DNA from: Bacillota bacterium
GTDB lineage: Bacteria; Bacillota; Limnochordia; Darwinibacteriales; Darwinibacteriaceae
DNA: 64,000 nucleotides
Assembly: GCA_012837385.1 (NCBI GenBank)
Contig: DURH01000020.1
Location: forward strand, 1 to 64,000
Reading direction: 5' to 3'
Shown: positions 1 through 64,000 of the stretch, in pieces
How positions within the stretch are numbered: the stretch's first letter is position 1
How the letters are laid out: each line of letters starts with the position of its first letter
Notes under the pieces: generated by a model
What the model saw: only the letters and a program-made list of their open reading frames with translations
What the model was told of the DNA's origin: nothing
Database searches by the model: none
Made by a program: the position numbers and the translations under genes

Positions 1-236
1 AAGGATTTGGCGGCACCTTGGTGCTTGATGTAACCGTCGAGGGCGGCAAGATTACAGCCATCGAAATAGTGGAAACGAGCGAAACGCCGTTTATCGCTGA
101 TACAGCCTTTAAGGAACTGATCCCCGCCATTATCGAAGCGCAGGGACCTGTAGATGTAGTCAGCGGAGCAACCTTCACTAGTAGGGCAGTGGAAAATGCT
201 GTGCGTGATGCCCTGAGCAAAAAGGAGGGCCAATAA
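1..236 (+). CDS. rnfG: RnfG-like FMN-binding domain protein, C-terminal part (5' truncated by window edge)
   Basis: Frame 3 reads GFGGTLVLDVTVEGGKITAIEIVETSETP...VVSGATFTSRAVENAV; SGATxTS is the FMN_bind motif; followed directly by rnfE and rnfA. Confidence 0.8.
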   Translation, partial: GFGGTLVLDVTVEGGKITAIEIVETSETPFIADTAFKELIPAIIEAQGPVDVVSGATFTSRAVENAVRDALSKKEGQ

Positions 237-237
237 T

Positions 238-825
238 ATGAAACCGTTATGGGATGGTCTGTTTAGGAAAAACCCTGTGTTAGTGCTTGCCCTTGGGCTG
301 GTACCTGCTGTGGCAGTGACCACCACCGCCATGAATGGCCTGGCTTTGGGGCTGCTGACTGTGGCTATTTGGCTGGCAGCTACCATTGTCAGCAAGGCGG
401 CTGCTCCTTACGTCCCTGCGACGGCGCGGACGGCAGTGCGGTTGCTCATTCTCATCGTATTGGTTGTCTGTGTTTACGCCGTGCTGCTGAGGCGGAACCC
501 CAGCTTGGTCGCGAGCCTGGGCATCTTCCTGCCCCTCATAGCTGTTAATGACCTGCTGCTCAGGGCTGGCAGGGAAGAACAGGGTATGAAAGAAGCCCTC
601 CTTAACACTCTAGGTCAGGGCTTAGGATTTGCCCTGGCTCTGTTGGTGCTCGGCATGATCAGGGAATTCTTGGGCTACGGGTCCCTTTTCGGTACACAGA
701 TCCTCTCTGGACGCCTGGCGCCCTTGTCCTTGGCCAGCACTGTCCCAGGGGGTATGATCATCCTGGGGCTGGTTATGGCTGTAGTGAATCTAGTGAGCAA
801 GCAGGGAGGGGAACTGCATGAGTAA
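238..825 (+). CDS. rnfE: Electron transport complex RnfE-like membrane subunit (divergent, lacks conserved Cys)
   Basis: KNPVLVLALGLVPAVAVTTTAMNGLALGL, LGIFLPLIAVNDLLL, LGMIREFLGYGSLFG match the RnfE/NqrD pattern; follows FMN_bind protein. Confidence 0.85.
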   Translation: MKPLWDGLFRKNPVLVLALGLVPAVAVTTTAMNGLALGLLTVAIWLAATIVSKAAAPYVPATARTAVRLLILIVLVVCVYAVLLRRNPSLVASLGIFLPLIAVNDLLLRAGREEQGMKEALLNTLGQGLGFALALLVLGMIREFLGYGSLFGTQILSGRLAPLSLASTVPGGMIILGLVMAVVNLVSKQGGELHE

Positions 826-1351
826 TGGACTAGAAATCTTGGCGCAGACAGTCGTTAGTGGAAACCTAATCTTGATTCAGGGTTTGGGGCTCTATGCGCT
901 CACCCGGTATACTAAGAATGTCAAAGAAGCCGTTGAGGCGGGCATAAGCGTTGTCACCAGTATGCTGGTGGGCTCAGTGCTGCTCTGGCTGTGCGGCTCG
1001 ATTATTCCGTCATCACCCGTTCCTCAGCTTGGTTTCTACCTGTTAGCAGCCTTGGCAGCAGCCGTTTTGGCGCCTCGGATTCTGAAGCAGGATCCCTCCG
1101 CTGAAAAGATGGCAGTGGACAGTGCCTTGGTTGGACTTTTACTGCTGCTCGGCCGGGACGGCGTTACAGGTGTCCAGAACGTTTGGATCGCTTTAGGTGC
1201 GGGAGTGGGCTACCTATTGGTGTTGGTTGTTATGGCAACCATAAGGAAGCGTTTGGAGCTGGCACCTATACCGAAGCCGCTGCAGGGATTGCCCATTCTG
1301 CTGATTACAGCGGGCTTATTGGCCGCGGCACTGATGGGCTTTAGATTCTAG
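818..1351 (+). CDS. rnfA: Electron transport complex RnfA-like membrane subunit (divergent, lacks conserved Cys)
   Basis: Multi-TM protein of Rnf/Nqr A/E size with GLGLYALTRYTKNVKEAVEAGI and DSALVG positions; overlaps rnfE by 8 bp. Confidence 0.75.
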   Translation: MSNGLEILAQTVVSGNLILIQGLGLYALTRYTKNVKEAVEAGISVVTSMLVGSVLLWLCGSIIPSSPVPQLGFYLLAALAAAVLAPRILKQDPSAEKMAVDSALVGLLLLLGRDGVTGVQNVWIALGAGVGYLLVLVVMATIRKRLELAPIPKPLQGLPILLITAGLLAAALMGFRF

Positions 1352-1364
1352 GATGGTTGAGATG

Positions 1365-1403
1365 AAAGCTCCGGGGAAGCCTTTTTTTCCCCGGAGCTTT
1401 TTG
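1365..1403 (+). terminator. Rho-independent terminator after rnfA
   Basis: Inverted repeat AAAGCTCCGGGGAA / TTCCCCGGAGCTTT followed by T residues. Confidence 0.85.
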
Positions 1404-1498
1404 CGATCAAACCCTATAAGAAACATATCTGAAAAAAGAGGTTTTATTCAAATCATGCAGAAATTAATAGTGCCCAGGGAGCAAAAGGAGAGAGTATT

Positions 1499-1864
1499 AT
1501 GCCCACGAGACAGCGAGTGGTTCTGCTCATCCTCGTTTTGCTCAGTCTGCTGCAGCAGGGGGTTCGTTGGAAGCTGAGCAGCCCTGAGGCGGCAGTCGTG
1601 CAGGCGGCGGAGCCTACAGCAGCAGCCCAGACGGAGGAACCGCACTGCCTGCTTGTTCATGTGAATACAGCTGGAATGGCCGAACTACAGACGCTCCCAG
1701 GCATTGGCCCAGTATACGCGGAACGAATTATCGCGGCACGTAAGGAAGAACCCTTTCGCGAGAAGCATGATCTGCTCAGGGTATCTGGCATCGGTGAGAA
1801 GCGTCTGGCCAGGATCGCTGATCTGATCTGCTTGTACTATGACGAAGATGAGCAGATCAAATAG
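1499..1864 (+). CDS. comEA: ComEA-like helix-hairpin-helix DNA-binding protein
   Basis: N-terminal hydrophobic anchor plus VNTAGMAELQTLPGIGPVYAERIIAARKEEPFREKHDLLRVSGIGEKRL; upstream of comEC. Confidence 0.9.
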   Translation: MPTRQRVVLLILVLLSLLQQGVRWKLSSPEAAVVQAAEPTAAAQTEEPHCLLVHVNTAGMAELQTLPGIGPVYAERIIAARKEEPFREKHDLLRVSGIGEKRLARIADLICLYYDEDEQIK

Positions 1865-4127
1865 CTCACTGGTGCTCTTTCCCTTCATGGCTCTGGGAAT
1901 CCGCTTGGGTTCCCAGGGCTTGTTTGACCCTGGCATACTCCTCATCGTCGCTGCGGCCGCAGCCTTAATCTGGCTCATTTCTGCCTATAGAGGATCCGCC
2001 AAGGCCTGGTTCTTTCGCCTTGTGCTGGGCTTGGCCGCGGTCGCTTTGGGGCAGCTGGCCATCCTTCCCCAGGAGGTTTGGGTGGTTCCCAGGGAGGGGG
2101 AGTTCATCGGTCAAGTCTATCAGGTACAGAAGTTAACGTATGATCAGCGGGTCTTAGTGCACCTCAAGCCTTCCCGGTTGCAGGTCGCCGTTCACCTACC
2201 TTTGGACGTCTCAATTTCGCCAGGAAATGAACTTACCTTTTGGGGTACGATAGCCCAGCCCAATCAGGCACCCAATCCGGGAGCGTTTTGCTACCGGGAT
2301 TACCTGCGTCGGTTAGGGGTGTTCGGGGTGTGCTATCCAACCGAATTCCAGGTTACGGCTGGGGATAATCCTGGACTCTTGGCACGGGCACGAGGGGTGA
2401 TGCGGCGGAATATCGTGACACACATCCGCGATCCAGGGTTGGTCTTGGCTTTGGTCCTGGGAGAACGAGATGAGCTGGGAGAAGGGCGTAGGGACAGCTG
2501 GAGGCTGCTTGGCATTTCCCATCTCCTCGCGATCTCAGGTATGCATGTGGGCTATGTGGCCCTGGGCGTAAGCCTGGTGGTCAAGCGGTTTCCGTGTCGC
2601 CCCTTGTTCAAGCTGGCCCTTCTTCAGGGCCTGCTCCTAAGCTATATTGTTATATCGGGAACAGGGGCCTCTGGTTGGCGCGCCTTTTTGGTGAGCCTGC
2701 TGGGCGGCTATGCTGGCTTGCGAGGGCTGCGCCGTGACCCCCTGCACATTTGGGCCACCGCCGGGCTGATCATGCTGCTGGTCAAGCCCGCTTTGGCTTT
2801 CGATCTCAGCTTTGCGCTGTCCTTTGCAGCTTCCGGTGGCATTCTGCTCTGGTCACCTACTATGCAGGTGCGGTGGAAGAGCCGCACTCTGACCTACCTT
2901 GCCCAGTCTCTGCTCTTGTCCCTCACCGCTCAGTGCAGCTTGGTACCCTTCCTCATGGGCAGCTTTGGAGAAGTGGCCCTGTTAGGTCCCCTGGCCACCC
3001 TGTTGTTCCTACCCTGCGCGGCAGTGTTGATAGTGGGGGGTCTGCTCACAGCCTTGGGTCTGGGGTCGCTGGGTATAGGCAGTGTTCTCAACAGAGTTAT
3101 GCAGGTGGTGCAGGCCATGGAAGCACTGCTGCTGCCCTATGCCCGGCAGTGGAAACTGGGCACCCTTAACTTGTGGGAAATATCGCTGTGGTGGGCGCTC
3201 TTCATCTATGCTGGTTGGCGCCTCAGGCAGCCCCGTTTGACCAAGCCCTGGCGGACCTTAGCCCAGCTCTGCAGCTTGTTTGTCATTGTCTTGTTCATCT
3301 CAACCTTGCCACCGGTGGTACGCCGCCCCTTAGAGATTACCGCACTCAACGTTGGGCAGGGAGACAGCTTCTATGTGCGCACCCCCAGCGGGCTGCATCT
3401 GTTGATTGATGGAGGGGGCGACCTATATCCCTGGCAGCCGCGGACTCGGGATGCAGGGGTAGAGCGTGTTGTGCCCTATCTCCGCCACCGGCAGGTGGAG
3501 AGATTGGATTACGTCATTCTCTCCCATCCCCATGATGATCATTTGGGAGGGCTGTTGGCGGTTTTGGAAGAGTTTGAGGTGGGTATGGTGCTGGACAATG
3601 GTCACGATCATCCCAGCCCAACCTATGAACGCTACTTAGAGCTCTTGGAAGAGAAAGAGATCCCCTATCATCCGGTTAGGGCAGGGGACAGGGTCGACCT
3701 GGGAGATGGGATTACCCTAACGGTGCTCTATCCCCAGGCACTGAGGCCAAATCTTCGGTCCGCACAGAACAATAACTCCCTGCTCCTGCGTCTGCAGTAT
3801 GGCGGCGTCCGGATGCTCTTCACCGGCGATTTGGAAAGTGCAGTGTTATATGATCTGGCCCACGACCCCAACCTAGACTTGCAGTCCCAGTGGTTGAAGA
3901 TTCCCCACCACGGCAGTCGCGGCAGTATGGAACCTCATTTCTATGCCGCGGTGGATCCTGCCTGGGCTGTAATACCGGTGGGACCCAACAACTTTGGCCA
4001 TCCCCACGAAGAGGTCGTGGAAGAGCTTAATAAACGGGGGATCGTGTGGCGGACCACATACGAAGAGGCACAAACTTTTCAGGTCTGGTGGGGAGTGTGG
4101 GGCAGGTTTACCAGGGGTCCATCGTGA
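1839..4127 (+). CDS. comEC: ComEC/Rec2 DNA internalization protein
   Basis: 762 aa, many TM segments with LAISGMHVGY, C-terminal metallo-beta-lactamase domain SHPHDDHLGG. Confidence 0.95.
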   Translation: MTKMSRSNSSLVLFPFMALGIRLGSQGLFDPGILLIVAAAAALIWLISAYRGSAKAWFFRLVLGLAAVALGQLAILPQEVWVVPREGEFIGQVYQVQKLTYDQRVLVHLKPSRLQVAVHLPLDVSISPGNELTFWGTIAQPNQAPNPGAFCYRDYLRRLGVFGVCYPTEFQVTAGDNPGLLARARGVMRRNIVTHIRDPGLVLALVLGERDELGEGRRDSWRLLGISHLLAISGMHVGYVALGVSLVVKRFPCRPLFKLALLQGLLLSYIVISGTGASGWRAFLVSLLGGYAGLRGLRRDPLHIWATAGLIMLLVKPALAFDLSFALSFAASGGILLWSPTMQVRWKSRTLTYLAQSLLLSLTAQCSLVPFLMGSFGEVALLGPLATLLFLPCAAVLIVGGLLTALGLGSLGIGSVLNRVMQVVQAMEALLLPYARQWKLGTLNLWEISLWWALFIYAGWRLRQPRLTKPWRTLAQLCSLFVIVLFISTLPPVVRRPLEITALNVGQGDSFYVRTPSGLHLLIDGGGDLYPWQPRTRDAGVERVVPYLRHRQVERLDYVILSHPHDDHLGGLLAVLEEFEVGMVLDNGHDHPSPTYERYLELLEEKEIPYHPVRAGDRVDLGDGITLTVLYPQALRPNLRSAQNNNSLLLRLQYGGVRMLFTGDLESAVLYDLAHDPNLDLQSQWLKIPHHGSRGSMEPHFYAAVDPAWAVIPVGPNNFGHPHEEVVEELNKRGIVWRTTYEEAQTFQVWWGVWGRFTRGPS

Positions 4128-4151
4128 ATTAAACAGCGGGAGTGATGGATT

Positions 4152-5141
4152 GTGGACAAGACTCTGCTGGATAGACTGGCGACAGAACCCCTGCCCAGGG
4201 TGATTTGGGTCCATGGCCCAGAGTCTGTGTGGCAGGACCAGGTGTATGATGTTTTGAGGCAGAGAAACTCAGAAGACAGCATGGCCCAGTGGAACTGGTC
4301 CGTGTTTCACGGCACCAAGGACTTGAGTTTGGACCCCATACTTATAGAACTGGCTACAGTGCCGTGGGGCGAGGCACCGAAAATCGTGGTGCTGAGGGAT
4401 GCCCACTTGGTGCCAACTGCCACTATGGAGAAGTTGGTGAGTTGGCTCCAGGATAATCCTGAGGCCAACTGCCTGGCCCTATTCTTCGATGCCGTGGACA
4501 AGCGCTGGAAATATCTCAAGGTTCTGCGCAAACTAGCCCTAGAAATCGAGTGCTCCCCCCTGGAAGGGGAGCGCTTGACCCGTTATGTGCTGGACTATTG
4601 CGCCCAGCGCGGCAAGAAGATGGAAAGGGTGACAGTAGAGCATTTTTTGGCCCGAGCGGACGGAAACCTCAATTTCATCCATAACGAACTGGAAAAGCTG
4701 ATCGCCTTTGTAGAAGGGCGGGAAGTGATCACGGCCCAGGATATCCAGGCCCTCACTTCGCTGTGGCCTGGGCAAGTTGCGGATCACACCATTTTCCAGC
4801 TTACAGACTTGATCGTGCAGAAAAAGCGCGGCGAGGCCCTAGGTGTCCTCAAGCTCTTGCTCTCAGGTGGGGAGTCTCCACTGCGCATACTGCCCCTGAT
4901 TGAGCGTCAGCTCCGCCTAGTTCTGGCGGCCAAAACATCATCTGGAAATTGGGAAGCTACTGCTCAGGAAATGGGGGAAAGCAGTGCTTGGGCCCTGAAG
5001 AAACTGCGCGCCCAGGCCAAGAAGTTTAGCCTGGACGAAATCTTCCTAGGTTTTCAGGCTGTTGTGCAGGCCGATGGCGAGCTGAAGCTGGGGGCTTCCG
5101 GGGAAGAAGTGCTTACAGATTTGATCATAAAACTGACTTAG
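4152..5141 (+). CDS. holA: DNA polymerase III delta subunit
   Basis: 329 aa HolA-like, downstream of comEC and upstream of convergent rpsT (common Firmicutes order). Confidence 0.9.
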   Translation: MDKTLLDRLATEPLPRVIWVHGPESVWQDQVYDVLRQRNSEDSMAQWNWSVFHGTKDLSLDPILIELATVPWGEAPKIVVLRDAHLVPTATMEKLVSWLQDNPEANCLALFFDAVDKRWKYLKVLRKLALEIECSPLEGERLTRYVLDYCAQRGKKMERVTVEHFLARADGNLNFIHNELEKLIAFVEGREVITAQDIQALTSLWPGQVADHTIFQLTDLIVQKKRGEALGVLKLLLSGGESPLRILPLIERQLRLVLAAKTSSGNWEATAQEMGESSAWALKKLRAQAKKFSLDEIFLGFQAVVQADGELKLGASGEEVLTDLIIKLT

Positions 5142-5144
5142 AAA

Positions 5145-5188
5145 AGCAAAAACGCCTCATCCAAGTGGAAGGGCGTTGCTTTTTTTAT
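5145..5188. terminator. Bidirectional terminator between holA and rpsT
   Basis: AAAAGCA..AACGCC / GGCGTTGCTTTTTTT inverted repeat between convergent genes. Confidence 0.7.
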
Positions 5189-5445
5189 GCGTTGTTCGCT
5201 AGTCTTTTGCTCAAACGAGATTTCTTGCGGGCTGCTGTATTCTTGTGGATAACGCCGTTTGCGGCTGCTTGATCCAGAGCCTTGAATGCCTTGCGAAGGT
5301 GGGCAGGGGCGTTACTGGGATCGTTCACTAACGCGGCCTCGTACTTCTTAATCGTAGTCTTCAGGGCAGATTTCCTCGAAATGTTGCGCACGCGTTTCTT
5401 CTCGTTGACTAGAATCCTCTTTTCAGCGGATCTGCTGTTGGCCAA
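5185..5445 (-). CDS. rpsT: 30S ribosomal protein S20
   Basis: MANSRSAEKRILVNEKKRVRNISRKSALKTTIKKYEAAL... S20 sequence. Confidence 0.97.
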   Translation of the reverse strand: MANSRSAEKRILVNEKKRVRNISRKSALKTTIKKYEAALVNDPSNAPAHLRKAFKALDQAAANGVIHKNTAARKKSRLSKRLANNA

Positions 5446-5518
5446 ACCAGTTCACCTCCTCAGGCAAAATTACCCTCTCATTATACCATCTGAACCAGGC
5501 GAGTTCAATAGTTCGTGC

Positions 5519-5548
5519 TGAATAACCTTTTCCCTTTAGGTTACTCTA
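5519..5548 (+). promoter_or_regulatory. Candidate forespore (SigG/SigF-type) promoter of gpr
   Basis: TGAATA (5519-5524), 17-nt spacer, TACTCTA (5542-5548); about 20 bp upstream of the gpr ATG. Confidence 0.45.
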
Positions 5549-5569
5549 TCAGTGATTGGAGGAGAGACC

Positions 5570-6643
5570 ATGGAAAACCTTCGGGAAGAGGACCTGTTGT
5601 TCGCTAAGCACAATATCAGAACTGACTTAGCTCTGGAATCACACCAAGCGGTGATTGAACGAGAAGGCCCTCCAGAACTGCCAGGCGTCAAGGTGCATAC
5701 GGAAAAAGAACCTGGAATTACCATAACCCGTATTGTGGTGGAAAATGATCTCGGTGCCCAAATGATGGGCAAAGCTCCTGGAAACTATTCTACCATAGAA
5801 TCCACCGGTTTGCGAGAACACAACCGCGATCTTCACGAACGAATTGCCCAGCTTCTGGCTAAGGAAATTGAATGGTTCTTTGAGCAGTCAGAAGTGGGTG
5901 CGGAGGATCCGGTTCTTGTTGTGGGGCTGGGTAACTGGAATGCAACTCCGGATTCCTTGGGCCCAAAGGCCCTAGATAACCTCATGGTTACTCGCCATCT
6001 CTTGGAAATGTCCCCTCCTGAGCTGCGCCAAGGCCTGCGGCCGGTGGCGGCCATTGCCCCTGGAGTACTGGGGCTGACAGGGATTGAGACCGGTGAAATC
6101 ATTATGGGAGTGGTTGACCGCATGGGGGCCAAGGCGGTTATCTGCATTGATGCCTTGGCCAGTCGGAGCGTTGACCGATTGTGCAGCACCATTCAGATCT
6201 CAGATACGGGAATTCATCCCGGTGCAGGGGTGGGTAACCGCCGCCTGGCCATCAACAAGGAAACCCTGGGCATTCCAGTGATCGCCCTCGGTGTACCAAC
6301 TGTGGTTCATGCTGTCACCATCGTCTCAGATGCCCTCAATCTCTTGGAAACAGGGGGAGAAGGGCAGAACCCGAGCATGGAAACATCGCCTGGACGTACT
6401 AAGTTCAATATCGACCCCAAGGCGTTGATGAGCGGTGAACCCACAAGCCCAGCCGCGCCTCCGCCCCTAGATCGCAGGCAGCTGATCAGTCAGGTGCTGG
6501 ATCCCTATTTCAGCAGTATGATCGTCACGCCCAAAGAGATCGATCTCCTCATCGATGAGGTGGTGGATGTTATTACAGGGGCGCTGAACACAGCCTTTCA
6601 TGAGGGCGTAAGCTACGATGAGGTTTTCAAGTACCTCAGTTAG
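5570..6643 (+). CDS. gpr: GPR germination endopeptidase (spore protease)
   Basis: RTDLALESH, GLGNWNATPDSLGPKALDNLMVTRHL, IDALASRSVDRLCSTIQISDTGIHPGAGVGNRR motifs; start ATG 5570 with RBS GGAGGAGAG. Confidence 0.97.
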   Translation: MENLREEDLLFAKHNIRTDLALESHQAVIEREGPPELPGVKVHTEKEPGITITRIVVENDLGAQMMGKAPGNYSTIESTGLREHNRDLHERIAQLLAKEIEWFFEQSEVGAEDPVLVVGLGNWNATPDSLGPKALDNLMVTRHLLEMSPPELRQGLRPVAAIAPGVLGLTGIETGEIIMGVVDRMGAKAVICIDALASRSVDRLCSTIQISDTGIHPGAGVGNRRLAINKETLGIPVIALGVPTVVHAVTIVSDALNLLETGGEGQNPSMETSPGRTKFNIDPKALMSGEPTSPAAPPPLDRRQLISQVLDPYFSSMIVTPKEIDLLIDEVVDVITGALNTAFHEGVSYDEVFKYLS

Positions 6644-7190
6644 CAGCCCTTCTCAGGGGTTGGTTGACTAGGATGTGGCCCCCAATTGATTCCGTCACCT
6701 GGCCATCCACGAGAATCTGCACCTGCTGGATGTGGTCAAACTCAGTGAGGGTGTTCACAATGGCAGTGACCAGGTAAGACTCCAAAAGGGAACCGCCGTT
6801 AAAACCAGTTACAATCTCTCTGCTGAAGTTGGCAGTGGCCAGTCCGTTTTCAACGGTTAGGTTCAGCAGTTTAGCTGTATGTGGTACCGAAGCAAACAGA
6901 TCTTCATGGGTGAGGGGGCCGTTGAGCAGGGCCTGCAGTGCTGCTGTAGGGCTGGCAGGTCCCCCGATTTCCCGCTGCACAGGAACAAGGAGAAACTCCG
7001 TAGGTTCAGATTTGATAAGGTAAATGGTTACATAGTCTAGCGCGGGTTCAGCTGGGGGCTGAGGCACTATCTCACCTTGCTGAACCTGCTGCAGTTCTTT
7101 CAGCTGGTTATGTAAGGAGAAAAGAGCCCAACACCCGACTGCCACCCCTAGGGCAAGCAATGTGATGAGAATGATCTTGACTGCACGCAT
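6636..7190 (-). CDS. GerMN domain sporulation/spore germination protein
   Basis: Signal anchor plus VTIYLIKSEPTEFLLVPVQREI...ALQALLNGP...TANFSREI; GerMN-type repeat. Confidence 0.85.
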   Translation of the reverse strand: MRAVKIILITLLALGVAVGCWALFSLHNQLKELQQVQQGEIVPQPPAEPALDYVTIYLIKSEPTEFLLVPVQREIGGPASPTAALQALLNGPLTHEDLFASVPHTAKLLNLTVENGLATANFSREIVTGFNGGSLLESYLVTAIVNTLTEFDHIQQVQILVDGQVTESIGGHILVNQPLRRAAN

Positions 7191-7231
7191 GTGCTCATCC
7201 CTTCCCAGGAGAATTGGCTACTACGAGTTTA

Positions 7232-7260
7232 TCATATTTTCCCTGGCAAACAAATATATT
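7232..7260 (+). promoter_or_regulatory. Candidate SigE-type promoter of spoIIP
   Basis: TCATATT (7232-7238; fits KMATATT), 14-nt spacer, AATATATT (7253-7260; 5/8 to CATACAMT) upstream of the spoIIP ATG at 7281. Confidence 0.45.
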
Positions 7261-7280
7261 GCCAAGAGAAGAGGTGGTGA

Positions 7281-8364
7281 CATGGGTCTGCGGCTCCGCC
7301 GGATGTACAAACGGATTCGCCGTCGCACTAGTGCGCTAGGACAGGGTTTTCAGGTTGTTCCCCTCATGATTCTTGCTCTACTCTTCCTGTCTCTGTCTCT
7401 CAGCGGCTACCAGCTGCTGATCAAGGAGGCCGGTTTTGATCATACATTAGCCCGCTCCCTGCTGAACTTGGGTATGCCCGGCAATGGCGGAGCGCAGCAG
7501 CAGCAGGAAAGTGCGGATCTGAGCCTGTTTCTCTATTGGCTGACCAATTATGATTTCCGGGATCCCTTGAGCATGGTGGAGTCTACTCTACCCTTTTCAC
7601 CGCAAGTGGTGCTGCACATGCGAGTTTGGGAGGATCGGCCCTTTGTTTTTGTTCAGGAGCTGTCTTTCGCTCCTGACCCAGTGCGTCCGCCCGGTTTGGA
7701 GGCGGGGATTGAGCGGCTGGAGGTTGGGGAAGCTGCTCCTAGGGTTTTGATCTACCACACCCATTCCTCAGAGATGTACTTGGGACGAGCTCTGGAAACA
7801 GGGCAATCTCTGCAGGCGCACTACCAGTTTCGGAATCAGGCGGATCCCACAATTACTGGAGTGATGGCTGTGGGACGCCACCTGTCTAATGCCCTAACCA
7901 GCCTGGGAATGGAGACACTGCACGAGACCAAGATCCACACTCTGCCCAGCATCAACAACTCTTACAGCAACTCAGAACGGACAGTGCGGGAGATCCTGAG
8001 CAAACAGAAGAGCTTTGACCTGGTAATTGACGTGCACCGCGACGCGGGGGTGCCCAATCCCACCGTTCGCATCAACGGCAGGGATGTGGCCCGCATTGCC
8101 ATTGTGGTGGGAACGGCACAGAACATCCCCTTGAGCCATCCTAACTTCCAAGAAAATCTGGCCTTGGCTTACAAGATCAAAAGTCTGTGCGATACCATGT
8201 ACCCTGGTTTGATGCGTCCTGTGCAGGTGCATAAGGAGGCAAGGTACAATCAGCACCTGCATCCCGCCAGCCTGATCTTGGAGATTGGGTCGGTGGAAAA
8301 CACCCTAGACGAAGCACTTCTAGCCGCGGAAGTGCTGGCGAATGTCCTGGTTCGCGTCCTCTGA
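7281..8364 (+). CDS. spoIIP: Stage II sporulation protein P
   Basis: VLIYHTHSSEMY, VIDVHRDAG, LILEIGSVENT motifs; ATG 7281 preceded by GAGGTGGTGA; ORF-track start at 7162 is inside the divergent gerM region. Confidence 0.95.
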
Positions 8365-8426
8365 CAGGATTTTGCCCTTCGAAGGAGAATCCTTCAATTT
8401 GTTGCTAGGAAGAGGAGCGAGAAAGA

Positions 8427-10028
8427 TTGGAGAATGAAAACAGAGCACAGGTTACTCGAGCAGCTACCGTCGTAATGGCAGCGATTTTAGTCAGCAGGAT
8501 TCTAGGGTTCCTGCGGGAGCGGGCAGTGGCAGAGGTGTTCGGCAGAACAGCTACCACTGACGCCTTTTTTGCAGCTTTTGCACTGCCTGATCTGATGTAT
8601 CAGCTTTTGGTAGGTGGGGCACTAAGCTCCGCCTTTATTCCAGTTTTTACCGAGTATTTGGCCAAGGATGAAGAAAAGGAAGCCTGGTATGTGGCGAGCG
8701 TTTTTCTTAACGCCACTTTTTTGATTCTCCTTGGTATCATGGTCTTGGGCGTGATCTTTACGCCCGTTCTAGCCCCCTTGGTGGGAGTAGGTTTTGCTGG
8801 AGAACACAAGGAACTACTCGTTCTCTTGATGCGGGTAACCTTTCCCGCTGTGTTTTTCACCGCACTAGCGGGGCTGTGCATGGGCGTACTGCATTCGTAC
8901 AAGACCTTCTTTCGCCCTGCCTTGGGGCCCATCATCTACAACCTCTGCCAGATTCTCGGTGCCTATATCTTAGGGCCACTCATGGGCATCATGGCCATGG
9001 CCGTCGGTACAGTGGTGGGGGCGGTGGGCAATTTCTCAGTGCAGATTCCAGAAGTATGGCGCCGGGGGGCCAAGTATTACCGGCCAGTTTTGGACCTCAA
9101 GCACCCTGGCATTAGGCGCATGGTGGAGCTGATGCTGCCGGCCATCTTAGGCTTGTCCATTGCCCAGATTAACGTGATTATCAGCCAAAACCTTGCTTCT
9201 ACCCTGGAGGAAGGCTCCATCGTGGCCCTAAGGCTGGCCAACCGCTTGATCAACTTTCCCTTGGGTATCTTTGCCATGGGAATTTCCACAGCAGTGTTCC
9301 CAACCTTGGCGGGATTGGCAGCTAAGAACGAGCGCCAGGAGTTTATGCGCACCCTTTCCTTTGGCCTGCGCATAGTGGCTTTCATAACCATCCCCTCTGC
9401 TGTGGGCATGGCTTTTTTGAGGGTGCCCATCGTGCGCCTGCTCTTTGAATCTGGGGAGTTTACGGCTGCTGACACCATGGCCACTGCTTTTGCCCTGCTG
9501 TTCTATGTGCCGGGCCTGTTCGCCCAGGCTGCCCTGCAGGTGACGACAAGAGGATTCTATTCCCTGCAAGATACGAAGACTCCAGTGAAAATAGGCTTCT
9601 GGACAGTTGTGGTCAACCTGCTCCTCAGCATCGCTTTCTTGAAGTGGACTGACTTGGGAGCAGGAGGACTAGCCCTTGCCTTCTCCCTCAGCTCCATCGT
9701 CAACGTGGTGTTGGCCTTTATCATTTTGGGCAGAAGGCTCCCCGGCCTGCTCAGCGGGGAGCTGCTCACTACAGTGGTGAAGTCCAGTGCGGCGTCTGTG
9801 GTGATGGGCCTAGCCGCTTGGGCATCAGCTTCTATGTTGGCACGCTATCTGCCCATGGCCAGGAAGCTCGCGCAGACGGTTCAGACTCTGGGATCCATTG
9901 GCGTGGGAGTGCTGGTGTACATGGTGTTGACCGTGATCCTGCGTATGGAGGAGATCAAGTTCGTCTGGGACTTGATAAAGAGAAAGGCGGCAGGGCGCAG
10001 GGCCAAGGGGCAGGAGCAGAGGAGCTAG
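8427..10028 (+). CDS. murJ: MurJ lipid II flippase (MviN family)
   Basis: 533 aa, ILVSRILGFLRERAVAEVFG N-terminus, MATE-like multi-TM; TTG start with RBS. Confidence 0.93.
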   Translation: MENENRAQVTRAATVVMAAILVSRILGFLRERAVAEVFGRTATTDAFFAAFALPDLMYQLLVGGALSSAFIPVFTEYLAKDEEKEAWYVASVFLNATFLILLGIMVLGVIFTPVLAPLVGVGFAGEHKELLVLLMRVTFPAVFFTALAGLCMGVLHSYKTFFRPALGPIIYNLCQILGAYILGPLMGIMAMAVGTVVGAVGNFSVQIPEVWRRGAKYYRPVLDLKHPGIRRMVELMLPAILGLSIAQINVIISQNLASTLEEGSIVALRLANRLINFPLGIFAMGISTAVFPTLAGLAAKNERQEFMRTLSFGLRIVAFITIPSAVGMAFLRVPIVRLLFESGEFTAADTMATAFALLFYVPGLFAQAALQVTTRGFYSLQDTKTPVKIGFWTVVVNLLLSIAFLKWTDLGAGGLALAFSLSSIVNVVLAFIILGRRLPGLLSGELLTTVVKSSAASVVMGLAAWASASMLARYLPMARKLAQTVQTLGSIGVGVLVYMVLTVILRMEEIKFVWDLIKRKAAGRRAKGQEQRS

Positions 10029-10048
10029 GCCTGCTGGCAGTACTTGTT

Positions 10049-10076
10049 TTGCAATTAGTGGGGCCTATGTTATAAT
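10049..10076 (+). promoter_or_regulatory. SigA-type promoter of lepA
   Basis: TTGCAA-16 nt-TATAAT upstream of lepA. Confidence 0.6.
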
Positions 10077-10115
10077 ATCGGCAGGCTACTATTCTATGAA
10101 GGATTTGGTAAGCGT

Positions 10116-11909
10116 ATGGTCCAAAAGAACATTCGCAATTTTTGCATAATCGCCCATATTGATCACGGGAAGTCCACCCTGGCTGATCGCATTCTAGAGG
10201 CCACAGGTGCTGTTAACAAGCGCGAGATGACGGAACAGGTGCTGGATTCCATGGACTTGGAGCGGGAACGGGGCATCACCATCAAACTGAAGGCAGTCCG
10301 CCTCACTTACAGGGCTCAGGATGGGGAAGAGTATTTAATCAATCTAATTGATACCCCGGGGCATGTGGATTTTTCTTACGAAGTGTCCCGCAGTCTAGCT
10401 GCCTGTGAGGGAGCTCTCTTGGTGATAGATGCCTCCCAAGGCGTGGAAGCGCAGACCCTAGCCAATCTCTACTTAGCCCTGGACCACGATTTGGAAATCA
10501 TTCCGGTGATCAACAAAATCGATCTGCCCAATGCGGATCCCGAGAGGGTTCTTAGGGAACTAGAGGATATCGGCCTCTCCAGCGATGAGGCTGTATTGGT
10601 AAGCGCCAGAACTGGACAGGGAATCGATCAGGTGTTGGAGACCATTGTAGAGCGCATTCCACCTCCCCAGGGAGATCCAGGAGCGCCCACCCGCGCCATG
10701 ATCTTCGATTCCCATTACGATCAATACCGCGGTGCAGTGGCTTACGCAAGGGTGGTGGAAGGCACCATCCGGGTTGGTGATGTGATCCAAATGATGAGCA
10801 CAGGGCGCAGATTCGAAGTCGCCAATCTAGGAGTGCTCCAGCCCCACTTTGTCCCAGTGGATTCCCTGGGTCCAGGCGAAGTTGGCTGCGTTTTAGCCAG
10901 CATGAAGGACGTGCGGGATACCCGGGTTGGCGATACTATCACCACTGCCAGCAGGCCAGCCACGGTTCCCTTGTCTGGCTACCGGCCAGCTAAGCCCATG
11001 GTGTACTGCGGGCTGTACCCCGTTGTTAATGAAGAATACACTCTGCTCAGGGATGCCCTGGATAAGCTGCAGCTTAACGATGCGGCTCTAACATATGAAG
11101 CGGAATCCTCAGCCGCCCTTGGTTTTGGCTACCGCTGCGGTTTTTTGGGGCTCTTGCACCTGGAGATTGTGCAGGAACGCCTAGAGCGGGAATTCGATCT
11201 AAACCTGATTACCACTGCTCCTAGTGTGGTCTACAGGGTGGTTCTCACCGACGGCAGCGTGAAGGAAATTGATAATCCCACTGCCATGCCTGCAGTGACC
11301 CAAATCGAGCATATTGAAGAGCCCTTTGTACGGGCCACCATTTTGGTGCCTGATGAGTTCATCGGCCCCGTTATGGAGGTCTGCCAGGATCGTCGTGGTG
11401 TGTTTGTAAACATGGAGTATATTACGCCAGAGCGGGCTAGGCTGGAGTACGAACTGCCCCTGGCAGAGATTCTGATGGATTTCTTTGATCGCTTGAAGTC
11501 CCGTACCAAGGGTTACGCGTCTCTGGACTACGAGTTCATCGGGTATATGCCATCTGACGTGGTCAAGCTGGACATCCTCCTCAACGGCAATCCAGTAGAT
11601 GCCCTGTCCATTATCGTGCATAAGGATAAGGCTGTGACCCGGGGCCGTGCCCTGGCGGAGAAGCTGAAGGAAGTAATTCCCCGTCAGCAGTTTGAAGTGC
11701 CCATTCAAGCAGCCATCGGCAACAAGATTATCGCACGGGAAACGGTGCGGGCCTTGCGTAAGGATGTCCTGGCTAAGTGCTATGGCGGTGACGTGAGCCG
11801 TAAACGCAAGCTGTTGGAGAAGCAGAAGGAGGGCAAGAAGCGCATGAAGAGCCTGGGCAATGTGGAAGTTCCCCAGGAGGCTTTCATGGCCATCTTGCAG
11901 GTAGATTAG
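10116..11909 (+). CDS. lepA: Elongation factor 4
   Basis: [21 protein letters not shown]; full-length LepA GTPase. Confidence 0.98.
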
Positions 11910-11917
11910 GTGATTCT

Positions 11918-13090
11918 ATGGGTGTCTATGTACACATCCCATTCTGTGAGCAAAAATGTTCGTATTGTGATTTCTATTCGGTAGTTGTTGGTGCTGGGGA
12001 GTTTTCTTCCCTCACTGACAACTACCTTGTTTCTCTGCGCCAAGAGGCGCTCTATTATCGCGCCCTTTGGGGTGACAGCCCCTTGACCACCATTTTTTTC
12101 GGCGGAGGCACGCCCAGCCTGCTGCCCCCAGAGAAGCTGGCTGACCTTATTGCCTTTCTCCGAACAGAGCTGCCCTTTGTCACAGATCCTGAGATTACCA
12201 TAGAGGCCAATCCCCATTCCCTGACTGAAGCTGGTGCAGAAGCCTTGGCTGCAGCGGGGGTGAACAGGGTGAGCCTGGGAGCCCAATCTTTTCAAGATGA
12301 TCTCCTGAAAGCTATCGGCCGGTTGCACAGAGCCGAACAGATTAGCGAGAGCGTCCGCAGCCTCAGGAGAGCCGGCATTGACAACATCAACCTGGATCTG
12401 ATTTTCGGTCTTCCAGGCCAGAGTGTCCGGCACTGGCAGGAGACTTTGGAGCAAGCGGCAGCTCTGCAGCCTACCCACCTTTCCTGCTACGCCCTGATTC
12501 TGGAGCCGGGTACACCGCTGGCGGCCTGGCACGAAGCAGGCTTGGTGCAGCTCCCTAATGACGATGACCAAGCGGATATGTATGGTCTGGCCAGAAGCCT
12601 GTTGCGGAGTGCTGGCTATGAACACTATGAGATTTCCAACTTCTGCCTTCCCGGCTGCGCCTGCCAGCACAACCTCCTCTATTGGCGCAACCGGCCCCAC
12701 ATCGCCTTGGGCACCGCGGCTGCTGGCTATGTGAACAGGTGCCGCTACATCAACGCTCCCGATTTGCATGGTTATCTGCAGTCCTGGCAGAGCGGGAATC
12801 CCAACTACCTTGAATGTGAGCAAGTGGGCGTTGAACAGGAAATGGACGATACCATGATGGTAGGGATGCGCCTGATCGCAGGGGTAGCCGAGGAGGAGTT
12901 CCGCCACCGCTTTGGCGTAAGCTATTGGGATGTGTATGGAGAGGAGATAACTGAGCTGGTGGAAAGAGGTCTGGTGGTAGAAGTGGAGGGCTCCCTGCGA
13001 GTTACCGAGCAGGGATTGTTCCTGGAAAACATGGTTTCTGGCGCCTTCTTGAGGGGAGCAGGCCCCCTTGACAAAGGGGGGGCAAAGTGA
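11918..13090 (+). CDS. hemW: HemW, radical SAM coproporphyrinogen-III-oxidase-like heme chaperone
   Basis: VYVHIPFCEQKCSYCDFYS; FFGGGTPSLL; located between lepA and hrcA. Confidence 0.95.
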   Translation: MGVYVHIPFCEQKCSYCDFYSVVVGAGEFSSLTDNYLVSLRQEALYYRALWGDSPLTTIFFGGGTPSLLPPEKLADLIAFLRTELPFVTDPEITIEANPHSLTEAGAEALAAAGVNRVSLGAQSFQDDLLKAIGRLHRAEQISESVRSLRRAGIDNINLDLIFGLPGQSVRHWQETLEQAAALQPTHLSCYALILEPGTPLAAWHEAGLVQLPNDDDQADMYGLARSLLRSAGYEHYEISNFCLPGCACQHNLLYWRNRPHIALGTAAAGYVNRCRYINAPDLHGYLQSWQSGNPNYLECEQVGVEQEMDDTMMVGMRLIAGVAEEEFRHRFGVSYWDVYGEEITELVERGLVVEVEGSLRVTEQGLFLENMVSGAFLRGAGPLDKGGAK

Positions 13091-13096
13091 TATTTT
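13068..13096 (+). promoter_or_regulatory. SigA promoter of the hrcA operon (overlaps the 3' end of hemW)
   Basis: TTGACA (13068-13073)-17 nt-TATTTT (13091-13096). Confidence 0.75.
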
Positions 13097-13110
13097 ATGG
13101 TTGGGATCTG

Positions 13111-13137
13111 TTAGCACTCTCTCGTGTTGAGTGCTAA
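13111..13137 (+). promoter_or_regulatory. CIRCE operator (HrcA binding site)
   Basis: TTAGCACTC-N9-GAGTGCTAA exact inverted repeat. Confidence 0.98.
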
Positions 13138-13153
13138 AAGGAGGGTGAAGGTC

Positions 13154-14173
13154 ATGTTGGACGAACGCAAGCGGCTGGTGCTCCGGGCGATTATTGACAG
13201 TTATATTGAAACAGCTGAGCCTGTGGGATCACGGACGATTGCGCGCAAACATGATTTGGGCGTCTCACCAGCAACCATCCGCAATGAAATGGCTGATTTA
13301 GAGGAAACGGGCTATCTGGAGCAGCCGCATGTTTCTGCCGGAAGAATCCCTTCAGACAAGGGTTACCGCTTTTACGTTGATGCACTCATGGAGCCGCATC
13401 GTTTTTCCCAAAACGAAGTGGAGAGAATCGAGAAGGAACTGCTCGATGCACAGCTCACCCCTGAAAGGGCACTCCATGAGGCCGCCAGGCTCCTGTCCAT
13501 GCTCACCGACTCCGTGTCCTTAGTTCTAGCCCCGAGCACGGATCAGTTAGTGTTCAAGCACGTGCAGCTGGTGTGTTTAGAGCCAACAGGAATCCTTGTT
13601 ACCCTCGTTTTGCACCCCATGACTGTGAAAAACCGCCTCATACGCACGAAGCGGGAGTACTCTCCTGAAGAGATCAGTGAGATTTCCAAAGCGCTCAACA
13701 AGAAGCTTAAGGGAATCACTTACAGACAGCTGAGCGTCACGATGTTCAATGAAATCATCGGCGATTTCGGGGAGATTGGACGGGTCTTGGTGGAGCTTGT
13801 ACTGCAGGGCTTAGCCGAGGAAAAGGAAGAGCAGATTTACGCCACCGGTGCGTCCAATATTCTTACGCAACCGGAGTTTCGCGATGTGCAGAGGGCTGTG
13901 GCCATCTTCGAGGCCCTCGAGCAGAAGGAACTGCTGCTCAAGATGTTGGGCACAGCCGCCAAGTCAAGCGGTGTGCAGATAGTGATCGGGCAGGAAAACA
14001 CCTACAGCGCTATGCAGTCCTGCAGTGTGGTGACCTGTACCTACTATGTGGGAAATGATGTGGTGGGTACCCTGGGAGTGTTGGGGCCGACCCGCATGGA
14101 CTATCCCAAGGTGGTATCCGCCGTGAATCTGGTGGCGCAGACGGTGAGTCTGCTGCTTACTAGAGATAAATAG
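13154..14173 (+). CDS. hrcA: Heat-inducible transcription repressor HrcA
   Basis: MLDERKRLVLRAIIDSYIETAEPVGSRTIARK; ATG 13154 after RBS AAGGAGGGTG; the annotated TTG start at 13124 lies inside CIRCE. Confidence 0.97.
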   Translation: MLDERKRLVLRAIIDSYIETAEPVGSRTIARKHDLGVSPATIRNEMADLEETGYLEQPHVSAGRIPSDKGYRFYVDALMEPHRFSQNEVERIEKELLDAQLTPERALHEAARLLSMLTDSVSLVLAPSTDQLVFKHVQLVCLEPTGILVTLVLHPMTVKNRLIRTKREYSPEEISEISKALNKKLKGITYRQLSVTMFNEIIGDFGEIGRVLVELVLQGLAEEKEEQIYATGASNILTQPEFRDVQRAVAIFEALEQKELLLKMLGTAAKSSGVQIVIGQENTYSAMQSCSVVTCTYYVGNDVVGTLGVLGPTRMDYPKVVSAVNLVAQTVSLLLTRDK

Positions 14174-14230
14174 GTTGAGGAAGTGACCTTTGGCAGCAGA
14201 GGTCACTTTATTGAGGAAGGAGGTACCCAG

Positions 14231-14815
14231 GTGACAGAGAGAGACGAGAAGGTGGAGGAGACAGAAGAGGCAGCAGAAGAGGTTGTAGAAGAGGCCGCTG
14301 AGGGTGCTCAGGTGGTAGAGCAGGACACTTCAGAGTGGATGGAACAGGTGGGCCAGCTGGAGCGGGAAAAGGCTCAGCTTGCTCAACAGCTGCTGCGCCT
14401 CAAGGCAGACTTTGAAAACTTCCGGCGCAGAACCAACAATCAGTTGGAGAACATCCGCTTGGAGGCCAATGAAGAGCTTCTGAAAGATCTTCTGCCCGTT
14501 CTGGACAATTTCGAGCGTGCACTGCAGTCGAAAAGGGATGACCAAGATCAGGATCCCTTTTTCCAAGGTATGGAGCTGGTGCACAAGGGTCTCCAGTCTG
14601 CCCTGGCCAATCACGGGCTTAGGCCCATTGAAGCAGTCGGGCAGCCCTTTGATCCGAATCTGCACGAAGCGGTAGCTATGCACGGTGCAGGAGGAGATGA
14701 GCTGTGGGTGCTAGCCCAGGTTCAGACGGGTTACTTATTATACGATAAAGTACTGAGACATACTAAGGTATTAGTAGGCCAGAGTGAGGAGGAAGAGAGT
14801 CAATGTCAAAAGTAA
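14231..14815 (+). CDS. grpE: Nucleotide exchange factor GrpE
   Basis: [18 protein letters not shown]...[12 protein letters not shown]...; GTG start 14231 after AAGGAGGTACC. Confidence 0.95.
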
Positions 14816-16632
14816 TCGGTATTGACCTAGGAACGACGAATTCCGTCGTAGCGGTAATGGAAGGCGGAGAACCGATCGTTATCCCCAACGCTGAAGGTTC
14901 TAGAACAACGCCTTCCGTTGTAGCTTTTACTAAGGATGGTGAGCGCCTGGTAGGCCAGGCAGCCAAGAGGCAGGCGGTGACCAATCCTGAGCGCACCATT
15001 GCTTCTATTAAGCGCCACATGGGCACAGATTATAAGGTTACCATAGATGGCAGACAGATGACGCCTCAGGAGATCTCTGCCTTGATTCTGCGCAAGCTGA
15101 AGGAAGAGGCTGAGGCCTATCTGGGCGAACAAGTAGACAAGGCTGTAATTACAGTTCCTGCTTATTTCACCGACGCCCAGAGGCAGGCTACCAAGGACGC
15201 GGGTACCATCGCCGGTCTGGAGGTTCTGCGCATCATCAACGAACCGACAGCTGCCGCGTTGGCCTATGGTCTCGACAAGGAGCATGAGCAGACTCTGCTG
15301 GTCTTCGACTTGGGCGGCGGAACCTTTGACGTGTCCATTTTGGAACTGGACGAAGGTTATGTAGGCGTTAAGGCAACAAGCGGTAACAACCGCTTGGGCG
15401 GAGATGACTTTGACCAACGCATTATGGACTACTTAGCCCGGGAGTTCAGGAAGGAAACGGGCATAGACCTGACTCAGGACAAAATGGCTATGCAGAGGCT
15501 GAAGGAAGCCGCGGAAAAGGCAAAAATCGAACTTTCTGGCTTACTGCAGACCACCATTAACCTACCCTTTATCAGCGCGACTTCAGCTGGTCCTGTGCAT
15601 CTGGACATGACGCTGACCCGCGCCAAGTTTAATGAGCTTACCGCCGACTTGGTGGAGAAAACCATGGGGCCTATCCGTCAAGCTCTATCCGATGCTGGCT
15701 TGCAGCCTCACCAAGTGGATCGAGTGATCTTGGTGGGCGGTTCCACGCGCATTCCAGCGGTGCAAGAAGCTATCGAAAAGCTGATGGGCAAGGAAGCCTA
15801 CAAGGGCATTAACCCAGATGAGTGCGTTGCTTTGGGTGCCGCGGTGCAGGCGGGTGTTCTGGGCGGTGAATTTGACCAAGGCAAGGGCCTGGTCTTAGTG
15901 GACGTTACTCCACTCTCTTTGGGAATTGAGACCCTCGGCGGTGTGATGACCACCCTGATTAAGCGCAACACCAGTATTCCCTGTCGGGAAACCAAGGTCT
16001 TTACCACCGCCGCTGACAATCAGCCCGCTGTGGATATCCATGTGCTCCAAGGCGAACGCCCCATGGCAGCCGATAATGTGACGTTAGGGCGCTTTCAGCT
16101 TACAGGGATCCCCCCGGCTCCCCGCGGTGTGCCTCAAATTGAGGTGACATTTGATATTGACAGAAATGGTATTGTCAATGTCACGGCCAAGGATAAGGGA
16201 ACAGGCCGGGAGCAGACTATTACGGTTACTTCTTCCACCGGTTTGACCGAAACTGACATTGATAGGCTGGTCAAGGAAGCCGAAGAGCACGCAGAAGAAG
16301 ACCGCAAGAAGCGGGAAGCTATCGAACTGCGCAACAACGCTGATAACGCCATTTGGGCCACGGAGCGGACCCTCAAGGAGCTGGGCGACAAAGTGACAGC
16401 GGATCAGAAGGCTGAAGTGGAGTCGGCCAAAGAGGCACTGAAGGCAGCCATGGAAAAGGACGATCTAGAAGAGATCAAGGCGAAGATGAAGAATCTGGAT
16501 GAGGTTATGCACCGCATTTCGGAGCGCCTGTATCAGCAGGCTCAGGCTGAAGGTGCCCAGGCCGGCGCTGCAGGACAAACCCAGACCAGTGATGAAGATA
16601 TAGTGGACGCTGACTACACTGAGGAAACATAG
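14803..16632 (+). CDS. dnaK: Molecular chaperone DnaK
   Basis: [21 protein letters not shown]; full-length Hsp70. Confidence 0.99.
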
Positions 16633-16660
16633 GTCAGCGCCGAAAAAGGCGGTGTAACGC

Positions 16661-17782
16661 TTGGCGAAAGAGGATTATTATGACGTCTTAGGCGTTCCCA
16701 GAGGCGCATCCGACGAGGAAATTAAGAAAGCCTACCGCAAACTGGCTAGGAAGTATCATCCAGATGTGAACCAAGATCCAGGGGCGGAGGATCGCTTTAA
16801 GGTTATCAACGAAGCCTATGCCGTTTTGGGCGATCCAGAACGGAGAGCTCAATATGACCAGTTCGGGCATGCTGCCTTTGACGATATGGGCCCCGGCGGA
16901 TTCGGAGGATTCGGCGGTTTTGGCTTTGAAGATCTAGGAGACATATTCAGCGAATTCTTCGGAGGTGGGTTTGGCACCCGTCAATCCCACAGGCCCCAAA
17001 GGGGAGCCGATCTGCGGTATGAAGTGGTGGTATCTTTTGAACAAGCTGCCTTTGGTTTGGAAACGGATCTCACCATCCCCCGTACCGAAATCTGCGAGCA
17101 CTGCCATGGCAACCAGGCAGAACCAGGCACTCCCATCGTGACCTGCCCCGAGTGTCATGGGAGCGGCCAGGTCCGCTTTGTGCAGCAGACTCCCTTTGGC
17201 CAGATCGCAACCACCAGGACCTGCACCCGCTGCCAGGGTGAAGGAAAAACCTTTGATACTCCGTGTACGGTGTGCCACGGCAGCGGCACCCAGCGCAAGA
17301 CGGCCACAGTGAAGGTGAAGATACCAGCGGGGATCAATAATGGGCAGAGCCTGCGCTTAGCAGGTAAGGGTGAAGCTGGCTATAGGGGTGGGCCGCCGGG
17401 AGACCTGTTGGTTTCTGTGCGGGTGAAGCCTCACGAACTGTTCCGCAGGGAAGGGCAGAATGTAATTCTTGAGACCTCCATCTCCTTTGTTCAGGCTGCC
17501 TTGGGTGATGAGATTGAGGTACCAACGCTGGACGGCAATGTGAAACTGCGCATTCCAGAGGGGACTCAATCAGGCAGAGTGCTGCGCCTTCGGGGCAAGG
17601 GCATTCCCCATCTGCGCGGCTCGGGACGGGGCGACCAGATGGTGCACATCAAGGTCGTGACGCCGACGAAGCTCACTGCGAAACAGAAGGAACTGCTCCG
17701 GGAGTTTGCTAAAGCGGGAGGAACTGACCTGCCCGATGAGAATAAAGGATTCTTTGAGCGCATGAAGGATGCTCTGCGCTGA
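16661..17782 (+). CDS. dnaJ: Molecular chaperone DnaJ
   Basis: [33 protein letters not shown]-rich region; CxxCxG zinc repeats. Confidence 0.98.
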
Positions 17783-17786
17783 GTGG

Positions 17787-17805
17787 GCTGCCCCTTGGGG
17801 GCAGC
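17787..17805 (+). terminator. Hairpin after dnaJ (no U-tract)
   Basis: GCTGCCCC-TTG-GGGGCAGC perfect stem. Confidence 0.4.
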
Positions 17806-17836
17806 TCTTGGCTTACATTGAGAAAGGGGAAAACCC

Positions 17837-18760
17837 ATGACAGGCTGGCAGGAATTGAGGATAGTGATAAACCGGACTGCACTAGAAGGTGCCTATGCTG
17901 TGTTGAGTAAGTGGGGCATTGACAGCTTCGCCGTAGAAGATTCTGACCTGATGGATCAAGCCCAGCGGTTGGGCTGGGGAGATTATTTCCCCGACGTTGA
18001 GCCCTCTGAGCAGGCGACCATCATCTGTTATTTGGCAGAGGACAGGCTCAGCAAGGATCAGCAGGAGGAGCTGAGAAGGGATCTGCTGAACTTGAGAGAA
18101 TTCGGTTTTGACCCTGGGCCGCTGGTTGTTTCCGAAGGCCAAGTGCAGGAAGAAGACTGGGCTCATGCTTGGAAAGCGTACTACCATCCTCTGCGCATCG
18201 GACAGGTTTTGATTCAGCCTGCTTGGGAGGCCTTGGAACGGGATCCTGGCCCGGGACAGATTGTCGTGGAGCTTGATCCTGGTATGGCCTTTGGCACTGG
18301 AACCCATCCCTCCACAGCGATGTGTATCGAGCTTCTCCAACACCTCAACCTGGAGGGCCGGTTGGTGTGGGATATCGGTACGGGTTCGGGAATTCTCGCC
18401 ATTGTCGCAGCCAAACTGGGAGCGCAGGTGGAGGCGGTGGACATTGATGCAGTGGCTGTGCGGGCAGCCAAGGAGAACCGGGATCTCAACGGGCTCAGTT
18501 TTCCCGTTTCCCAGGGAACCCTGGAGAATCTGCAGGGAGGGCCCCAGGTGATTGTGGCCAATATCGTAGCCCATGTGATCCTGCCGATGCTCCCGGAAGT
18601 ACAGAGGGTACTTTCGCCCAAAGGATACTTTATTGCTTCCGGTGTGATTATGGAGCGCGATGGGGAGATCCTCTCTGCCGCCAAGGAGGCGGGGCTCAGG
18701 CTTCTGCGCAGGAAAGAACAGGGAGAATGGGCGGCTTATCTATTCCAGAGAGGTGATTGA
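17837..18760 (+). CDS. prmA: Ribosomal protein L11 methyltransferase
   Basis: ELDPGMAFGTGTHPSTAMCIELL; VWDIGTGSGILAI. Confidence 0.96.
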   Translation: MTGWQELRIVINRTALEGAYAVLSKWGIDSFAVEDSDLMDQAQRLGWGDYFPDVEPSEQATIICYLAEDRLSKDQQEELRRDLLNLREFGFDPGPLVVSEGQVQEEDWAHAWKAYYHPLRIGQVLIQPAWEALERDPGPGQIVVELDPGMAFGTGTHPSTAMCIELLQHLNLEGRLVWDIGTGSGILAIVAAKLGAQVEAVDIDAVAVRAAKENRDLNGLSFPVSQGTLENLQGGPQVIVANIVAHVILPMLPEVQRVLSPKGYFIASGVIMERDGEILSAAKEAGLRLLRRKEQGEWAAYLFQRGD

Positions 18761-19502
18761 TCTGGCGCGTTTTTTTGTATCAGAAGATCAGCTGCGCCTT
18801 GGTGTAGTGGAGATTTCGGGGGACGATGCCCATCATATCGCTAAAGTGCTGAGGCTTCAGGCAGGTGATGTGGTGGAATGTGTGGATCCCCAGGGATTGG
18901 TGCATGTGGTGCGCTTGGAAAAGGTCGGGACTGTAGTCCAAGGACAGGTGGAAGAAACGAGAGAGGGTTTACAAGAGTCTCCCCTTCATTTAGTATTGTT
19001 TCAGGGATTGCCTAAAGGGGACAAGATGGATTATGTGGTCCAGAAAGCTGTAGAGTTGGGGGCCGCGGAGATTGTGCCCTTTACTTCCCGGTATACAGTG
19101 GTCAAGCTGGGTGCCAAACAAGAGGAGAACAGGAAGAAGCGCTGGGAGCGCATTGCTCTGGAAGCTGCTAAGCAGTGCGGCCGCACTCGCCTGCCCCAGG
19201 TGGGGGAGGTATATTCTTTCGCTGAACTGGTTGCTAGAGTGGGGGAAACAGTCAGTGAGGATCACGTGGTTTTAGCTGCTTATGAGGCTGAGCGAAGTGC
19301 CGGAATCGCCCAAATCTCGGGAACCCCCCGTGCCGTCTCTGTGATAGTCGGCCCGGAAGGAGGATTTGCCCCTGAGGAAATGGCGCAGCTGCAGCAGGCT
19401 GGCGCTTCAGTTATCACCCTGGGTCCTCGCATTTTGCGGACTGAGACCGCGGGCTTGGTGGCACTCAGCATATTAGGATATAGATGGGGAGATTTGGGAT
19501 GA
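18753..19502 (+). CDS. rsmE: 16S rRNA (uracil1498-N3)-methyltransferase
   Basis: ARFFVSEDQL...VGPEGGFAPEE...LGPRILRTETAGL; exact start uncertain (overlaps prmA end). Confidence 0.93.
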   Translation: MIDLARFFVSEDQLRLGVVEISGDDAHHIAKVLRLQAGDVVECVDPQGLVHVVRLEKVGTVVQGQVEETREGLQESPLHLVLFQGLPKGDKMDYVVQKAVELGAAEIVPFTSRYTVVKLGAKQEENRKKRWERIALEAAKQCGRTRLPQVGEVYSFAELVARVGETVSEDHVVLAAYEAERSAGIAQISGTPRAVSVIVGPEGGFAPEEMAQLQQAGASVITLGPRILRTETAGLVALSILGYRWGDLG

Positions 19503-20803
19503 CGAACGCAGCAAAAAGGCTAGCGGTGGCTACTCTAGGCTGCAAGGTGAACCAATATGATACAGATGCGGTGGTGACTCAGTTTCTCGATGCAGGCTAT
19601 ACCATGGTGGATTTTCGAGAACCCGCCGATGTTTATTTGATCAACACATGCACAGTCACCAATCTTGGTGACCGCAAGTCGCGCCAGATGATTCGCAGAG
19701 CCCACCGCCTCAACCCACAGGCTCAAGTGGTGGTGATGGGCTGCCTGGCACAGACCTCTCCGGAGGAGGTTGCTGAATTGGAAGGAGTCAGCCTGATCGT
19801 CGGTACAGACGGCCGCGAGCGCATTGTGGCAGAGCTAGAGCGCTTGGCAGAGGGCACCCAGAAGACTCTGGTGGAGGACATCTTCCAAGTCAAGGAGTTC
19901 GAAGATCTGCCTGCCTTGGGCTTTTCAGGGCGTACCAGGGCGGCTTTGAAAATTCAGGATGGCTGCAATCAGTTCTGTACCTACTGTCGCGTTCCCTTTG
20001 CCAGGGGGCGCTCACGCAGCCGCAGCGAAGCCAGTGTGATGCAGCAGGTGGAGATGCTTGTTAAGCAGGGGTATAAAGAAATCGTACTCACAGGGATTCA
20101 CCTGGGGCTCTATGGGGCGGATCTGGAACCTCCCACCACACTTGCCGCGATCAGCCAGAAAGTGGCGTCCTATCCCGGGCTCTTGCGCCTCCGGATCAGC
20201 TCGGTGGATCCCCATGAACTCAGTGATGAACTTGTGGAGCTTATCAAGAATAATTCTGTTGTGTGCCGTCATGTACACATTCCCCTACAGAGCGGCAGCG
20301 ATCGAGTTTTGGAGCGCATGCGGCGCAATTACTCTAGGCAAGAGTATCTAGATATCGTGAGCAGGCTGCGGGCAGAAATCCCTGAGATAGCCATCACCAC
20401 AGATATTATGGTGGGCTTTCCGGGCGAAACAGAGGAGGATTTCACCGTCACCATGGAATTGGCCCAGGATGCAGCCTTCAGTAGAATTCACGTTTTTCAA
20501 TATTCCCCGCGGGAGGGAACCAAGGCGGCTCGTTTTCCTGGACAAATTCGTGCTGAGGTAAAGGAAAGCCGCAGCCGACGTCTAATAGAGTTAGGGCAGA
20601 GTCTGTCTGAGGACTTCCACCGCTCCTTAGTGGGAAGGACGGTACATGTTCTAGTGGAAGAGGAAGAAGAGGGTACTGCCGTGGGTCACACAGACAACTA
20701 TGTAAAGGTGAGTTTTCCAGCACCAGACGGCCTAGTGGGCCAGATTATCCCCGTAAAGGTGCTGGACAGCAGCATTGAGGGAGTTTGGGGAGAAAGAAGC
20801 TGA
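19499..20803 (+). CDS. mtaB: tRNA (N6-threonylcarbamoyladenosine(37)-C2)-methylthiotransferase MtaB
   Basis: VATLGCKVNQYDTDAV; INTCTVTNLGDRKSRQ; QDGCNQFCTYCRVPFARGRSRS. Confidence 0.95.
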   Translation: MTNAAKRLAVATLGCKVNQYDTDAVVTQFLDAGYTMVDFREPADVYLINTCTVTNLGDRKSRQMIRRAHRLNPQAQVVVMGCLAQTSPEEVAELEGVSLIVGTDGRERIVAELERLAEGTQKTLVEDIFQVKEFEDLPALGFSGRTRAALKIQDGCNQFCTYCRVPFARGRSRSRSEASVMQQVEMLVKQGYKEIVLTGIHLGLYGADLEPPTTLAAISQKVASYPGLLRLRISSVDPHELSDELVELIKNNSVVCRHVHIPLQSGSDRVLERMRRNYSRQEYLDIVSRLRAEIPEIAITTDIMVGFPGETEEDFTVTMELAQDAAFSRIHVFQYSPREGTKAARFPGQIRAEVKESRSRRLIELGQSLSEDFHRSLVGRTVHVLVEEEEEGTAVGHTDNYVKVSFPAPDGLVGQIIPVKVLDSSIEGVWGERS

Positions 20804-20817
20804 GGGAGGGGAGTCTA

Positions 20818-21162
20818 GTGCCAGAGAACTGTCTATTCTGCAGAATCGCCCGGGGTGAGCTGCCCACGGAGCTTTTATTGGAAACGGAGCATGTTGTGGC
20901 TTTTCGCGACATCAATCCTGTGGCACCCACCCACATCCTGGTCATCCCTAAGAAGCATGTTCCCAGCCTAGCGGGGCTTGAGCCCGAGGACCAAGCTTTG
21001 ATGGGAGAGCTGATGGCTGCCGTTAAGGAGCTGGCGGAACAGGAAGGTTTGAGTTCCGGCTACCGGGTGGTGGCCAATACGGGCAGTGATGGGGGGCAGA
21101 GCGTCAACCATCTGCATTTCCATCTCTTAGGCGGCCGTTCTTTACAATGGCCACCAGGTTGA
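20818..21162 (+). CDS. hinT: HIT family (histidine triad) protein
   Basis: NCLFCRIARGELP...HVVAFRDINPVAPTHILVIPKKH...SVNHLHFHLLGGR. Confidence 0.95.
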   Translation: MPENCLFCRIARGELPTELLLETEHVVAFRDINPVAPTHILVIPKKHVPSLAGLEPEDQALMGELMAAVKELAEQEGLSSGYRVVANTGSDGGQSVNHLHFHLLGGRSLQWPPG

Positions 21163-21165
21163 TTA

Positions 21166-21194
21166 TTGACCCTGGCAGCCAAATGGATTATAAT
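21166..21194 (+). promoter_or_regulatory. SigA promoter of rpsU
   Basis: TTGACC-17 nt-TATAAT. Confidence 0.7.
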
Positions 21195-21265
21195 TAGTGT
21201 GATATTATGCCAAGGCGTATCCTGCAGCATACAAAGACGCATTCAGCATGGAAGGAGGGATACTA

Positions 21266-21442
21266 GTGGCAGAAGTCAAAGTAGGCAAAAATGAGTCCCT
21301 CGATAATGCGTTGCGCCGATTCAAGAAGCAAATTCGGATGTCAGGTGTTTTGTCAGAGGTAAGAAAGCGTGAGCACTACGAAAAACCAAGTGTGCGACGG
21401 AAGAAAAAGTCCGAGGCTGCTCGGAAGAGAAAGTTTCGGTAA
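21266..21442 (+). CDS. rpsU: 30S ribosomal protein S21
   Basis: [42 protein letters not shown] start after GGAGGGATACTA. Confidence 0.96.
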
Positions 21443-21451
21443 GGTTGTGAT

Positions 21452-21485
21452 AGCTCGATGTCCTAACAGATGTCGAGCTTTTTTG
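21452..21485 (+). terminator. Terminator after rpsU
   Basis: AGCTCGA / TCGAGCT stem followed by TTTTTT. Confidence 0.75.
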
Positions 21486-21495
21486 CAAAAAAGGG

Positions 21496-22797
21496 GTGAT
21501 CGCGATGAAGAATGTGCCGTTCTTAACAGTGCTGGTGGTCTTTGTTTTGGTGTTCGCCCTCAGTGTTACAGCGCTGGCTGCCCGCATGGTGTACGTTCTT
21601 CCCATTCACGGAGAGATCGAACCTGGTTTGGCTGCGTTTGTAGCAAGGGGCCTCGCCCTGGCTGAACGCAATCATGGTGTGGTCCTGCTGGAAATCAACA
21701 CCTTTGGCGGCCGGGTAGATGCTGCAACTGAAATCAAGGATTTGGTTTTCCGGGCTCAGGTGCCGGTCATCGCCTATGTTGGCGAGAGAGCATGGTCCGC
21801 AGGGGCCTTGATTGCGCTCTCAGCCCCGAGAATCGCCATGGCTCCCGGCAGCAGTATGGGTGCTGCCGAACCTAGGCCGGCGGAAGAAAAGACCGTGTCT
21901 GCCCTGCGGGCAGAGTTCGAAGCCACTGCAGAACGCTGGGGAAGAGATCGCCGCTTGGCCGGTGCCATGGTGGATTCCAGTGTGGTTGTGGAAGGTCTAA
22001 AGGAATCAGGCAAAATACTTACCTTGTCTGCTCAAGATGCCTTGGAATACGGGATGGCAGACTTTATGGCCGGGAGCGTCCATGAAGTGCTGGAACAGGC
22101 GGGCTACGAAGGCTACGAGCTTGTGCAGCTTGAGCCCCATTGGGCTGAGTATATAGCGCGTTTCCTTACTAACTCCACCATCAGTTCCCTCCTCCTCACC
22201 CTGGGCTTTCTCGGACTAATCTTTGAGATAACTTCGCCAGGCTGGGGTGTCCCGGGGACAGCTGGTGTAATCGCGTTGAGCCTCTTTTTCGGCGGGCGTT
22301 ATGTAGCGGGGCTCATTGGTTTTGAGGCTATTCTGCTCTTCGTAGGCGGCCTTATCCTGCTCTTTTTGGAGCTTTTCGTGATTCCAGGATTCGGCGTTGC
22401 TGGAATTGTTGGCATATTAGGTGTCATGGGGAGTATAGTACTGGCCTTTGGCGATCTTCAGACGGCTCTGATCAACCTTTCCATAGTGCTGGTAGTGACC
22501 ATTGCAGCGGTGATTCTGCTTTGGAAGCGTCTGTCTCAGTCCCGCTTCTGGAAGCGGATTGTGCTCTCGCACAGTGAAACCCCGTCGGCAGGCTATCGCG
22601 CTCCTGTAGATCTCCGCCATTTAGTTGGCAAACAGGGTATGGCGATCACACCTCTGCGACCGGCTGGGACCTGCATCATTGATGGTGAGCGATATGACGT
22701 GGTTTCCGATGGCGGTTTTGTTGCCGCGAATTCCAAGGTGGAAGTTGTGTTGACAGAAGGAACTAGGGTAGTTGTTCGGGAAATCAAAGAAGACTAA
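21496..22797 (+). CDS. NfeD family membrane-bound ClpP-class serine protease
   Basis: ATALAARMVYVLPIHGEIEPGLAAFVARGLALAE; ALIALSAPRIAMAPGSSMGAAEP; C-terminal NfeD domain; upstream of floA. Confidence 0.92.
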   Translation: MIAMKNVPFLTVLVVFVLVFALSVTALAARMVYVLPIHGEIEPGLAAFVARGLALAERNHGVVLLEINTFGGRVDAATEIKDLVFRAQVPVIAYVGERAWSAGALIALSAPRIAMAPGSSMGAAEPRPAEEKTVSALRAEFEATAERWGRDRRLAGAMVDSSVVVEGLKESGKILTLSAQDALEYGMADFMAGSVHEVLEQAGYEGYELVQLEPHWAEYIARFLTNSTISSLLLTLGFLGLIFEITSPGWGVPGTAGVIALSLFFGGRYVAGLIGFEAILLFVGGLILLFLELFVIPGFGVAGIVGILGVMGSIVLAFGDLQTALINLSIVLVVTIAAVILLWKRLSQSRFWKRIVLSHSETPSAGYRAPVDLRHLVGKQGMAITPLRPAGTCIIDGERYDVVSDGGFVAANSKVEVVLTEGTRVVVREIKED

Positions 22798-22818
22798 CAC
22801 GTTAAAGGAGGATGAAAG

Positions 22819-23820
22819 ATGTCATTGATTCTTGCTGGGATGCTTCCACTCCTTATCATCATCTTCTTAATCTTCTTCTTCAGTTTTGTCCCTATTGGCC
22901 TATGGATTTCAGCCATCGCTGCTGGCGTAAAAGTCAGCCTGATGAGTTTAGTGGGTATGCGCCTGCGCAGGGTTCCCCCTGTCCGGATTATTCTGCCCTT
23001 TATCAAAGCGCAAAAGGGCGGAGTGGAAACCACTATTGATAAACTGGAGGCCCACTTCTTGGCAGGTGGTAATGTAGACAATGTGGTAGATGCCTTGATC
23101 GCTGCCACGAGGGCTGACATTCCCATTACCTTTGAAAGGGCTGCCGCCATTGATTTGGCAGGCCGGAATGTCTTGGAGGCAGTGCAGATGAGCGTTAATC
23201 CCAAGGTGATCGAAACGCCGCTCATCTCTGCTGTGGCGAAAGACGGTATTGAACTAAAGGTAAAGGCTAGGGTCACAGTGCGTGCCAACATCGATCGCTT
23301 GGTTGGTGGTGCTGGAGAAGCCACAATTATTGCCAGGGTAGGCGAGGGCATCGTCACCTCCGTTGGTTCTAGTGGAAGTCACGCCGAAGTACTGGAGAAC
23401 CCAGATCTGATCTCCAAACTGGTTTTGGATAAAGGCCTTGATTCGGGTACCGCCTTTGAAATCCTTTCTATTGACATCGCTGACGTAGACGTGGGTCGCA
23501 ATATTGGTGCCCGTCTGCAGATGGATCAAGCGGATGCCGACAAGAATATCGCCCAAGCCAAAGCCGCTGAGCGCCGCTTTGCTGCTCAAGCTCGAGAGCA
23601 GGAGATGAGGGCCGCCACTCAAGAGATGAGGGCCAAGGTGGTAGAGGCCGAGGCGCAGATCCCTCAAGCGATAGCCGACGCCCTGCGCTCCGGCAATTTG
23701 GGGGTTATGGATTACTACGGAATGCAGAACATTCTAGCTGATACCCACATGAGAGAGAGCATCGGCGGGCGCACGCCGGATCGCGACCCTGATCGCGCAG
23801 ACAACGAGCGGGAGCGGTAG
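22819..23820 (+). CDS. floA: Flotillin-like protein FloA
   Basis: [66 protein letters not shown]. Confidence 0.96.
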
Positions 23821-23829
23821 GTGGGGAGC

Positions 23830-24231
23830 ATGCGGGGAGCGCTTGGTCTCATTATATACCTGGCTGTGGTGCTGTTCTCCAGCCTGATCAAGAAGGCTGC
23901 TGAGGAGAAGATCAAGCGGGCGAAGTTGGCAGGAGAGCTCGGGCAGGAACCGCAGCTGGACACAGTTGAGGTGTTCTTCCAGGAGGACGAACCAGAGGGC
24001 GTCCTGGAGCGGGGCTTCGGCCAGGAGACCCAAGACGGCGAACATGAAGCTGATTACCAGGCTGATTGGGAACAGGAAGAGGATGGCTGGGGCGCGCCGA
24101 AGCCAACCTTAGAGGAGGATTTTGGGGAAGAAGGACAGGTCGCCATCGCACGCAGCAAAATGGCGGAAGCAGTGATCATGTCCGAGGTCCTAAGGCCACC
24201 GAGGGTTATGCGGCGCTGGCCCAGTCGTTAA
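23830..24231 (+). CDS. Small single-TM acidic hypothetical protein
   Basis: ORF with N-terminal TM (LGLIIYLAVVLFSSLIKKA), acidic middle and basic C-terminus SEVLRPPRVMRRWPSR; packed between floA and the next CDS. Confidence 0.7.
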   Translation: MRGALGLIIYLAVVLFSSLIKKAAEEKIKRAKLAGELGQEPQLDTVEVFFQEDEPEGVLERGFGQETQDGEHEADYQADWEQEEDGWGAPKPTLEEDFGEEGQVAIARSKMAEAVIMSEVLRPPRVMRRWPSR

Positions 24232-24255
24232 CGGACGCAGAGGAGGTAGTGGAAC

Positions 24256-25356
24256 TTGCAGGGGAAGCTGAAAATCGGAATCATCGGCTGCGGTGGCATA
24301 GCCAATGGTAAGCATATGCCCAGCCTAGCAAAGCTGGCCAGTGTGGAAATGGTGGCTTTCTGCGACATCATTGTGGAGAGGGCTCAGGCAGCGGCGGAGA
24401 AGTATGGGGCTGCCGGTGCCAGGGTCTATGCGGATTACAAAGAACTGTTGGCCCAGGAGGATGTGGATGTGGTGCATGTCTGCACCCCCAACAGCTCCCA
24501 TGCGGAGATCACCATCGCCTCCTTGGAAGCGGGCTGCCATGTGAACTGTGAAAAGCCCATGGCCAAGACGGCCCAGGAAGCAAGGGCAATGGCTGAGGCG
24601 GCTGAGCGTACAGGCAAGAAGCTCACCATTGCCTATCAAAACCGCTTCCGCAGGGACAGCCAGTATCTGAAGGCACTCTGTGAGCGGGGCGATCTAGGGG
24701 AGATCTACTACGCAAAGGCCAAAGCTCTGCGGCGCCGGGCCGTACCCACATGGGGCGTATTTTTGGACAAAGAGCAGCAAGGGGGAGGACCCCTGATCGA
24801 TATCGGTACCCATGCCTTGGACCTAACGCTCTGGATGATGGACAACTACCGTCCCCGTTACTGTGTGGGCACAGTCTATCACAAGCTGAACAAGCGGGAG
24901 AATGCCGCCAATGCTTGGGGCCCCTGGGATCCAGAAAAGTTTCAGGTGGAGGATTCCGCCTTTGGCTTCATTGTTATGGAGGACGGGGCCACCATTGTCC
25001 TGGAGTCCAGCTGGGCGCTGAACACCCTCCTGGAAGGTGAAGCCAGAACCATTCTCCATGGCACCGAGGGTGGGGCAGATATGGAGGATGGTCTGCGGAT
25101 CAATGGAGAAGAGTTTTCCACCTTGTACACCAAGAAACCCGTCCTTGACGCCGGCGGAGTAGCATTTTATGAAGGAGAGAGCGAGTCCCCGGCTGACCTA
25201 GAAATGCGGTGCTGGATTGAAAGCATCTTAAACGATACGGAGCCCCTGGTGGTTCCAGAGCAAGCACTGGTAGTGACAGAGATCCTCGAGGGGATTTACA
25301 AATCAGCTCAGCTGGGACAGCCAGTCTATTTCAAGGATGGACGCCTCTTGGACTAA
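24256..25356 (+). CDS. Gfo/Idh/MocA family NAD(P)-dependent oxidoreductase
   Basis: KIGIIGCGGIANGKHMPSL; VVHVCTPNSSHAEITIASLEAGCHVNCEKPMAKTAQEA. Confidence 0.94.
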   Translation: MQGKLKIGIIGCGGIANGKHMPSLAKLASVEMVAFCDIIVERAQAAAEKYGAAGARVYADYKELLAQEDVDVVHVCTPNSSHAEITIASLEAGCHVNCEKPMAKTAQEARAMAEAAERTGKKLTIAYQNRFRRDSQYLKALCERGDLGEIYYAKAKALRRRAVPTWGVFLDKEQQGGGPLIDIGTHALDLTLWMMDNYRPRYCVGTVYHKLNKRENAANAWGPWDPEKFQVEDSAFGFIVMEDGATIVLESSWALNTLLEGEARTILHGTEGGADMEDGLRINGEEFSTLYTKKPVLDAGGVAFYEGESESPADLEMRCWIESILNDTEPLVVPEQALVVTEILEGIYKSAQLGQPVYFKDGRLLD

Positions 25357-25370
25357 AATGAAGCGGGGAG

Positions 25371-25400
25371 GTTAGGCCAATGCGGTCTAACCTCTTTTTT
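25371..25400 (+). terminator. Terminator after the oxidoreductase
   Basis: GAGGTTAG / CTAACCTC followed by TTTTTT. Confidence 0.75.
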
Positions 25401-25432
25401 ACTGCATAATTTTAGGTGAAGGGAGGAAGACA

Positions 25433-25711
25433 ATGCGGCCAGCTGTGACCCACAACCTGAAACGCAAGTTCGCCCACGCCCTCGATCTCCCCCCCAATGT
25501 GGTACTGGATCACGCCGTCATCCAGATCCTAGGTGACGGGGAAGTGAAGATTATCAATCACAAGGGGCTAGTGCAGTACACCACTAGCGCCGTCAAAGCC
25601 AAGTCAGTACAGGGCATGATCGAAGTGGGGGGCTTAGATCTGGAAATCGCCTCCTTTTCCGCGCAGGAAATCAAGATTCGCGGGCAGATTCGCCAGGTGA
25701 TCCTAAAATGA
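25433..25711 (+). CDS. yqfC: Sporulation protein YqfC
   Basis: YabP/YqfC family: DLPPNVVLDHAVIQILGDGEVKIINHKGLVQYT; followed by yqfD. Confidence 0.93.
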   Translation: MRPAVTHNLKRKFAHALDLPPNVVLDHAVIQILGDGEVKIINHKGLVQYTTSAVKAKSVQGMIEVGGLDLEIASFSAQEIKIRGQIRQVILK

Positions 25712-26889
25712 CTTCCCTTCCGTGGATGTGGTGGCAGGGGTATGTGACCGTGCACCTGCGTGGACCAGGAATTGAGCAGGTTATGAACAGGGCGGCGGAG
25801 GCCGGTGTGGTAATGTTGAGGGTGGAGCGCCTCACATCGGATGTGGTCATTGTGCGCATCACGGCTCGAGATTTCCGCCGTTTGCGGCCGCTGTTTCGAG
25901 AAACCGTTCCTAGGCTTGCAGTAAGTGTATCTGTCCTGGATCGCCACGGAGCACCCTTCCTGCTGCGCAGGTTCAAGCGGCGCCTGTTTTTGGCGGTGGG
26001 GTTTGCGCTGGCTGCGCTGTTCGCCATTTACCTATCGAATTTCGTGTGGTTTATTGAGGTCGTAGGTAATAGCACCATTGACTTGCCTTCAATCAGGGCG
26101 GCTGTGGCAGAGACGGGGCTGAAAAGCGGTGTCCCCAAGCGCTCCATAGATGCCCAGGCTGTGGAACGGCACCTGTTGGAGAGATTGCCCAGTTTGGCCT
26201 GGAGCCAGATCAAGACCAAGGGTGTGAAAGTGGAGATTCACCTAGTTGAACGCGATACGGTGGAAACAGATGGTCAGCAGGCAGGACATGTGTATGCGAA
26301 GCGGGATGGCCTTGTGACAGAGATTCTCGTCCTGCAGGGAACTCCCCAGGTTAGAGAGGGAGATACAGTTCTTCAAGATGATCTGCTCATCTCTGGAATG
26401 TACTATGATCGGCAGGGACGCCGACAGTTTGGGGCTGCCCGCGGGATTGTGAAGGCCAGAGTATGGTATCAGGCAGTAGGCGAAGCCAGCTTGGTGCGCT
26501 GGGAACCCCAAAGGACTGGCAAGCGGCACCGGCAGTATGTGCTGACTGTTGGGCCCCTCCGCATTCCCTTAGGGCGCAGCTACCCCCAGGAGACCCATCT
26601 GGAGAATGTCAAGAATTGGCGGCTCTATCTTGGAAGTGCCATGGCACCCTTGAGCTGGTCCCGTATTGAGTATGAGGAAGTGGAATGGATGGCTGTGGGC
26701 ATACCAGTTCAGGAAGCTGAACAGGCTGCCTATCTTCTGGCCTGGGAGAGCTTGCTGGGTCAGGGGGTGGAAAGAGAAAGTGTGATCCAGGAGAAAACTG
26801 CGGTGGACTATGTGGAAGATGGGGAAGGAATCCGGGTCACGGTCAGGGTAGAAGTGGTGGAGGACATCGGCCAATTTCTAGGTCAATAG
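25708..26889 (+). CDS. yqfD: Sporulation protein YqfD
   Basis: 393 aa, N-terminal domain plus TM plus POTRA-like IEVVGNSTID; yqfC-yqfD-phoH order. Confidence 0.93.
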   Translation: MTSLPWMWWQGYVTVHLRGPGIEQVMNRAAEAGVVMLRVERLTSDVVIVRITARDFRRLRPLFRETVPRLAVSVSVLDRHGAPFLLRRFKRRLFLAVGFALAALFAIYLSNFVWFIEVVGNSTIDLPSIRAAVAETGLKSGVPKRSIDAQAVERHLLERLPSLAWSQIKTKGVKVEIHLVERDTVETDGQQAGHVYAKRDGLVTEILVLQGTPQVREGDTVLQDDLLISGMYYDRQGRRQFGAARGIVKARVWYQAVGEASLVRWEPQRTGKRHRQYVLTVGPLRIPLGRSYPQETHLENVKNWRLYLGSAMAPLSWSRIEYEEVEWMAVGIPVQEAEQAAYLLAWESLLGQGVERESVIQEKTAVDYVEDGEGIRVTVRVEVVEDIGQFLGQ

Positions 26890-26890
26890 T

Positions 26891-26919
26891 TTGCACTTTT
26901 GCGCCATTTTGCTTATAAT
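26891..26919 (+). promoter_or_regulatory. SigA promoter of phoH
   Basis: TTGCAC-17 nt-TATAAT. Confidence 0.65.
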
Positions 26920-26943
26920 AAGTGCAGACAGAGACATAAAAGG

Positions 26944-27915
26944 ATGGTTGATGTATTGAGTCAGATATTGCGCCTTAGAGATAATGATCAGGCTCAAGCA
27001 CTGAGCGGTAAGGCCGATGAGTACCTCCGTTTGTTGGAAGAGGCTTTCGGTGTGAAGATCGCTGCCCGGGGGCTTGAGTTGATCATCAGCGGCTCCGACG
27101 AGGCTGTTGCCAAAACCAAGCACGCGCTCCAAAACATGGCTGGACTAGGTTCCAGCATTACTAATCACGACGTCTATTACGCCATCAAACTGAGCGCCAA
27201 TGGTGATTTCACTCCCCTGCACGAGTTGAACTCTGGAGTGGTGGTGGTTACCCATCGAGGCCAGAAGATACGCCCCAAGACAGCTGGACAGCGCCGCTAC
27301 ATTACTTCCATAGCCAATCACGATATTGTTTTCGGCATTGGCCCAGCTGGTACCGGCAAGACCTACTTGGCCATGGCCCAGGCGGTGGCCAGCCTCAAGC
27401 GGAAAGAAGTAGAACGGCTCATTTTGACGCGCCCAGCGGTGGAAGCAGGAGAGCATCTGGGGTTTTTGCCTGGCGATCTGCAGGACAAGGTAGATCCGTA
27501 TCTCCGCCCCCTGTACGATGCTCTGTTTGACATTTTGGGGCATGAGACCTATTCGAAGTATCGAGAAAAGGGCATTATTGAAGTAGCCCCCCTGGCTTAT
27601 ATGCGGGGAAGAACCTTGGATGATAGTTTTATCATCCTTGATGAGGCACAGAACTGCACTCCTGAACAGATGAAGATGTTCTTAACCCGCCTCGGCTTTG
27701 GCTCCAAGGCTGTGGTCACTGGAGATATCACTCAAGTAGACCTTCCCCGTGGCAAGGCCTCTGGTCTGGTCAAAATACAAAAGATCCTTAAGGGTGTTGA
27801 AGGTATCAGTTTCTGCTTCTTAGACGAAGCAGATGTGGTGCGTCATCCCTTAGTGCAGAGAATCATACAAGCCTATGAGGCCCATGACCATAAAGTCAGC
27901 AAATCGCAACCCTAG
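26944..27915 (+). CDS. phoH: PhoH family ATPase
   Basis: IVFGIGPAGTGKTYLAMAQAVASLKRKEVERLILTRPAVEAGEHLGFLPGDLQDKVDPYLRPLYDAL. Confidence 0.97.
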   Translation: MVDVLSQILRLRDNDQAQALSGKADEYLRLLEEAFGVKIAARGLELIISGSDEAVAKTKHALQNMAGLGSSITNHDVYYAIKLSANGDFTPLHELNSGVVVVTHRGQKIRPKTAGQRRYITSIANHDIVFGIGPAGTGKTYLAMAQAVASLKRKEVERLILTRPAVEAGEHLGFLPGDLQDKVDPYLRPLYDALFDILGHETYSKYREKGIIEVAPLAYMRGRTLDDSFIILDEAQNCTPEQMKMFLTRLGFGSKAVVTGDITQVDLPRGKASGLVKIQKILKGVEGISFCFLDEADVVRHPLVQRIIQAYEAHDHKVSKSQP

Positions 27916-27928
27916 GAGGCTTATCGTG

Positions 27929-30106
27929 AAACGAAAGAGCAAAAGCAGGCTGGGACAGGTTTGGCTGCAGATGGCGAGAGAAACCGCCTTGAGCAAGTGG
28001 CTTCTAGGTGTTGTCATTGTAGCAGCTATGCTGGCCATCCTGCTTATTGATGCCCAACCTGCAGGCGTTCAGATTGAAGTGGGTGAAGTCGCCAGACAGG
28101 ATTTAGTGGCTCCCATCACCGCTGTAAATACCAGTGAAACAGAGCGTCTGCGGGAGGAAGCGGCGAGGCAGAAACTGCTCGAAGTGCAGGATGACCCGAG
28201 TTTTTACCAGATCAATCCTGCCGTAGTTATGATCGTGGAAGAAAATGTTACCGGGGTACTCAATCTGCTGAGGCAGGGGATTGCCTCGGAAGCACCCCAA
28301 GTGGAGGAAGAGGGCGCAGAAGAGGTGGAGGCTCCTCCCACGCCCCTAACCGTCTCCGAGATTGACCGCCGCTTGATCAGAGATTACCAAATCGAAATTC
28401 CCCAGAGCAGCCTGGAAGCAGCAGTCTCCTTGTCCTTGGCTGAGTTTGATCAGTTTGCCCAGATTACCACTGACTTGGTGCTGGCCACCATGGAAGGGCG
28501 CATCAACGAGGATGGTCTGAGAGACGCTAGAAACGCCTTTGAAGAGAGTGTGAAGCGGAGTGGGCTCAGGGGAGATTTGGAGCAGACTGCTGTGATTTTG
28601 GGCAGGCAGCTGATCCAGCCCAATTTAGTGCTCAACACAGAGAAAGTGAACGCCGCTAGAGACGAGGCTGTCCAGTCCGTTGAACCCGTGCAGATCAGGC
28701 AGGGTGAAATCATTATCCGCAAGGGAGATGTAGTCAGGACTGAACACATCAACCTTATGCGTGATGTGGGGCTGTTGAGGACAGGACGCGATTACGGCGC
28801 TCTGGCCGGCCGTACGCTGCTGGTGCTCGCCATTGTGGTGCTCATGGTTGTTTACCTCCACCAAAACCGTTCACATGTCTTGGAAAGCACCTCGCTTCTA
28901 GGATTGCTGGGCTGCGTCTTGGTCACGGTACTGCTCTTGGGCCGTTTGTTCAGTCTGCCTGCCTGGCCCCCTGCGCCATACCTCAATCCTTCTGCTCTCG
29001 TGGGCCTTCTGCTCACTTTGCTCATCGATGCCAGAGTGGGAGGTATGGCTGCGGTTGTTGCGGCTGTGCTCTTGGCCGTGATCAGTGATTTGAGCTGGTC
29101 TGTAGGTGTCCTTACGCTTGTTGGCGGGCTCACGGCTGTGCTCAGTGTATCCAAGGTGAGCCAGCGGGGTGACCTGATGCGAGCTGGCTTTATTGTTGGT
29201 GGTGCAAATTTCCTGCTCATGATCGCTTTGGGCTTGGTGAGTAAGGATACTGGTCTGATCCTCCATAGTTACCTGGGCCTGCTCAGCGGCGTGCTTGCCT
29301 CCATAGTGGCCATTGGGGTGCTTCCCTACCTAGAGAGCGTGTTCAAGATCACCTCTTCCATTCGGTTGTTAGAACTTTCCAACCCCAATCATCCCCTCCT
29401 CAGAAGGTTGATGCTGGAAGCTCCAGGCACCTATCACCACAGCATTTTGGTGGGGAACCTGGCAGAGGCCGCCGCGGAAGCGGTGGGGGCAGATGGCCTC
29501 CTGGCGAGGGTTGGTTCCCATTACCATGATATAGGAAAGCTGAAGCGCCCGTATTTCTTTGTCGAAAATCAGGTGGGCAAGGACAACCCCCACGATAAGA
29601 TTGCGCCTTCCCTCTCCACCCTGATAGTCACTTCCCATGTCAAGGATGGGCTGGAACTCGCTGCGGAGTACAAGTTGCCTCCCGTAGTCACCCAGTTTAT
29701 CGCTCAGCACCATGGGACTGACTTAGTCCGCTTTTTCTACCATCGGGCGACCGAAGCTGCAGAGGACGATTCAGTGGAGGAAAGGGATTTTCGCTATCCT
29801 GGGCCTAAGCCTCAGGGCAAGGAGGTTGCCATCGTTTCCCTGGCTGATGCTGTGGAGGCGGCGGTGCGCTCGCTGTCGAAACCAACTCCAGGCAAAATCG
29901 AAGGCTTGGTGCGCAAGATTATTAAGGATCGCCTCAATTCGGGTCAGCTGGACGAGAGCGATTTGACCTTCCAGGACATGGATCGGATCGCCAACTCCTT
30001 CGCAAAGGTCATTATGGGCATGTTTCACACCCGAGTGGAATATCCGGATAAGATAACCAAGGAAGACATCGAGGGGAAGAAGGGGAAAAATGGAAGTTCT
30101 CTTTAA
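27929..30106 (+). CDS. PgpH-like 7TM-HD cyclic-di-AMP phosphodiesterase (YqfF family)
   Basis: Extracellular 7TMR-HDED region, TM block, HD domain GTYHHSILVGNLAEAAAEAVGADGLLARVGSHYHDIGKLKRPYFFVENQ; start approximate. Confidence 0.92.
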   Translation, partial: KRKSKSRLGQVWLQMARETALSKWLLGVVIVAAMLAILLIDAQPAGVQIEVGEVARQDLVAPITAVNTSETERLREEAARQKLLEVQDDPSFYQINPAVVMIVEENVTGVLNLLRQGIASEAPQVEEEGAEEVEAPPTPLTVSEIDRRLIRDYQIEIPQSSLEAAVSLSLAEFDQFAQITTDLVLATMEGRINEDGLRDARNAFEESVKRSGLRGDLEQTAVILGRQLIQPNLVLNTEKVNAARDEAVQSVEPVQIRQGEIIIRKGDVVRTEHINLMRDVGLLRTGRDYGALAGRTLLVLAIVVLMVVYLHQNRSHVLESTSLLGLLGCVLVTVLLLGRLFSLPAWPPAPYLNPSALVGLLLTLLIDARVGGMAAVVAAVLLAVISDLSWSVGVLTLVGGLTAVLSVSKVSQRGDLMRAGFIVGGANFLLMIALGLVSKDTGLILHSYLGLLSGVLASIVAIGVLPYLESVFKITSSIRLLELSNPNHPLLRRLMLEAPGTYHHSILVGNLAEAAAEAVGADGLLARVGSHYHDIGKLKRPYFFVENQVGKDNPHDKIAPSLSTLIVTSHVKDGLELAAEYKLPPVVTQFIAQHHGTDLVRFFYHRATEAAEDDSVEERDFRYPGPKPQGKEVAIVSLADAVEAAVRSLSKPTPGKIEGLVRKIIKDRLNSGQLDESDLTFQDMDRIANSFAKVIMGMFHTRVEYPDKITKEDIEGKKGKNGSSL

Positions 30107-30551
30107 CAGCGAGCTGCCTGACCATGACACCACCAGTTTTGAAACGCTCATCGAAAAGGCCTTCGCTTTAGCGGCTGGTCTGGAAGATTTGGCTGAACCC
30201 TGGGAAGTGAGTGTGTCTTTTGTCGATGACAGCACCATCAAGGATCTCAATGAGCAGTACCGCGGTATGGCTGCTCCCACAGATGTGCTGTCCTTTCCCC
30301 AGGACATAGATGAAGAGTTTGATCTCATTGACGATATGCCCCAGATACTTGGCGATATTGTCATTTCATTGGAACGCGCCATGGAGCAGGCGGAAGACTA
30401 CGGGCATCCCTTGGAACGGGAGGTAGTTTTCTTGGCCGTCCATGGGTTTTTCCATCTTTTAGGTTATGATCACGAAACGCCTGAGGAACAGCTGGTGATG
30501 CGGGAGGCCGAGGAGCGGGTCCTGAAGGAGCTGGGCTTAGGGAGAGATTAA
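30090..30551 (+). CDS. ybeY: Endoribonuclease YbeY
   Basis: HGFFHLLGYDHETPEE metal-binding motif; upstream of dgkA-era. Confidence 0.97.
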   Translation: MEVLFNSELPDHDTTSFETLIEKAFALAAGLEDLAEPWEVSVSFVDDSTIKDLNEQYRGMAAPTDVLSFPQDIDEEFDLIDDMPQILGDIVISLERAMEQAEDYGHPLEREVVFLAVHGFFHLLGYDHETPEEQLVMREAEERVLKELGLGRD

Positions 30552-30552
30552 G

Positions 30553-31245
30553 GTGAAACAGCGGAGTATCTGTGCGAGCTTCCGTGACGCCATCCATGGT
30601 GTTGTTCACGTGGTGCGCAGCGAGAGGAATATGCGCATCCATCTCCTGGTTGGACTGCTGGTGGTGGTGCTAGCCGGGGCCTTGGGTGTTACCCGTGTGG
30701 AGATGACTGCCCTCATTCTCACTATTGGAGTTATGTTTGTGGCAGAGCTTTTTAACACCGCTGTGGAAGAAGTGGTGAACTTAATTACGCCTGATTTTCA
30801 TCCCCTGGCTGGGATAATCAAGAATATCTCTGCGGGGGCTGTTCTCATCGCAGCCCTCACGGCTGTAGCCGTGGGCTATCTAGTGTTCATAGACTATCTG
30901 ATCCGCTTGGATGAACTGGTGCTGCGACGACAGATTCCTCTGCAGTACCTCATTGCCCTTTCCTTAGCCGCAGTTGTCATGATCATCATCGGTTGGAAGG
31001 CTGGACTGGGGCAGACTGGGCTGCTGAGGGGAGGCATGCCCTCTGGCCGTACTGCGGTGGCGTTCGCCCTAGCTGTGGCCATCAGGGAGACAAGCCACGG
31101 CTTTCCGGTGGTAGCCGCCTTTGCCTTGGCTGCCTTGGTGGGGCAGAGTCGAGTGGAAGGTCAAATTCATACCTGGTGGGAAGTAGCAACAGGGGCGCTG
31201 GTGGGCGCCTGTTTAACCTTGGTGTTCTTTCGGTTAATCGCTTAG
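30553..31245 (+). CDS. dgkA: Diacylglycerol/undecaprenol kinase fused to PAP2-like phosphatase domain
   Basis: N-terminal AFNTAVEE-type DgkA region (VAELFNTAVEEVVN); C-terminal GGMPSGRTAVAFA...SRVEGQIHTWWEVATGALVG resembles PAP2. Confidence 0.9.
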   Translation: MKQRSICASFRDAIHGVVHVVRSERNMRIHLLVGLLVVVLAGALGVTRVEMTALILTIGVMFVAELFNTAVEEVVNLITPDFHPLAGIIKNISAGAVLIAALTAVAVGYLVFIDYLIRLDELVLRRQIPLQYLIALSLAAVVMIIIGWKAGLGQTGLLRGGMPSGRTAVAFALAVAIRETSHGFPVVAAFALAALVGQSRVEGQIHTWWEVATGALVGACLTLVFFRLIA

Positions 31246-31262
31246 CGAAAGGTGGGCTCGCA

Positions 31263-31676
31263 ATGAAGGAAAGAGAGCTTATGGAACTGGCAGTTCAGGC
31301 AAGGGAAAGGGCCTACGTACCCTACTCTCAGTTCAAGGTTGGAGCTGCTCTGCTGGATTCGGCTGGGCAGGTTTACTTAGGCTGTAATATCGAAAATGCC
31401 GCCTTCAGCCCGACCAACTGTGCAGAAAGGACAGCCATCTTTAAGGCTGTTTCCGAAGGGGTTACGGAGTTCACTGCCCTGGCGGTGGTGGCGGACACGG
31501 CGGAGCCGGTTACTCCCTGTGGTGTGTGCCGCCAGGTGATGGCAGAATTCTTTGATCCTCAGATGCCCATAATTTTAGGCAACCTCAAGGGCGATCTAGT
31601 AAAGACAACACTGCAGGAACTTCTTCCTGCCTCGTTTACCGCGAAGGAGTTTAGGTCAGATGAACGACGGGACTAA
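31263..31676 (+). CDS. cdd: Cytidine deaminase
   Basis: AYVPYSQFKVGAALLD; GCNIENAAFSPTNCAERTA; TPCGVCRQVMAEF. Confidence 0.97.
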   Translation: MKERELMELAVQARERAYVPYSQFKVGAALLDSAGQVYLGCNIENAAFSPTNCAERTAIFKAVSEGVTEFTALAVVADTAEPVTPCGVCRQVMAEFFDPQMPIILGNLKGDLVKTTLQELLPASFTAKEFRSDERRD

Positions 31677-32559
31677 GGTGTTTAAGTCAGGTTTTGTGGC
31701 AGTGGTGGGGCGCCCAAATGTGGGGAAATCAACCCTGCTTAATGCCCTCTTAGGTCACAAGGTGGCCATTGTTTCCGATAAGCCGCAGACCACCCGCAAT
31801 ACCATTCGGGGTGTGCTCACTCTGGAAGATGCCCAGATCATCTTTTTGGATACTCCTGGGCTGCACAAACCCCTGCATAAGCTGGGCGAATACATGGTCA
31901 AGAGCGCATTCCAAGCGCTGGACGATGTTGATTTGGTGCTCTGGGTAGTGGAAGCAGGACGCTGGACAGTAAGTGACGAACACATTGTGGGTGAGTTGGC
32001 TGCAGTGAAGCAGCCGGTGATCTTGGTGGCCAATAAAGCGGATCAAATCTCCTCTGAGGAACTGGAGGCTTTCCTCGGTGAAGCCGTGCAGAAACGGGAG
32101 TTTGCTGCCTCCCTGGCTGTTTCTGCCCTGGAGGGTACTAACGTTGCGGAGCTTGTGCAGCTCATTGTAGAACAGCTGGATGAAGGCCCCCAATACTATC
32201 CTGAAGATTGGCTTTCCGATCAGCCCGAGAGGTTTATAGTCGCTGAATTTATCAGGGAAGAGCTGTTTCTGCGTACCGAGGAAGAGATTCCCCATTCCTT
32301 AGCGGTGGATGTAGATGAGATCAAGGAAGACGCAGAAAAGAACTTGATGCGAATTCGCGCCACCATCTATGTGGAGCGAGAGAGCCAAAAGGGAATTGTT
32401 ATCGGCCGAGGTGGCAGAATGCTCAAGGAAGTCGGCACCAGTGCTAGGCGGCAGATGGAGCGTCTGCTGGGTACTCGGGTCCATTTGGATCTCTGGGTGA
32501 AGGTGAAGAAGGATTGGCGCAATAAGCCCGGGGCCCTGAAGGAGTTTGGCTACGAATAG
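31660..32559 (+). CDS. era: GTPase Era
   Basis: GFVAVVGRPNVGKSTLLNALLGHKVAIVSDKPQTTRN; KH domain. Confidence 0.98.
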   Translation: MNDGTKVFKSGFVAVVGRPNVGKSTLLNALLGHKVAIVSDKPQTTRNTIRGVLTLEDAQIIFLDTPGLHKPLHKLGEYMVKSAFQALDDVDLVLWVVEAGRWTVSDEHIVGELAAVKQPVILVANKADQISSEELEAFLGEAVQKREFAASLAVSALEGTNVAELVQLIVEQLDEGPQYYPEDWLSDQPERFIVAEFIREELFLRTEEEIPHSLAVDVDEIKEDAEKNLMRIRATIYVERESQKGIVIGRGGRMLKEVGTSARRQMERLLGTRVHLDLWVKVKKDWRNKPGALKEFGYE

Positions 32560-32591
32560 TGCTTGAACCTTACGCTCGCCGTGAGGCGGGC

Positions 32592-32620
32592 ACCCTCATA
32601 CCAAGTTGTGGTTTAACGAA
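32592..32620 (+). promoter_or_regulatory. Possible SigI-type promoter upstream of sigI
   Basis: ACCCTC (32592-32597) and CGAA (32617-32620) resemble the ACCCCC/CGAA SigI elements; spacing not verified. Confidence 0.3.
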
Positions 32621-32642
32621 ATTTGTCAAGGGAGGTTCGGCA

Positions 32643-33389
32643 ATGACAACGACGCATGCCCATAAACAAGATGAACGAGGTCAACTAACTGACTTGGTAG
32701 CCCGGGCCCAGGCTGGAGATATGGTTGCGCGGGAACAACTGCTGCAGGATTATCGTCCATTTTTCCTGCGGGTGGCCTCCAACAGCTGCCGCAAATACCT
32801 AGTTCTAGGCCGGGATGACGAGGCCAGCATTGCCATGATCGCGTTCAACGAAGCTATAGACTCTTATGACAGCCGTGGAGGAGCCTCCTTTCTGAGTTTC
32901 GCCGAGATTGTGGTGAAACGGCGCATGGTGGACTATTTCCGGCGCCAGAGCAGGAAGTCTGATGAGATTCCCCTGTCCACCTTTGAGACTGAAGAGAATG
33001 AAGACAGCGTGATCCAAAAAATCGAGGCTAAAGAAGCCCACACTGTCCTGCAGATTCAAGAGGAGACGGAACAGCGGAGAGAGGAAATCTTCCGTTTGGA
33101 TCAACTCCTCAGCCACTATGGCATTCGCTTCGCCGAATTGGTTAAAATATCGCCTAAGCACCAAGATGCCAGGGACAGGGCTCTACAGGTGGCCAAAACG
33201 CTGATCAGCGAACCAGAACTCCTGGGCTATTTGACCAGAAAGAAGTCTCTTCCACTCAAAGAGCTGGAAGCTAGGGTGGATGTAAGCAGAAAGACTTTGG
33301 AACGTCAGAGGAAGTACATAATTACACTTGCCCTGATTCTAATTGGAGACTTCCATTACCTGCAGGAATATCTGAACCGACCAGTGTGA
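32643..33389 (+). CDS. sigI: RNA polymerase sigma factor SigI
   Basis: SigI-type sigma-70: SFLSFAEIVVKRRMVDYFRRQSRK and divergent region 4; followed by rsgI with 4-bp overlap. Confidence 0.9.
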   Translation: MTTTHAHKQDERGQLTDLVARAQAGDMVAREQLLQDYRPFFLRVASNSCRKYLVLGRDDEASIAMIAFNEAIDSYDSRGGASFLSFAEIVVKRRMVDYFRRQSRKSDEIPLSTFETEENEDSVIQKIEAKEAHTVLQIQEETEQRREEIFRLDQLLSHYGIRFAELVKISPKHQDARDRALQVAKTLISEPELLGYLTRKKSLPLKELEARVDVSRKTLERQRKYIITLALILIGDFHYLQEYLNRPV

Positions 33390-34297
33390 AAAGGAGGGGG
33401 ACCCGAGTGAGACACAAAGGGGTTGTTGTGGAGATTGCCCCTAAGGGCAAAGTGATAGTTTTGACACCACAGGGGGAGTTTATCAAGGTCCCTTTGCGCA
33501 AGCACGTTCAGGTGGGGCAGGAGATCAGTTTTGCCCCCCGTAAAGATCGCCTCAGCGCGCTGCAGCTGGCGGCAGCGGCCGTATTATTCCTAGCGCTGTT
33601 AGGCAGCTGGCCGGTGGTCAGTGAATACCTGAGCTCTCCAGCGGCTGTACCGGCCTATATCATCACCCTGGATTTGGATTCCAGCGTGGAGCTGGTTGTC
33701 AGTTCAGATGGGAAGGTGTTAAGCGTTGACGGCCTGAACCGCAGTGGGAAAGATTTAGCTGGTGAGCTGGATGTGGTGGGGAGCGGCCTTGCCTCAGCCC
33801 TCAAGACCATTGCATCCCGAGCTGATCTGAAAGCAGGCAGCCAGCAGGCTGTGGTGACAGTGGCCTCGCAACAGGATACCGGAACAGGCAGTATTCGAGA
33901 GAAACGAAGTGGGACCTACACAGGCCTAGAGCAGGAGATTGTCACTGCTCTGCGGGCAGCGCAGTTAGCTGATGTGCGCATCTGGGAAGTTCCCCGTTCG
34001 CTGCAGACGGAAGCGAAACTGGCGGGAATCCCACCCAGCAGGTACATGGCCATTCAGATGCCTGCCTCTCCTCTCATCCCTCCCAAGATTGAGACTAGAC
34101 TGACGATGGCGGACCCGCCGGAGCTAGAAGAGACGGTCATCAGCCAGCTGGCGGGAACTGCGGTGGCACAGAGGGTGATGGAGCCCGCCAAGCCTGCCTT
34201 GACTCCAACACGGTGGACTAGAGAAGCTACCGAAAGAACCGCAGCTGGTATCTATAATGTGAGTTTTCCTATTGCAGCAGTTAAAGGAGATTATTAA
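33386..34297 (+). CDS. rsgI: RsgI-like transmembrane anti-sigma-I factor
   Basis: N-terminal KGVVVEIAPKGKVIVLTPQGEFIKVPL RsgI_N-like domain, single TM, YIITLDLDSSVELVVSSDGKVLSVDGLNRSGKDL periplasmic domain. Confidence 0.88.
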   Translation: MKRRGTRVRHKGVVVEIAPKGKVIVLTPQGEFIKVPLRKHVQVGQEISFAPRKDRLSALQLAAAAVLFLALLGSWPVVSEYLSSPAAVPAYIITLDLDSSVELVVSSDGKVLSVDGLNRSGKDLAGELDVVGSGLASALKTIASRADLKAGSQQAVVTVASQQDTGTGSIREKRSGTYTGLEQEIVTALRAAQLADVRIWEVPRSLQTEAKLAGIPPSRYMAIQMPASPLIPPKIETRLTMADPPELEETVISQLAGTAVAQRVMEPAKPALTPTRWTREATERTAAGIYNVSFPIAAVKGDY

Positions 34298-34305
34298 GCT
34301 TACCC

Positions 34306-36457
<2,152 letters not shown>

Positions 36458-36520
36458 AGGAACCCGTGGTTAGAAGTAGAAGATTAGTGAGGTAATTCGC
36501 TTAGGCGGGAGGTGAAACAT

Positions 36521-36811
36521 ATGTTTTTGCAGACTGAAGTTCCTGCAGCGCAGGGAGGCATCATTCCCATGCTTCTGCCCATTATTCTGCTTGGTGCCAT
36601 GTTTTATTTCATGCTCTGGCGCCCCCAGCAGAAGCAGCAGAAGGAAAGAAAAGCCATGCTGGACTCCTTGAAGAAGGGAGACAAAGTCGTTACCATCGGT
36701 GGAATTCATGGTGAGCTCACAGCTCTCAAAGAAGACTATGTAACACTGAAAGTGGCTGACAAGGTTGAAATCAAGTTGTCCCGCAGTGGAATAAGCCATG
36801 TAGCAAAATAG
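36521..36811 (+). CDS. yajC: Preprotein translocase subunit YajC
   Basis: MLLPIILLGAMFYFMLWRPQQKQQKERKAMLDSLKKGDKVVTIGGIHG. Confidence 0.96.
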   Translation: MFLQTEVPAAQGGIIPMLLPIILLGAMFYFMLWRPQQKQQKERKAMLDSLKKGDKVVTIGGIHGELTALKEDYVTLKVADKVEIKLSRSGISHVAK

Positions 36812-36864
36812 AAGGAAACACCATGAACGGCGGACTGCATACAAGGTTTGCAGCAGCCGTGGTT

Positions 36865-36890
36865 AAACCACCGTTCAGGTGGTTTTCTTC
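36865..36890 (+). terminator. Hairpin/terminator after yajC
   Basis: AAACCACC-GTTCA-GGTGGTTTT followed by CTTCT (weak U-tract). Confidence 0.5.
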
Positions 36891-36916
36891 TAAATACAGA
36901 CAGAAAGGGGATCGCT

Positions 36917-37456
36917 GTGCGCAGAGCACTGATTGTTGGAGCACTTATATCTATCCTAATCCTGCAGGCCCAGGTTGTTCAGGCTGGTACCTTTTATTTG
37001 CATGACCACCCCAGTTATTGGTGGTATGTGGTGGACGATCCTGCCTTCAGTGTTGTCCTACCATCAACTGCAGATAACTATATCGAGCGCTCCATTTTTG
37101 GCATGGAAAGCCTGCTTATGACTTTTAAGGAAGGCAGCGTCACCATGGAGGTTCACTGGCAGCCAGGTACCGATATCGAGTCAGTGCGTAACAGCTTGGA
37201 TGTACGCTATAAGCCTGTAGTCAAAAACCTAACAGTGCTGTCCAACCAGGAAATCACCACCTCTAATAATCTGAAATGCCACTTTTACGCTTACGAAGCC
37301 ACAGGCGCAAATGGTAAGAAGGTTATGCTGAGGTCCGTTTTCTTCCAAAAAGGCCGTCATGTGGTGTACCTGACCTACTTTTTGGAGGCGGCGCAATTTG
37401 AGGGCGATCTTAGGGAATATTGGATTAGGGCTGTAAATGGCTTTGAATGGAATTAG
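36917..37456 (+). CDS. Secreted hypothetical protein
   Basis: GTG 36917 after AAAGGGG gives signal peptide MRRALIVGALISILILQAQVVQAGTFYLH. Confidence 0.75.
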   Translation: MRRALIVGALISILILQAQVVQAGTFYLHDHPSYWWYVVDDPAFSVVLPSTADNYIERSIFGMESLLMTFKEGSVTMEVHWQPGTDIESVRNSLDVRYKPVVKNLTVLSNQEITTSNNLKCHFYAYEATGANGKKVMLRSVFFQKGRHVVYLTYFLEAAQFEGDLREYWIRAVNGFEWN

Positions 37457-37465
37457 GCGGTATCT

Positions 37466-38164
37466 ATGGAAGTCCAAGTTGAGGTTGCCAAGCTAGGCAA
37501 ATATGCAGTTGGAGTAAGCGGAGATTCAGTGGAAGTGGTGGAAAGGCCCTGTGGGGGCATTTCCATTGTGATCGTAGACGGCCAGGGGCACGGCAAAGCA
37601 GCCAAGCGCATGAGCCTGATGATTGCCAACAAGGCAGCAGGGTTGATCGAAGATGGGGCCAGGGATGGTGCCGTCATGAGGGTGATCAACGATCATCTCT
37701 ACGCTTTCCGGGACGGTCAGGTGTCAGCTACGGCAACACTGATCTCTGCAGATTTGGCCCATGGCTGTTTGGTGGTCTCCCGCAACTCTAACAGCCCCGT
37801 GCTGGTGGCGGTGGAAGGGAGTCCCCGGTGTTTGGATTCCCCTGTGGAGCCCATTGGGGTTCGGCGCCTGCTCAAGCCGTCAGTGACCCATTTCGAACTG
37901 GCGGAAGGAACGGTGATCATGGGGTTTACCGATGGGGTGATTCATGCAGGACGGTATGGCCAGGAGAGGTTCTCCTTACCGTGGGTGTACCAGCAGATGG
38001 CTCAGAATCTCTCCCCCAGGGAACTGGTTGATCGAGTGCTGAGCTACGCGCTTGAGCTTGAGCAGGGAAAACCCCGGGATGATATGGTAGTCGCCGTGAT
38101 GCAGGTAACGGGACGGAACGAGAATCTAGGCATCAGGAGAGTCTCCGCCTCCTACCCTTTGTGA
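37466..38164 (+). CDS. SpoIIE/PP2C-family serine phosphatase
   Basis: SIVIVDGQGHGKAAKRMSLMIANKA; VIMGFTDGVIHAGR; KPRDDMVVAVMQV. Confidence 0.88.
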   Translation: MEVQVEVAKLGKYAVGVSGDSVEVVERPCGGISIVIVDGQGHGKAAKRMSLMIANKAAGLIEDGARDGAVMRVINDHLYAFRDGQVSATATLISADLAHGCLVVSRNSNSPVLVAVEGSPRCLDSPVEPIGVRRLLKPSVTHFELAEGTVIMGFTDGVIHAGRYGQERFSLPWVYQQMAQNLSPRELVDRVLSYALELEQGKPRDDMVVAVMQVTGRNENLGIRRVSASYPL

Positions 38165-38174
38165 GGTGTAGAGA

Positions 38175-38549
38175 ATGCAGCAGGATCCTTTGATTGTCGT
38201 TGTGGGAGTGTGTGCGTCGGGGAAGACAACACTGGGAGCGGGCTTGCGGGGCCTTGGCTATCAAGTGCGTACCTTTGCTCAGGAGCACTCGGTTAGCAAG
38301 CATTTGTGGCAGCGCCTGGATCCCGACTTCCTCATTCTCTTGGAGTGCAGTTACGAAACCATAAGGCGCCGCAAGCGCGTTTCCTGGGGTGTCAAACGGT
38401 ATCGCAAGCAGCTCGCCCTGCTTTCCAACGCCAGGGCGCATGCGGATCTCATCGTGAGGACAGACGGCTTTTCCGCTGAGCAGTTGGTGGAGTACGTACA
38501 CAGGCATCTGGTTGAATTAGGGATGGGGAGGCTGAGCAATGGCGGTTAG
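38175..38549 (+). CDS. Small P-loop NTPase/kinase-like protein
   Basis: Walker A GVCASGKTTL in a 124 aa ORF; lies between the PP2C and HD genes. Confidence 0.75.
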   Translation: MQQDPLIVVVGVCASGKTTLGAGLRGLGYQVRTFAQEHSVSKHLWQRLDPDFLILLECSYETIRRRKRVSWGVKRYRKQLALLSNARAHADLIVRTDGFSAEQLVEYVHRHLVELGMGRLSNGG

Positions 38550-39201
38550 ACTATCTGAGCTGGAAAAGCATCCATCCGTTCGAGCCTATGTGCAGCAGGC
38601 TGATGCCAACCTTGCAGCTATGGGTTTTACTGAGCATGGCTTTCGGCACATTTCCCTGGTTTCTTCTATAGCCCGTAATATCCTGCTGCGCTTGGGCTAT
38701 GACGAACGCCAAGCGGAGCTGGCGGCGATTGCTGGTTACGTGCATGATCTGGGAAACTGTGTGGGGCGGGTTAATCATGGAGCCGCGGGTGCCCTCTTAG
38801 TGGAGCCCGTGCTGAGGGAGCTCGGTATGCCTCCGGAAGAGATCGCTCTGGTACTGAGCGCAGTGGGGAACCACGAAGAAGAAGTGGGGGAACCGGTGAA
38901 TGCGGTGGCGGCGGCGCTTATTTTGGCAGATAAATCCGATGTGCACCGCACCCGCGTGCGCAACACGGAGGTCAGCACCTTTGATATCCACGATCGTGTC
39001 AATTACGCGGTAAACAAGTCCTTCCTAGATGTGGACGAGGATCAGCGGCTGATTACCCTATGCATTACCATTGAGACGGAGTACACCCCGATCATGGAAT
39101 ACTTCGAGATCTTCCTGGAGCGTATGCTGATGTGCCGTAGGGCTGCAGCTTACTTAGGATGCCAGTTTAAGCTGAAGATCAACGAGGTGCTTCTGCTATA
39201 G
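38539..39201 (+). CDS. HD domain phosphohydrolase
   Basis: HGFRHISLVSSIA...AAIAGYVHDLGNCVGRVNHGAAGALLV...ALILADKSDVHRTR. Confidence 0.9.
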   Translation: MAVRLSELEKHPSVRAYVQQADANLAAMGFTEHGFRHISLVSSIARNILLRLGYDERQAELAAIAGYVHDLGNCVGRVNHGAAGALLVEPVLRELGMPPEEIALVLSAVGNHEEEVGEPVNAVAAALILADKSDVHRTRVRNTEVSTFDIHDRVNYAVNKSFLDVDEDQRLITLCITIETEYTPIMEYFEIFLERMLMCRRAAAYLGCQFKLKINEVLLL

Positions 39202-39244
39202 CCCGAGGGGCTGGGCGGATTAGAAAAGATAAGATAAAATGAAG

Positions 39245-39284
39245 AACTGGCGCCCCTGCATAAAGGGCAAGGCGCCAGTTTTGT
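39245..39284. terminator. Bidirectional terminator between HD gene and hpt
   Basis: Perfect AACTGGCGCC / GGCGCCAGTT inverted repeat between convergent genes. Confidence 0.8.
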
Positions 39285-39286
39285 GA

Positions 39287-39850
39287 TCAGTCCTGGATAA
39301 ACTCTTTCTTGGGAACGAAGACATAGGGGATGTTGCGGTAGAGCTGCTTGAAGTCTAAGCCATAGCCTACCAAAAAATCATTGGGGACCTTAAAACCCAC
39401 GTAATCTATGGGGATTTCCACGCGGCGGTTATCCGGTTTATCTAAGAGTGTGCAGATACGGAGGGAAGCAGGGTTCCTGCTGTGCAGGTTCTTCAAGAGG
39501 TAATTCAAAGTCAGGCCCGTATCGATAATGTCTTCTACGATGATTACATGTTTGCCTTCGATGCTTTCTTCCAAGTCCTTGGTTATGCGTACAACTCCCG
39601 AGGATTCGGTGGCATCTCCGTAGCTGGAAACTGACATGAAATCGTAGGCGACAGGTTGTGTAATGTGTTTAGCTAAGTCGCAGAGGAACATCAGTCCGCC
39701 TTTGAGCACGCAGAGCAGGGTAATGGTCTGGCCTGCGTAATCTTGAGAGATGGCTTCCCCCAATTCGCGGACACGTTTTTGGATATCTTCTTCACTGATT
39801 ATGATGCGATCGACTATCTCCACCGTTTCACCGCCATTCGTTTTTTTCAA
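39287..39850 (-). CDS. hpt: Hypoxanthine phosphoribosyltransferase
   Basis: VEDIIDTGLTLNYLLKNL; FMSVSSYGDATESSG. Confidence 0.97.
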   Translation of the reverse strand: MKKTNGGETVEIVDRIIISEEDIQKRVRELGEAISQDYAGQTITLLCVLKGGLMFLCDLAKHITQPVAYDFMSVSSYGDATESSGVVRITKDLEESIEGKHVIIVEDIIDTGLTLNYLLKNLHSRNPASLRICTLLDKPDNRRVEIPIDYVGFKVPNDFLVGYGLDFKQLYRNIPYVFVPKKEFIQD

Positions 39851-39878
39851 TGATACTACTGTGCCAAAAAAAGGTCAA
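39850..39878 (-). promoter_or_regulatory. SigA promoter of hpt (minus strand)
   Basis: Reverse complement TTGACC-17 nt-TATCAT. Confidence 0.5.
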
Positions 39879-39952
39879 GGGGTTTGCAGGGGCGACTCTA
39901 GGGCAGGACTTCCCTACACAGCGTAGAATGTACTGGATGTGGAGGACTACCT

Positions 39953-42490
39953 ATGGGGAAAAGACAGTGGATTCTTTATGAGCAGGGCAGCCAGGAGGTA
40001 GGGGAGCTGGCTGCGGGGCTTGGTATATCGCCGCTAGTGGCCCAAATTCTAGTCAACCGCGGGATCACCACGGTGGAAGCTGGGCGGCAGTTCCTGAAAT
40101 GTGACCCAGCTGAAGCCCCGGATCCCTTTTTTATGTCTGGGATGGCCGAGGCGGTGAGCCGCCTGCAGCGTGCCCTAAGAGATGGCGAGTCCATAGTGGT
40201 CTATGGAGATTACGATGCTGATGGACAGACTGCCACAGCTCTGTTGGTTCGGGCGCTGCGGAGGCTGGCAGGTGATCCGGGCAGGGTTACTTACTACCTG
40301 CCTGATCGCTTTGATGAAGGTTACGGTCTCAATCTGCAGGCCGTGGAGGCGCTGAGCTCTACCGCGGATCTCCTCATTTCCGTAGACTGCGGGATTACCT
40401 CACACGCTGAGATTAGAGAGGCTCAAAATCGGGGATTAGATGTGATTGTGACCGATCATCATGAGCCTGATGGAGAACCGCCTGCTGCTTTAGCGGTCCT
40501 TAACCCCAAGCAGCGGCACTGCTCCTATCCCTTCAAGGGGCTAGCGGGAGTGGGTGTGGCTTTGAAACTGGTGCAGGGCCTGCAGGTGCCTGGGTGGGAA
40601 GAAGACCTGGACTTAGCTGCTCTGGGAACAGTCGCGGATCTGGTACCGCTGCAGGGGGAAAACCGCATCATAGTCAAGCACGGATTAAGGCGCATGGCCG
40701 CGACTGAGAACGTGGGACTCCGGGCCCTGATGGAGTGTGCGGATGTCACAGTACCCACCGCGTACGATCTCGGTTTTCGCCTGGGGCCGCGCCTCAACGC
40801 AGGGGGGCGGCTGGGTGATCCTACCAGAGGTGTGCGGCTGCTCTTGACTGAAGATGAACGGGAGGCTAGAGAGCTCGCTGCCGAATTGAGCCAGGAGAAT
40901 GCCAGAAGGCAGCAGCTGGAGATAGATATCTTACAGGAAGCTGTGGACACAGTTGAGAAATACGGCCTGCATCAGCGCAGTGCCTTGGTGGTGTGGGGGA
41001 GGGGCTGGCATCAGGGAGTTATCGGTATCGTAGCTTCGCGCCTGGTAGAACTATACTATAAGCCCACGGTGGTAATCAGCGTAACCAACGGCCAGGGTGT
41101 AGCTTCGGCCCGCAGCATTGCTGGCCTGGATCTTTTTCAGACCCTCACTGACTGTTCCCATCTGCTCTTGAGATTTGGTGGCCATGCCATGGCGGCAGGG
41201 CTCAGCATCAGTACGGACAACCTGCGGCCTTTCCAGGAGCTGTTTGAGAGTCTGTGTGCAGCTAGGCTCACGCCGGAGGATTACGTCCCCAAACTGTACA
41301 TTGACTGCCGGACTGAGCTGCGCCAGATCACCTTGGACTTGGTGGAGGAACTAAGCATGCTGGAGCCCCATGGACTTGGCAACCCCGGACCCTTGCTGCA
41401 GGCGGATGTGGCGGTGCTGCGCACCAAGAGGGTGGGTGCCGAAAACCAGCACCTATCACTTGCCATCCACGATTCTACAGTGGACGAGTTTGAAGCGATA
41501 GCATTTGGGGCGGGGGCGGATCAGGAGGAGCTGGAAAAGCAGGCGGAAGGGGTGGCTGTTGCTTTTGTGCCCAAGGTTAATTCGTGGCGGGGCACTACAA
41601 CTGTGCAACTCCAAATTCGAGACTGGGAGGCGGTTGAGAGCAAGGACGGCTATGTCCGGCACTGGATGGTAGAAGCCTACCCCTGGAAGCTGGGGCCTTC
41701 GTACTATCAAAGCGCTGCCCTGTTCTTGGACGGCAGGAAGCTCCCTTCTGGGCAGGGGCACAGGGTCGTGGACCTGCGGGGGACCTGGGATCAGGCCAGA
41801 GCCTTAATGGAAAGGCGCGCTTTTGAATTCCCAACTCTGATCTTGGTAAACAGGGCTGCTTCAGTCCTGGAGGTGTGCCGGGCGCTGCGGGTTAGGGCCG
41901 CAGGGGATGCTAGGTCTATCGGTTTTGAACACGAGTGGCTTTCAAGGGAGGAACGAGGCGAGTTTGAACGAGCAGGTTTTCCCTGGCTGGTATCTACCGG
42001 CTTGGGCCTGGTGGGAACCAGCTGGCCTGTGGTTTGGTTTTGGGAACCGCCCTTAAACGCTGAAACCCACAGGTTGTGGTCTTCCTTGGTGGAAGCCGGC
42101 GGCGAGGTCGTAGCTGCCTACGGGCCCAAGGAAGTAAGGGAGCTCCAGGCACATCTGCGCCAGGACTATCCTGACCGCAGGGGGCTGGCCAGGGTGTACT
42201 CACTCTTGAGGAGTGAACAGAGGGTTGTGTTGGCGGAAGCGGCGCGTAAACTGGATGAAATCGGGCTCTTGGGTGCCCTGCCTGCGGCCATGGGCATCTT
42301 TTCTGAGCTGGGTCTTTGGAAAGTAGAAGGTGAATCCATCTTCTACCTGCCGGAGCCTGACCATAAGCTAGACTTGGAGCAAGCAGTTTTGTATAATAAA
42401 ATAATGAAGATACGCGAGCAGTCCACACTGTACCTAAAGCGTTCTTTGGAAAGGGGATTCCTCCAGGATGGACTTAAAAGAGAAAATTAG
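39953..42490 (+). CDS. recJ: Single-stranded-DNA-specific exonuclease RecJ
   Basis: VVYGDYDADGQTATALLVRAL; DHHEP; LNAGGRLGDP; 845 aa. Confidence 0.96.
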   Translation: MGKRQWILYEQGSQEVGELAAGLGISPLVAQILVNRGITTVEAGRQFLKCDPAEAPDPFFMSGMAEAVSRLQRALRDGESIVVYGDYDADGQTATALLVRALRRLAGDPGRVTYYLPDRFDEGYGLNLQAVEALSSTADLLISVDCGITSHAEIREAQNRGLDVIVTDHHEPDGEPPAALAVLNPKQRHCSYPFKGLAGVGVALKLVQGLQVPGWEEDLDLAALGTVADLVPLQGENRIIVKHGLRRMAATENVGLRALMECADVTVPTAYDLGFRLGPRLNAGGRLGDPTRGVRLLLTEDEREARELAAELSQENARRQQLEIDILQEAVDTVEKYGLHQRSALVVWGRGWHQGVIGIVASRLVELYYKPTVVISVTNGQGVASARSIAGLDLFQTLTDCSHLLLRFGGHAMAAGLSISTDNLRPFQELFESLCAARLTPEDYVPKLYIDCRTELRQITLDLVEELSMLEPHGLGNPGPLLQADVAVLRTKRVGAENQHLSLAIHDSTVDEFEAIAFGAGADQEELEKQAEGVAVAFVPKVNSWRGTTTVQLQIRDWEAVESKDGYVRHWMVEAYPWKLGPSYYQSAALFLDGRKLPSGQGHRVVDLRGTWDQARALMERRAFEFPTLILVNRAASVLEVCRALRVRAAGDARSIGFEHEWLSREERGEFERAGFPWLVSTGLGLVGTSWPVVWFWEPPLNAETHRLWSSLVEAGGEVVAAYGPKEVRELQAHLRQDYPDRRGLARVYSLLRSEQRVVLAEAARKLDEIGLLGALPAAMGIFSELGLWKVEGESIFYLPEPDHKLDLEQAVLYNKIMKIREQSTLYLKRSLERGFLQDGLKREN

Positions 42491-42986
42491 GGTGATACCG
42501 GATTTCCCGCAGCCTGGTATTAGTTTTAAAGACATTACCACTCTCCTCAAAGATGGTGAGGCACTGAGAGAGACAGTTCAGAGGATTGCCAACCACTTTA
42601 AGGATGCTGGGGTAGAAATGATTGTCGGTGTTGAGTCGAGAGGCTTCATTTTGGGTGCGCCGTTAGCCTATGAAATGGGCCTGGGCTTTACTCTGATTCG
42701 GAAGCCCAAAAAGCTTCCAGGCGAAGTTCTTGCCGTGGAGTATGACTTAGAATACGGCACGGACCGCTTGGAGATCCATGCCGATGCCTTTCCCCCTGGT
42801 ACCAAAGTCTTAGTGGTGGATGATCTTTTGGCCACAGGCGGAACCGTTGCCGCGGCTATGGAACTCATCCACAAGCTGGGCGGAGAAGTGGTTGGGCTGG
42901 CTTTCCTGATTGAGCTGGCTTACCTTGGCGGAAGAGAAAGACTGGGAGACTACGACGTCTTTGCCCTTGTCAAATATGATGAGTAA
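42468..42986 (+). CDS. apt: Adenine phosphoribosyltransferase
   Basis: IRVIPDFPQPGISFKDITTLLKDGEALRE; VVDDLLATGGTVAAAMELI. Confidence 0.97.
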   Translation: MDLKEKIRVIPDFPQPGISFKDITTLLKDGEALRETVQRIANHFKDAGVEMIVGVESRGFILGAPLAYEMGLGFTLIRKPKKLPGEVLAVEYDLEYGTDRLEIHADAFPPGTKVLVVDDLLATGGTVAAAMELIHKLGGEVVGLAFLIELAYLGGRERLGDYDVFALVKYDE

Positions 42987-43007
42987 GAACTAGAGGGAGG
43001 GGGCGCT

Positions 43008-45149
43008 GTGAATCTGCAATACTTGATCGATCGCATTCTAGCATATAATTCCAACGCAAATGTGGATCTCGTCGAAAGAGCATACCATTTTTCCCAGCGC
43101 GCCCACGAGGGACAGTTTAGAGAGTCTGGGGCCCCATATTTCGAGCATCCCCATGAAGTTGCCCTGATTCTGGCCGATCTGGAGCTGGACATGGAGACAA
43201 TTGCCGCGGGCCTCCTCCACGATGTTCTGGAGGACACCCCGGTAACAAGGGATGAGCTGGCACAAGCCTTTGGCCCCACTGTGCTGATGCTGGTTGAAGG
43301 CGTGACCAAACTCGAAAGGCTGCCTGTCCACAATCGCTTCGAGCATCAAGCGGAGAATATGCGCAAGATGATCTTTGCCATGGCAGAGGACGTACGGGTA
43401 ATCTTGATTAAGTTGGCGGATCGGCTGCACAACATGCGGACGCTGAGGCATATGCCCCCTGAGAAACAGGTTCTCATCTCTCAAGAAACCCTAGACATTT
43501 TTGCGCCCTTGGCCCACCGCATGGGAATTTGGCGCATCAAGTTTGAAATGGAAGACCTGGCTTTTCGCCACATCAATCCCGAAGAATACTACCGGCTGGT
43601 GGCGGAAATTGACCGCAAGCGTCAGGAACGGGAAGGCGATCTCCAGGAAGTGATGAACATCATCGTGGAGCGTTTGGCTGATGTGGATATGGCCTGCGAC
43701 ATCCAGGGGCGGCCCAAGCATCTGTACAGCATTTACCAGAAGATGCAGAAGCAGAATAAGAGCCTGGATGAGATCTATGATCTGATGGCAATCCGCATTA
43801 TTGTGGACAGCGTGCGGGACTGCTACGCTGTTCTGGGCATCATCCATGCCCTGTGGAAGCCGATTCCAGGACGCTTTAAGGACTATATTGCAGTTCCCAA
43901 GTCCAACTTGTACCAATCCCTGCACACCACTGTGGTAGGTCCTAGGGGTGAACCCTATGAAATCCAGATTCGCACTTGGGACATGCACCGCATTGCCGAG
44001 AAAGGCGTGGCGGCTCACTGGATGTACAAAGAGGGTCAGACCCGCAAACCAGGGGACGAAGCAGCCAAGATCGGCTGGCTGAGGGAAGCGGTGGAGTGGC
44101 TTCAGGAAATGAAGGATCCCCAGGAGTTCATGGACACTTTGAAGATTGACCTCTTCGAAGACGAAGTGTTTGTCTTCACTCCTAAGGGAGATGTGAAATC
44201 TCTGCCCAACGGGGCAACTCCCGTGGACTTTGCCTTTGATGTGCATACTGATGTGGGTTTGAGGTGTCTCGGGGCCAAGGTCAACGGCAGAATTGTGCCT
44301 TTGAACTACGTGCTGAAGAATGGCGATTTCGTGGAGATCCTAACCAGTAAGACGGCAAGTCCGTCTCAGGACTGGTTGAACTACGTGAAAACGTCTAAGG
44401 CCCGCAGCAAAATCCGCTCCTGGCTCAAGGAAGAACAGCGGGAGGAAAACCTCATCCGCGGGCGAGATCTGCTGGAGCGGGAGTGCAAAAAGGCAGGAGC
44501 AGATGCTAAAACTCTGCTCACCGATGCCAATCTGCAGCAGCTGGCTCGCAAGTACGGGGTGAGCAATCCTGATGAGCTGTTGGCCAGTGTGGGGTCGGGC
44601 CGAATCAACGCCAGCCAGGTAGTTCAAAAACTGACTGGGCAGGATGCCGCTGAAAAGCGCAAACTGCCTGAAGTTGGGCAGAAGCGCAGACGGGATACAG
44701 CCCGGGGCGTGGAAGTCAAAGGTGTAGACAACCTCCTGGTACGCTTCGCCAAGTGCTGTAATCCAGTTCCTGGGGACCAGATCACTGGGTACATTACCAG
44801 AGGCCGGGGTATCTCGGTGCATCGCGTGGACTGCCCCAATGTGTCGGTGCTGGGTTCGGAATCTGCACGTCAGATCGATGTGGAATGGAATGTAACGAAG
44901 GGCGATTCCTACCCGGTGGAGATCGAGATTGAGGGTATCGATCGCCCGAATTTCCTGACCAATATTATGCACGCCCTATCGGAGAAGAAGACGAATGTAG
45001 ATGCAGTTACAGCCAGAACAACGAAGGACGAAGCGGTGGTAGTGCAGCTGGTGTTGGAGATTCACGATGTAAACCACCTGGATAATGTGATGAGTGCCCT
45101 CAGGCAGATCAACGGGGTGGTGGGGGTTCACCGGGCCAATCCCACGTAA
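43008..45149 (+). CDS. relA: RelA/SpoT bifunctional (p)ppGpp synthetase/hydrolase
   Basis: HD motif LLHDVLEDTPVT, YQSLHTTVVGP synthetase, TGS and ACT domains; 713 aa. Confidence 0.98.
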   Translation: MNLQYLIDRILAYNSNANVDLVERAYHFSQRAHEGQFRESGAPYFEHPHEVALILADLELDMETIAAGLLHDVLEDTPVTRDELAQAFGPTVLMLVEGVTKLERLPVHNRFEHQAENMRKMIFAMAEDVRVILIKLADRLHNMRTLRHMPPEKQVLISQETLDIFAPLAHRMGIWRIKFEMEDLAFRHINPEEYYRLVAEIDRKRQEREGDLQEVMNIIVERLADVDMACDIQGRPKHLYSIYQKMQKQNKSLDEIYDLMAIRIIVDSVRDCYAVLGIIHALWKPIPGRFKDYIAVPKSNLYQSLHTTVVGPRGEPYEIQIRTWDMHRIAEKGVAAHWMYKEGQTRKPGDEAAKIGWLREAVEWLQEMKDPQEFMDTLKIDLFEDEVFVFTPKGDVKSLPNGATPVDFAFDVHTDVGLRCLGAKVNGRIVPLNYVLKNGDFVEILTSKTASPSQDWLNYVKTSKARSKIRSWLKEEQREENLIRGRDLLERECKKAGADAKTLLTDANLQQLARKYGVSNPDELLASVGSGRINASQVVQKLTGQDAAEKRKLPEVGQKRRRDTARGVEVKGVDNLLVRFAKCCNPVPGDQITGYITRGRGISVHRVDCPNVSVLGSESARQIDVEWNVTKGDSYPVEIEIEGIDRPNFLTNIMHALSEKKTNVDAVTARTTKDEAVVVQLVLEIHDVNHLDNVMSALRQINGVVGVHRANPT

Positions 45150-45169
45150 AGACTGAAGGATGATGGTTA

Positions 45170-45616
45170 GTGCGAGCAGTTGTACAGCGTGTGAAAAAAG
45201 CAAGTGTTGCAGTAGACGGAGCCACAGTGGGTGCAATTTCCCACGGGCTCTTAGTTTTGCTGGGCGTAGGTACCGGCGATACAGCGGATGATGCCAGGTA
45301 CATGGCGGGCAAAATTGCCAGGCTGCGGATCTTTTCCGACTCCCAGGGGAAGATGAACCTAGATGTACAAGAAGTGGGGGGTGGCATTCTAGCCGTATCC
45401 CAGTTCACCCTCTATGGAGACTGCCGCAGGGGGCGAAGGCCCAGTTTCAGCCAGGCTGCTCCGCCACAGACAGCCGAAGAGCTGTATGAGGAGTTTGTGC
45501 GGGAGTTGAAACAGCTGGGCGTTCCAGTGGCAACCGGCGTGTTCCAAGCCCATATGGACGTGGAGCTGGTCAATGACGGCCCGGTAACCCTGATTGTCAG
45601 TAGTGAAGGAGAGTAA
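45170..45616 (+). CDS. dtd: D-aminoacyl-tRNA deacylase
   Basis: [35 protein letters not shown]. Confidence 0.97.
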
Positions 45617-45618
45617 GG

Positions 45619-46236
45619 ATGCAAATTGAGTCTTTTGCGTTAAATGCTCTATCAACTAACTGCTATGTTGTTTACGACTCAGGCGAGGCCGTAATTGTCG
45701 ACCCAGGTGATCAGTCCCAGGCAGTCCTGGATTTCCTGGAAGACAAGGGGCTGAGCGTGGTGGCAGTTGTGAACACCCACGGCCATTCGGATCATATCCA
45801 CGGCAACGCTTGGCTCTTGGAAAAGACCGGAGCTCCTTTGGCCATCCACGAAGACGATGCAGCCTTTCTGGTTGATCCCGCTCTACACCTGGGGCCCCAA
45901 ATCCGCATGGATGTAGTGCCCACTGAGGCCCAACGGCTGCTGAGGGATGGGGATCGGATCGTGATCGGATCTGGCAGCCTGGAAGTGCTGCATACACCGG
46001 GACATACTCCTGGGGGCATCTGCCTGTATGGGCATGGCCTGCTGATCAGTGGGGATACTCTTTTCAAACGGTCGGTGGGACGCTGGGATCTGCCTGGTGC
46101 CGATGAGCGAGCTCTCCAGGACAGCCTCAGGCGCTTAGCGAAGCTGCCCCCAGAGACCAAGGTGTTTCCAGGGCACGGCCCCAGCACCACTTTAGGTGAA
46201 GAACTGGAGTCCAACCCTTTCTTGACCTCTCTATAA
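45619..46236 (+). CDS. Metallo-beta-lactamase fold hydrolase (glyoxalase II-like)
   Basis: VVNTHGHSDHIHGN; HTPGHTPGGICLY; FPGHGPSTTLGEE. Confidence 0.94.
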   Translation: MQIESFALNALSTNCYVVYDSGEAVIVDPGDQSQAVLDFLEDKGLSVVAVVNTHGHSDHIHGNAWLLEKTGAPLAIHEDDAAFLVDPALHLGPQIRMDVVPTEAQRLLRDGDRIVIGSGSLEVLHTPGHTPGGICLYGHGLLISGDTLFKRSVGRWDLPGADERALQDSLRRLAKLPPETKVFPGHGPSTTLGEELESNPFLTSL

Positions 46237-46240
46237 GGAT

Positions 46241-47737
46241 GTGAAGTCAATAGGCGTTCCTTTCTATTTTCGCACTGCAACCTATGACATCCAGGCTGAA
46301 GGCCTGCTGGTTCCCACCATCCAGGCTGCAGTCATTTCTTTGGCACCTAATGCCAGTTTCGGTGAGGGCCAGGCTATCCAGGCGCACTATGCCTGGGAGG
46401 ATGGTTCTTTGTTTGTTGTTGTGCGTTTCCAGGGCCAGGAGTGGGCGTTTAGAGATACGGAAATCCTCGATACCCGCTACACAGACGTGGATCGGGAGCG
46501 CCGGCTGAAAGAGCGTGTGCGTTTAGGGGTCCGCAGGGTGTTTGAGGCGGCCTATGGACTGGCGGAGAGCCCTTGGGGTATTCTCACAGGAGTGCGTCCA
46601 GTGAAGATGGTCCATTCCATGCTGGATCGAGGTTTTACAGCAGAGGAGCTGCGCAGCATGCTGCTGGAGGTTTACGCCCTCAGCCCCCAAAAAGCTGAGC
46701 TGGTGTTAGAAGTGGCTGCCAGGCAGCGTCCCTTTTTCCATGTCGATCCCGGGAATCCCATTGGCATCTATGTGGGCATTCCTTTCTGCCCCACTCGCTG
46801 CAGTTACTGCTCGTTTGCAGCTTACCCTCTGGCCACACATGGCCATCTGCTCAGGGATTTCCTCCAGGCGCTGCAGGTGGAAATCAGAGAGGTGGGTAGC
46901 CTTATCAGGGAGCTCAATCTTCAGGTAGAATCAGTCTACCTCGGCGGTGGTACGCCCACCACCGTGCAGGGATCTGATCTGGAGAACCTGCTTGGCCTAA
47001 TTGGGGAGCATCTGAGTACCTCTGCAACCCGCGAGTTTACCGTGGAAGCGGGAAGGCCGGAAACCCTGTCCAGAGAGACACTGAGTATCCTGAAATCCGG
47101 GGGGACACAGCGCATCAGCATTAATCCCCAGACTATGCATGATGCCACCCTGGAGGCTATCGGGCGGAGGCACAATGTGGCTGATGTGCGGAAGGCTTTT
47201 AGTTTGGCCCGTGAGGTGGGCATTCCCCTGGTTAACATGGACATTATCCTGGGCCTGCCAGGTGAAGACCTCTCCCATGTGCAGCATACTTTGGAGGAGA
47301 TCGGCGCCATGCAGCCTGACAACCTCACGGTGCACAGCCTGGCTCTGAAGAGGGCCTCGCGCCTTCGAAAGAACCTGGATCAGGTACAGATCGCCCAGGA
47401 ACAGGGTGAAGCGATGGTTGATCTAGCGAGAGACTACGCTTTGAGCTGGGGGATGGATCCGTACTACCTGTACAGACAGCGACACATTTTGGGTGATTTA
47501 GAGAACATTGGGTATGCCCAGCCCAACACCGAGTCCGTTTATAATATCCAGATGATGGAGGAGCGCCAGAGTATTGTCGCTCTAGGCGGGGGAGGCATCT
47601 CTAAACTGGTGGCACCAGATTTGACCCTGATCCGGCAGGCAAATCCCAAGTGCCCCGCTGCTTACACCACTCATATTAGGGAGAGTCTCCAAGCGAAAAT
47701 CAGCCTGCTGCGGAAGCACCTATCTAGCAGCAATTGA
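46241..47737 (+). CDS. hemZ: HemZ-like radical SAM coproporphyrinogen III oxidase-related protein
   Basis: IYVGIPFCPTRCSYCSFAAYPL; VYLGGGTPTT; 498 aa with HemZ-type N-terminal extension; relA-dtd-MBL-hemZ-hisS order. Confidence 0.93.
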   Translation: MKSIGVPFYFRTATYDIQAEGLLVPTIQAAVISLAPNASFGEGQAIQAHYAWEDGSLFVVVRFQGQEWAFRDTEILDTRYTDVDRERRLKERVRLGVRRVFEAAYGLAESPWGILTGVRPVKMVHSMLDRGFTAEELRSMLLEVYALSPQKAELVLEVAARQRPFFHVDPGNPIGIYVGIPFCPTRCSYCSFAAYPLATHGHLLRDFLQALQVEIREVGSLIRELNLQVESVYLGGGTPTTVQGSDLENLLGLIGEHLSTSATREFTVEAGRPETLSRETLSILKSGGTQRISINPQTMHDATLEAIGRRHNVADVRKAFSLAREVGIPLVNMDIILGLPGEDLSHVQHTLEEIGAMQPDNLTVHSLALKRASRLRKNLDQVQIAQEQGEAMVDLARDYALSWGMDPYYLYRQRHILGDLENIGYAQPNTESVYNIQMMEERQSIVALGGGGISKLVAPDLTLIRQANPKCPAAYTTHIRESLQAKISLLRKHLSSSN

Positions 47738-47760
47738 CTGGACAAGCAGAACTTGTTCGT

Positions 47761-47789
47761 TTGACATAGAAGGGCATTTCAAGTACAAT
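47761..47789 (+). promoter_or_regulatory. SigA promoter of the PpiC-TPR gene
   Basis: TTGACA-17 nt-TACAAT. Confidence 0.7.
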
Positions 47790-47830
47790 TAGCTTGTTGG
47801 TCTTTCTCGAATGGAAAGGGTTGGTAGGCT

Positions 47831-49303
47831 ATGTTCCATAAGATGCGGAACCAAATGAAATTCGTAATTATTATTGTCTTAGCGGCAATGGTTGGCGGTG
47901 GGCTGTGGGCTGCTGGAGTCTCTCTATTTGGAGGGTCTGCAAACGTTCCGGCAGAGGCTACTGTTGCGGTGGCTAAAGTGAACGGCCAAACCATTTCGCT
48001 CTATGATCTTTACCTGACTTATCTACGCTATGCTCAGCAGATTGAGGCGCAGCAGGGACCGCTTTCGGATCGCTCCCATGAAGCCCTGCGCTATCAAGCC
48101 TTAGAAGCCTTGGTGGACAGCGTGCTGGTAAACCAAGAACTTACTAAGCGCAAGATTTCAGCTTCCAAAGCTGAAGTCGATGAGCAGATGAAGCAGATTG
48201 TTGAGTTGTTCCCCAGCGAGGAGGACTTTAAGGTACAGCTAAACGCAGCCGGCCTGACCGAGGCTGGGTTGAGAAACCAGCTTGAGCACCAGATTAAGCT
48301 GGATAAACTGCAGCAGGAGATCGTGGGTCACCACGAGGTAAGTGACGAAGAGGTTCGCCAAGCCTACGAGCGGGTGCGCGTCAGTCACATTCTCATTGAG
48401 CCAGAGGGATCGTCTGACGAAGACTGGGCTGCTGCTGAGGGCAAAGCCTTGGAGATTTACGCTCAGGCCAATACCGAGAACTTCGCTGAACTGGCTCAAG
48501 AGTTTTCCGCGGATGCCAGCAGCACCAGCGGAGGAGAGCTTGGTTACATCTATCGGGGAAGAACTGTTCCCGAGTTTGAACAGGCAGCTTTTGCCCTTGA
48601 GGTAGGCCAGATCAGTGAGCCAGTCCGTTCTGTCTATGGCTACCACATTATTACCGTTACTGATCGCATTGAAGCGGAAGGCGAAGACTTCGAGAAGGCC
48701 CGGCCTGAGTTGGAAAAAGAGCTGCGGTTGGAAAAGGGGCAGGATGATCTTGAGGCTTGGCTGGACGGGCTGCGCGAGTCTTCTGAGATAGTATTGATGG
48801 AGAATCGTCTGAACGCCTTTGCCCAGATGCAGGCAGAGAACTATGAGGATGCTGTTCACTACTACAAGCTCGCCATAGAAGAGCAGCCCGACAGCGGATA
48901 TCTCTACGCTTTCCTGGGAGACGCCTATCATGGACTGGGTGATTTGGAACAGGCTATCGCTCAGTATAAACTGGCTGCGGAAAAGTCTGCTAATGACTAT
49001 TCCCTCTTGTACAGTCTTGGAAAACTGTATGAGGAAGCAGAGGATGTGGATGCAGCAGTGGAGCAGTACCTCAAAGCAGCTGAACTGGTTCGGGATGACA
49101 TTTTCGCCCTGCTCACGCTTTACTACAGCGTGAATGCACTGGAACGGTACGATGATGCCATGGTGATTGAGAAGCTCATCGAAGAGTTCCAGGAACGTCA
49201 GGATGAACTTTTGAAAGAGCAGGCTGCCACGGAGGTTGCAGAGCCAGAGGAGACGCTGGAGGAACCAGCAGAAGCCGAAGCTGAATCTACTCCGCAAGAA
49301 TAA
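47831..49303 (+). CDS. Membrane-anchored SurA/PpiC peptidyl-prolyl isomerase with C-terminal TPR repeats
   Basis: N-terminal TM, SurA_N-like region, rotamase VSHILIE...FAELAQEFSADASSTSGGELGYI, then TPRs (AIEEQPDSGYLYAFLGDAYHGLGDLEQAIAQYKLA). Confidence 0.9.
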   Translation: MFHKMRNQMKFVIIIVLAAMVGGGLWAAGVSLFGGSANVPAEATVAVAKVNGQTISLYDLYLTYLRYAQQIEAQQGPLSDRSHEALRYQALEALVDSVLVNQELTKRKISASKAEVDEQMKQIVELFPSEEDFKVQLNAAGLTEAGLRNQLEHQIKLDKLQQEIVGHHEVSDEEVRQAYERVRVSHILIEPEGSSDEDWAAAEGKALEIYAQANTENFAELAQEFSADASSTSGGELGYIYRGRTVPEFEQAAFALEVGQISEPVRSVYGYHIITVTDRIEAEGEDFEKARPELEKELRLEKGQDDLEAWLDGLRESSEIVLMENRLNAFAQMQAENYEDAVHYYKLAIEEQPDSGYLYAFLGDAYHGLGDLEQAIAQYKLAAEKSANDYSLLYSLGKLYEEAEDVDAAVEQYLKAAELVRDDIFALLTLYYSVNALERYDDAMVIEKLIEEFQERQDELLKEQAATEVAEPEETLEEPAEAEAESTPQE

Positions 49304-49310
49304 CACTGAG

Positions 49311-49341
49311 GCGAGTGGTGGTTACCATCACTCGCTTTTTG
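49311..49341 (+). terminator. Terminator upstream of hisS
   Basis: GCGAGTGGTG / CATCACTCGC stem followed by TTTTT. Confidence 0.7.
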
Positions 49342-49365
49342 CAAATGCTGAGGGGGGGAGCACAG

Positions 49366-50640
49366 ATGACATTGACTACCAAGCCGCGGGGCACCAATGA
49401 TATCGCGCCTGGCGAAATTGAATTTTGGCATGAGCTGGAGGAGCGGATCAGACGGGTCTGTTCTGCCTATGGGTTCCAGGAGCTGCGAACGCCTATTTTT
49501 GAACATACTGAGCTTTTCCAAAGGGGTATTGGTGAAGCTACCGATATTGTGGAGAAGGAAATGTACACCTTCTTGGACAGGGGACAGCGCAGTCTGACCT
49601 TGCGGCCGGAAGGTACGGCACCGGCGGTGCGCGCCTTTTTAGAGAACAACTTGGGTGCTGGCTCGCTGCCGGTTAAACTGTATTACTATGGACCCATGTT
49701 CCGCTATGAACGCCCCCAAGCCGGGCGTTACAGGCAGTTTGTACAGTTTGGGTTTGAGGTTTTTGGTTCAGCAGATCCTCTCCTGGATGTGGAAGCCATT
49801 ATGCTGCCTTTGGAGCTGTACAAAGCCTGCGGCCTGAGCGGCTTCGAGGTGGAGATTAACAGCATTGGATGTCCAGAGTGCCGTCCCAACTATCGGCAGG
49901 AACTGATCGAGTACTTTGAGCCCCGAATTGATGGAATGTGCAGCAGCTGTAAAAGCAGACTGCACCGCAATCCCATGCGCTTACTGGACTGCAAGGTGGA
50001 AGCCTGCCAAGAGGTTCTGGCAGGAGCTCCACCAATTGCCAAGCACCTGTGTGCCGATTGCTCCCAGCACTTTTCCGAGGTTTTGAGCTATCTTGACGCC
50101 TTGGGAGTCGAGTACAAACTCAACCCACGCTTGGTCAGGGGTTTCGATTACTATACCAAGACTGTTTTCGAGGTCACCAGTAAGGAACTGGGTTCCCAGA
50201 ATGCCATCGGCGCTGGTGGGCGTTATGATGGACTAGTGGAAGAGCTGGGAGGCAAACCTACACCCGCGGTGGGGTTTGCAGTTGGGGTAGATCGCCTGCT
50301 CTTGGCCTTAAAAGTCCAGGGCAAACTGAAGTCAGAGGAAACCGGTCCCCAGGCCTACCTAGTTCACTTCGGTGGTGAAACCAAGCGGCGTGCTGCCTGG
50401 GTGGCTCATTATCTGCGCAGCCACGGTTTCTGGGTAGAACTTGATTATCTGAACCGCAGTATTAAGGCCCAGATGAAAGCGGCAAATCGTCTGAACAGCA
50501 GACTTGTGTTGATCTTTGGTGAGGAAGAACTGGACAGAGGCCGCGTTATTGTCCGCAATATGCAGGATGGACATGAACAAGAGGCGGATCTGCAGGAACT
50601 AGAACAGTTAGCGAAGATGGTAGGAGAGTGTGCGAAATGA
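49366..50640 (+). CDS. hisS: Histidyl-tRNA synthetase
   Basis: [43 protein letters not shown]. Confidence 0.98.
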
Positions 50641-52406
50641 CGGATTGGAAGAGAACCAAGTACTGCGGCGAGTTGAGAGCCGCTGATGTGGGCAGCACCG
50701 TGACCTTAAATGGCTGGGTTAACCGCCGCCGCGACCTTGGACAGCTCATTTTCGTGGATTTGAGGGATCGCTCAGGCTTAGTCCAGATCGTTTTTGACCC
50801 GGAAGTGTTAGGAGCTGAGCAGTTTCAACAGGCAACCAGCTTGCGCAGTGAGTACGTTATCTCCGTGCAGGGCGTTGTTCTGGCCCGTCCAGAGGGGCAG
50901 GTTAATCCCAATCTGGCCACCGGTGAAGTGGAGCTGCAGGTCACCCGCCTGGTCATCCTGGCTGAAGCTAAAACTCCTCCCTTTCCCATCAGCAGGGCTG
51001 AGGAAGTGGATGAGTCCATCCGTTTGAAGTACCGCTATCTGCATCTGCGCAGCCCAGAGCTCCAAGAGACTCTGGCTCTCAGACATCGTACAACTGCTGC
51101 GGTGCGTTCCTATTTGGACAGCAAAGGCTTTTTGGAGATTGAGACTCCGATCTTGATCCGCTCGACACCTGAAGGTGCTAGGGACTACGTGGTGCCCAGC
51201 CGTGTTCATCCAGGGGAGTTTTATGCGCTGCCCCAATCTCCACAGTTGTTCAAGCAGCTGCTGATGGTCGGCGGCTTCGATCGCTATTATCAGATCGCGC
51301 GCTGCTTCCGGGATGAGGATCTTCGGGCTGAACGGCAGCCGGAGTTTACACAAATAGACGTAGAGATGTCTTTTGTCGACCGTGAAGACGTGATGCAGAT
51401 CATGGAGGACATGATCATCCACGTCTTGGAGGACGTTAAGGGGATCTCTGTGGATGGCCCTATTCCGCGCCTTTCTTACCAGGAAGCCATGGACCGTTTT
51501 GGATCGGACAAGCCAGATACCCGCTTTGGGATGGAGATCTGTGATCTCACTGCACAGCTCAGCTCCAGTGAGTTCCGCGTCTTTTCGGAGACAGCAGCAG
51601 CCCAGGGTGTGATCAGGGGTATCAAAGTGGAGGGTGGAGGCAGCTTTACCCGCAGACAGATTGATAATCTCAGTGAACAGGCTCAAAGCTGGGGAGCCAA
51701 GGGCCTGATGTGGCTGGCAGTAGAGGAAAATCAGGTGCGGTCACCCATAGCCAAGTTCCTAACAGAAGAAGAAGTGGACGCGATTACAGCGGCGTTCTCT
51801 GCTGAACCTGGGGATTTGATTCTCATGGTTGCTGGCAAGTATGATCTGGTCTGTGACGTCCTTGGCAGGCTTAGGCTTGCCCTAGGCAGAGATCTGGGCC
51901 TAATCGATGAAAACGCCTACAATCTGCTCTGGGTTGTGGACTGGCCCCTGCTTGTCTACGACGAAGATGCGGAGCGTTACGTTGCCGCCCACCATCCTTT
52001 CACGGCGCCTCTAGATGAGGATGAGCATCTCCTGGAGACTGATCCTGGGAAGGTGCGGGCCAAGGCCTATGACCTAGTGTTGAACGGGGTAGAGCTTGGC
52101 GGGGGAAGCATCCGCATAACCAAACGCTCCTTGCAGGAGAGGATGTTCGCCGCTCTGGGCTTCACTATGGAACAAGCCCGCAGCCAGTTCGGCTACTTCC
52201 TGGAAGCCTTCGAGTATGGGGCTCCCCCCCATGGCGGCATCGCTTTTGGCTTGGATCGCTTGATCATGCTCCTGGCCAAGCGTCAGTCCATCAGAGATGT
52301 TATTGCCTTCCCGAAGACGGTGAGCGCATCCGATTTGATGATTGAGGCCCCTGGCCCCATCAGCGAAGCCCAGCTGAAGGAGCTGAAAATCAGCTTGAAG
52401 AACTGA
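50637..52406 (+). CDS. aspS: Aspartyl-tRNA synthetase
   Basis: [47 protein letters not shown]. Confidence 0.98.
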
Positions 52407-52671
52407 GCGTTTTGGCCAGATCGTGGACGATGTTAGCGCCCCTGGAGGTTACGATGCCAGTCACTAAGTAGTCCAAGACCGCATGGCGCACCGGGATCTC
52501 CAGGGTGCTCAGCAAACCTACTCCGCTGATCCAAGCCAGCGAAACGCCCAGCACTCCTGAGATAAATGGCAGGTAGCGGCGGTTAAGGTCTGGAGCAACT
52601 GTCTTGATGGTGTTGGTCAGGACCTCGATAACAAATGCAATAGCCAGCACTTTGCCTAAAAGCTGATCCAT
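52390..52671 (-). CDS. Small holin-like membrane protein
   Basis: 93 aa, two or three hydrophobic segments, [15 protein letters not shown]-terminal motif; overlaps aspS 3' end by 17 bp in convergent orientation. Confidence 0.7.
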
Positions 52672-52750
52672 GTCTCTATCCCTCCTCTGCTAAGATGTAT
52701 GTCTATCCAGGGTAGAGTAGAACCGGGAAAAACCGGTACAGGCAGAGGAC

Positions 52751-52779
52751 TTGAATCTGCTCAGCGACTGTGATATTAT
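52751..52779 (+). promoter_or_regulatory. SigA promoter of the intergenic ncRNA
   Basis: TTGAAT (52751-52756)-17 nt-TATTAT (52774-52779). Confidence 0.7.
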
Positions 52780-52786
52780 CTAGCTA

Positions 52787-53006
52787 AGAAGATGCACCCC
52801 TGCTGTGCTCGCGATCAATCTGGCCTTGTTATGAGCCAACACCATAACACAGGGAACCTTAACTCGCTTTAGCTAGAACATGCCCCTTGGTGGGGAAGTT
52901 CGAACTACTGCGGTGGGTACCCACCTGCCGAGGCAGGTTCATTCGGGTCAGCACTAGCGGTACGGTGGGGGATGAATCTGGATACCCCATATGGGGTATT
53001 TTTTTT
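52787..53006 (+). ncRNA. ssrS: Probable 6S RNA
   Basis: About 200-nt non-coding, highly structured interval between aspS and tcdA with own promoter and terminator; closing stem CCCC..GCT.GTGCT / AGCAC.AGC..GGGG and internal hairpins; no covariance model could be run. Confidence 0.65.
52982..53006 (+). terminator. Terminator of the intergenic ncRNA
   Basis: 18-bp perfect palindrome ATACCCCATATGGGGTAT followed by T8. Confidence 0.85.
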
Positions 53007-53017
53007 GGAGGAAAACC

Positions 53018-53710
53018 ATGGAACATAGGTTTATACGTACTGAGTTGGTCTTGGGAGCGGAGAACCTCAAGCGGCTCCACGCAGCAGAAGTTGCTGTGGT
53101 GGGTGTGGGCGGGGTGGGCGGTTACACAGCTGAAGCGCTAGCCCGCTCCGGTGTGGGCACGCTCATTCTTATCGACCACGACGTAGTTGCTCTATCTAAT
53201 CTAAACAGGCAGATCGTGGCCCTGGAGTCCACAATTGGCAGGCCTAAGGTGGAAGTGCTTGCGGAGAGGATTGCCCAGATCAACCCTGACTGCCGGGTTA
53301 TTGCCCATCAAGAATACTACAGCAGGGAGAGCCACAGCAGACTGCTCCCAGATACACTGGACTTTGTCGCCGATGCCATTGACAGCGTGCGGGCTAAAGC
53401 CGATCTGATTGAAGCCTGCCTTAAACAGGGTATTCCCATTGTCTCATCCCTGGGTGCAGGCAACAAGGTAGATCCTACACTCTTGAAGATTACTGACATC
53501 TCCAAGACCCATACCTGCGCTTTAGCTAGAGCAGTACGGGGTGCTCTGCGTAAGCGCGGCATTGAGAAAGGAGTGACCGTAGTCTTTTCCGAAGAAAAGA
53601 CGGTGGGGAAGAAGGAGGGTTCCACGCCTGGCAGTACCGCTTTTGTTCCCGGTGCAGCCGGTTTGATTTTGGCCAGTTGGATTGTGAGGCAACTCTGCAG
53701 GGAGGTTTGA
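53018..53710 (+). CDS. tcdA: tRNA threonylcarbamoyladenosine dehydratase (TcdA/YrvM)
   Basis: VAVVGVGGVGGYTAEALARSGVGTLILIDHDVVALSNLNRQIVA ThiF-like E1 fold; ATG 53018 after GGAGG. Confidence 0.94.
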   Translation: MEHRFIRTELVLGAENLKRLHAAEVAVVGVGGVGGYTAEALARSGVGTLILIDHDVVALSNLNRQIVALESTIGRPKVEVLAERIAQINPDCRVIAHQEYYSRESHSRLLPDTLDFVADAIDSVRAKADLIEACLKQGIPIVSSLGAGNKVDPTLLKITDISKTHTCALARAVRGALRKRGIEKGVTVVFSEEKTVGKKEGSTPGSTAFVPGAAGLILASWIVRQLCREV

Positions 53711-53712
53711 TC

Positions 53713-55050
53713 ATGGACTTGTTCGAGCATAGCTCCTTACGGCATGAGAATGCGCCCTTGGCTGTGCGCATGCGCCCTGAATCCCTTGAGGAGTATGTGG
53801 GCCAAGAACACATACTCGGTCCAGGTAAGCTGCTCAGGCGTGCCATCACAGAAGACATTTTGCGCTCCATCATTCTGTACGGCCCTCCAGGTGTGGGCAA
53901 GACCACTCTTGGTTATGTGATCTCCAAAACCACCAAGGGTGTGTTCCTGAATGTCAGCGCCACCACCACAGGAGCAGCTGAACTGAAGAGGCTGATGGCA
54001 GAGGCCAGGGACAGGAGGGCGTTTCACGGGCAGCGCACCATCTTGTTTGTGGATGAAATCCAGAGGCTGAACAAAGGCCAGCAGGATGTCCTGCTGCCAG
54101 CTGTGGAGCAAGGGGATTTGATTCTGATCGGAGCCACCACCGAGAACCCGTTCTTTGAAGTGAATGCAGCACTGCTCAGCCGGTCCCAGATCTACCAGCT
54201 TAAGCCCCTCACTGAACAAGACCTAGAGACTGTGGCGCGGCGGGCCCTCCAGGATCCGCGAGGATTGGGGGATCTACGCTGCCAGGTGTCTTCAGATGCC
54301 TTGAGCCACTTGGTGCGGATTGCCAATGGAGATGCTCGGGTGCTCCTCAACACCCTAGAATTTGCCGTACTCACCACGCTGCCTAATGAAGAAGGTCTAC
54401 GCATGGTGGATCTGGCTGCAGCCGAGGAGGCCGCTCAGGCCCAAAGGGTGCGTTACGACAAGAGCGGAGACAATCACTATGATGTTATCTCTGCCTTCAT
54501 TAAATCCCTGCGGGGCAGTGACCCAGATGCTGCACTGTACTGGTACGCCCGCATGGTCTATGCCAGTGAGGACCCGCGCTTTATTGTGCGGCGGCTCTTG
54601 GTCCACGCCGCGGAAGATGTGGGCATGGCGGATCCCAATGCTCTGCTTATGGCACAGGCCGCTGGATTTGCCCTAGAATGGCTGGGGATGCCAGAAGCCC
54701 GCATTCCCATTGCTCAGGCCATCATTTACATAGCCACAGCACCCAAGAGCAATTCTGTGGTGAATGCGGTTGATGGAGCACTGGCTGCCGTGGAAAAAGC
54801 TGGGGCGGAACCTGTTCCGATTCACCTGAGGGATGCCCATTATTCAGGAGCGGCTAAGCTGGGCCATGGCAGAAATTACAAGTATCCCCATGACTATCCC
54901 CATCATTATGTGGTGCAGGACTACCTGCCGGACAATATGAAGAGTCTTCGCGTCTACGAACCGTCGGACCAGGGGCGGGAGAAAGTGATCAAGGAACGCC
55001 TCGCCTATTTTGCCGCCCTAAAGGAGCGAACCAAAGCCCAAGAGCCCTAA
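53713..55050 (+). CDS. rarA: Replication-associated recombination protein RarA (MgsA) AAA+ ATPase
   Basis: [69 protein letters not shown]. Confidence 0.96.
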
Positions 55051-55062
55051 CGGGCTTTTTTG
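55041..55062 (+). terminator. Terminator overlapping rarA stop
   Basis: AGAGCCC-TAA-CGGGCTTTTTT. Confidence 0.7.
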
Positions 55063-55072
55063 CTTTAAGCCG

Positions 55073-55102
55073 TTGACATCCGCTTTTGAGCTGTGCTATG
55101 AT
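55073..55102 (+). promoter_or_regulatory. SigA promoter of the iscR operon
   Basis: TTGACA-18 nt-TATGAT with TGC just upstream of -10. Confidence 0.75.
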
Positions 55103-55114
55103 TAACACGAATTC

Positions 55115-55139
55115 AATTCCGACGAAATTAGTCGGAAAT
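55115..55139 (+). promoter_or_regulatory. IscR/Rrf2-type operator
   Basis: Inverted repeat TTCCGAC-N7-GTCGGAA just downstream of the predicted transcription start. Confidence 0.75.
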
Positions 55140-55155
55140 GAGAGGGGGCGGAGTC

Positions 55156-55599
55156 ATGAAGGTATCCACCAGGGGCGAGTACGGCGTGCGCGCCATGTTT
55201 GATCTCACCCTCAATTATGGAACAGGCCCCATTCCCCTGAAGGAAATCGCCCGACGTCAGCTGATCTCTGAAACCTACTTGGAACAGCTCATGGGTGCTC
55301 TGCGCAAAGCAGGACTGGTGTCCAGCAAGAGGGGTGCGCAGGGAGGCTATGAGTTGTCCCATCCCCCGGAGCAGATCACGATTGGACAGATTATCCGAGT
55401 GCTGGAGGGCCCCATAACTCCCTTGGACTGTTTGGATACAGACTCAGGCAACGGCCCTTACTGCGGACAGCCCGAGCAGTGCGTGCTCCGCAACCTGTGG
55501 AAGGAATTGCAGGACAGCATGAAACGGGTGTTAGACAACACAACACTAGAAGATTTACGGCAGGATGCCGTCAAATTAGAGGTGGCTAAGGGACAATGA
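55156..55599 (+). CDS. iscR: Rrf2 family transcriptional regulator (IscR-like, three Cys)
   Basis: MKVSTRGEYGVRAMFDLTLNYGTGPIPLKEIARRQLISETYLEQLMGALRKAGLVSSKRGAQGGYELS; CLDTDSGNGPYCGQPEQC; upstream of iscS. Confidence 0.9.
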   Translation: MKVSTRGEYGVRAMFDLTLNYGTGPIPLKEIARRQLISETYLEQLMGALRKAGLVSSKRGAQGGYELSHPPEQITIGQIIRVLEGPITPLDCLDTDSGNGPYCGQPEQCVLRNLWKELQDSMKRVLDNTTLEDLRQDAVKLEVAKGQ

Positions 55600-56753
55600 A
55601 CAGGATTTACATGGATCACGCAGCAACCACTCCGGTGAGGCCCGAAGTATTGGAAGCCATGCTTCCCTACTTCAACACAGAATTCGGCAATCCATCCAGC
55701 GTCTACAGCTGGGGGCGCAGCGCCCGCAAGGCATTGGACAGCGCCAGAGATCTGGTAGCGGAACTTTTGGGAGCCTCTGCCAGCGAGATAGTCTTTACTG
55801 CAGGCGGTTCTGAAGGGGCCAATATGGCCGTGAAAGGTGTAGCCTGGGCGGATCAGGGTAGGGGTAAGCACATCATCACCAGTGCCATCGAGCACCACGC
55901 TGTGCTTGATACTGTACTCTGGTTGGAAAAGCAGGGTTTTGAGGTAACGGTGCTTCCCGTGGATGAATTTGGCTCGGTCAGCCCAGCTCAGGTACGAGAA
56001 GCTCTGCGTCCGGACACCATTCTGGTTTCCATTATGCATGCCAATAATGAGGTGGGGACTATTCAGCCCATCAGCGAGATCGGGGCGATAGTCAGGGAGC
56101 ACGGAGCCAAGTTCCACACAGATGCTGTGCAGACGGCTGGAGTGCTGGAGCTCGATGTGCAAGCTTTGAACGTTGATCTGCTCTCAATCTCCGCCCACAA
56201 GTTCTACGGCCCCAAGGGCGTGGGAGCACTTTATGTGCGCAAGGGTGTACGCCTCCATCCCTTAGTGCACGGCGGAGCACAGGAGAAAGGGCGCCGGGCT
56301 GGTACTGAGAATACTGCTGGGATTGTGGGCATGGCCAAGGCTTTGGAACTGGCTCAGGCTGAGCGGGTGGACGAAAACGCCCGTCTGACCAAAATGCGGG
56401 ATCGGCTGATCCAGGGCTTGCAGAAAATCCCCCATACCAGGGTGAATGGAAGCCTAGAACAGCGCCTGCCCAACAATGTAAACGTCTGTTTTGAGTTTAT
56501 TGAGGGCGAGTCCATGCTCCTCAACCTAGATTTACGGGGCATAGCGGCTTCCAGCGGATCGGCCTGCACTTCAGGCTCCCTCGATCCCTCCCATGTGCTG
56601 TTGGCCATGGGACTCTCCCATGAAATCGCCCATGGGTCACTGCGTTTGACCCTGGGACGGGATAATACCGAGGCCGATGTGGATGTCGTTCTTCAGGAAG
56701 TGCCTGGTATCGTAGAGCGTTTGCGGGCTATGTCACCGCTGTATCAAGGATAG
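55596..56753 (+). CDS. iscS: Cysteine desulfurase (NifS/IscS)
   Basis: YMDHAATTPVRPEVLEAM; SISAHKFYGPKGVGALYVRKGV; SSGSACTSGSLDPSHVLLAMG. Confidence 0.97.
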   Translation: MNRIYMDHAATTPVRPEVLEAMLPYFNTEFGNPSSVYSWGRSARKALDSARDLVAELLGASASEIVFTAGGSEGANMAVKGVAWADQGRGKHIITSAIEHHAVLDTVLWLEKQGFEVTVLPVDEFGSVSPAQVREALRPDTILVSIMHANNEVGTIQPISEIGAIVREHGAKFHTDAVQTAGVLELDVQALNVDLLSISAHKFYGPKGVGALYVRKGVRLHPLVHGGAQEKGRRAGTENTAGIVGMAKALELAQAERVDENARLTKMRDRLIQGLQKIPHTRVNGSLEQRLPNNVNVCFEFIEGESMLLNLDLRGIAASSGSACTSGSLDPSHVLLAMGLSHEIAHGSLRLTLGRDNTEADVDVVLQEVPGIVERLRAMSPLYQG

Positions 56754-56763
56754 GGGGAAGACC

Positions 56764-57144
56764 ATGTATTCCGATAAAGTAATGGACCATTTCACCAATC
56801 CGCGCAATGTTGGGGAAATCCCCGATGCCGACGGGGTGGGTGAGGTTGGCAACGCACGCTGCGGAGATATTATGAAGCTGTGGATTAAAGTGGAGAACAA
56901 CGTCATTACTGACATTAAGTTCAAGACTTTTGGCTGTGGAGCGGCCATAGCCACGTCCAGCATGATTACTGAGCTGGCCATTGGGAAAACAGTGGAAGAG
57001 GCCGAGCAGATTACGAATAGTCAGGTGGCAGAGGCTCTAGAGGGCCTGCCGCCAGTGAAGATGCACTGCTCCAACCTGGCAGCGGAAGCCCTAGAAGCAG
57101 CCATTGAGGATTATAGGAAAAGGACGGCTAATACCGCTTCTTAG
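56764..57144 (+). CDS. iscU: Fe-S cluster assembly scaffold NifU/IscU
   Basis: GNARCGDIMKLW; FKTFGCGAAIATSSM; VKMHCSNLAAEAL. Confidence 0.97.
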   Translation: MYSDKVMDHFTNPRNVGEIPDADGVGEVGNARCGDIMKLWIKVENNVITDIKFKTFGCGAAIATSSMITELAIGKTVEEAEQITNSQVAEALEGLPPVKMHCSNLAAEALEAAIEDYRKRTANTAS

Positions 57145-57149
57145 TGAGA

Positions 57150-57182
57150 AATCACCGAGCTGAGTCTCGGTGATTTTTTTGC
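57150..57182 (+). terminator. Terminator after iscU
   Basis: AAATCACCGAG / CTCGGTGATTT stem followed by TTTT. Confidence 0.85.
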
Positions 57183-57220
57183 CCTGAATTGGAGAAGCTA
57201 CAGGTAGAACGAAAAACGAG

Positions 57221-57406
57221 GTGATTGAGGTGGCCAATGGACGCAGCATGGTGCTTATGGGCTTAGCAGGGCTGGCCCTGGGTATTTATGTTGGAAACAC
57301 TATGAATAAGGGCTTCGTAACTCGGCAGCTGCGATCTACCGGGCGTGTCTTGATGCGAAAAGCCCGGGGGACAGTGGAGCAGCAACTCAACAATTGGATG
57401 GATTGA
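57221..57406 (+). CDS. Small single-TM hypothetical protein
   Basis: 61 aa, MVLMGLAGLALGIYVGNTMNKGF; overlaps downstream permease start. Confidence 0.6.
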   Translation: MIEVANGRSMVLMGLAGLALGIYVGNTMNKGFVTRQLRSTGRVLMRKARGTVEQQLNNWMD

Positions 57407-58428
57407 GGCCAGTGTCTAAACGCACCTGGTGGGCACTGCTCTTTGTTGGTATACTCGCTTTTCTATACAGGGTCAGGACAGTACTGACCCCTTTCTTATT
57501 CGCGATACTCTTTGCTTACGTTCTGTACCCCCTCATCGCAGCAGTAGAAAAACGAGGTGCGTCTAGGGTGGCAGCCATCCTCCTGGTATACGTTTTGTTC
57601 GGGGTGGTGCTGGGCGTTGTGGGCTGGGCCACGTTACCAAGCCTGCTCAAGGAGCTCGAGGAGATTGCCCGCAGGATACCCCGCCAGGCGGTGCAACTCG
57701 AAGAGTTGGGACAGGATGCAGTGGGCTTTTTTCGGCACTTGGAGCTGCCGGGCACCTTAAGGGATGCCGTTGATACGCTTATGGAAAGGGTTCAGCTGGC
57801 TTTAGAAGGACTGGCCAGTAAGCTGATGCAGGTTCTCATGGATGTGTTCACGAACATGGTTTCCCTCATTATCTCTCCCATCCTCGCTTTCTATCTGCTC
57901 CGGGACCATCAGGCCATGAGGGAAAGGGCCCTTCGTTATGTTCCCGCCCAGTATCGAGGTGATGCCCAGTACATCCTGCGGGAGATCAACACTGCTCTGA
58001 ACGGCTTTTTCCGAGGCCAGCTGTGGATTTGCCTGTTTGTGGGTCTTTTCATCTATGTGGGCCTTGTGTTGCTCAAGATACCTTATGCCCTGTTTATCGG
58101 ACTCTTGGCAGGCCTTTTTGACATCATCCCCTATTTTGGCCCTGTTTTGGGCTTTCTGCCAGCCGCAGCCCTTGCCGTCGCCCGCTCCCCCCTCACAGTG
58201 CTCTGGGTGCTGCTGCTCTTTACTGCCGCCAACCAGATTGAAAACGGCCTGATCTCGCCTTGGCTCATCGGCGACCGGGTGGGACTGCACCCTTTGGCGG
58301 TGGTCTTCGCTGTATTGGTAGGTGGCCATCTTATGGGGCTTATCGGCATGCTCATGGCCATACCAGCCGCGGCCATCCTCCGGGTCTTTCTAGACTATTT
58401 CCTGCTTAGGCGCAGGCAGCCAGAGTAG
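57394..58428 (+). CDS. AI-2E family transporter (YtvI/PerM-like permease)
   Basis: AILFAYVLYPLIAAVEKRG; ISPILAFYLLRDH; IPYFGPVLGFLPAA; HPLAVVFAVLVGGHLMGLIGMLMAIPAAAILRV. Confidence 0.93.
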   Translation: MDGLRPVSKRTWWALLFVGILAFLYRVRTVLTPFLFAILFAYVLYPLIAAVEKRGASRVAAILLVYVLFGVVLGVVGWATLPSLLKELEEIARRIPRQAVQLEELGQDAVGFFRHLELPGTLRDAVDTLMERVQLALEGLASKLMQVLMDVFTNMVSLIISPILAFYLLRDHQAMRERALRYVPAQYRGDAQYILREINTALNGFFRGQLWICLFVGLFIYVGLVLLKIPYALFIGLLAGLFDIIPYFGPVLGFLPAAALAVARSPLTVLWVLLLFTAANQIENGLISPWLIGDRVGLHPLAVVFAVLVGGHLMGLIGMLMAIPAAAILRVFLDYFLLRRRQPE

Positions 58429-58450
58429 CAGAATCAACAGTGGGAAAACT

Positions 58451-58477
58451 GGGGCAACGTAGGCTGCCCCTTTTTTT
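58451..58477 (+). terminator. Terminator after AI-2E transporter gene
   Basis: GGGGCA / TGCCCC stem followed by T7. Confidence 0.75.
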
Positions 58478-58514
58478 GAGGCGGGCAGGAGGTACTGCCC
58501 GTCCGCGTTCTAAG

Positions 58515-58543
58515 TTGACAATGTAAACCCACTTGGATAATAT
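58515..58543 (+). promoter_or_regulatory. SigA promoter of alaS
   Basis: TTGACA-17 nt-TAATAT. Confidence 0.75.
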
Positions 58544-58606
58544 TGTGTTAGCGAGGCCTGTGTGCCTCTGTTTATGAATGGGGGGAACCGCTTCCGGCGG
58601 CTTATT

Positions 58607-61255
58607 ATGAAGAACTATACCGTTGATCAGATCCGTACTATGTTTTTAGAGTTTTTCCAGAGCAAGGATCACCGCATCCTGCCCAGCGCTTCGTTGATTC
58701 CCCATGGGGATCCCACCCTGCTGCTGACTGTGGCGGGCATGGTGCCTTTTAAGCGCTATTTCCTCGGATTGGAGAAGCCCATTTCTCCGCGGATCGCCAC
58801 CAGCCAAAAGTGCATCCGCACTGGTGATATCGAGAGCGTGGGGAAAACGGATCGCCACGGCACCTTCTTTGAGATGCTGGGCAACTTTTCCTTCGGAGAC
58901 TATTTCAAAAAGGAGATCATCCCTTGGGCATGGGAGTTTGTAGTGGACCACTTGCAGCTTCCCACTGACCGGATTTGGGTTTCCATTTATCTAGATGATG
59001 ATGAGGCTTTCGAAATTTGGAACAAGGATGTGGGCATCCCCGCAGAGCGCATTGTGCGATTGGGTAAGGAGGACAACTTCTGGGAAACCGGCTCTGGACC
59101 CTGTGGGCCCTGCTCCGAGATCTATATTGACAGGGGACCTTCATTCGGCTGTGGTGAGCCTGACTGCAAGCCCGGCTGCGATTGTGAGCGTTTCCTGGAG
59201 TTTTGGAACCTGGTCTTTATCCAGTTTCACCAGGATGGGGACAGCTACACTCCCCTGGAAGCGAAAAGCATTGATACTGGTATGGGTTTAGAGCGAGTGG
59301 CTGCTTTACTCCAGGGCAAAACCAGCATTTTTGATGTGGACAACATCCGCCCCATCATCGATGGGGTGGGCGAATTGGCCGGGGTTGCCTATGGCAGCAG
59401 CGCCCAAACGGATATGTCGCTCAGGGTTATTGTGGACCACCTGAGGGCGGTCACCTTCTTAGTAGCCGACGGCGTCTTGCCCAGCAATGAAGGCCGGGGC
59501 TATGTGCTGAGAAGGCTGCTGCGCCGCGCCGTTCGCCATGGACGTCTCTTGGGTATCACCAAGCCCTTTGCTGAAACCGTGGTGGATTTGGTGGTTAAAC
59601 AGATGCAGGCTGCTTACCCCGAATTGGTGGAGAGGCAGGAGTATGTGAGTAATGTAGTCCGCTTAGAGGAAGAGCGCTTCAGCGCCACTTTGGAGCAGGG
59701 CTTGCGGCTTCTCCAAGATTTGGTGCAGGACGCCAAGGCGGCTGGCCAGGATGTGATTGCTGGCAAGGACGCTTTCCAGCTCTATGATACCTTTGGTTTT
59801 CCCTTGGATCTAACTCGGGAGATTCTAGACCATGAGGGCTTAACTGTGGATGAGAACGGCTTTCAGCAGGCTATGGAGGCCCAGCGCGAACGGGCTAGGA
59901 AGTCCCGCACCGCCCATGGCTATCTCGACAGCAGCCTGGAAGCCTATAAAGAGCTCGCTGGCGTAGTGACAACGGAATACATTGGCTATGATTGCTTTGA
60001 AACAACTGCCCAGATTATGGGTATTATCGTAGACGGCCACAGTGTGGATACTGCCGAGAAGGGCACTCAGGTTGCTGTGGTGCTTGATCGTACGCCTTTC
60101 TATGCGGAGGGAGGCGGCCAGATCGGGGACCAAGGGCTCATTGAGGCTGACACCGGTGTTGTACGGGTCACAGACGTGCGTAAGCCAGTGGAAGGTCTGA
60201 TCAGCCATTTTGGAGTGGTGGAAGAAGGCTATATAGCAGCTTCCAGTACTGTAAAGGCTTCTGTAGCCATAGAGCTGCGGCAGGAAACGGCGCGCCATCA
60301 TACCGCCACCCACCTGCTGCACCGTGCCCTCAAGGATATCCTAGGCGACCATGTGAATCAGGCCGGCTCCTATGTGGGGCCGCAGCGTTTGAGGTTTGAC
60401 TTTACCCATTTCCAAGCAGTGAGCCCTGCCGAGCTGGCTGCAATCGAGGAAGAAGTGAACCGGCAAGTCCTGCGCAACTCTCCCGTAATGCCTTCCATTA
60501 CCGATCTGGAAAGTGCAAAAGAGCAGGGGGCTGTAGCCCTGTTCGGCGAAAAGTACGGTGAGCAGGTAAGGATGATCCAGGTGGGCGACTATTCCCTGGA
60601 ATTGTGTGGGGGCACCCACGTTAAAGCCACTGGAGAGATTGGCTTGTTTAAAATCGTCTCTGAAGGCAGCGTGGCTGCTGGAGTGCGTCGCATCGAAGCT
60701 GTAGTAGGCAGGGAAGCTCTAGCTCAGATCCGCGCCCAGGAGCAGGTGCTGCAGACCCTCCAGACGACGCTGCAGAGTCAGGCAGAGCAGCTGCCTGAGC
60801 AGGTAGAGCGTTTGCTGGAGGCCAACCGCCGGCTGGAGAAAGAACTGGCTGAGCTCAAGAAGCAGAATCTGTTGGGTTCCTTGGACGATCTGCTGTCCAG
60901 TGCGGAAAAGGTAGGGAGCGCCTCCCTGGTGGTAGCTGAAGTGGTGGCTCAGGATCCAGAGGAGCTGCGGGAGTTGGGGGATCGCCTGCGCGATCATCTT
61001 GACCCTGCTGCCATTCTCCTGGGGGCAAAAAACGGTGATAAAGTACTGCTGCTGAGTATGGTGTCCAAGTCTCTGACCCAGTCTGGCATCCATGCTGGAA
61101 ATGCCGTTAAGAATGCGGCTAAGATCTGCGGAGGCGGTGGAGGAGGCAGGCCCGATATGGCACAGGCTGGTGGGCGACTCCCTGAAAAGCTCCCTGAAGC
61201 CCTGGAAGAAGGCCGCAAGTACTTCAGAACCCTATTGGAGGGAATCATCCAATAG
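58607..61255 (+). CDS. alaS: Alanyl-tRNA synthetase
   Basis: MKNYTVDQIRTMFLEFFQSKDHRILPSASLIP; FTPFYAEGGGQIGD-type; HHTATHLLHRAL; CGGTHV. Confidence 0.98.
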   Translation: MKNYTVDQIRTMFLEFFQSKDHRILPSASLIPHGDPTLLLTVAGMVPFKRYFLGLEKPISPRIATSQKCIRTGDIESVGKTDRHGTFFEMLGNFSFGDYFKKEIIPWAWEFVVDHLQLPTDRIWVSIYLDDDEAFEIWNKDVGIPAERIVRLGKEDNFWETGSGPCGPCSEIYIDRGPSFGCGEPDCKPGCDCERFLEFWNLVFIQFHQDGDSYTPLEAKSIDTGMGLERVAALLQGKTSIFDVDNIRPIIDGVGELAGVAYGSSAQTDMSLRVIVDHLRAVTFLVADGVLPSNEGRGYVLRRLLRRAVRHGRLLGITKPFAETVVDLVVKQMQAAYPELVERQEYVSNVVRLEEERFSATLEQGLRLLQDLVQDAKAAGQDVIAGKDAFQLYDTFGFPLDLTREILDHEGLTVDENGFQQAMEAQRERARKSRTAHGYLDSSLEAYKELAGVVTTEYIGYDCFETTAQIMGIIVDGHSVDTAEKGTQVAVVLDRTPFYAEGGGQIGDQGLIEADTGVVRVTDVRKPVEGLISHFGVVEEGYIAASSTVKASVAIELRQETARHHTATHLLHRALKDILGDHVNQAGSYVGPQRLRFDFTHFQAVSPAELAAIEEEVNRQVLRNSPVMPSITDLESAKEQGAVALFGEKYGEQVRMIQVGDYSLELCGGTHVKATGEIGLFKIVSEGSVAAGVRRIEAVVGREALAQIRAQEQVLQTLQTTLQSQAEQLPEQVERLLEANRRLEKELAELKKQNLLGSLDDLLSSAEKVGSASLVVAEVVAQDPEELRELGDRLRDHLDPAAILLGAKNGDKVLLLSMVSKSLTQSGIHAGNAVKNAAKICGGGGGGRPDMAQAGGRLPEKLPEALEEGRKYFRTLLEGIIQ

Positions 61256-61299
61256 TTACAGAATAAATATAGAGAAGATTGCGCAGGGGGAGGGATACC

Positions 61300-61563
61300 A
61301 TGAACGATGCTCACGACAAGACCGCGCTGTTCAGTTATAGGACCCTAGAAGAGGATTCTTCTGAGGTCAAGGCCATCCTGCGGAAAGTGTATGAAGCACT
61401 GCAGGACAAGGGTTACAATCCCTTTGGACAAATTGTCGGTTATCTGTTGTCGGGAGACCCAACGTTTATCACCAGCCACAAGAATGCCCGTTCTCTAATC
61501 GCACAACTAGAAAGGGATGTCATCCTCGAGGAGTTAGTAAAGCACTATCTTCAGAAAAGCTAG
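61300..61563 (+). CDS. ireB: IreB family regulatory phosphoprotein (UPF0297)
   Basis: [51 protein letters not shown]-type sequence; downstream of alaS. Confidence 0.96.
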
Positions 61564-61616
61564 AGGGCACTGGCCCCAGCTCGTTGTTTTGTTACACGGC
61601 AAAGGAGTGTTTAGTG

Positions 61617-62456
61617 TTGACGCGTATTAGTACGGATAGTACTTGTGATCTTTCAGCAGGATTTGTTGCTAGAATGGGCATTGCCATTACTCCCTTAAGC
61701 ATAACCGTGGACGACGAGGTTTTTAGGGATGGTGTTGATATCACCCCCTCAGATCTTTTTTCATACGTGGAAGCAGGCAAGAGCTGCCGCACTGGAGCCG
61801 TAAACATTTATGAGTATCAGAAGCATTTCCAAGACTTAACTGCGTCTGGGGATGAGGTTGTTCACATCAGTCTGGGCTCCGCTTTTTCATCTTGTTATAA
61901 CAACGCACTGTTGGCGGCCAGGGACTTTCCCGGAGTACGGGTAGTGGATTCCAGAAACCTGTCCACTGGGAGCGGCCACTTGGTTCACGAGGCAGCCCTC
62001 TTAGCGGAGGAGGGTAGGAGTGCAGCTGAAATCGCGGCAGTGCTGGAAGAACTTGTTCCGAAGGTTGACGCCAGCTTCATCATCGATCAATTGGACTATT
62101 TAGCTAAGGGTGGCAGGTGTTCAGCCATAACCGCCCAAGGTGCGAAGATCCTGCGCTTAAAGCCATCCATTGAGGTGCGCGATGGCGTGATGATTGTGGG
62201 GCGCAAATACCGGGGAAATTTCATGAAAGCGGTAAGGCTCTATGTCCTGGATAGGCTGGAGCAGAATGGTGAACTGGATCCCTGCAGAGTGTTCATCACC
62301 CATGCTGGCTGTAATGAGGAAATTGTCGAGATGGTAAGGTCTCTGGTGGACGAGCATGGCAAGTTCAAGGAAATTATAGTAACTGAAGCGGGCTGCACCA
62401 TTTCCAACCACTGCGGCCCCAACACCCTAGGTGTGCTGTTTAGACGCATGAACTGA
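61617..62456 (+). CDS. DegV family fatty acid-binding protein
   Basis: RISTDSTCDLSAGF; ITVDDEVFRDGVDITPSDLFSYVEAG; TTG start 61617. Confidence 0.93.
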   Translation: MTRISTDSTCDLSAGFVARMGIAITPLSITVDDEVFRDGVDITPSDLFSYVEAGKSCRTGAVNIYEYQKHFQDLTASGDEVVHISLGSAFSSCYNNALLAARDFPGVRVVDSRNLSTGSGHLVHEAALLAEEGRSAAEIAAVLEELVPKVDASFIIDQLDYLAKGGRCSAITAQGAKILRLKPSIEVRDGVMIVGRKYRGNFMKAVRLYVLDRLEQNGELDPCRVFITHAGCNEEIVEMVRSLVDEHGKFKEIIVTEAGCTISNHCGPNTLGVLFRRMN

Positions 62457-62467
62457 GGAGATCAGGT

Positions 62468-63412
62468 TTGAAGTACACAGAACTCGGCCGTAGCGGCCTC
62501 CATGTTTCCAAACTGTGTTTCGGCGCCCTGACCATTGGTCCTCTCCAGCGGAATCTCTCTCCTGAAGAGGGAAGCCAAGTCTTGCTGAGAGCCTTGGAAC
62601 TGGGCGTTAATTTTATCGATACAGCTGAACTTTACGAAACGTATCACCATATTCGCCTGGCTCTCCAGCGCTTTCCCTGGAGGGAGCGAGTGGTAGTGGC
62701 AACTAAGAGCTACGCTTATACCCGCGAGGGCATGCTGCAGAGTCTGGAGCGAGCCCAAAGAGAGATGGGCCTCGATACAATCCCCATTTTCCTCCTGCAT
62801 GAGCAGGAATCCAGCCACACTCTGCGAGGTCATTGGCCAGCTTTGGAAGTGCTGTGGGAAGCGAAGCAGGCCGGTGTGGTGCAGGCGGTGGGCATATCCA
62901 CCCATCATGTGCAAGCGGTGCAAGCTGCCACAGCCATTCCTGAGATCGAGATCATCTCCCCTCTGATCAATATGACTGGGATAGGTATTCAAGGAGGCAC
63001 CCGGGAGGAAATGCTGAAAGCCATTGCTCAGGCTGCCCAAGCTGGCAAGGGTATCTATGCAATGAAGCCCCTGGGTGGAGGCCATCTCTTGGGTGATTGG
63101 TCCAAGGCCTTGGACTACCTGCTCCAGATAGATGCAATCCATTCCATTGCAGTGGGCATGAAGAGCACTGCAGAAGTGGAGAGTAATGTGGCCTTTTTCC
63201 AAGGCCGCAGGGATCTCCCCTCCCCAGAGCCCGTCAGCAGGCGCCTGCACATCGATGACTGGTGCACTGGCTGTGGAGCTTGTGCTGCTGCCTGTCCCAA
63301 TGGGGTTTTGGAGATTCGAGAAGGAAGGGCTGCCGTGGCAGTGCGCAATCAATGTGTCTTCTGCGCCTATTGTGGGGCTGCCTGCCCTGAGTTTGCCATC
63401 AAAGTGATTTAG
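62468..63412 (+). CDS. Aldo/keto reductase with C-terminal 4Fe-4S ferredoxin domain
   Basis: YTELGRSGLHVSKLCFGALTIG; C-terminal CTGCGACAAACPNGVLEIREGRAAVAVRNQCVFCAYCGAACPEFAI. Confidence 0.93.
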   Translation: MKYTELGRSGLHVSKLCFGALTIGPLQRNLSPEEGSQVLLRALELGVNFIDTAELYETYHHIRLALQRFPWRERVVVATKSYAYTREGMLQSLERAQREMGLDTIPIFLLHEQESSHTLRGHWPALEVLWEAKQAGVVQAVGISTHHVQAVQAATAIPEIEIISPLINMTGIGIQGGTREEMLKAIAQAAQAGKGIYAMKPLGGGHLLGDWSKALDYLLQIDAIHSIAVGMKSTAEVESNVAFFQGRRDLPSPEPVSRRLHIDDWCTGCGACAAACPNGVLEIREGRAAVAVRNQCVFCAYCGAACPEFAIKVI

Positions 63413-63424
63413 AGGAGTTTACCC

Positions 63425-63835
63425 ATGAGGATACTAGGCTTGGATGTGGGCGAAAAGACCATCGGTGTGGCAGTCAGTGACTTAATGGGATGGACTGCAC
63501 AGCCTGTCCAAGTGGTGCGCCGGAAAAGCCTAACAGAAGACCTGGCTGCTCTGCGCCTGCTGGTGGAAGAGTACGCCGTGGACAAGTTTGTTCTGGGCCT
63601 GCCCCGCCGTACAGATGGCAGCTATGGCCCGGAAGTGGAGAAAATATACTTATTTGCCGCCGAATTGGAGAGGGAATTTGGACTGCCAGTAGAATATTGG
63701 GATGAACGGTTCTCAACCGTTGCTGCACAGCGAATCCTTTTGGAGGGAGATGTGAGCAGGGCTAAGCGCCGTAAAGTAATTGATAAGCTGGCTGCCGCCG
63801 TCATTTTACAGGCATATTTGGATCGTAAGCGGTGA
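63425..63835 (+). CDS. ruvX: Holliday junction resolvase-like YqgF/RuvX
   Basis: MRILGLDVGEKTIGVAVSDLMGWTAQP; DERFSTVAAQRILLEGDVSR. Confidence 0.97.
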   Translation: MRILGLDVGEKTIGVAVSDLMGWTAQPVQVVRRKSLTEDLAALRLLVEEYAVDKFVLGLPRRTDGSYGPEVEKIYLFAAELEREFGLPVEYWDERFSTVAAQRILLEGDVSRAKRRKVIDKLAAAVILQAYLDRKR

Positions 63836-63863
63836 GACTAGCAAGCAAAGGGAGGATATATCA

Positions 63864-64000
63864 ATGGCTCATAAACATGACCATGACCATGATCATGACC
63901 ACGAACACGACTATGAGGAGATCGTTGTGCTCCAAGACGAAGATGGCAATGAACAAGAGTGTGCCATCTATGACTTTGAGTTAGATGGGCAGATGTACGC
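63864..64000 (+). CDS. yrzB: DUF1292 protein (YrzB-like) with His-rich N-terminus, truncated by window end
   Basis: MAHKHDHDHDHDHEHDYEEIVVLQDEDGNEQECAIYDFELDGQMY; position after ireB/ruvX. Confidence 0.85.
   Translation, partial: MAHKHDHDHDHDHEHDYEEIVVLQDEDGNEQECAIYDFELDGQMY

Follow-up and report, generated by a model that had tools for sequence, protein, structure and literature searches.

Results

The locus and its upstream continuation

The window, by which we mean the whole 64,000-nucleotide stretch of Bacillota DNA analysed here, is the start of a contig (C65) and opens inside a cluster of rnf-like genes, whose features are listed in Table 1. Window positions 1-99 are identical to the final 99 bases of another contig of the assembly (C28), which carries the rest of the interrupted gene together with rnfC (L038 5651-8923, with rnfC at L038 5651-7027). 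The joined order is rnfC, an rnfD::rnfG fusion that ends at window position 236, rnfE*, rnfA* and a hairpin, the last of which was not among the calls of a consensus terminator scan. The contig join is supported by seven other genomes, in which the fused open reading frames are unbroken. Neither rnfB nor apbE is present in the cluster of this genome, and rnfB was not found in any complete cluster of this genome or its relatives. We refer to this cluster as half-Rnf.

Table 1. Features at the start of the window that belong to the half-Rnf cluster
Feature	Position	Strand	Details
C-terminal FMN_bind domain (SGATFTS flavinylation motif) of 675-aa RnfD::RnfG fusion	1..236	+	PF04205, E 1.8e-18
rnfE* (RnfE-like membrane subunit without [2Fe-2S] Cys ligands: V22, D105)	238..825	+	195 aa; PF02508, 110 bits
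rnfA* (RnfA-like membrane subunit without [2Fe-2S] Cys ligands: Y26, S102; half-helix TM4a deleted)	818..1351	+	177 aa; PF02508, 59 bits
Strong intrinsic-terminator-like hairpin closing the operon	1364..1402	+	MFE -28.1 kcal/mol, z = -4.89

The initial annotation of this DNA had described a neighbouring G subunit with an intact SGATFTS motif. The motif is indeed intact, but the domain that bears it proved to be the last of three FMN_bind domains in the RnfD::RnfG fusion, with the motifs SGATIS, SGATVS and SGATFT; the fusions of relatives have two to six such domains. The first domain is RnfG-like and the second matches the solved domain of the multi-FMN protein 8p2b. A transmembrane segment is predicted at residues ~305-328 of the fusion, after the RnfD part and ahead of the FMN_bind domains. 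The RnfD part itself (RnfD*) matches PF03116 with 325 bits, and its TTATPL, GGLGHN and FMATD motifs, aligned to 7zc6_D and 9eri_D, indicate that it keeps the covalent FMN (flavinylation) site and the riboflavin-site region. The fusion proteins lack a PF00175 NAD-binding domain. RnfC* scored 416 bits against A. woodii RnfC (9eri_C), has matches to PF01512, PF13375 and Fer4, and retains both the FMN-binding Nuo51-like domain and the two CxxCxxC motifs, i.e. the FMN/NADH domain and the two [4Fe-4S] motifs of an RnfC.

The cluster is flanked by obgE-nadD-lytR-rsfS-methyltransferase on one side and comEA-comEC-holA on the other (names assigned by eye, comEA excepted). These flanks are the same in relatives of different families, a sign that the cluster has been inherited vertically. 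Around the operon lie housekeeping, spore (small acid-soluble spore protein-like) and competence genes, with no dedicated acceptor gene adjoining it, and Rfam searches upstream of eight loci found no FMN or other riboswitch.

Loss of the cluster ligands in both membrane subunits

The [2Fe-2S] cluster of A. woodii Rnf is ligated by C25 and C113 of RnfA and C25 and C108 of RnfE, and mutation of these Cys abolished growth and activity (PMC11889175). Using the solved A. woodii complex (9eri) as the reference for ligand mapping, we found V22 and D105 of RnfE* at the positions of RnfE C25 and C108, and Y26 and S102 of RnfA* at those of RnfA C25 and C113. The sole remaining Cys of each protein, C78 in RnfE* and C59 in RnfA*, is elsewhere. 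The alignment thus bears out what had been proposed from the window, namely that all four intramembrane ligands are missing from the two subunits, through Cys to Val and Asp changes in RnfE and Cys to Tyr and Ser changes in RnfA, and that the one Cys left in each lies away from the ligand positions. We considered whether the remaining Cys might be shifted ligands and rejected this as they are not conserved, many orthologues having no Cys at all. An assembly or frameshift artefact was likewise dismissed, the identical state being present in orthologues from 29 other genomes.

Across the window genome and its relatives the ligand Cys are absent from 30 of 30 RnfE* and 29 of 29 RnfA* sequences, whereas all are present in 34 of 34 canonical comparison sequences. 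The RnfE* orthologues have V, A or M at the C25 site and G, A, D, S, E, T or R at the C108 site; those of RnfA* have S, T or G at the C113 site. At RnfA* position 26 (window 893-895), the first RnfA Cys site, the residue is aromatic in all 29 (27 Tyr, 2 Phe), a near-invariance suggestive of a specific role, in packing or with a cofactor.

Substitution is not the only change in RnfA*. A deletion of up to eight residues, together with substitutions, has removed the GxFLPLITT half-helix (TM4a), including L108 and T110, and E88 is also lost, so that the initial account of this subunit as altered by substitutions was correct for its Cys but incomplete. In A. woodii, L108 (the gate), T110 and E88 gate or bind Na+, and reducing the AE cluster provides the electrostatic drive for Na+ uptake (PMC11889175). 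RnfE* mostly keeps L103 and R/K67, although R67 is variable, and keeps E115 inconsistently; the full complement of Na+ gate and site residues of canonical RnfA/RnfE is thus not present in the pair.

Both proteins are still recognizable. RnfE* scored 112.8 bits against A. woodii RnfE, and its AF2 model superposes on that subunit (9eri_E) with a TM-score of 0.88. A. woodii RnfA is the nearest solved structure to RnfA* by both sequence and fold, the match of the AF2 model being a weak one (TM ~0.63-0.65). In the RnfA* model TM1 and TM4 appear continuous rather than broken, which is only suggestive, as the models are of monomers, from shallow alignments, with pLDDT ~71. Scores against the NCBIfam models were well under the cut-offs (RnfE*, 109 bits against 213 for RnfE; RnfA*, 73 bits against 229 for RnfA), and neither NCBIfam nor the literature searched yielded a long-recognized Cys-less Rnf subfamily, the finding that would have overturned the initial annotation.

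Distribution and constraint

Half-Rnf was identified in 30 of 37 genomes of one Limnochordia-like order (RnfE* in 30, RnfA* in 29) and in none of the 36 other genomes of the class. Matches in a 399-genome sample of the phylum were confined to the same order, with 226-263 bits versus at most 109 elsewhere. A scan of GTDB representatives with one conserved peptide pattern, which divergent copies would escape, returned 24 loci, all in Bacillota MAGs, labelled as Clostridia, Limnochordia, Natronincola, Peptococcaceae or unclassified Bacillota/Firmicutes.

In a tree with canonical sequences RnfE* and RnfA* each formed a monophyletic clade with support of 1.0, and every complete locus combined the Cys-less subunits with the fusion of RnfD to a multi-FMN RnfG and was without RnfB. 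None of the 30 RnfE* and 29 RnfA* sequences had a frameshift or internal stop. Estimates of dN/dS were ~0.04-0.2, values that are approximate since dS is near saturation. By these sequence comparisons RnfE* and RnfA* are under purifying selection, relaxed yet preserved, in keeping with the earlier view that concerted substitutions in the two subunits mark a distinct family and not random decay.

The relaxation differs between subunits. Identities between the window genome and a relative, G004, were 85% for RnfC*, 90% for RnfD*, 64% for RnfE* and 73% for RnfA*, versus 86, 88, 85 and 90% for canonical RnfC, D, E and A; for a second relative, G031, the respective values were 59, 60, 42 and 45% versus 60, 66, 64 and 68%. 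As the RnfC* and RnfD* identities resemble the canonical ones and those of RnfE* and RnfA* are lower, the NADH-to-flavin half is about equally constrained in both systems and RnfA* and RnfE* are relaxed, which is the pattern that loss of a redox role in A and E alone would give.

Canonical rnf and accessory genes

The initial annotation had suggested looking for a second, canonical operon, and the genome does have a complete rnfCDGEAB-apbE operon with all Cys present, on contig C45. This separate operon led us to reject the possibility that canonical Rnf has diverged as a whole. The single RnfB and the single ApbE of the genome are both encoded within it; a candidate second RnfB on C36, with a weak PF04060 match, was rejected as an unrelated MobB-like protein (named by eye from its sequence). 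A canonical rnf operon accompanies half-Rnf in most of the genomes that have it, and only one ApbE is encoded in each of those checked. In G005, a MAG of the same genus that is 95% complete, half-Rnf is present and canonical Rnf, RnfB and ApbE were not detected, probably due to a missing contig, or else to real loss.

Stand-alone FMN_bind proteins are encoded at four loci of the window genome, on C9, C20, C31 and C45 (L121 2322-2942, L122 5571-6290, L123 4631-5092 and L124 787-1485). They have one or two domains and signal- or anchor-like N-termini, and are possible electron acceptors of half-Rnf.

Discussion

A proposed cluster-free NADH-to-outside route

Electrons in Rnf pass from ferredoxin through RnfB, the [2Fe-2S] cluster of RnfA/RnfE, the FMN of RnfG and the flavins of RnfD to RnfC and NAD+ (PMC12174285). 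In half-Rnf the steps before RnfG are missing or disabled, and those from RnfG to RnfC are intact with the flavin part extended, so that outward flow is the parsimonious reading. We consider it reasonably likely that this paralogous complex oxidizes NADH at the membrane and exports the electrons. RnfC, with its FMN and two [4Fe-4S] clusters, would oxidize NADH, and electrons would cross the membrane via the riboflavin and covalent FMN of RnfD to the RnfG domain fused to it, and then pass through one to five more covalently flavinylated domains to extracytosolic acceptors, such as the free FMN_bind proteins, secreted or anchored in the membrane, of the same genome. The ferredoxin-input half, consisting of RnfB and the RnfA/RnfE cluster, would have been discarded. 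RnfA* and RnfE* would stay as a cluster-free scaffold and partner of RnfD and RnfG, with a part in assembly, in sealing or in holding the flavin domains in position, and would have ceased to power the Na+ cycle that canonical Rnf couples to redox chemistry. The initial proposal, a membrane flavoprotein complex descended from Rnf whose electrons take another path, is thereby supported by the Cys-less clade, the fusion, the absence of RnfB, the selection on both subunits and the separate canonical operon, the path itself being what we infer from them.

Several observations sit less easily with NADH oxidation over a scaffold. Persistence of RnfA* and RnfE* in all complete loci needs more than a loss of function to explain it, and the near-invariant aromatic residue at the RnfA* ligand site hints at something other than a pure scaffold. 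In addition, no acceptor adjoins the operon, ApbE is encoded solely in the canonical operon, and G005 has neither canonical rnf nor apbE. The persistence of the two subunits, and the purifying selection on them, would be accounted for if half-Rnf were still an ion pump in which NADH-driven reduction of the flavins of RnfD and RnfG moves the RnfG domains against RnfA*/RnfE*, acting as a cluster-free, alternating-access carrier of Na+ or H+. The preserved fold of RnfE*, with L103 and R/K67 mostly kept, is compatible with such a carrier. We nevertheless regard it as unlikely, as Na+ uptake in A. woodii is driven by reduction of an AE cluster that cannot form here with known ligands, RnfA* is without L108, T110, E88 and TM4a, and E115 of RnfE* is inconsistent. 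The presence of a canonical operon in most half-Rnf genomes, and of one ApbE in those checked, could instead mean that half-Rnf docks on the canonical complex and borrows its RnfB or RnfA/E, giving the electrons of ferredoxin a second way out. This is quite doubtful given that half-Rnf retains an RnfA*/RnfE* pair of its own and that in G005 half-Rnf was detected but neither canonical Rnf nor RnfB was, although that MAG may miss a contig.

The direction of flow could also be the reverse, with extracellular electrons entering the flavin chain and RnfC reducing NAD+. Identical parts would suffice, RnfC being the NAD+-reducing output end of canonical Rnf (PMC12174285), but an extracellular donor near or below the potential of NADH would be required and none is encoded nearby, making this reading improbable. 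Finally, the loss of rnfB and of the Cys, along with the faster evolution of RnfE* and RnfA*, is what a slowly decaying duplicate of the rnf operon might display. Reading frames intact in every RnfE* and RnfA*, synteny conserved across the order, the low dN/dS and the gain of FMN domains make decay scarcely credible.

Relationship to known systems

Half-Rnf resembles the canonical Rnf of A. woodii, C. tetanomorphum and A. vinelandii in its rnfC-D-G-E-A order, its RnfC and RnfD cofactor motifs, the fold of RnfE* and a recognizable RnfA*. It differs in having no RnfB, none of the four A/E Cys in any orthologue, no TM4a in RnfA*, RnfD fused to RnfG and several FMN domains. Half-Rnf is also like the multi-flavinylated RNF of Meheust et al. 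2021 (PMC8238504), whose RnfG has more than one FMN_bind domain, as in half-Rnf, and for which a branch to extracytosolic acceptors was proposed. In that survey, however, RNF was scored by RnfB, which half-Rnf clusters lack, and NQR/RNF-like systems by a PF03116+PF00175 fusion; with neither RnfB nor that fusion, half-Rnf fits neither definition and would not be classed as RNF. Loss of the Cys and a D::G fusion are not reported in the passages of it consulted here. The two-subunit NQR/RNF-like systems (PMC8238504; PMC11334425) share with our reading of half-Rnf the idea of a single unidirectional path from NAD(P)H to the outside via an NqrB/RnfD homologue. Theirs is a fusion of NqrB/RnfD to an NqrF-like module (PF03116::PF00175), which half-Rnf does not have, and they are without RnfC and A/E, whereas half-Rnf has an RnfC NADH module and its A/E subunits persist. 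Multi-flavinylated RNF and unidirectional Nqr/Rnf-like systems are therefore known already; no description of multiple flavins combined with loss of both RnfB and the AE cluster turned up in the literature searched, and a search for RnfB-less Rnf also yielded nothing relevant.

The origin of Nqr has been modelled as duplication of an rnf operon followed by loss of rnfB, with the rnfCDGEA order kept (PMC4014512). Half-Rnf resembles the rnfB-less intermediate postulated there and looks as though it took that first step independently and arrived at another end point. Unlike Na+-NQR, it recruited no NqrF (the cluster contains no NqrF-like gene), its first gene is rnfC and has not turned into nqrA, and its A/E cluster was lost instead of kept. 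Whether half-Rnf should be ranked with Rnf and Nqr as a third line of descent from the Rnf core seems to us evenly poised; such a lineage would have arisen from a duplicated rnf operon that lost rnfB and the [2Fe-2S] cluster and fused RnfD to a growing flavin chain, giving a dedicated NADH-to-outside conduit in which RnfA and RnfE are non-redox.

To our knowledge, accounts of Rnf and Nqr treat the RnfA-RnfE [2Fe-2S] cluster as conserved in all of them and as what triggers the pumping of Na+. A cluster-free, order-wide version without the ferredoxin subunit is a natural control for separating electron transfer from ion pumping. Half-Rnf also suggests a flavin-based route of electron disposal in uncultured, anaerobic Bacillota of digesters.

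A third Rnf/Nqr-type cluster, with no NqrA seen nearby, was encountered in relatives (L054 6236-11847 and L055 7175-12086) but not in the genome that the window comes from, and similar D-G-E-A sets are present in L056 and L057. Its genes are NqrB-, C-, D-, E- and F-like with the Cys ligands kept, and it adjoins rubrerythrin or ferritin-like genes (Pfam-checked for L054 only).
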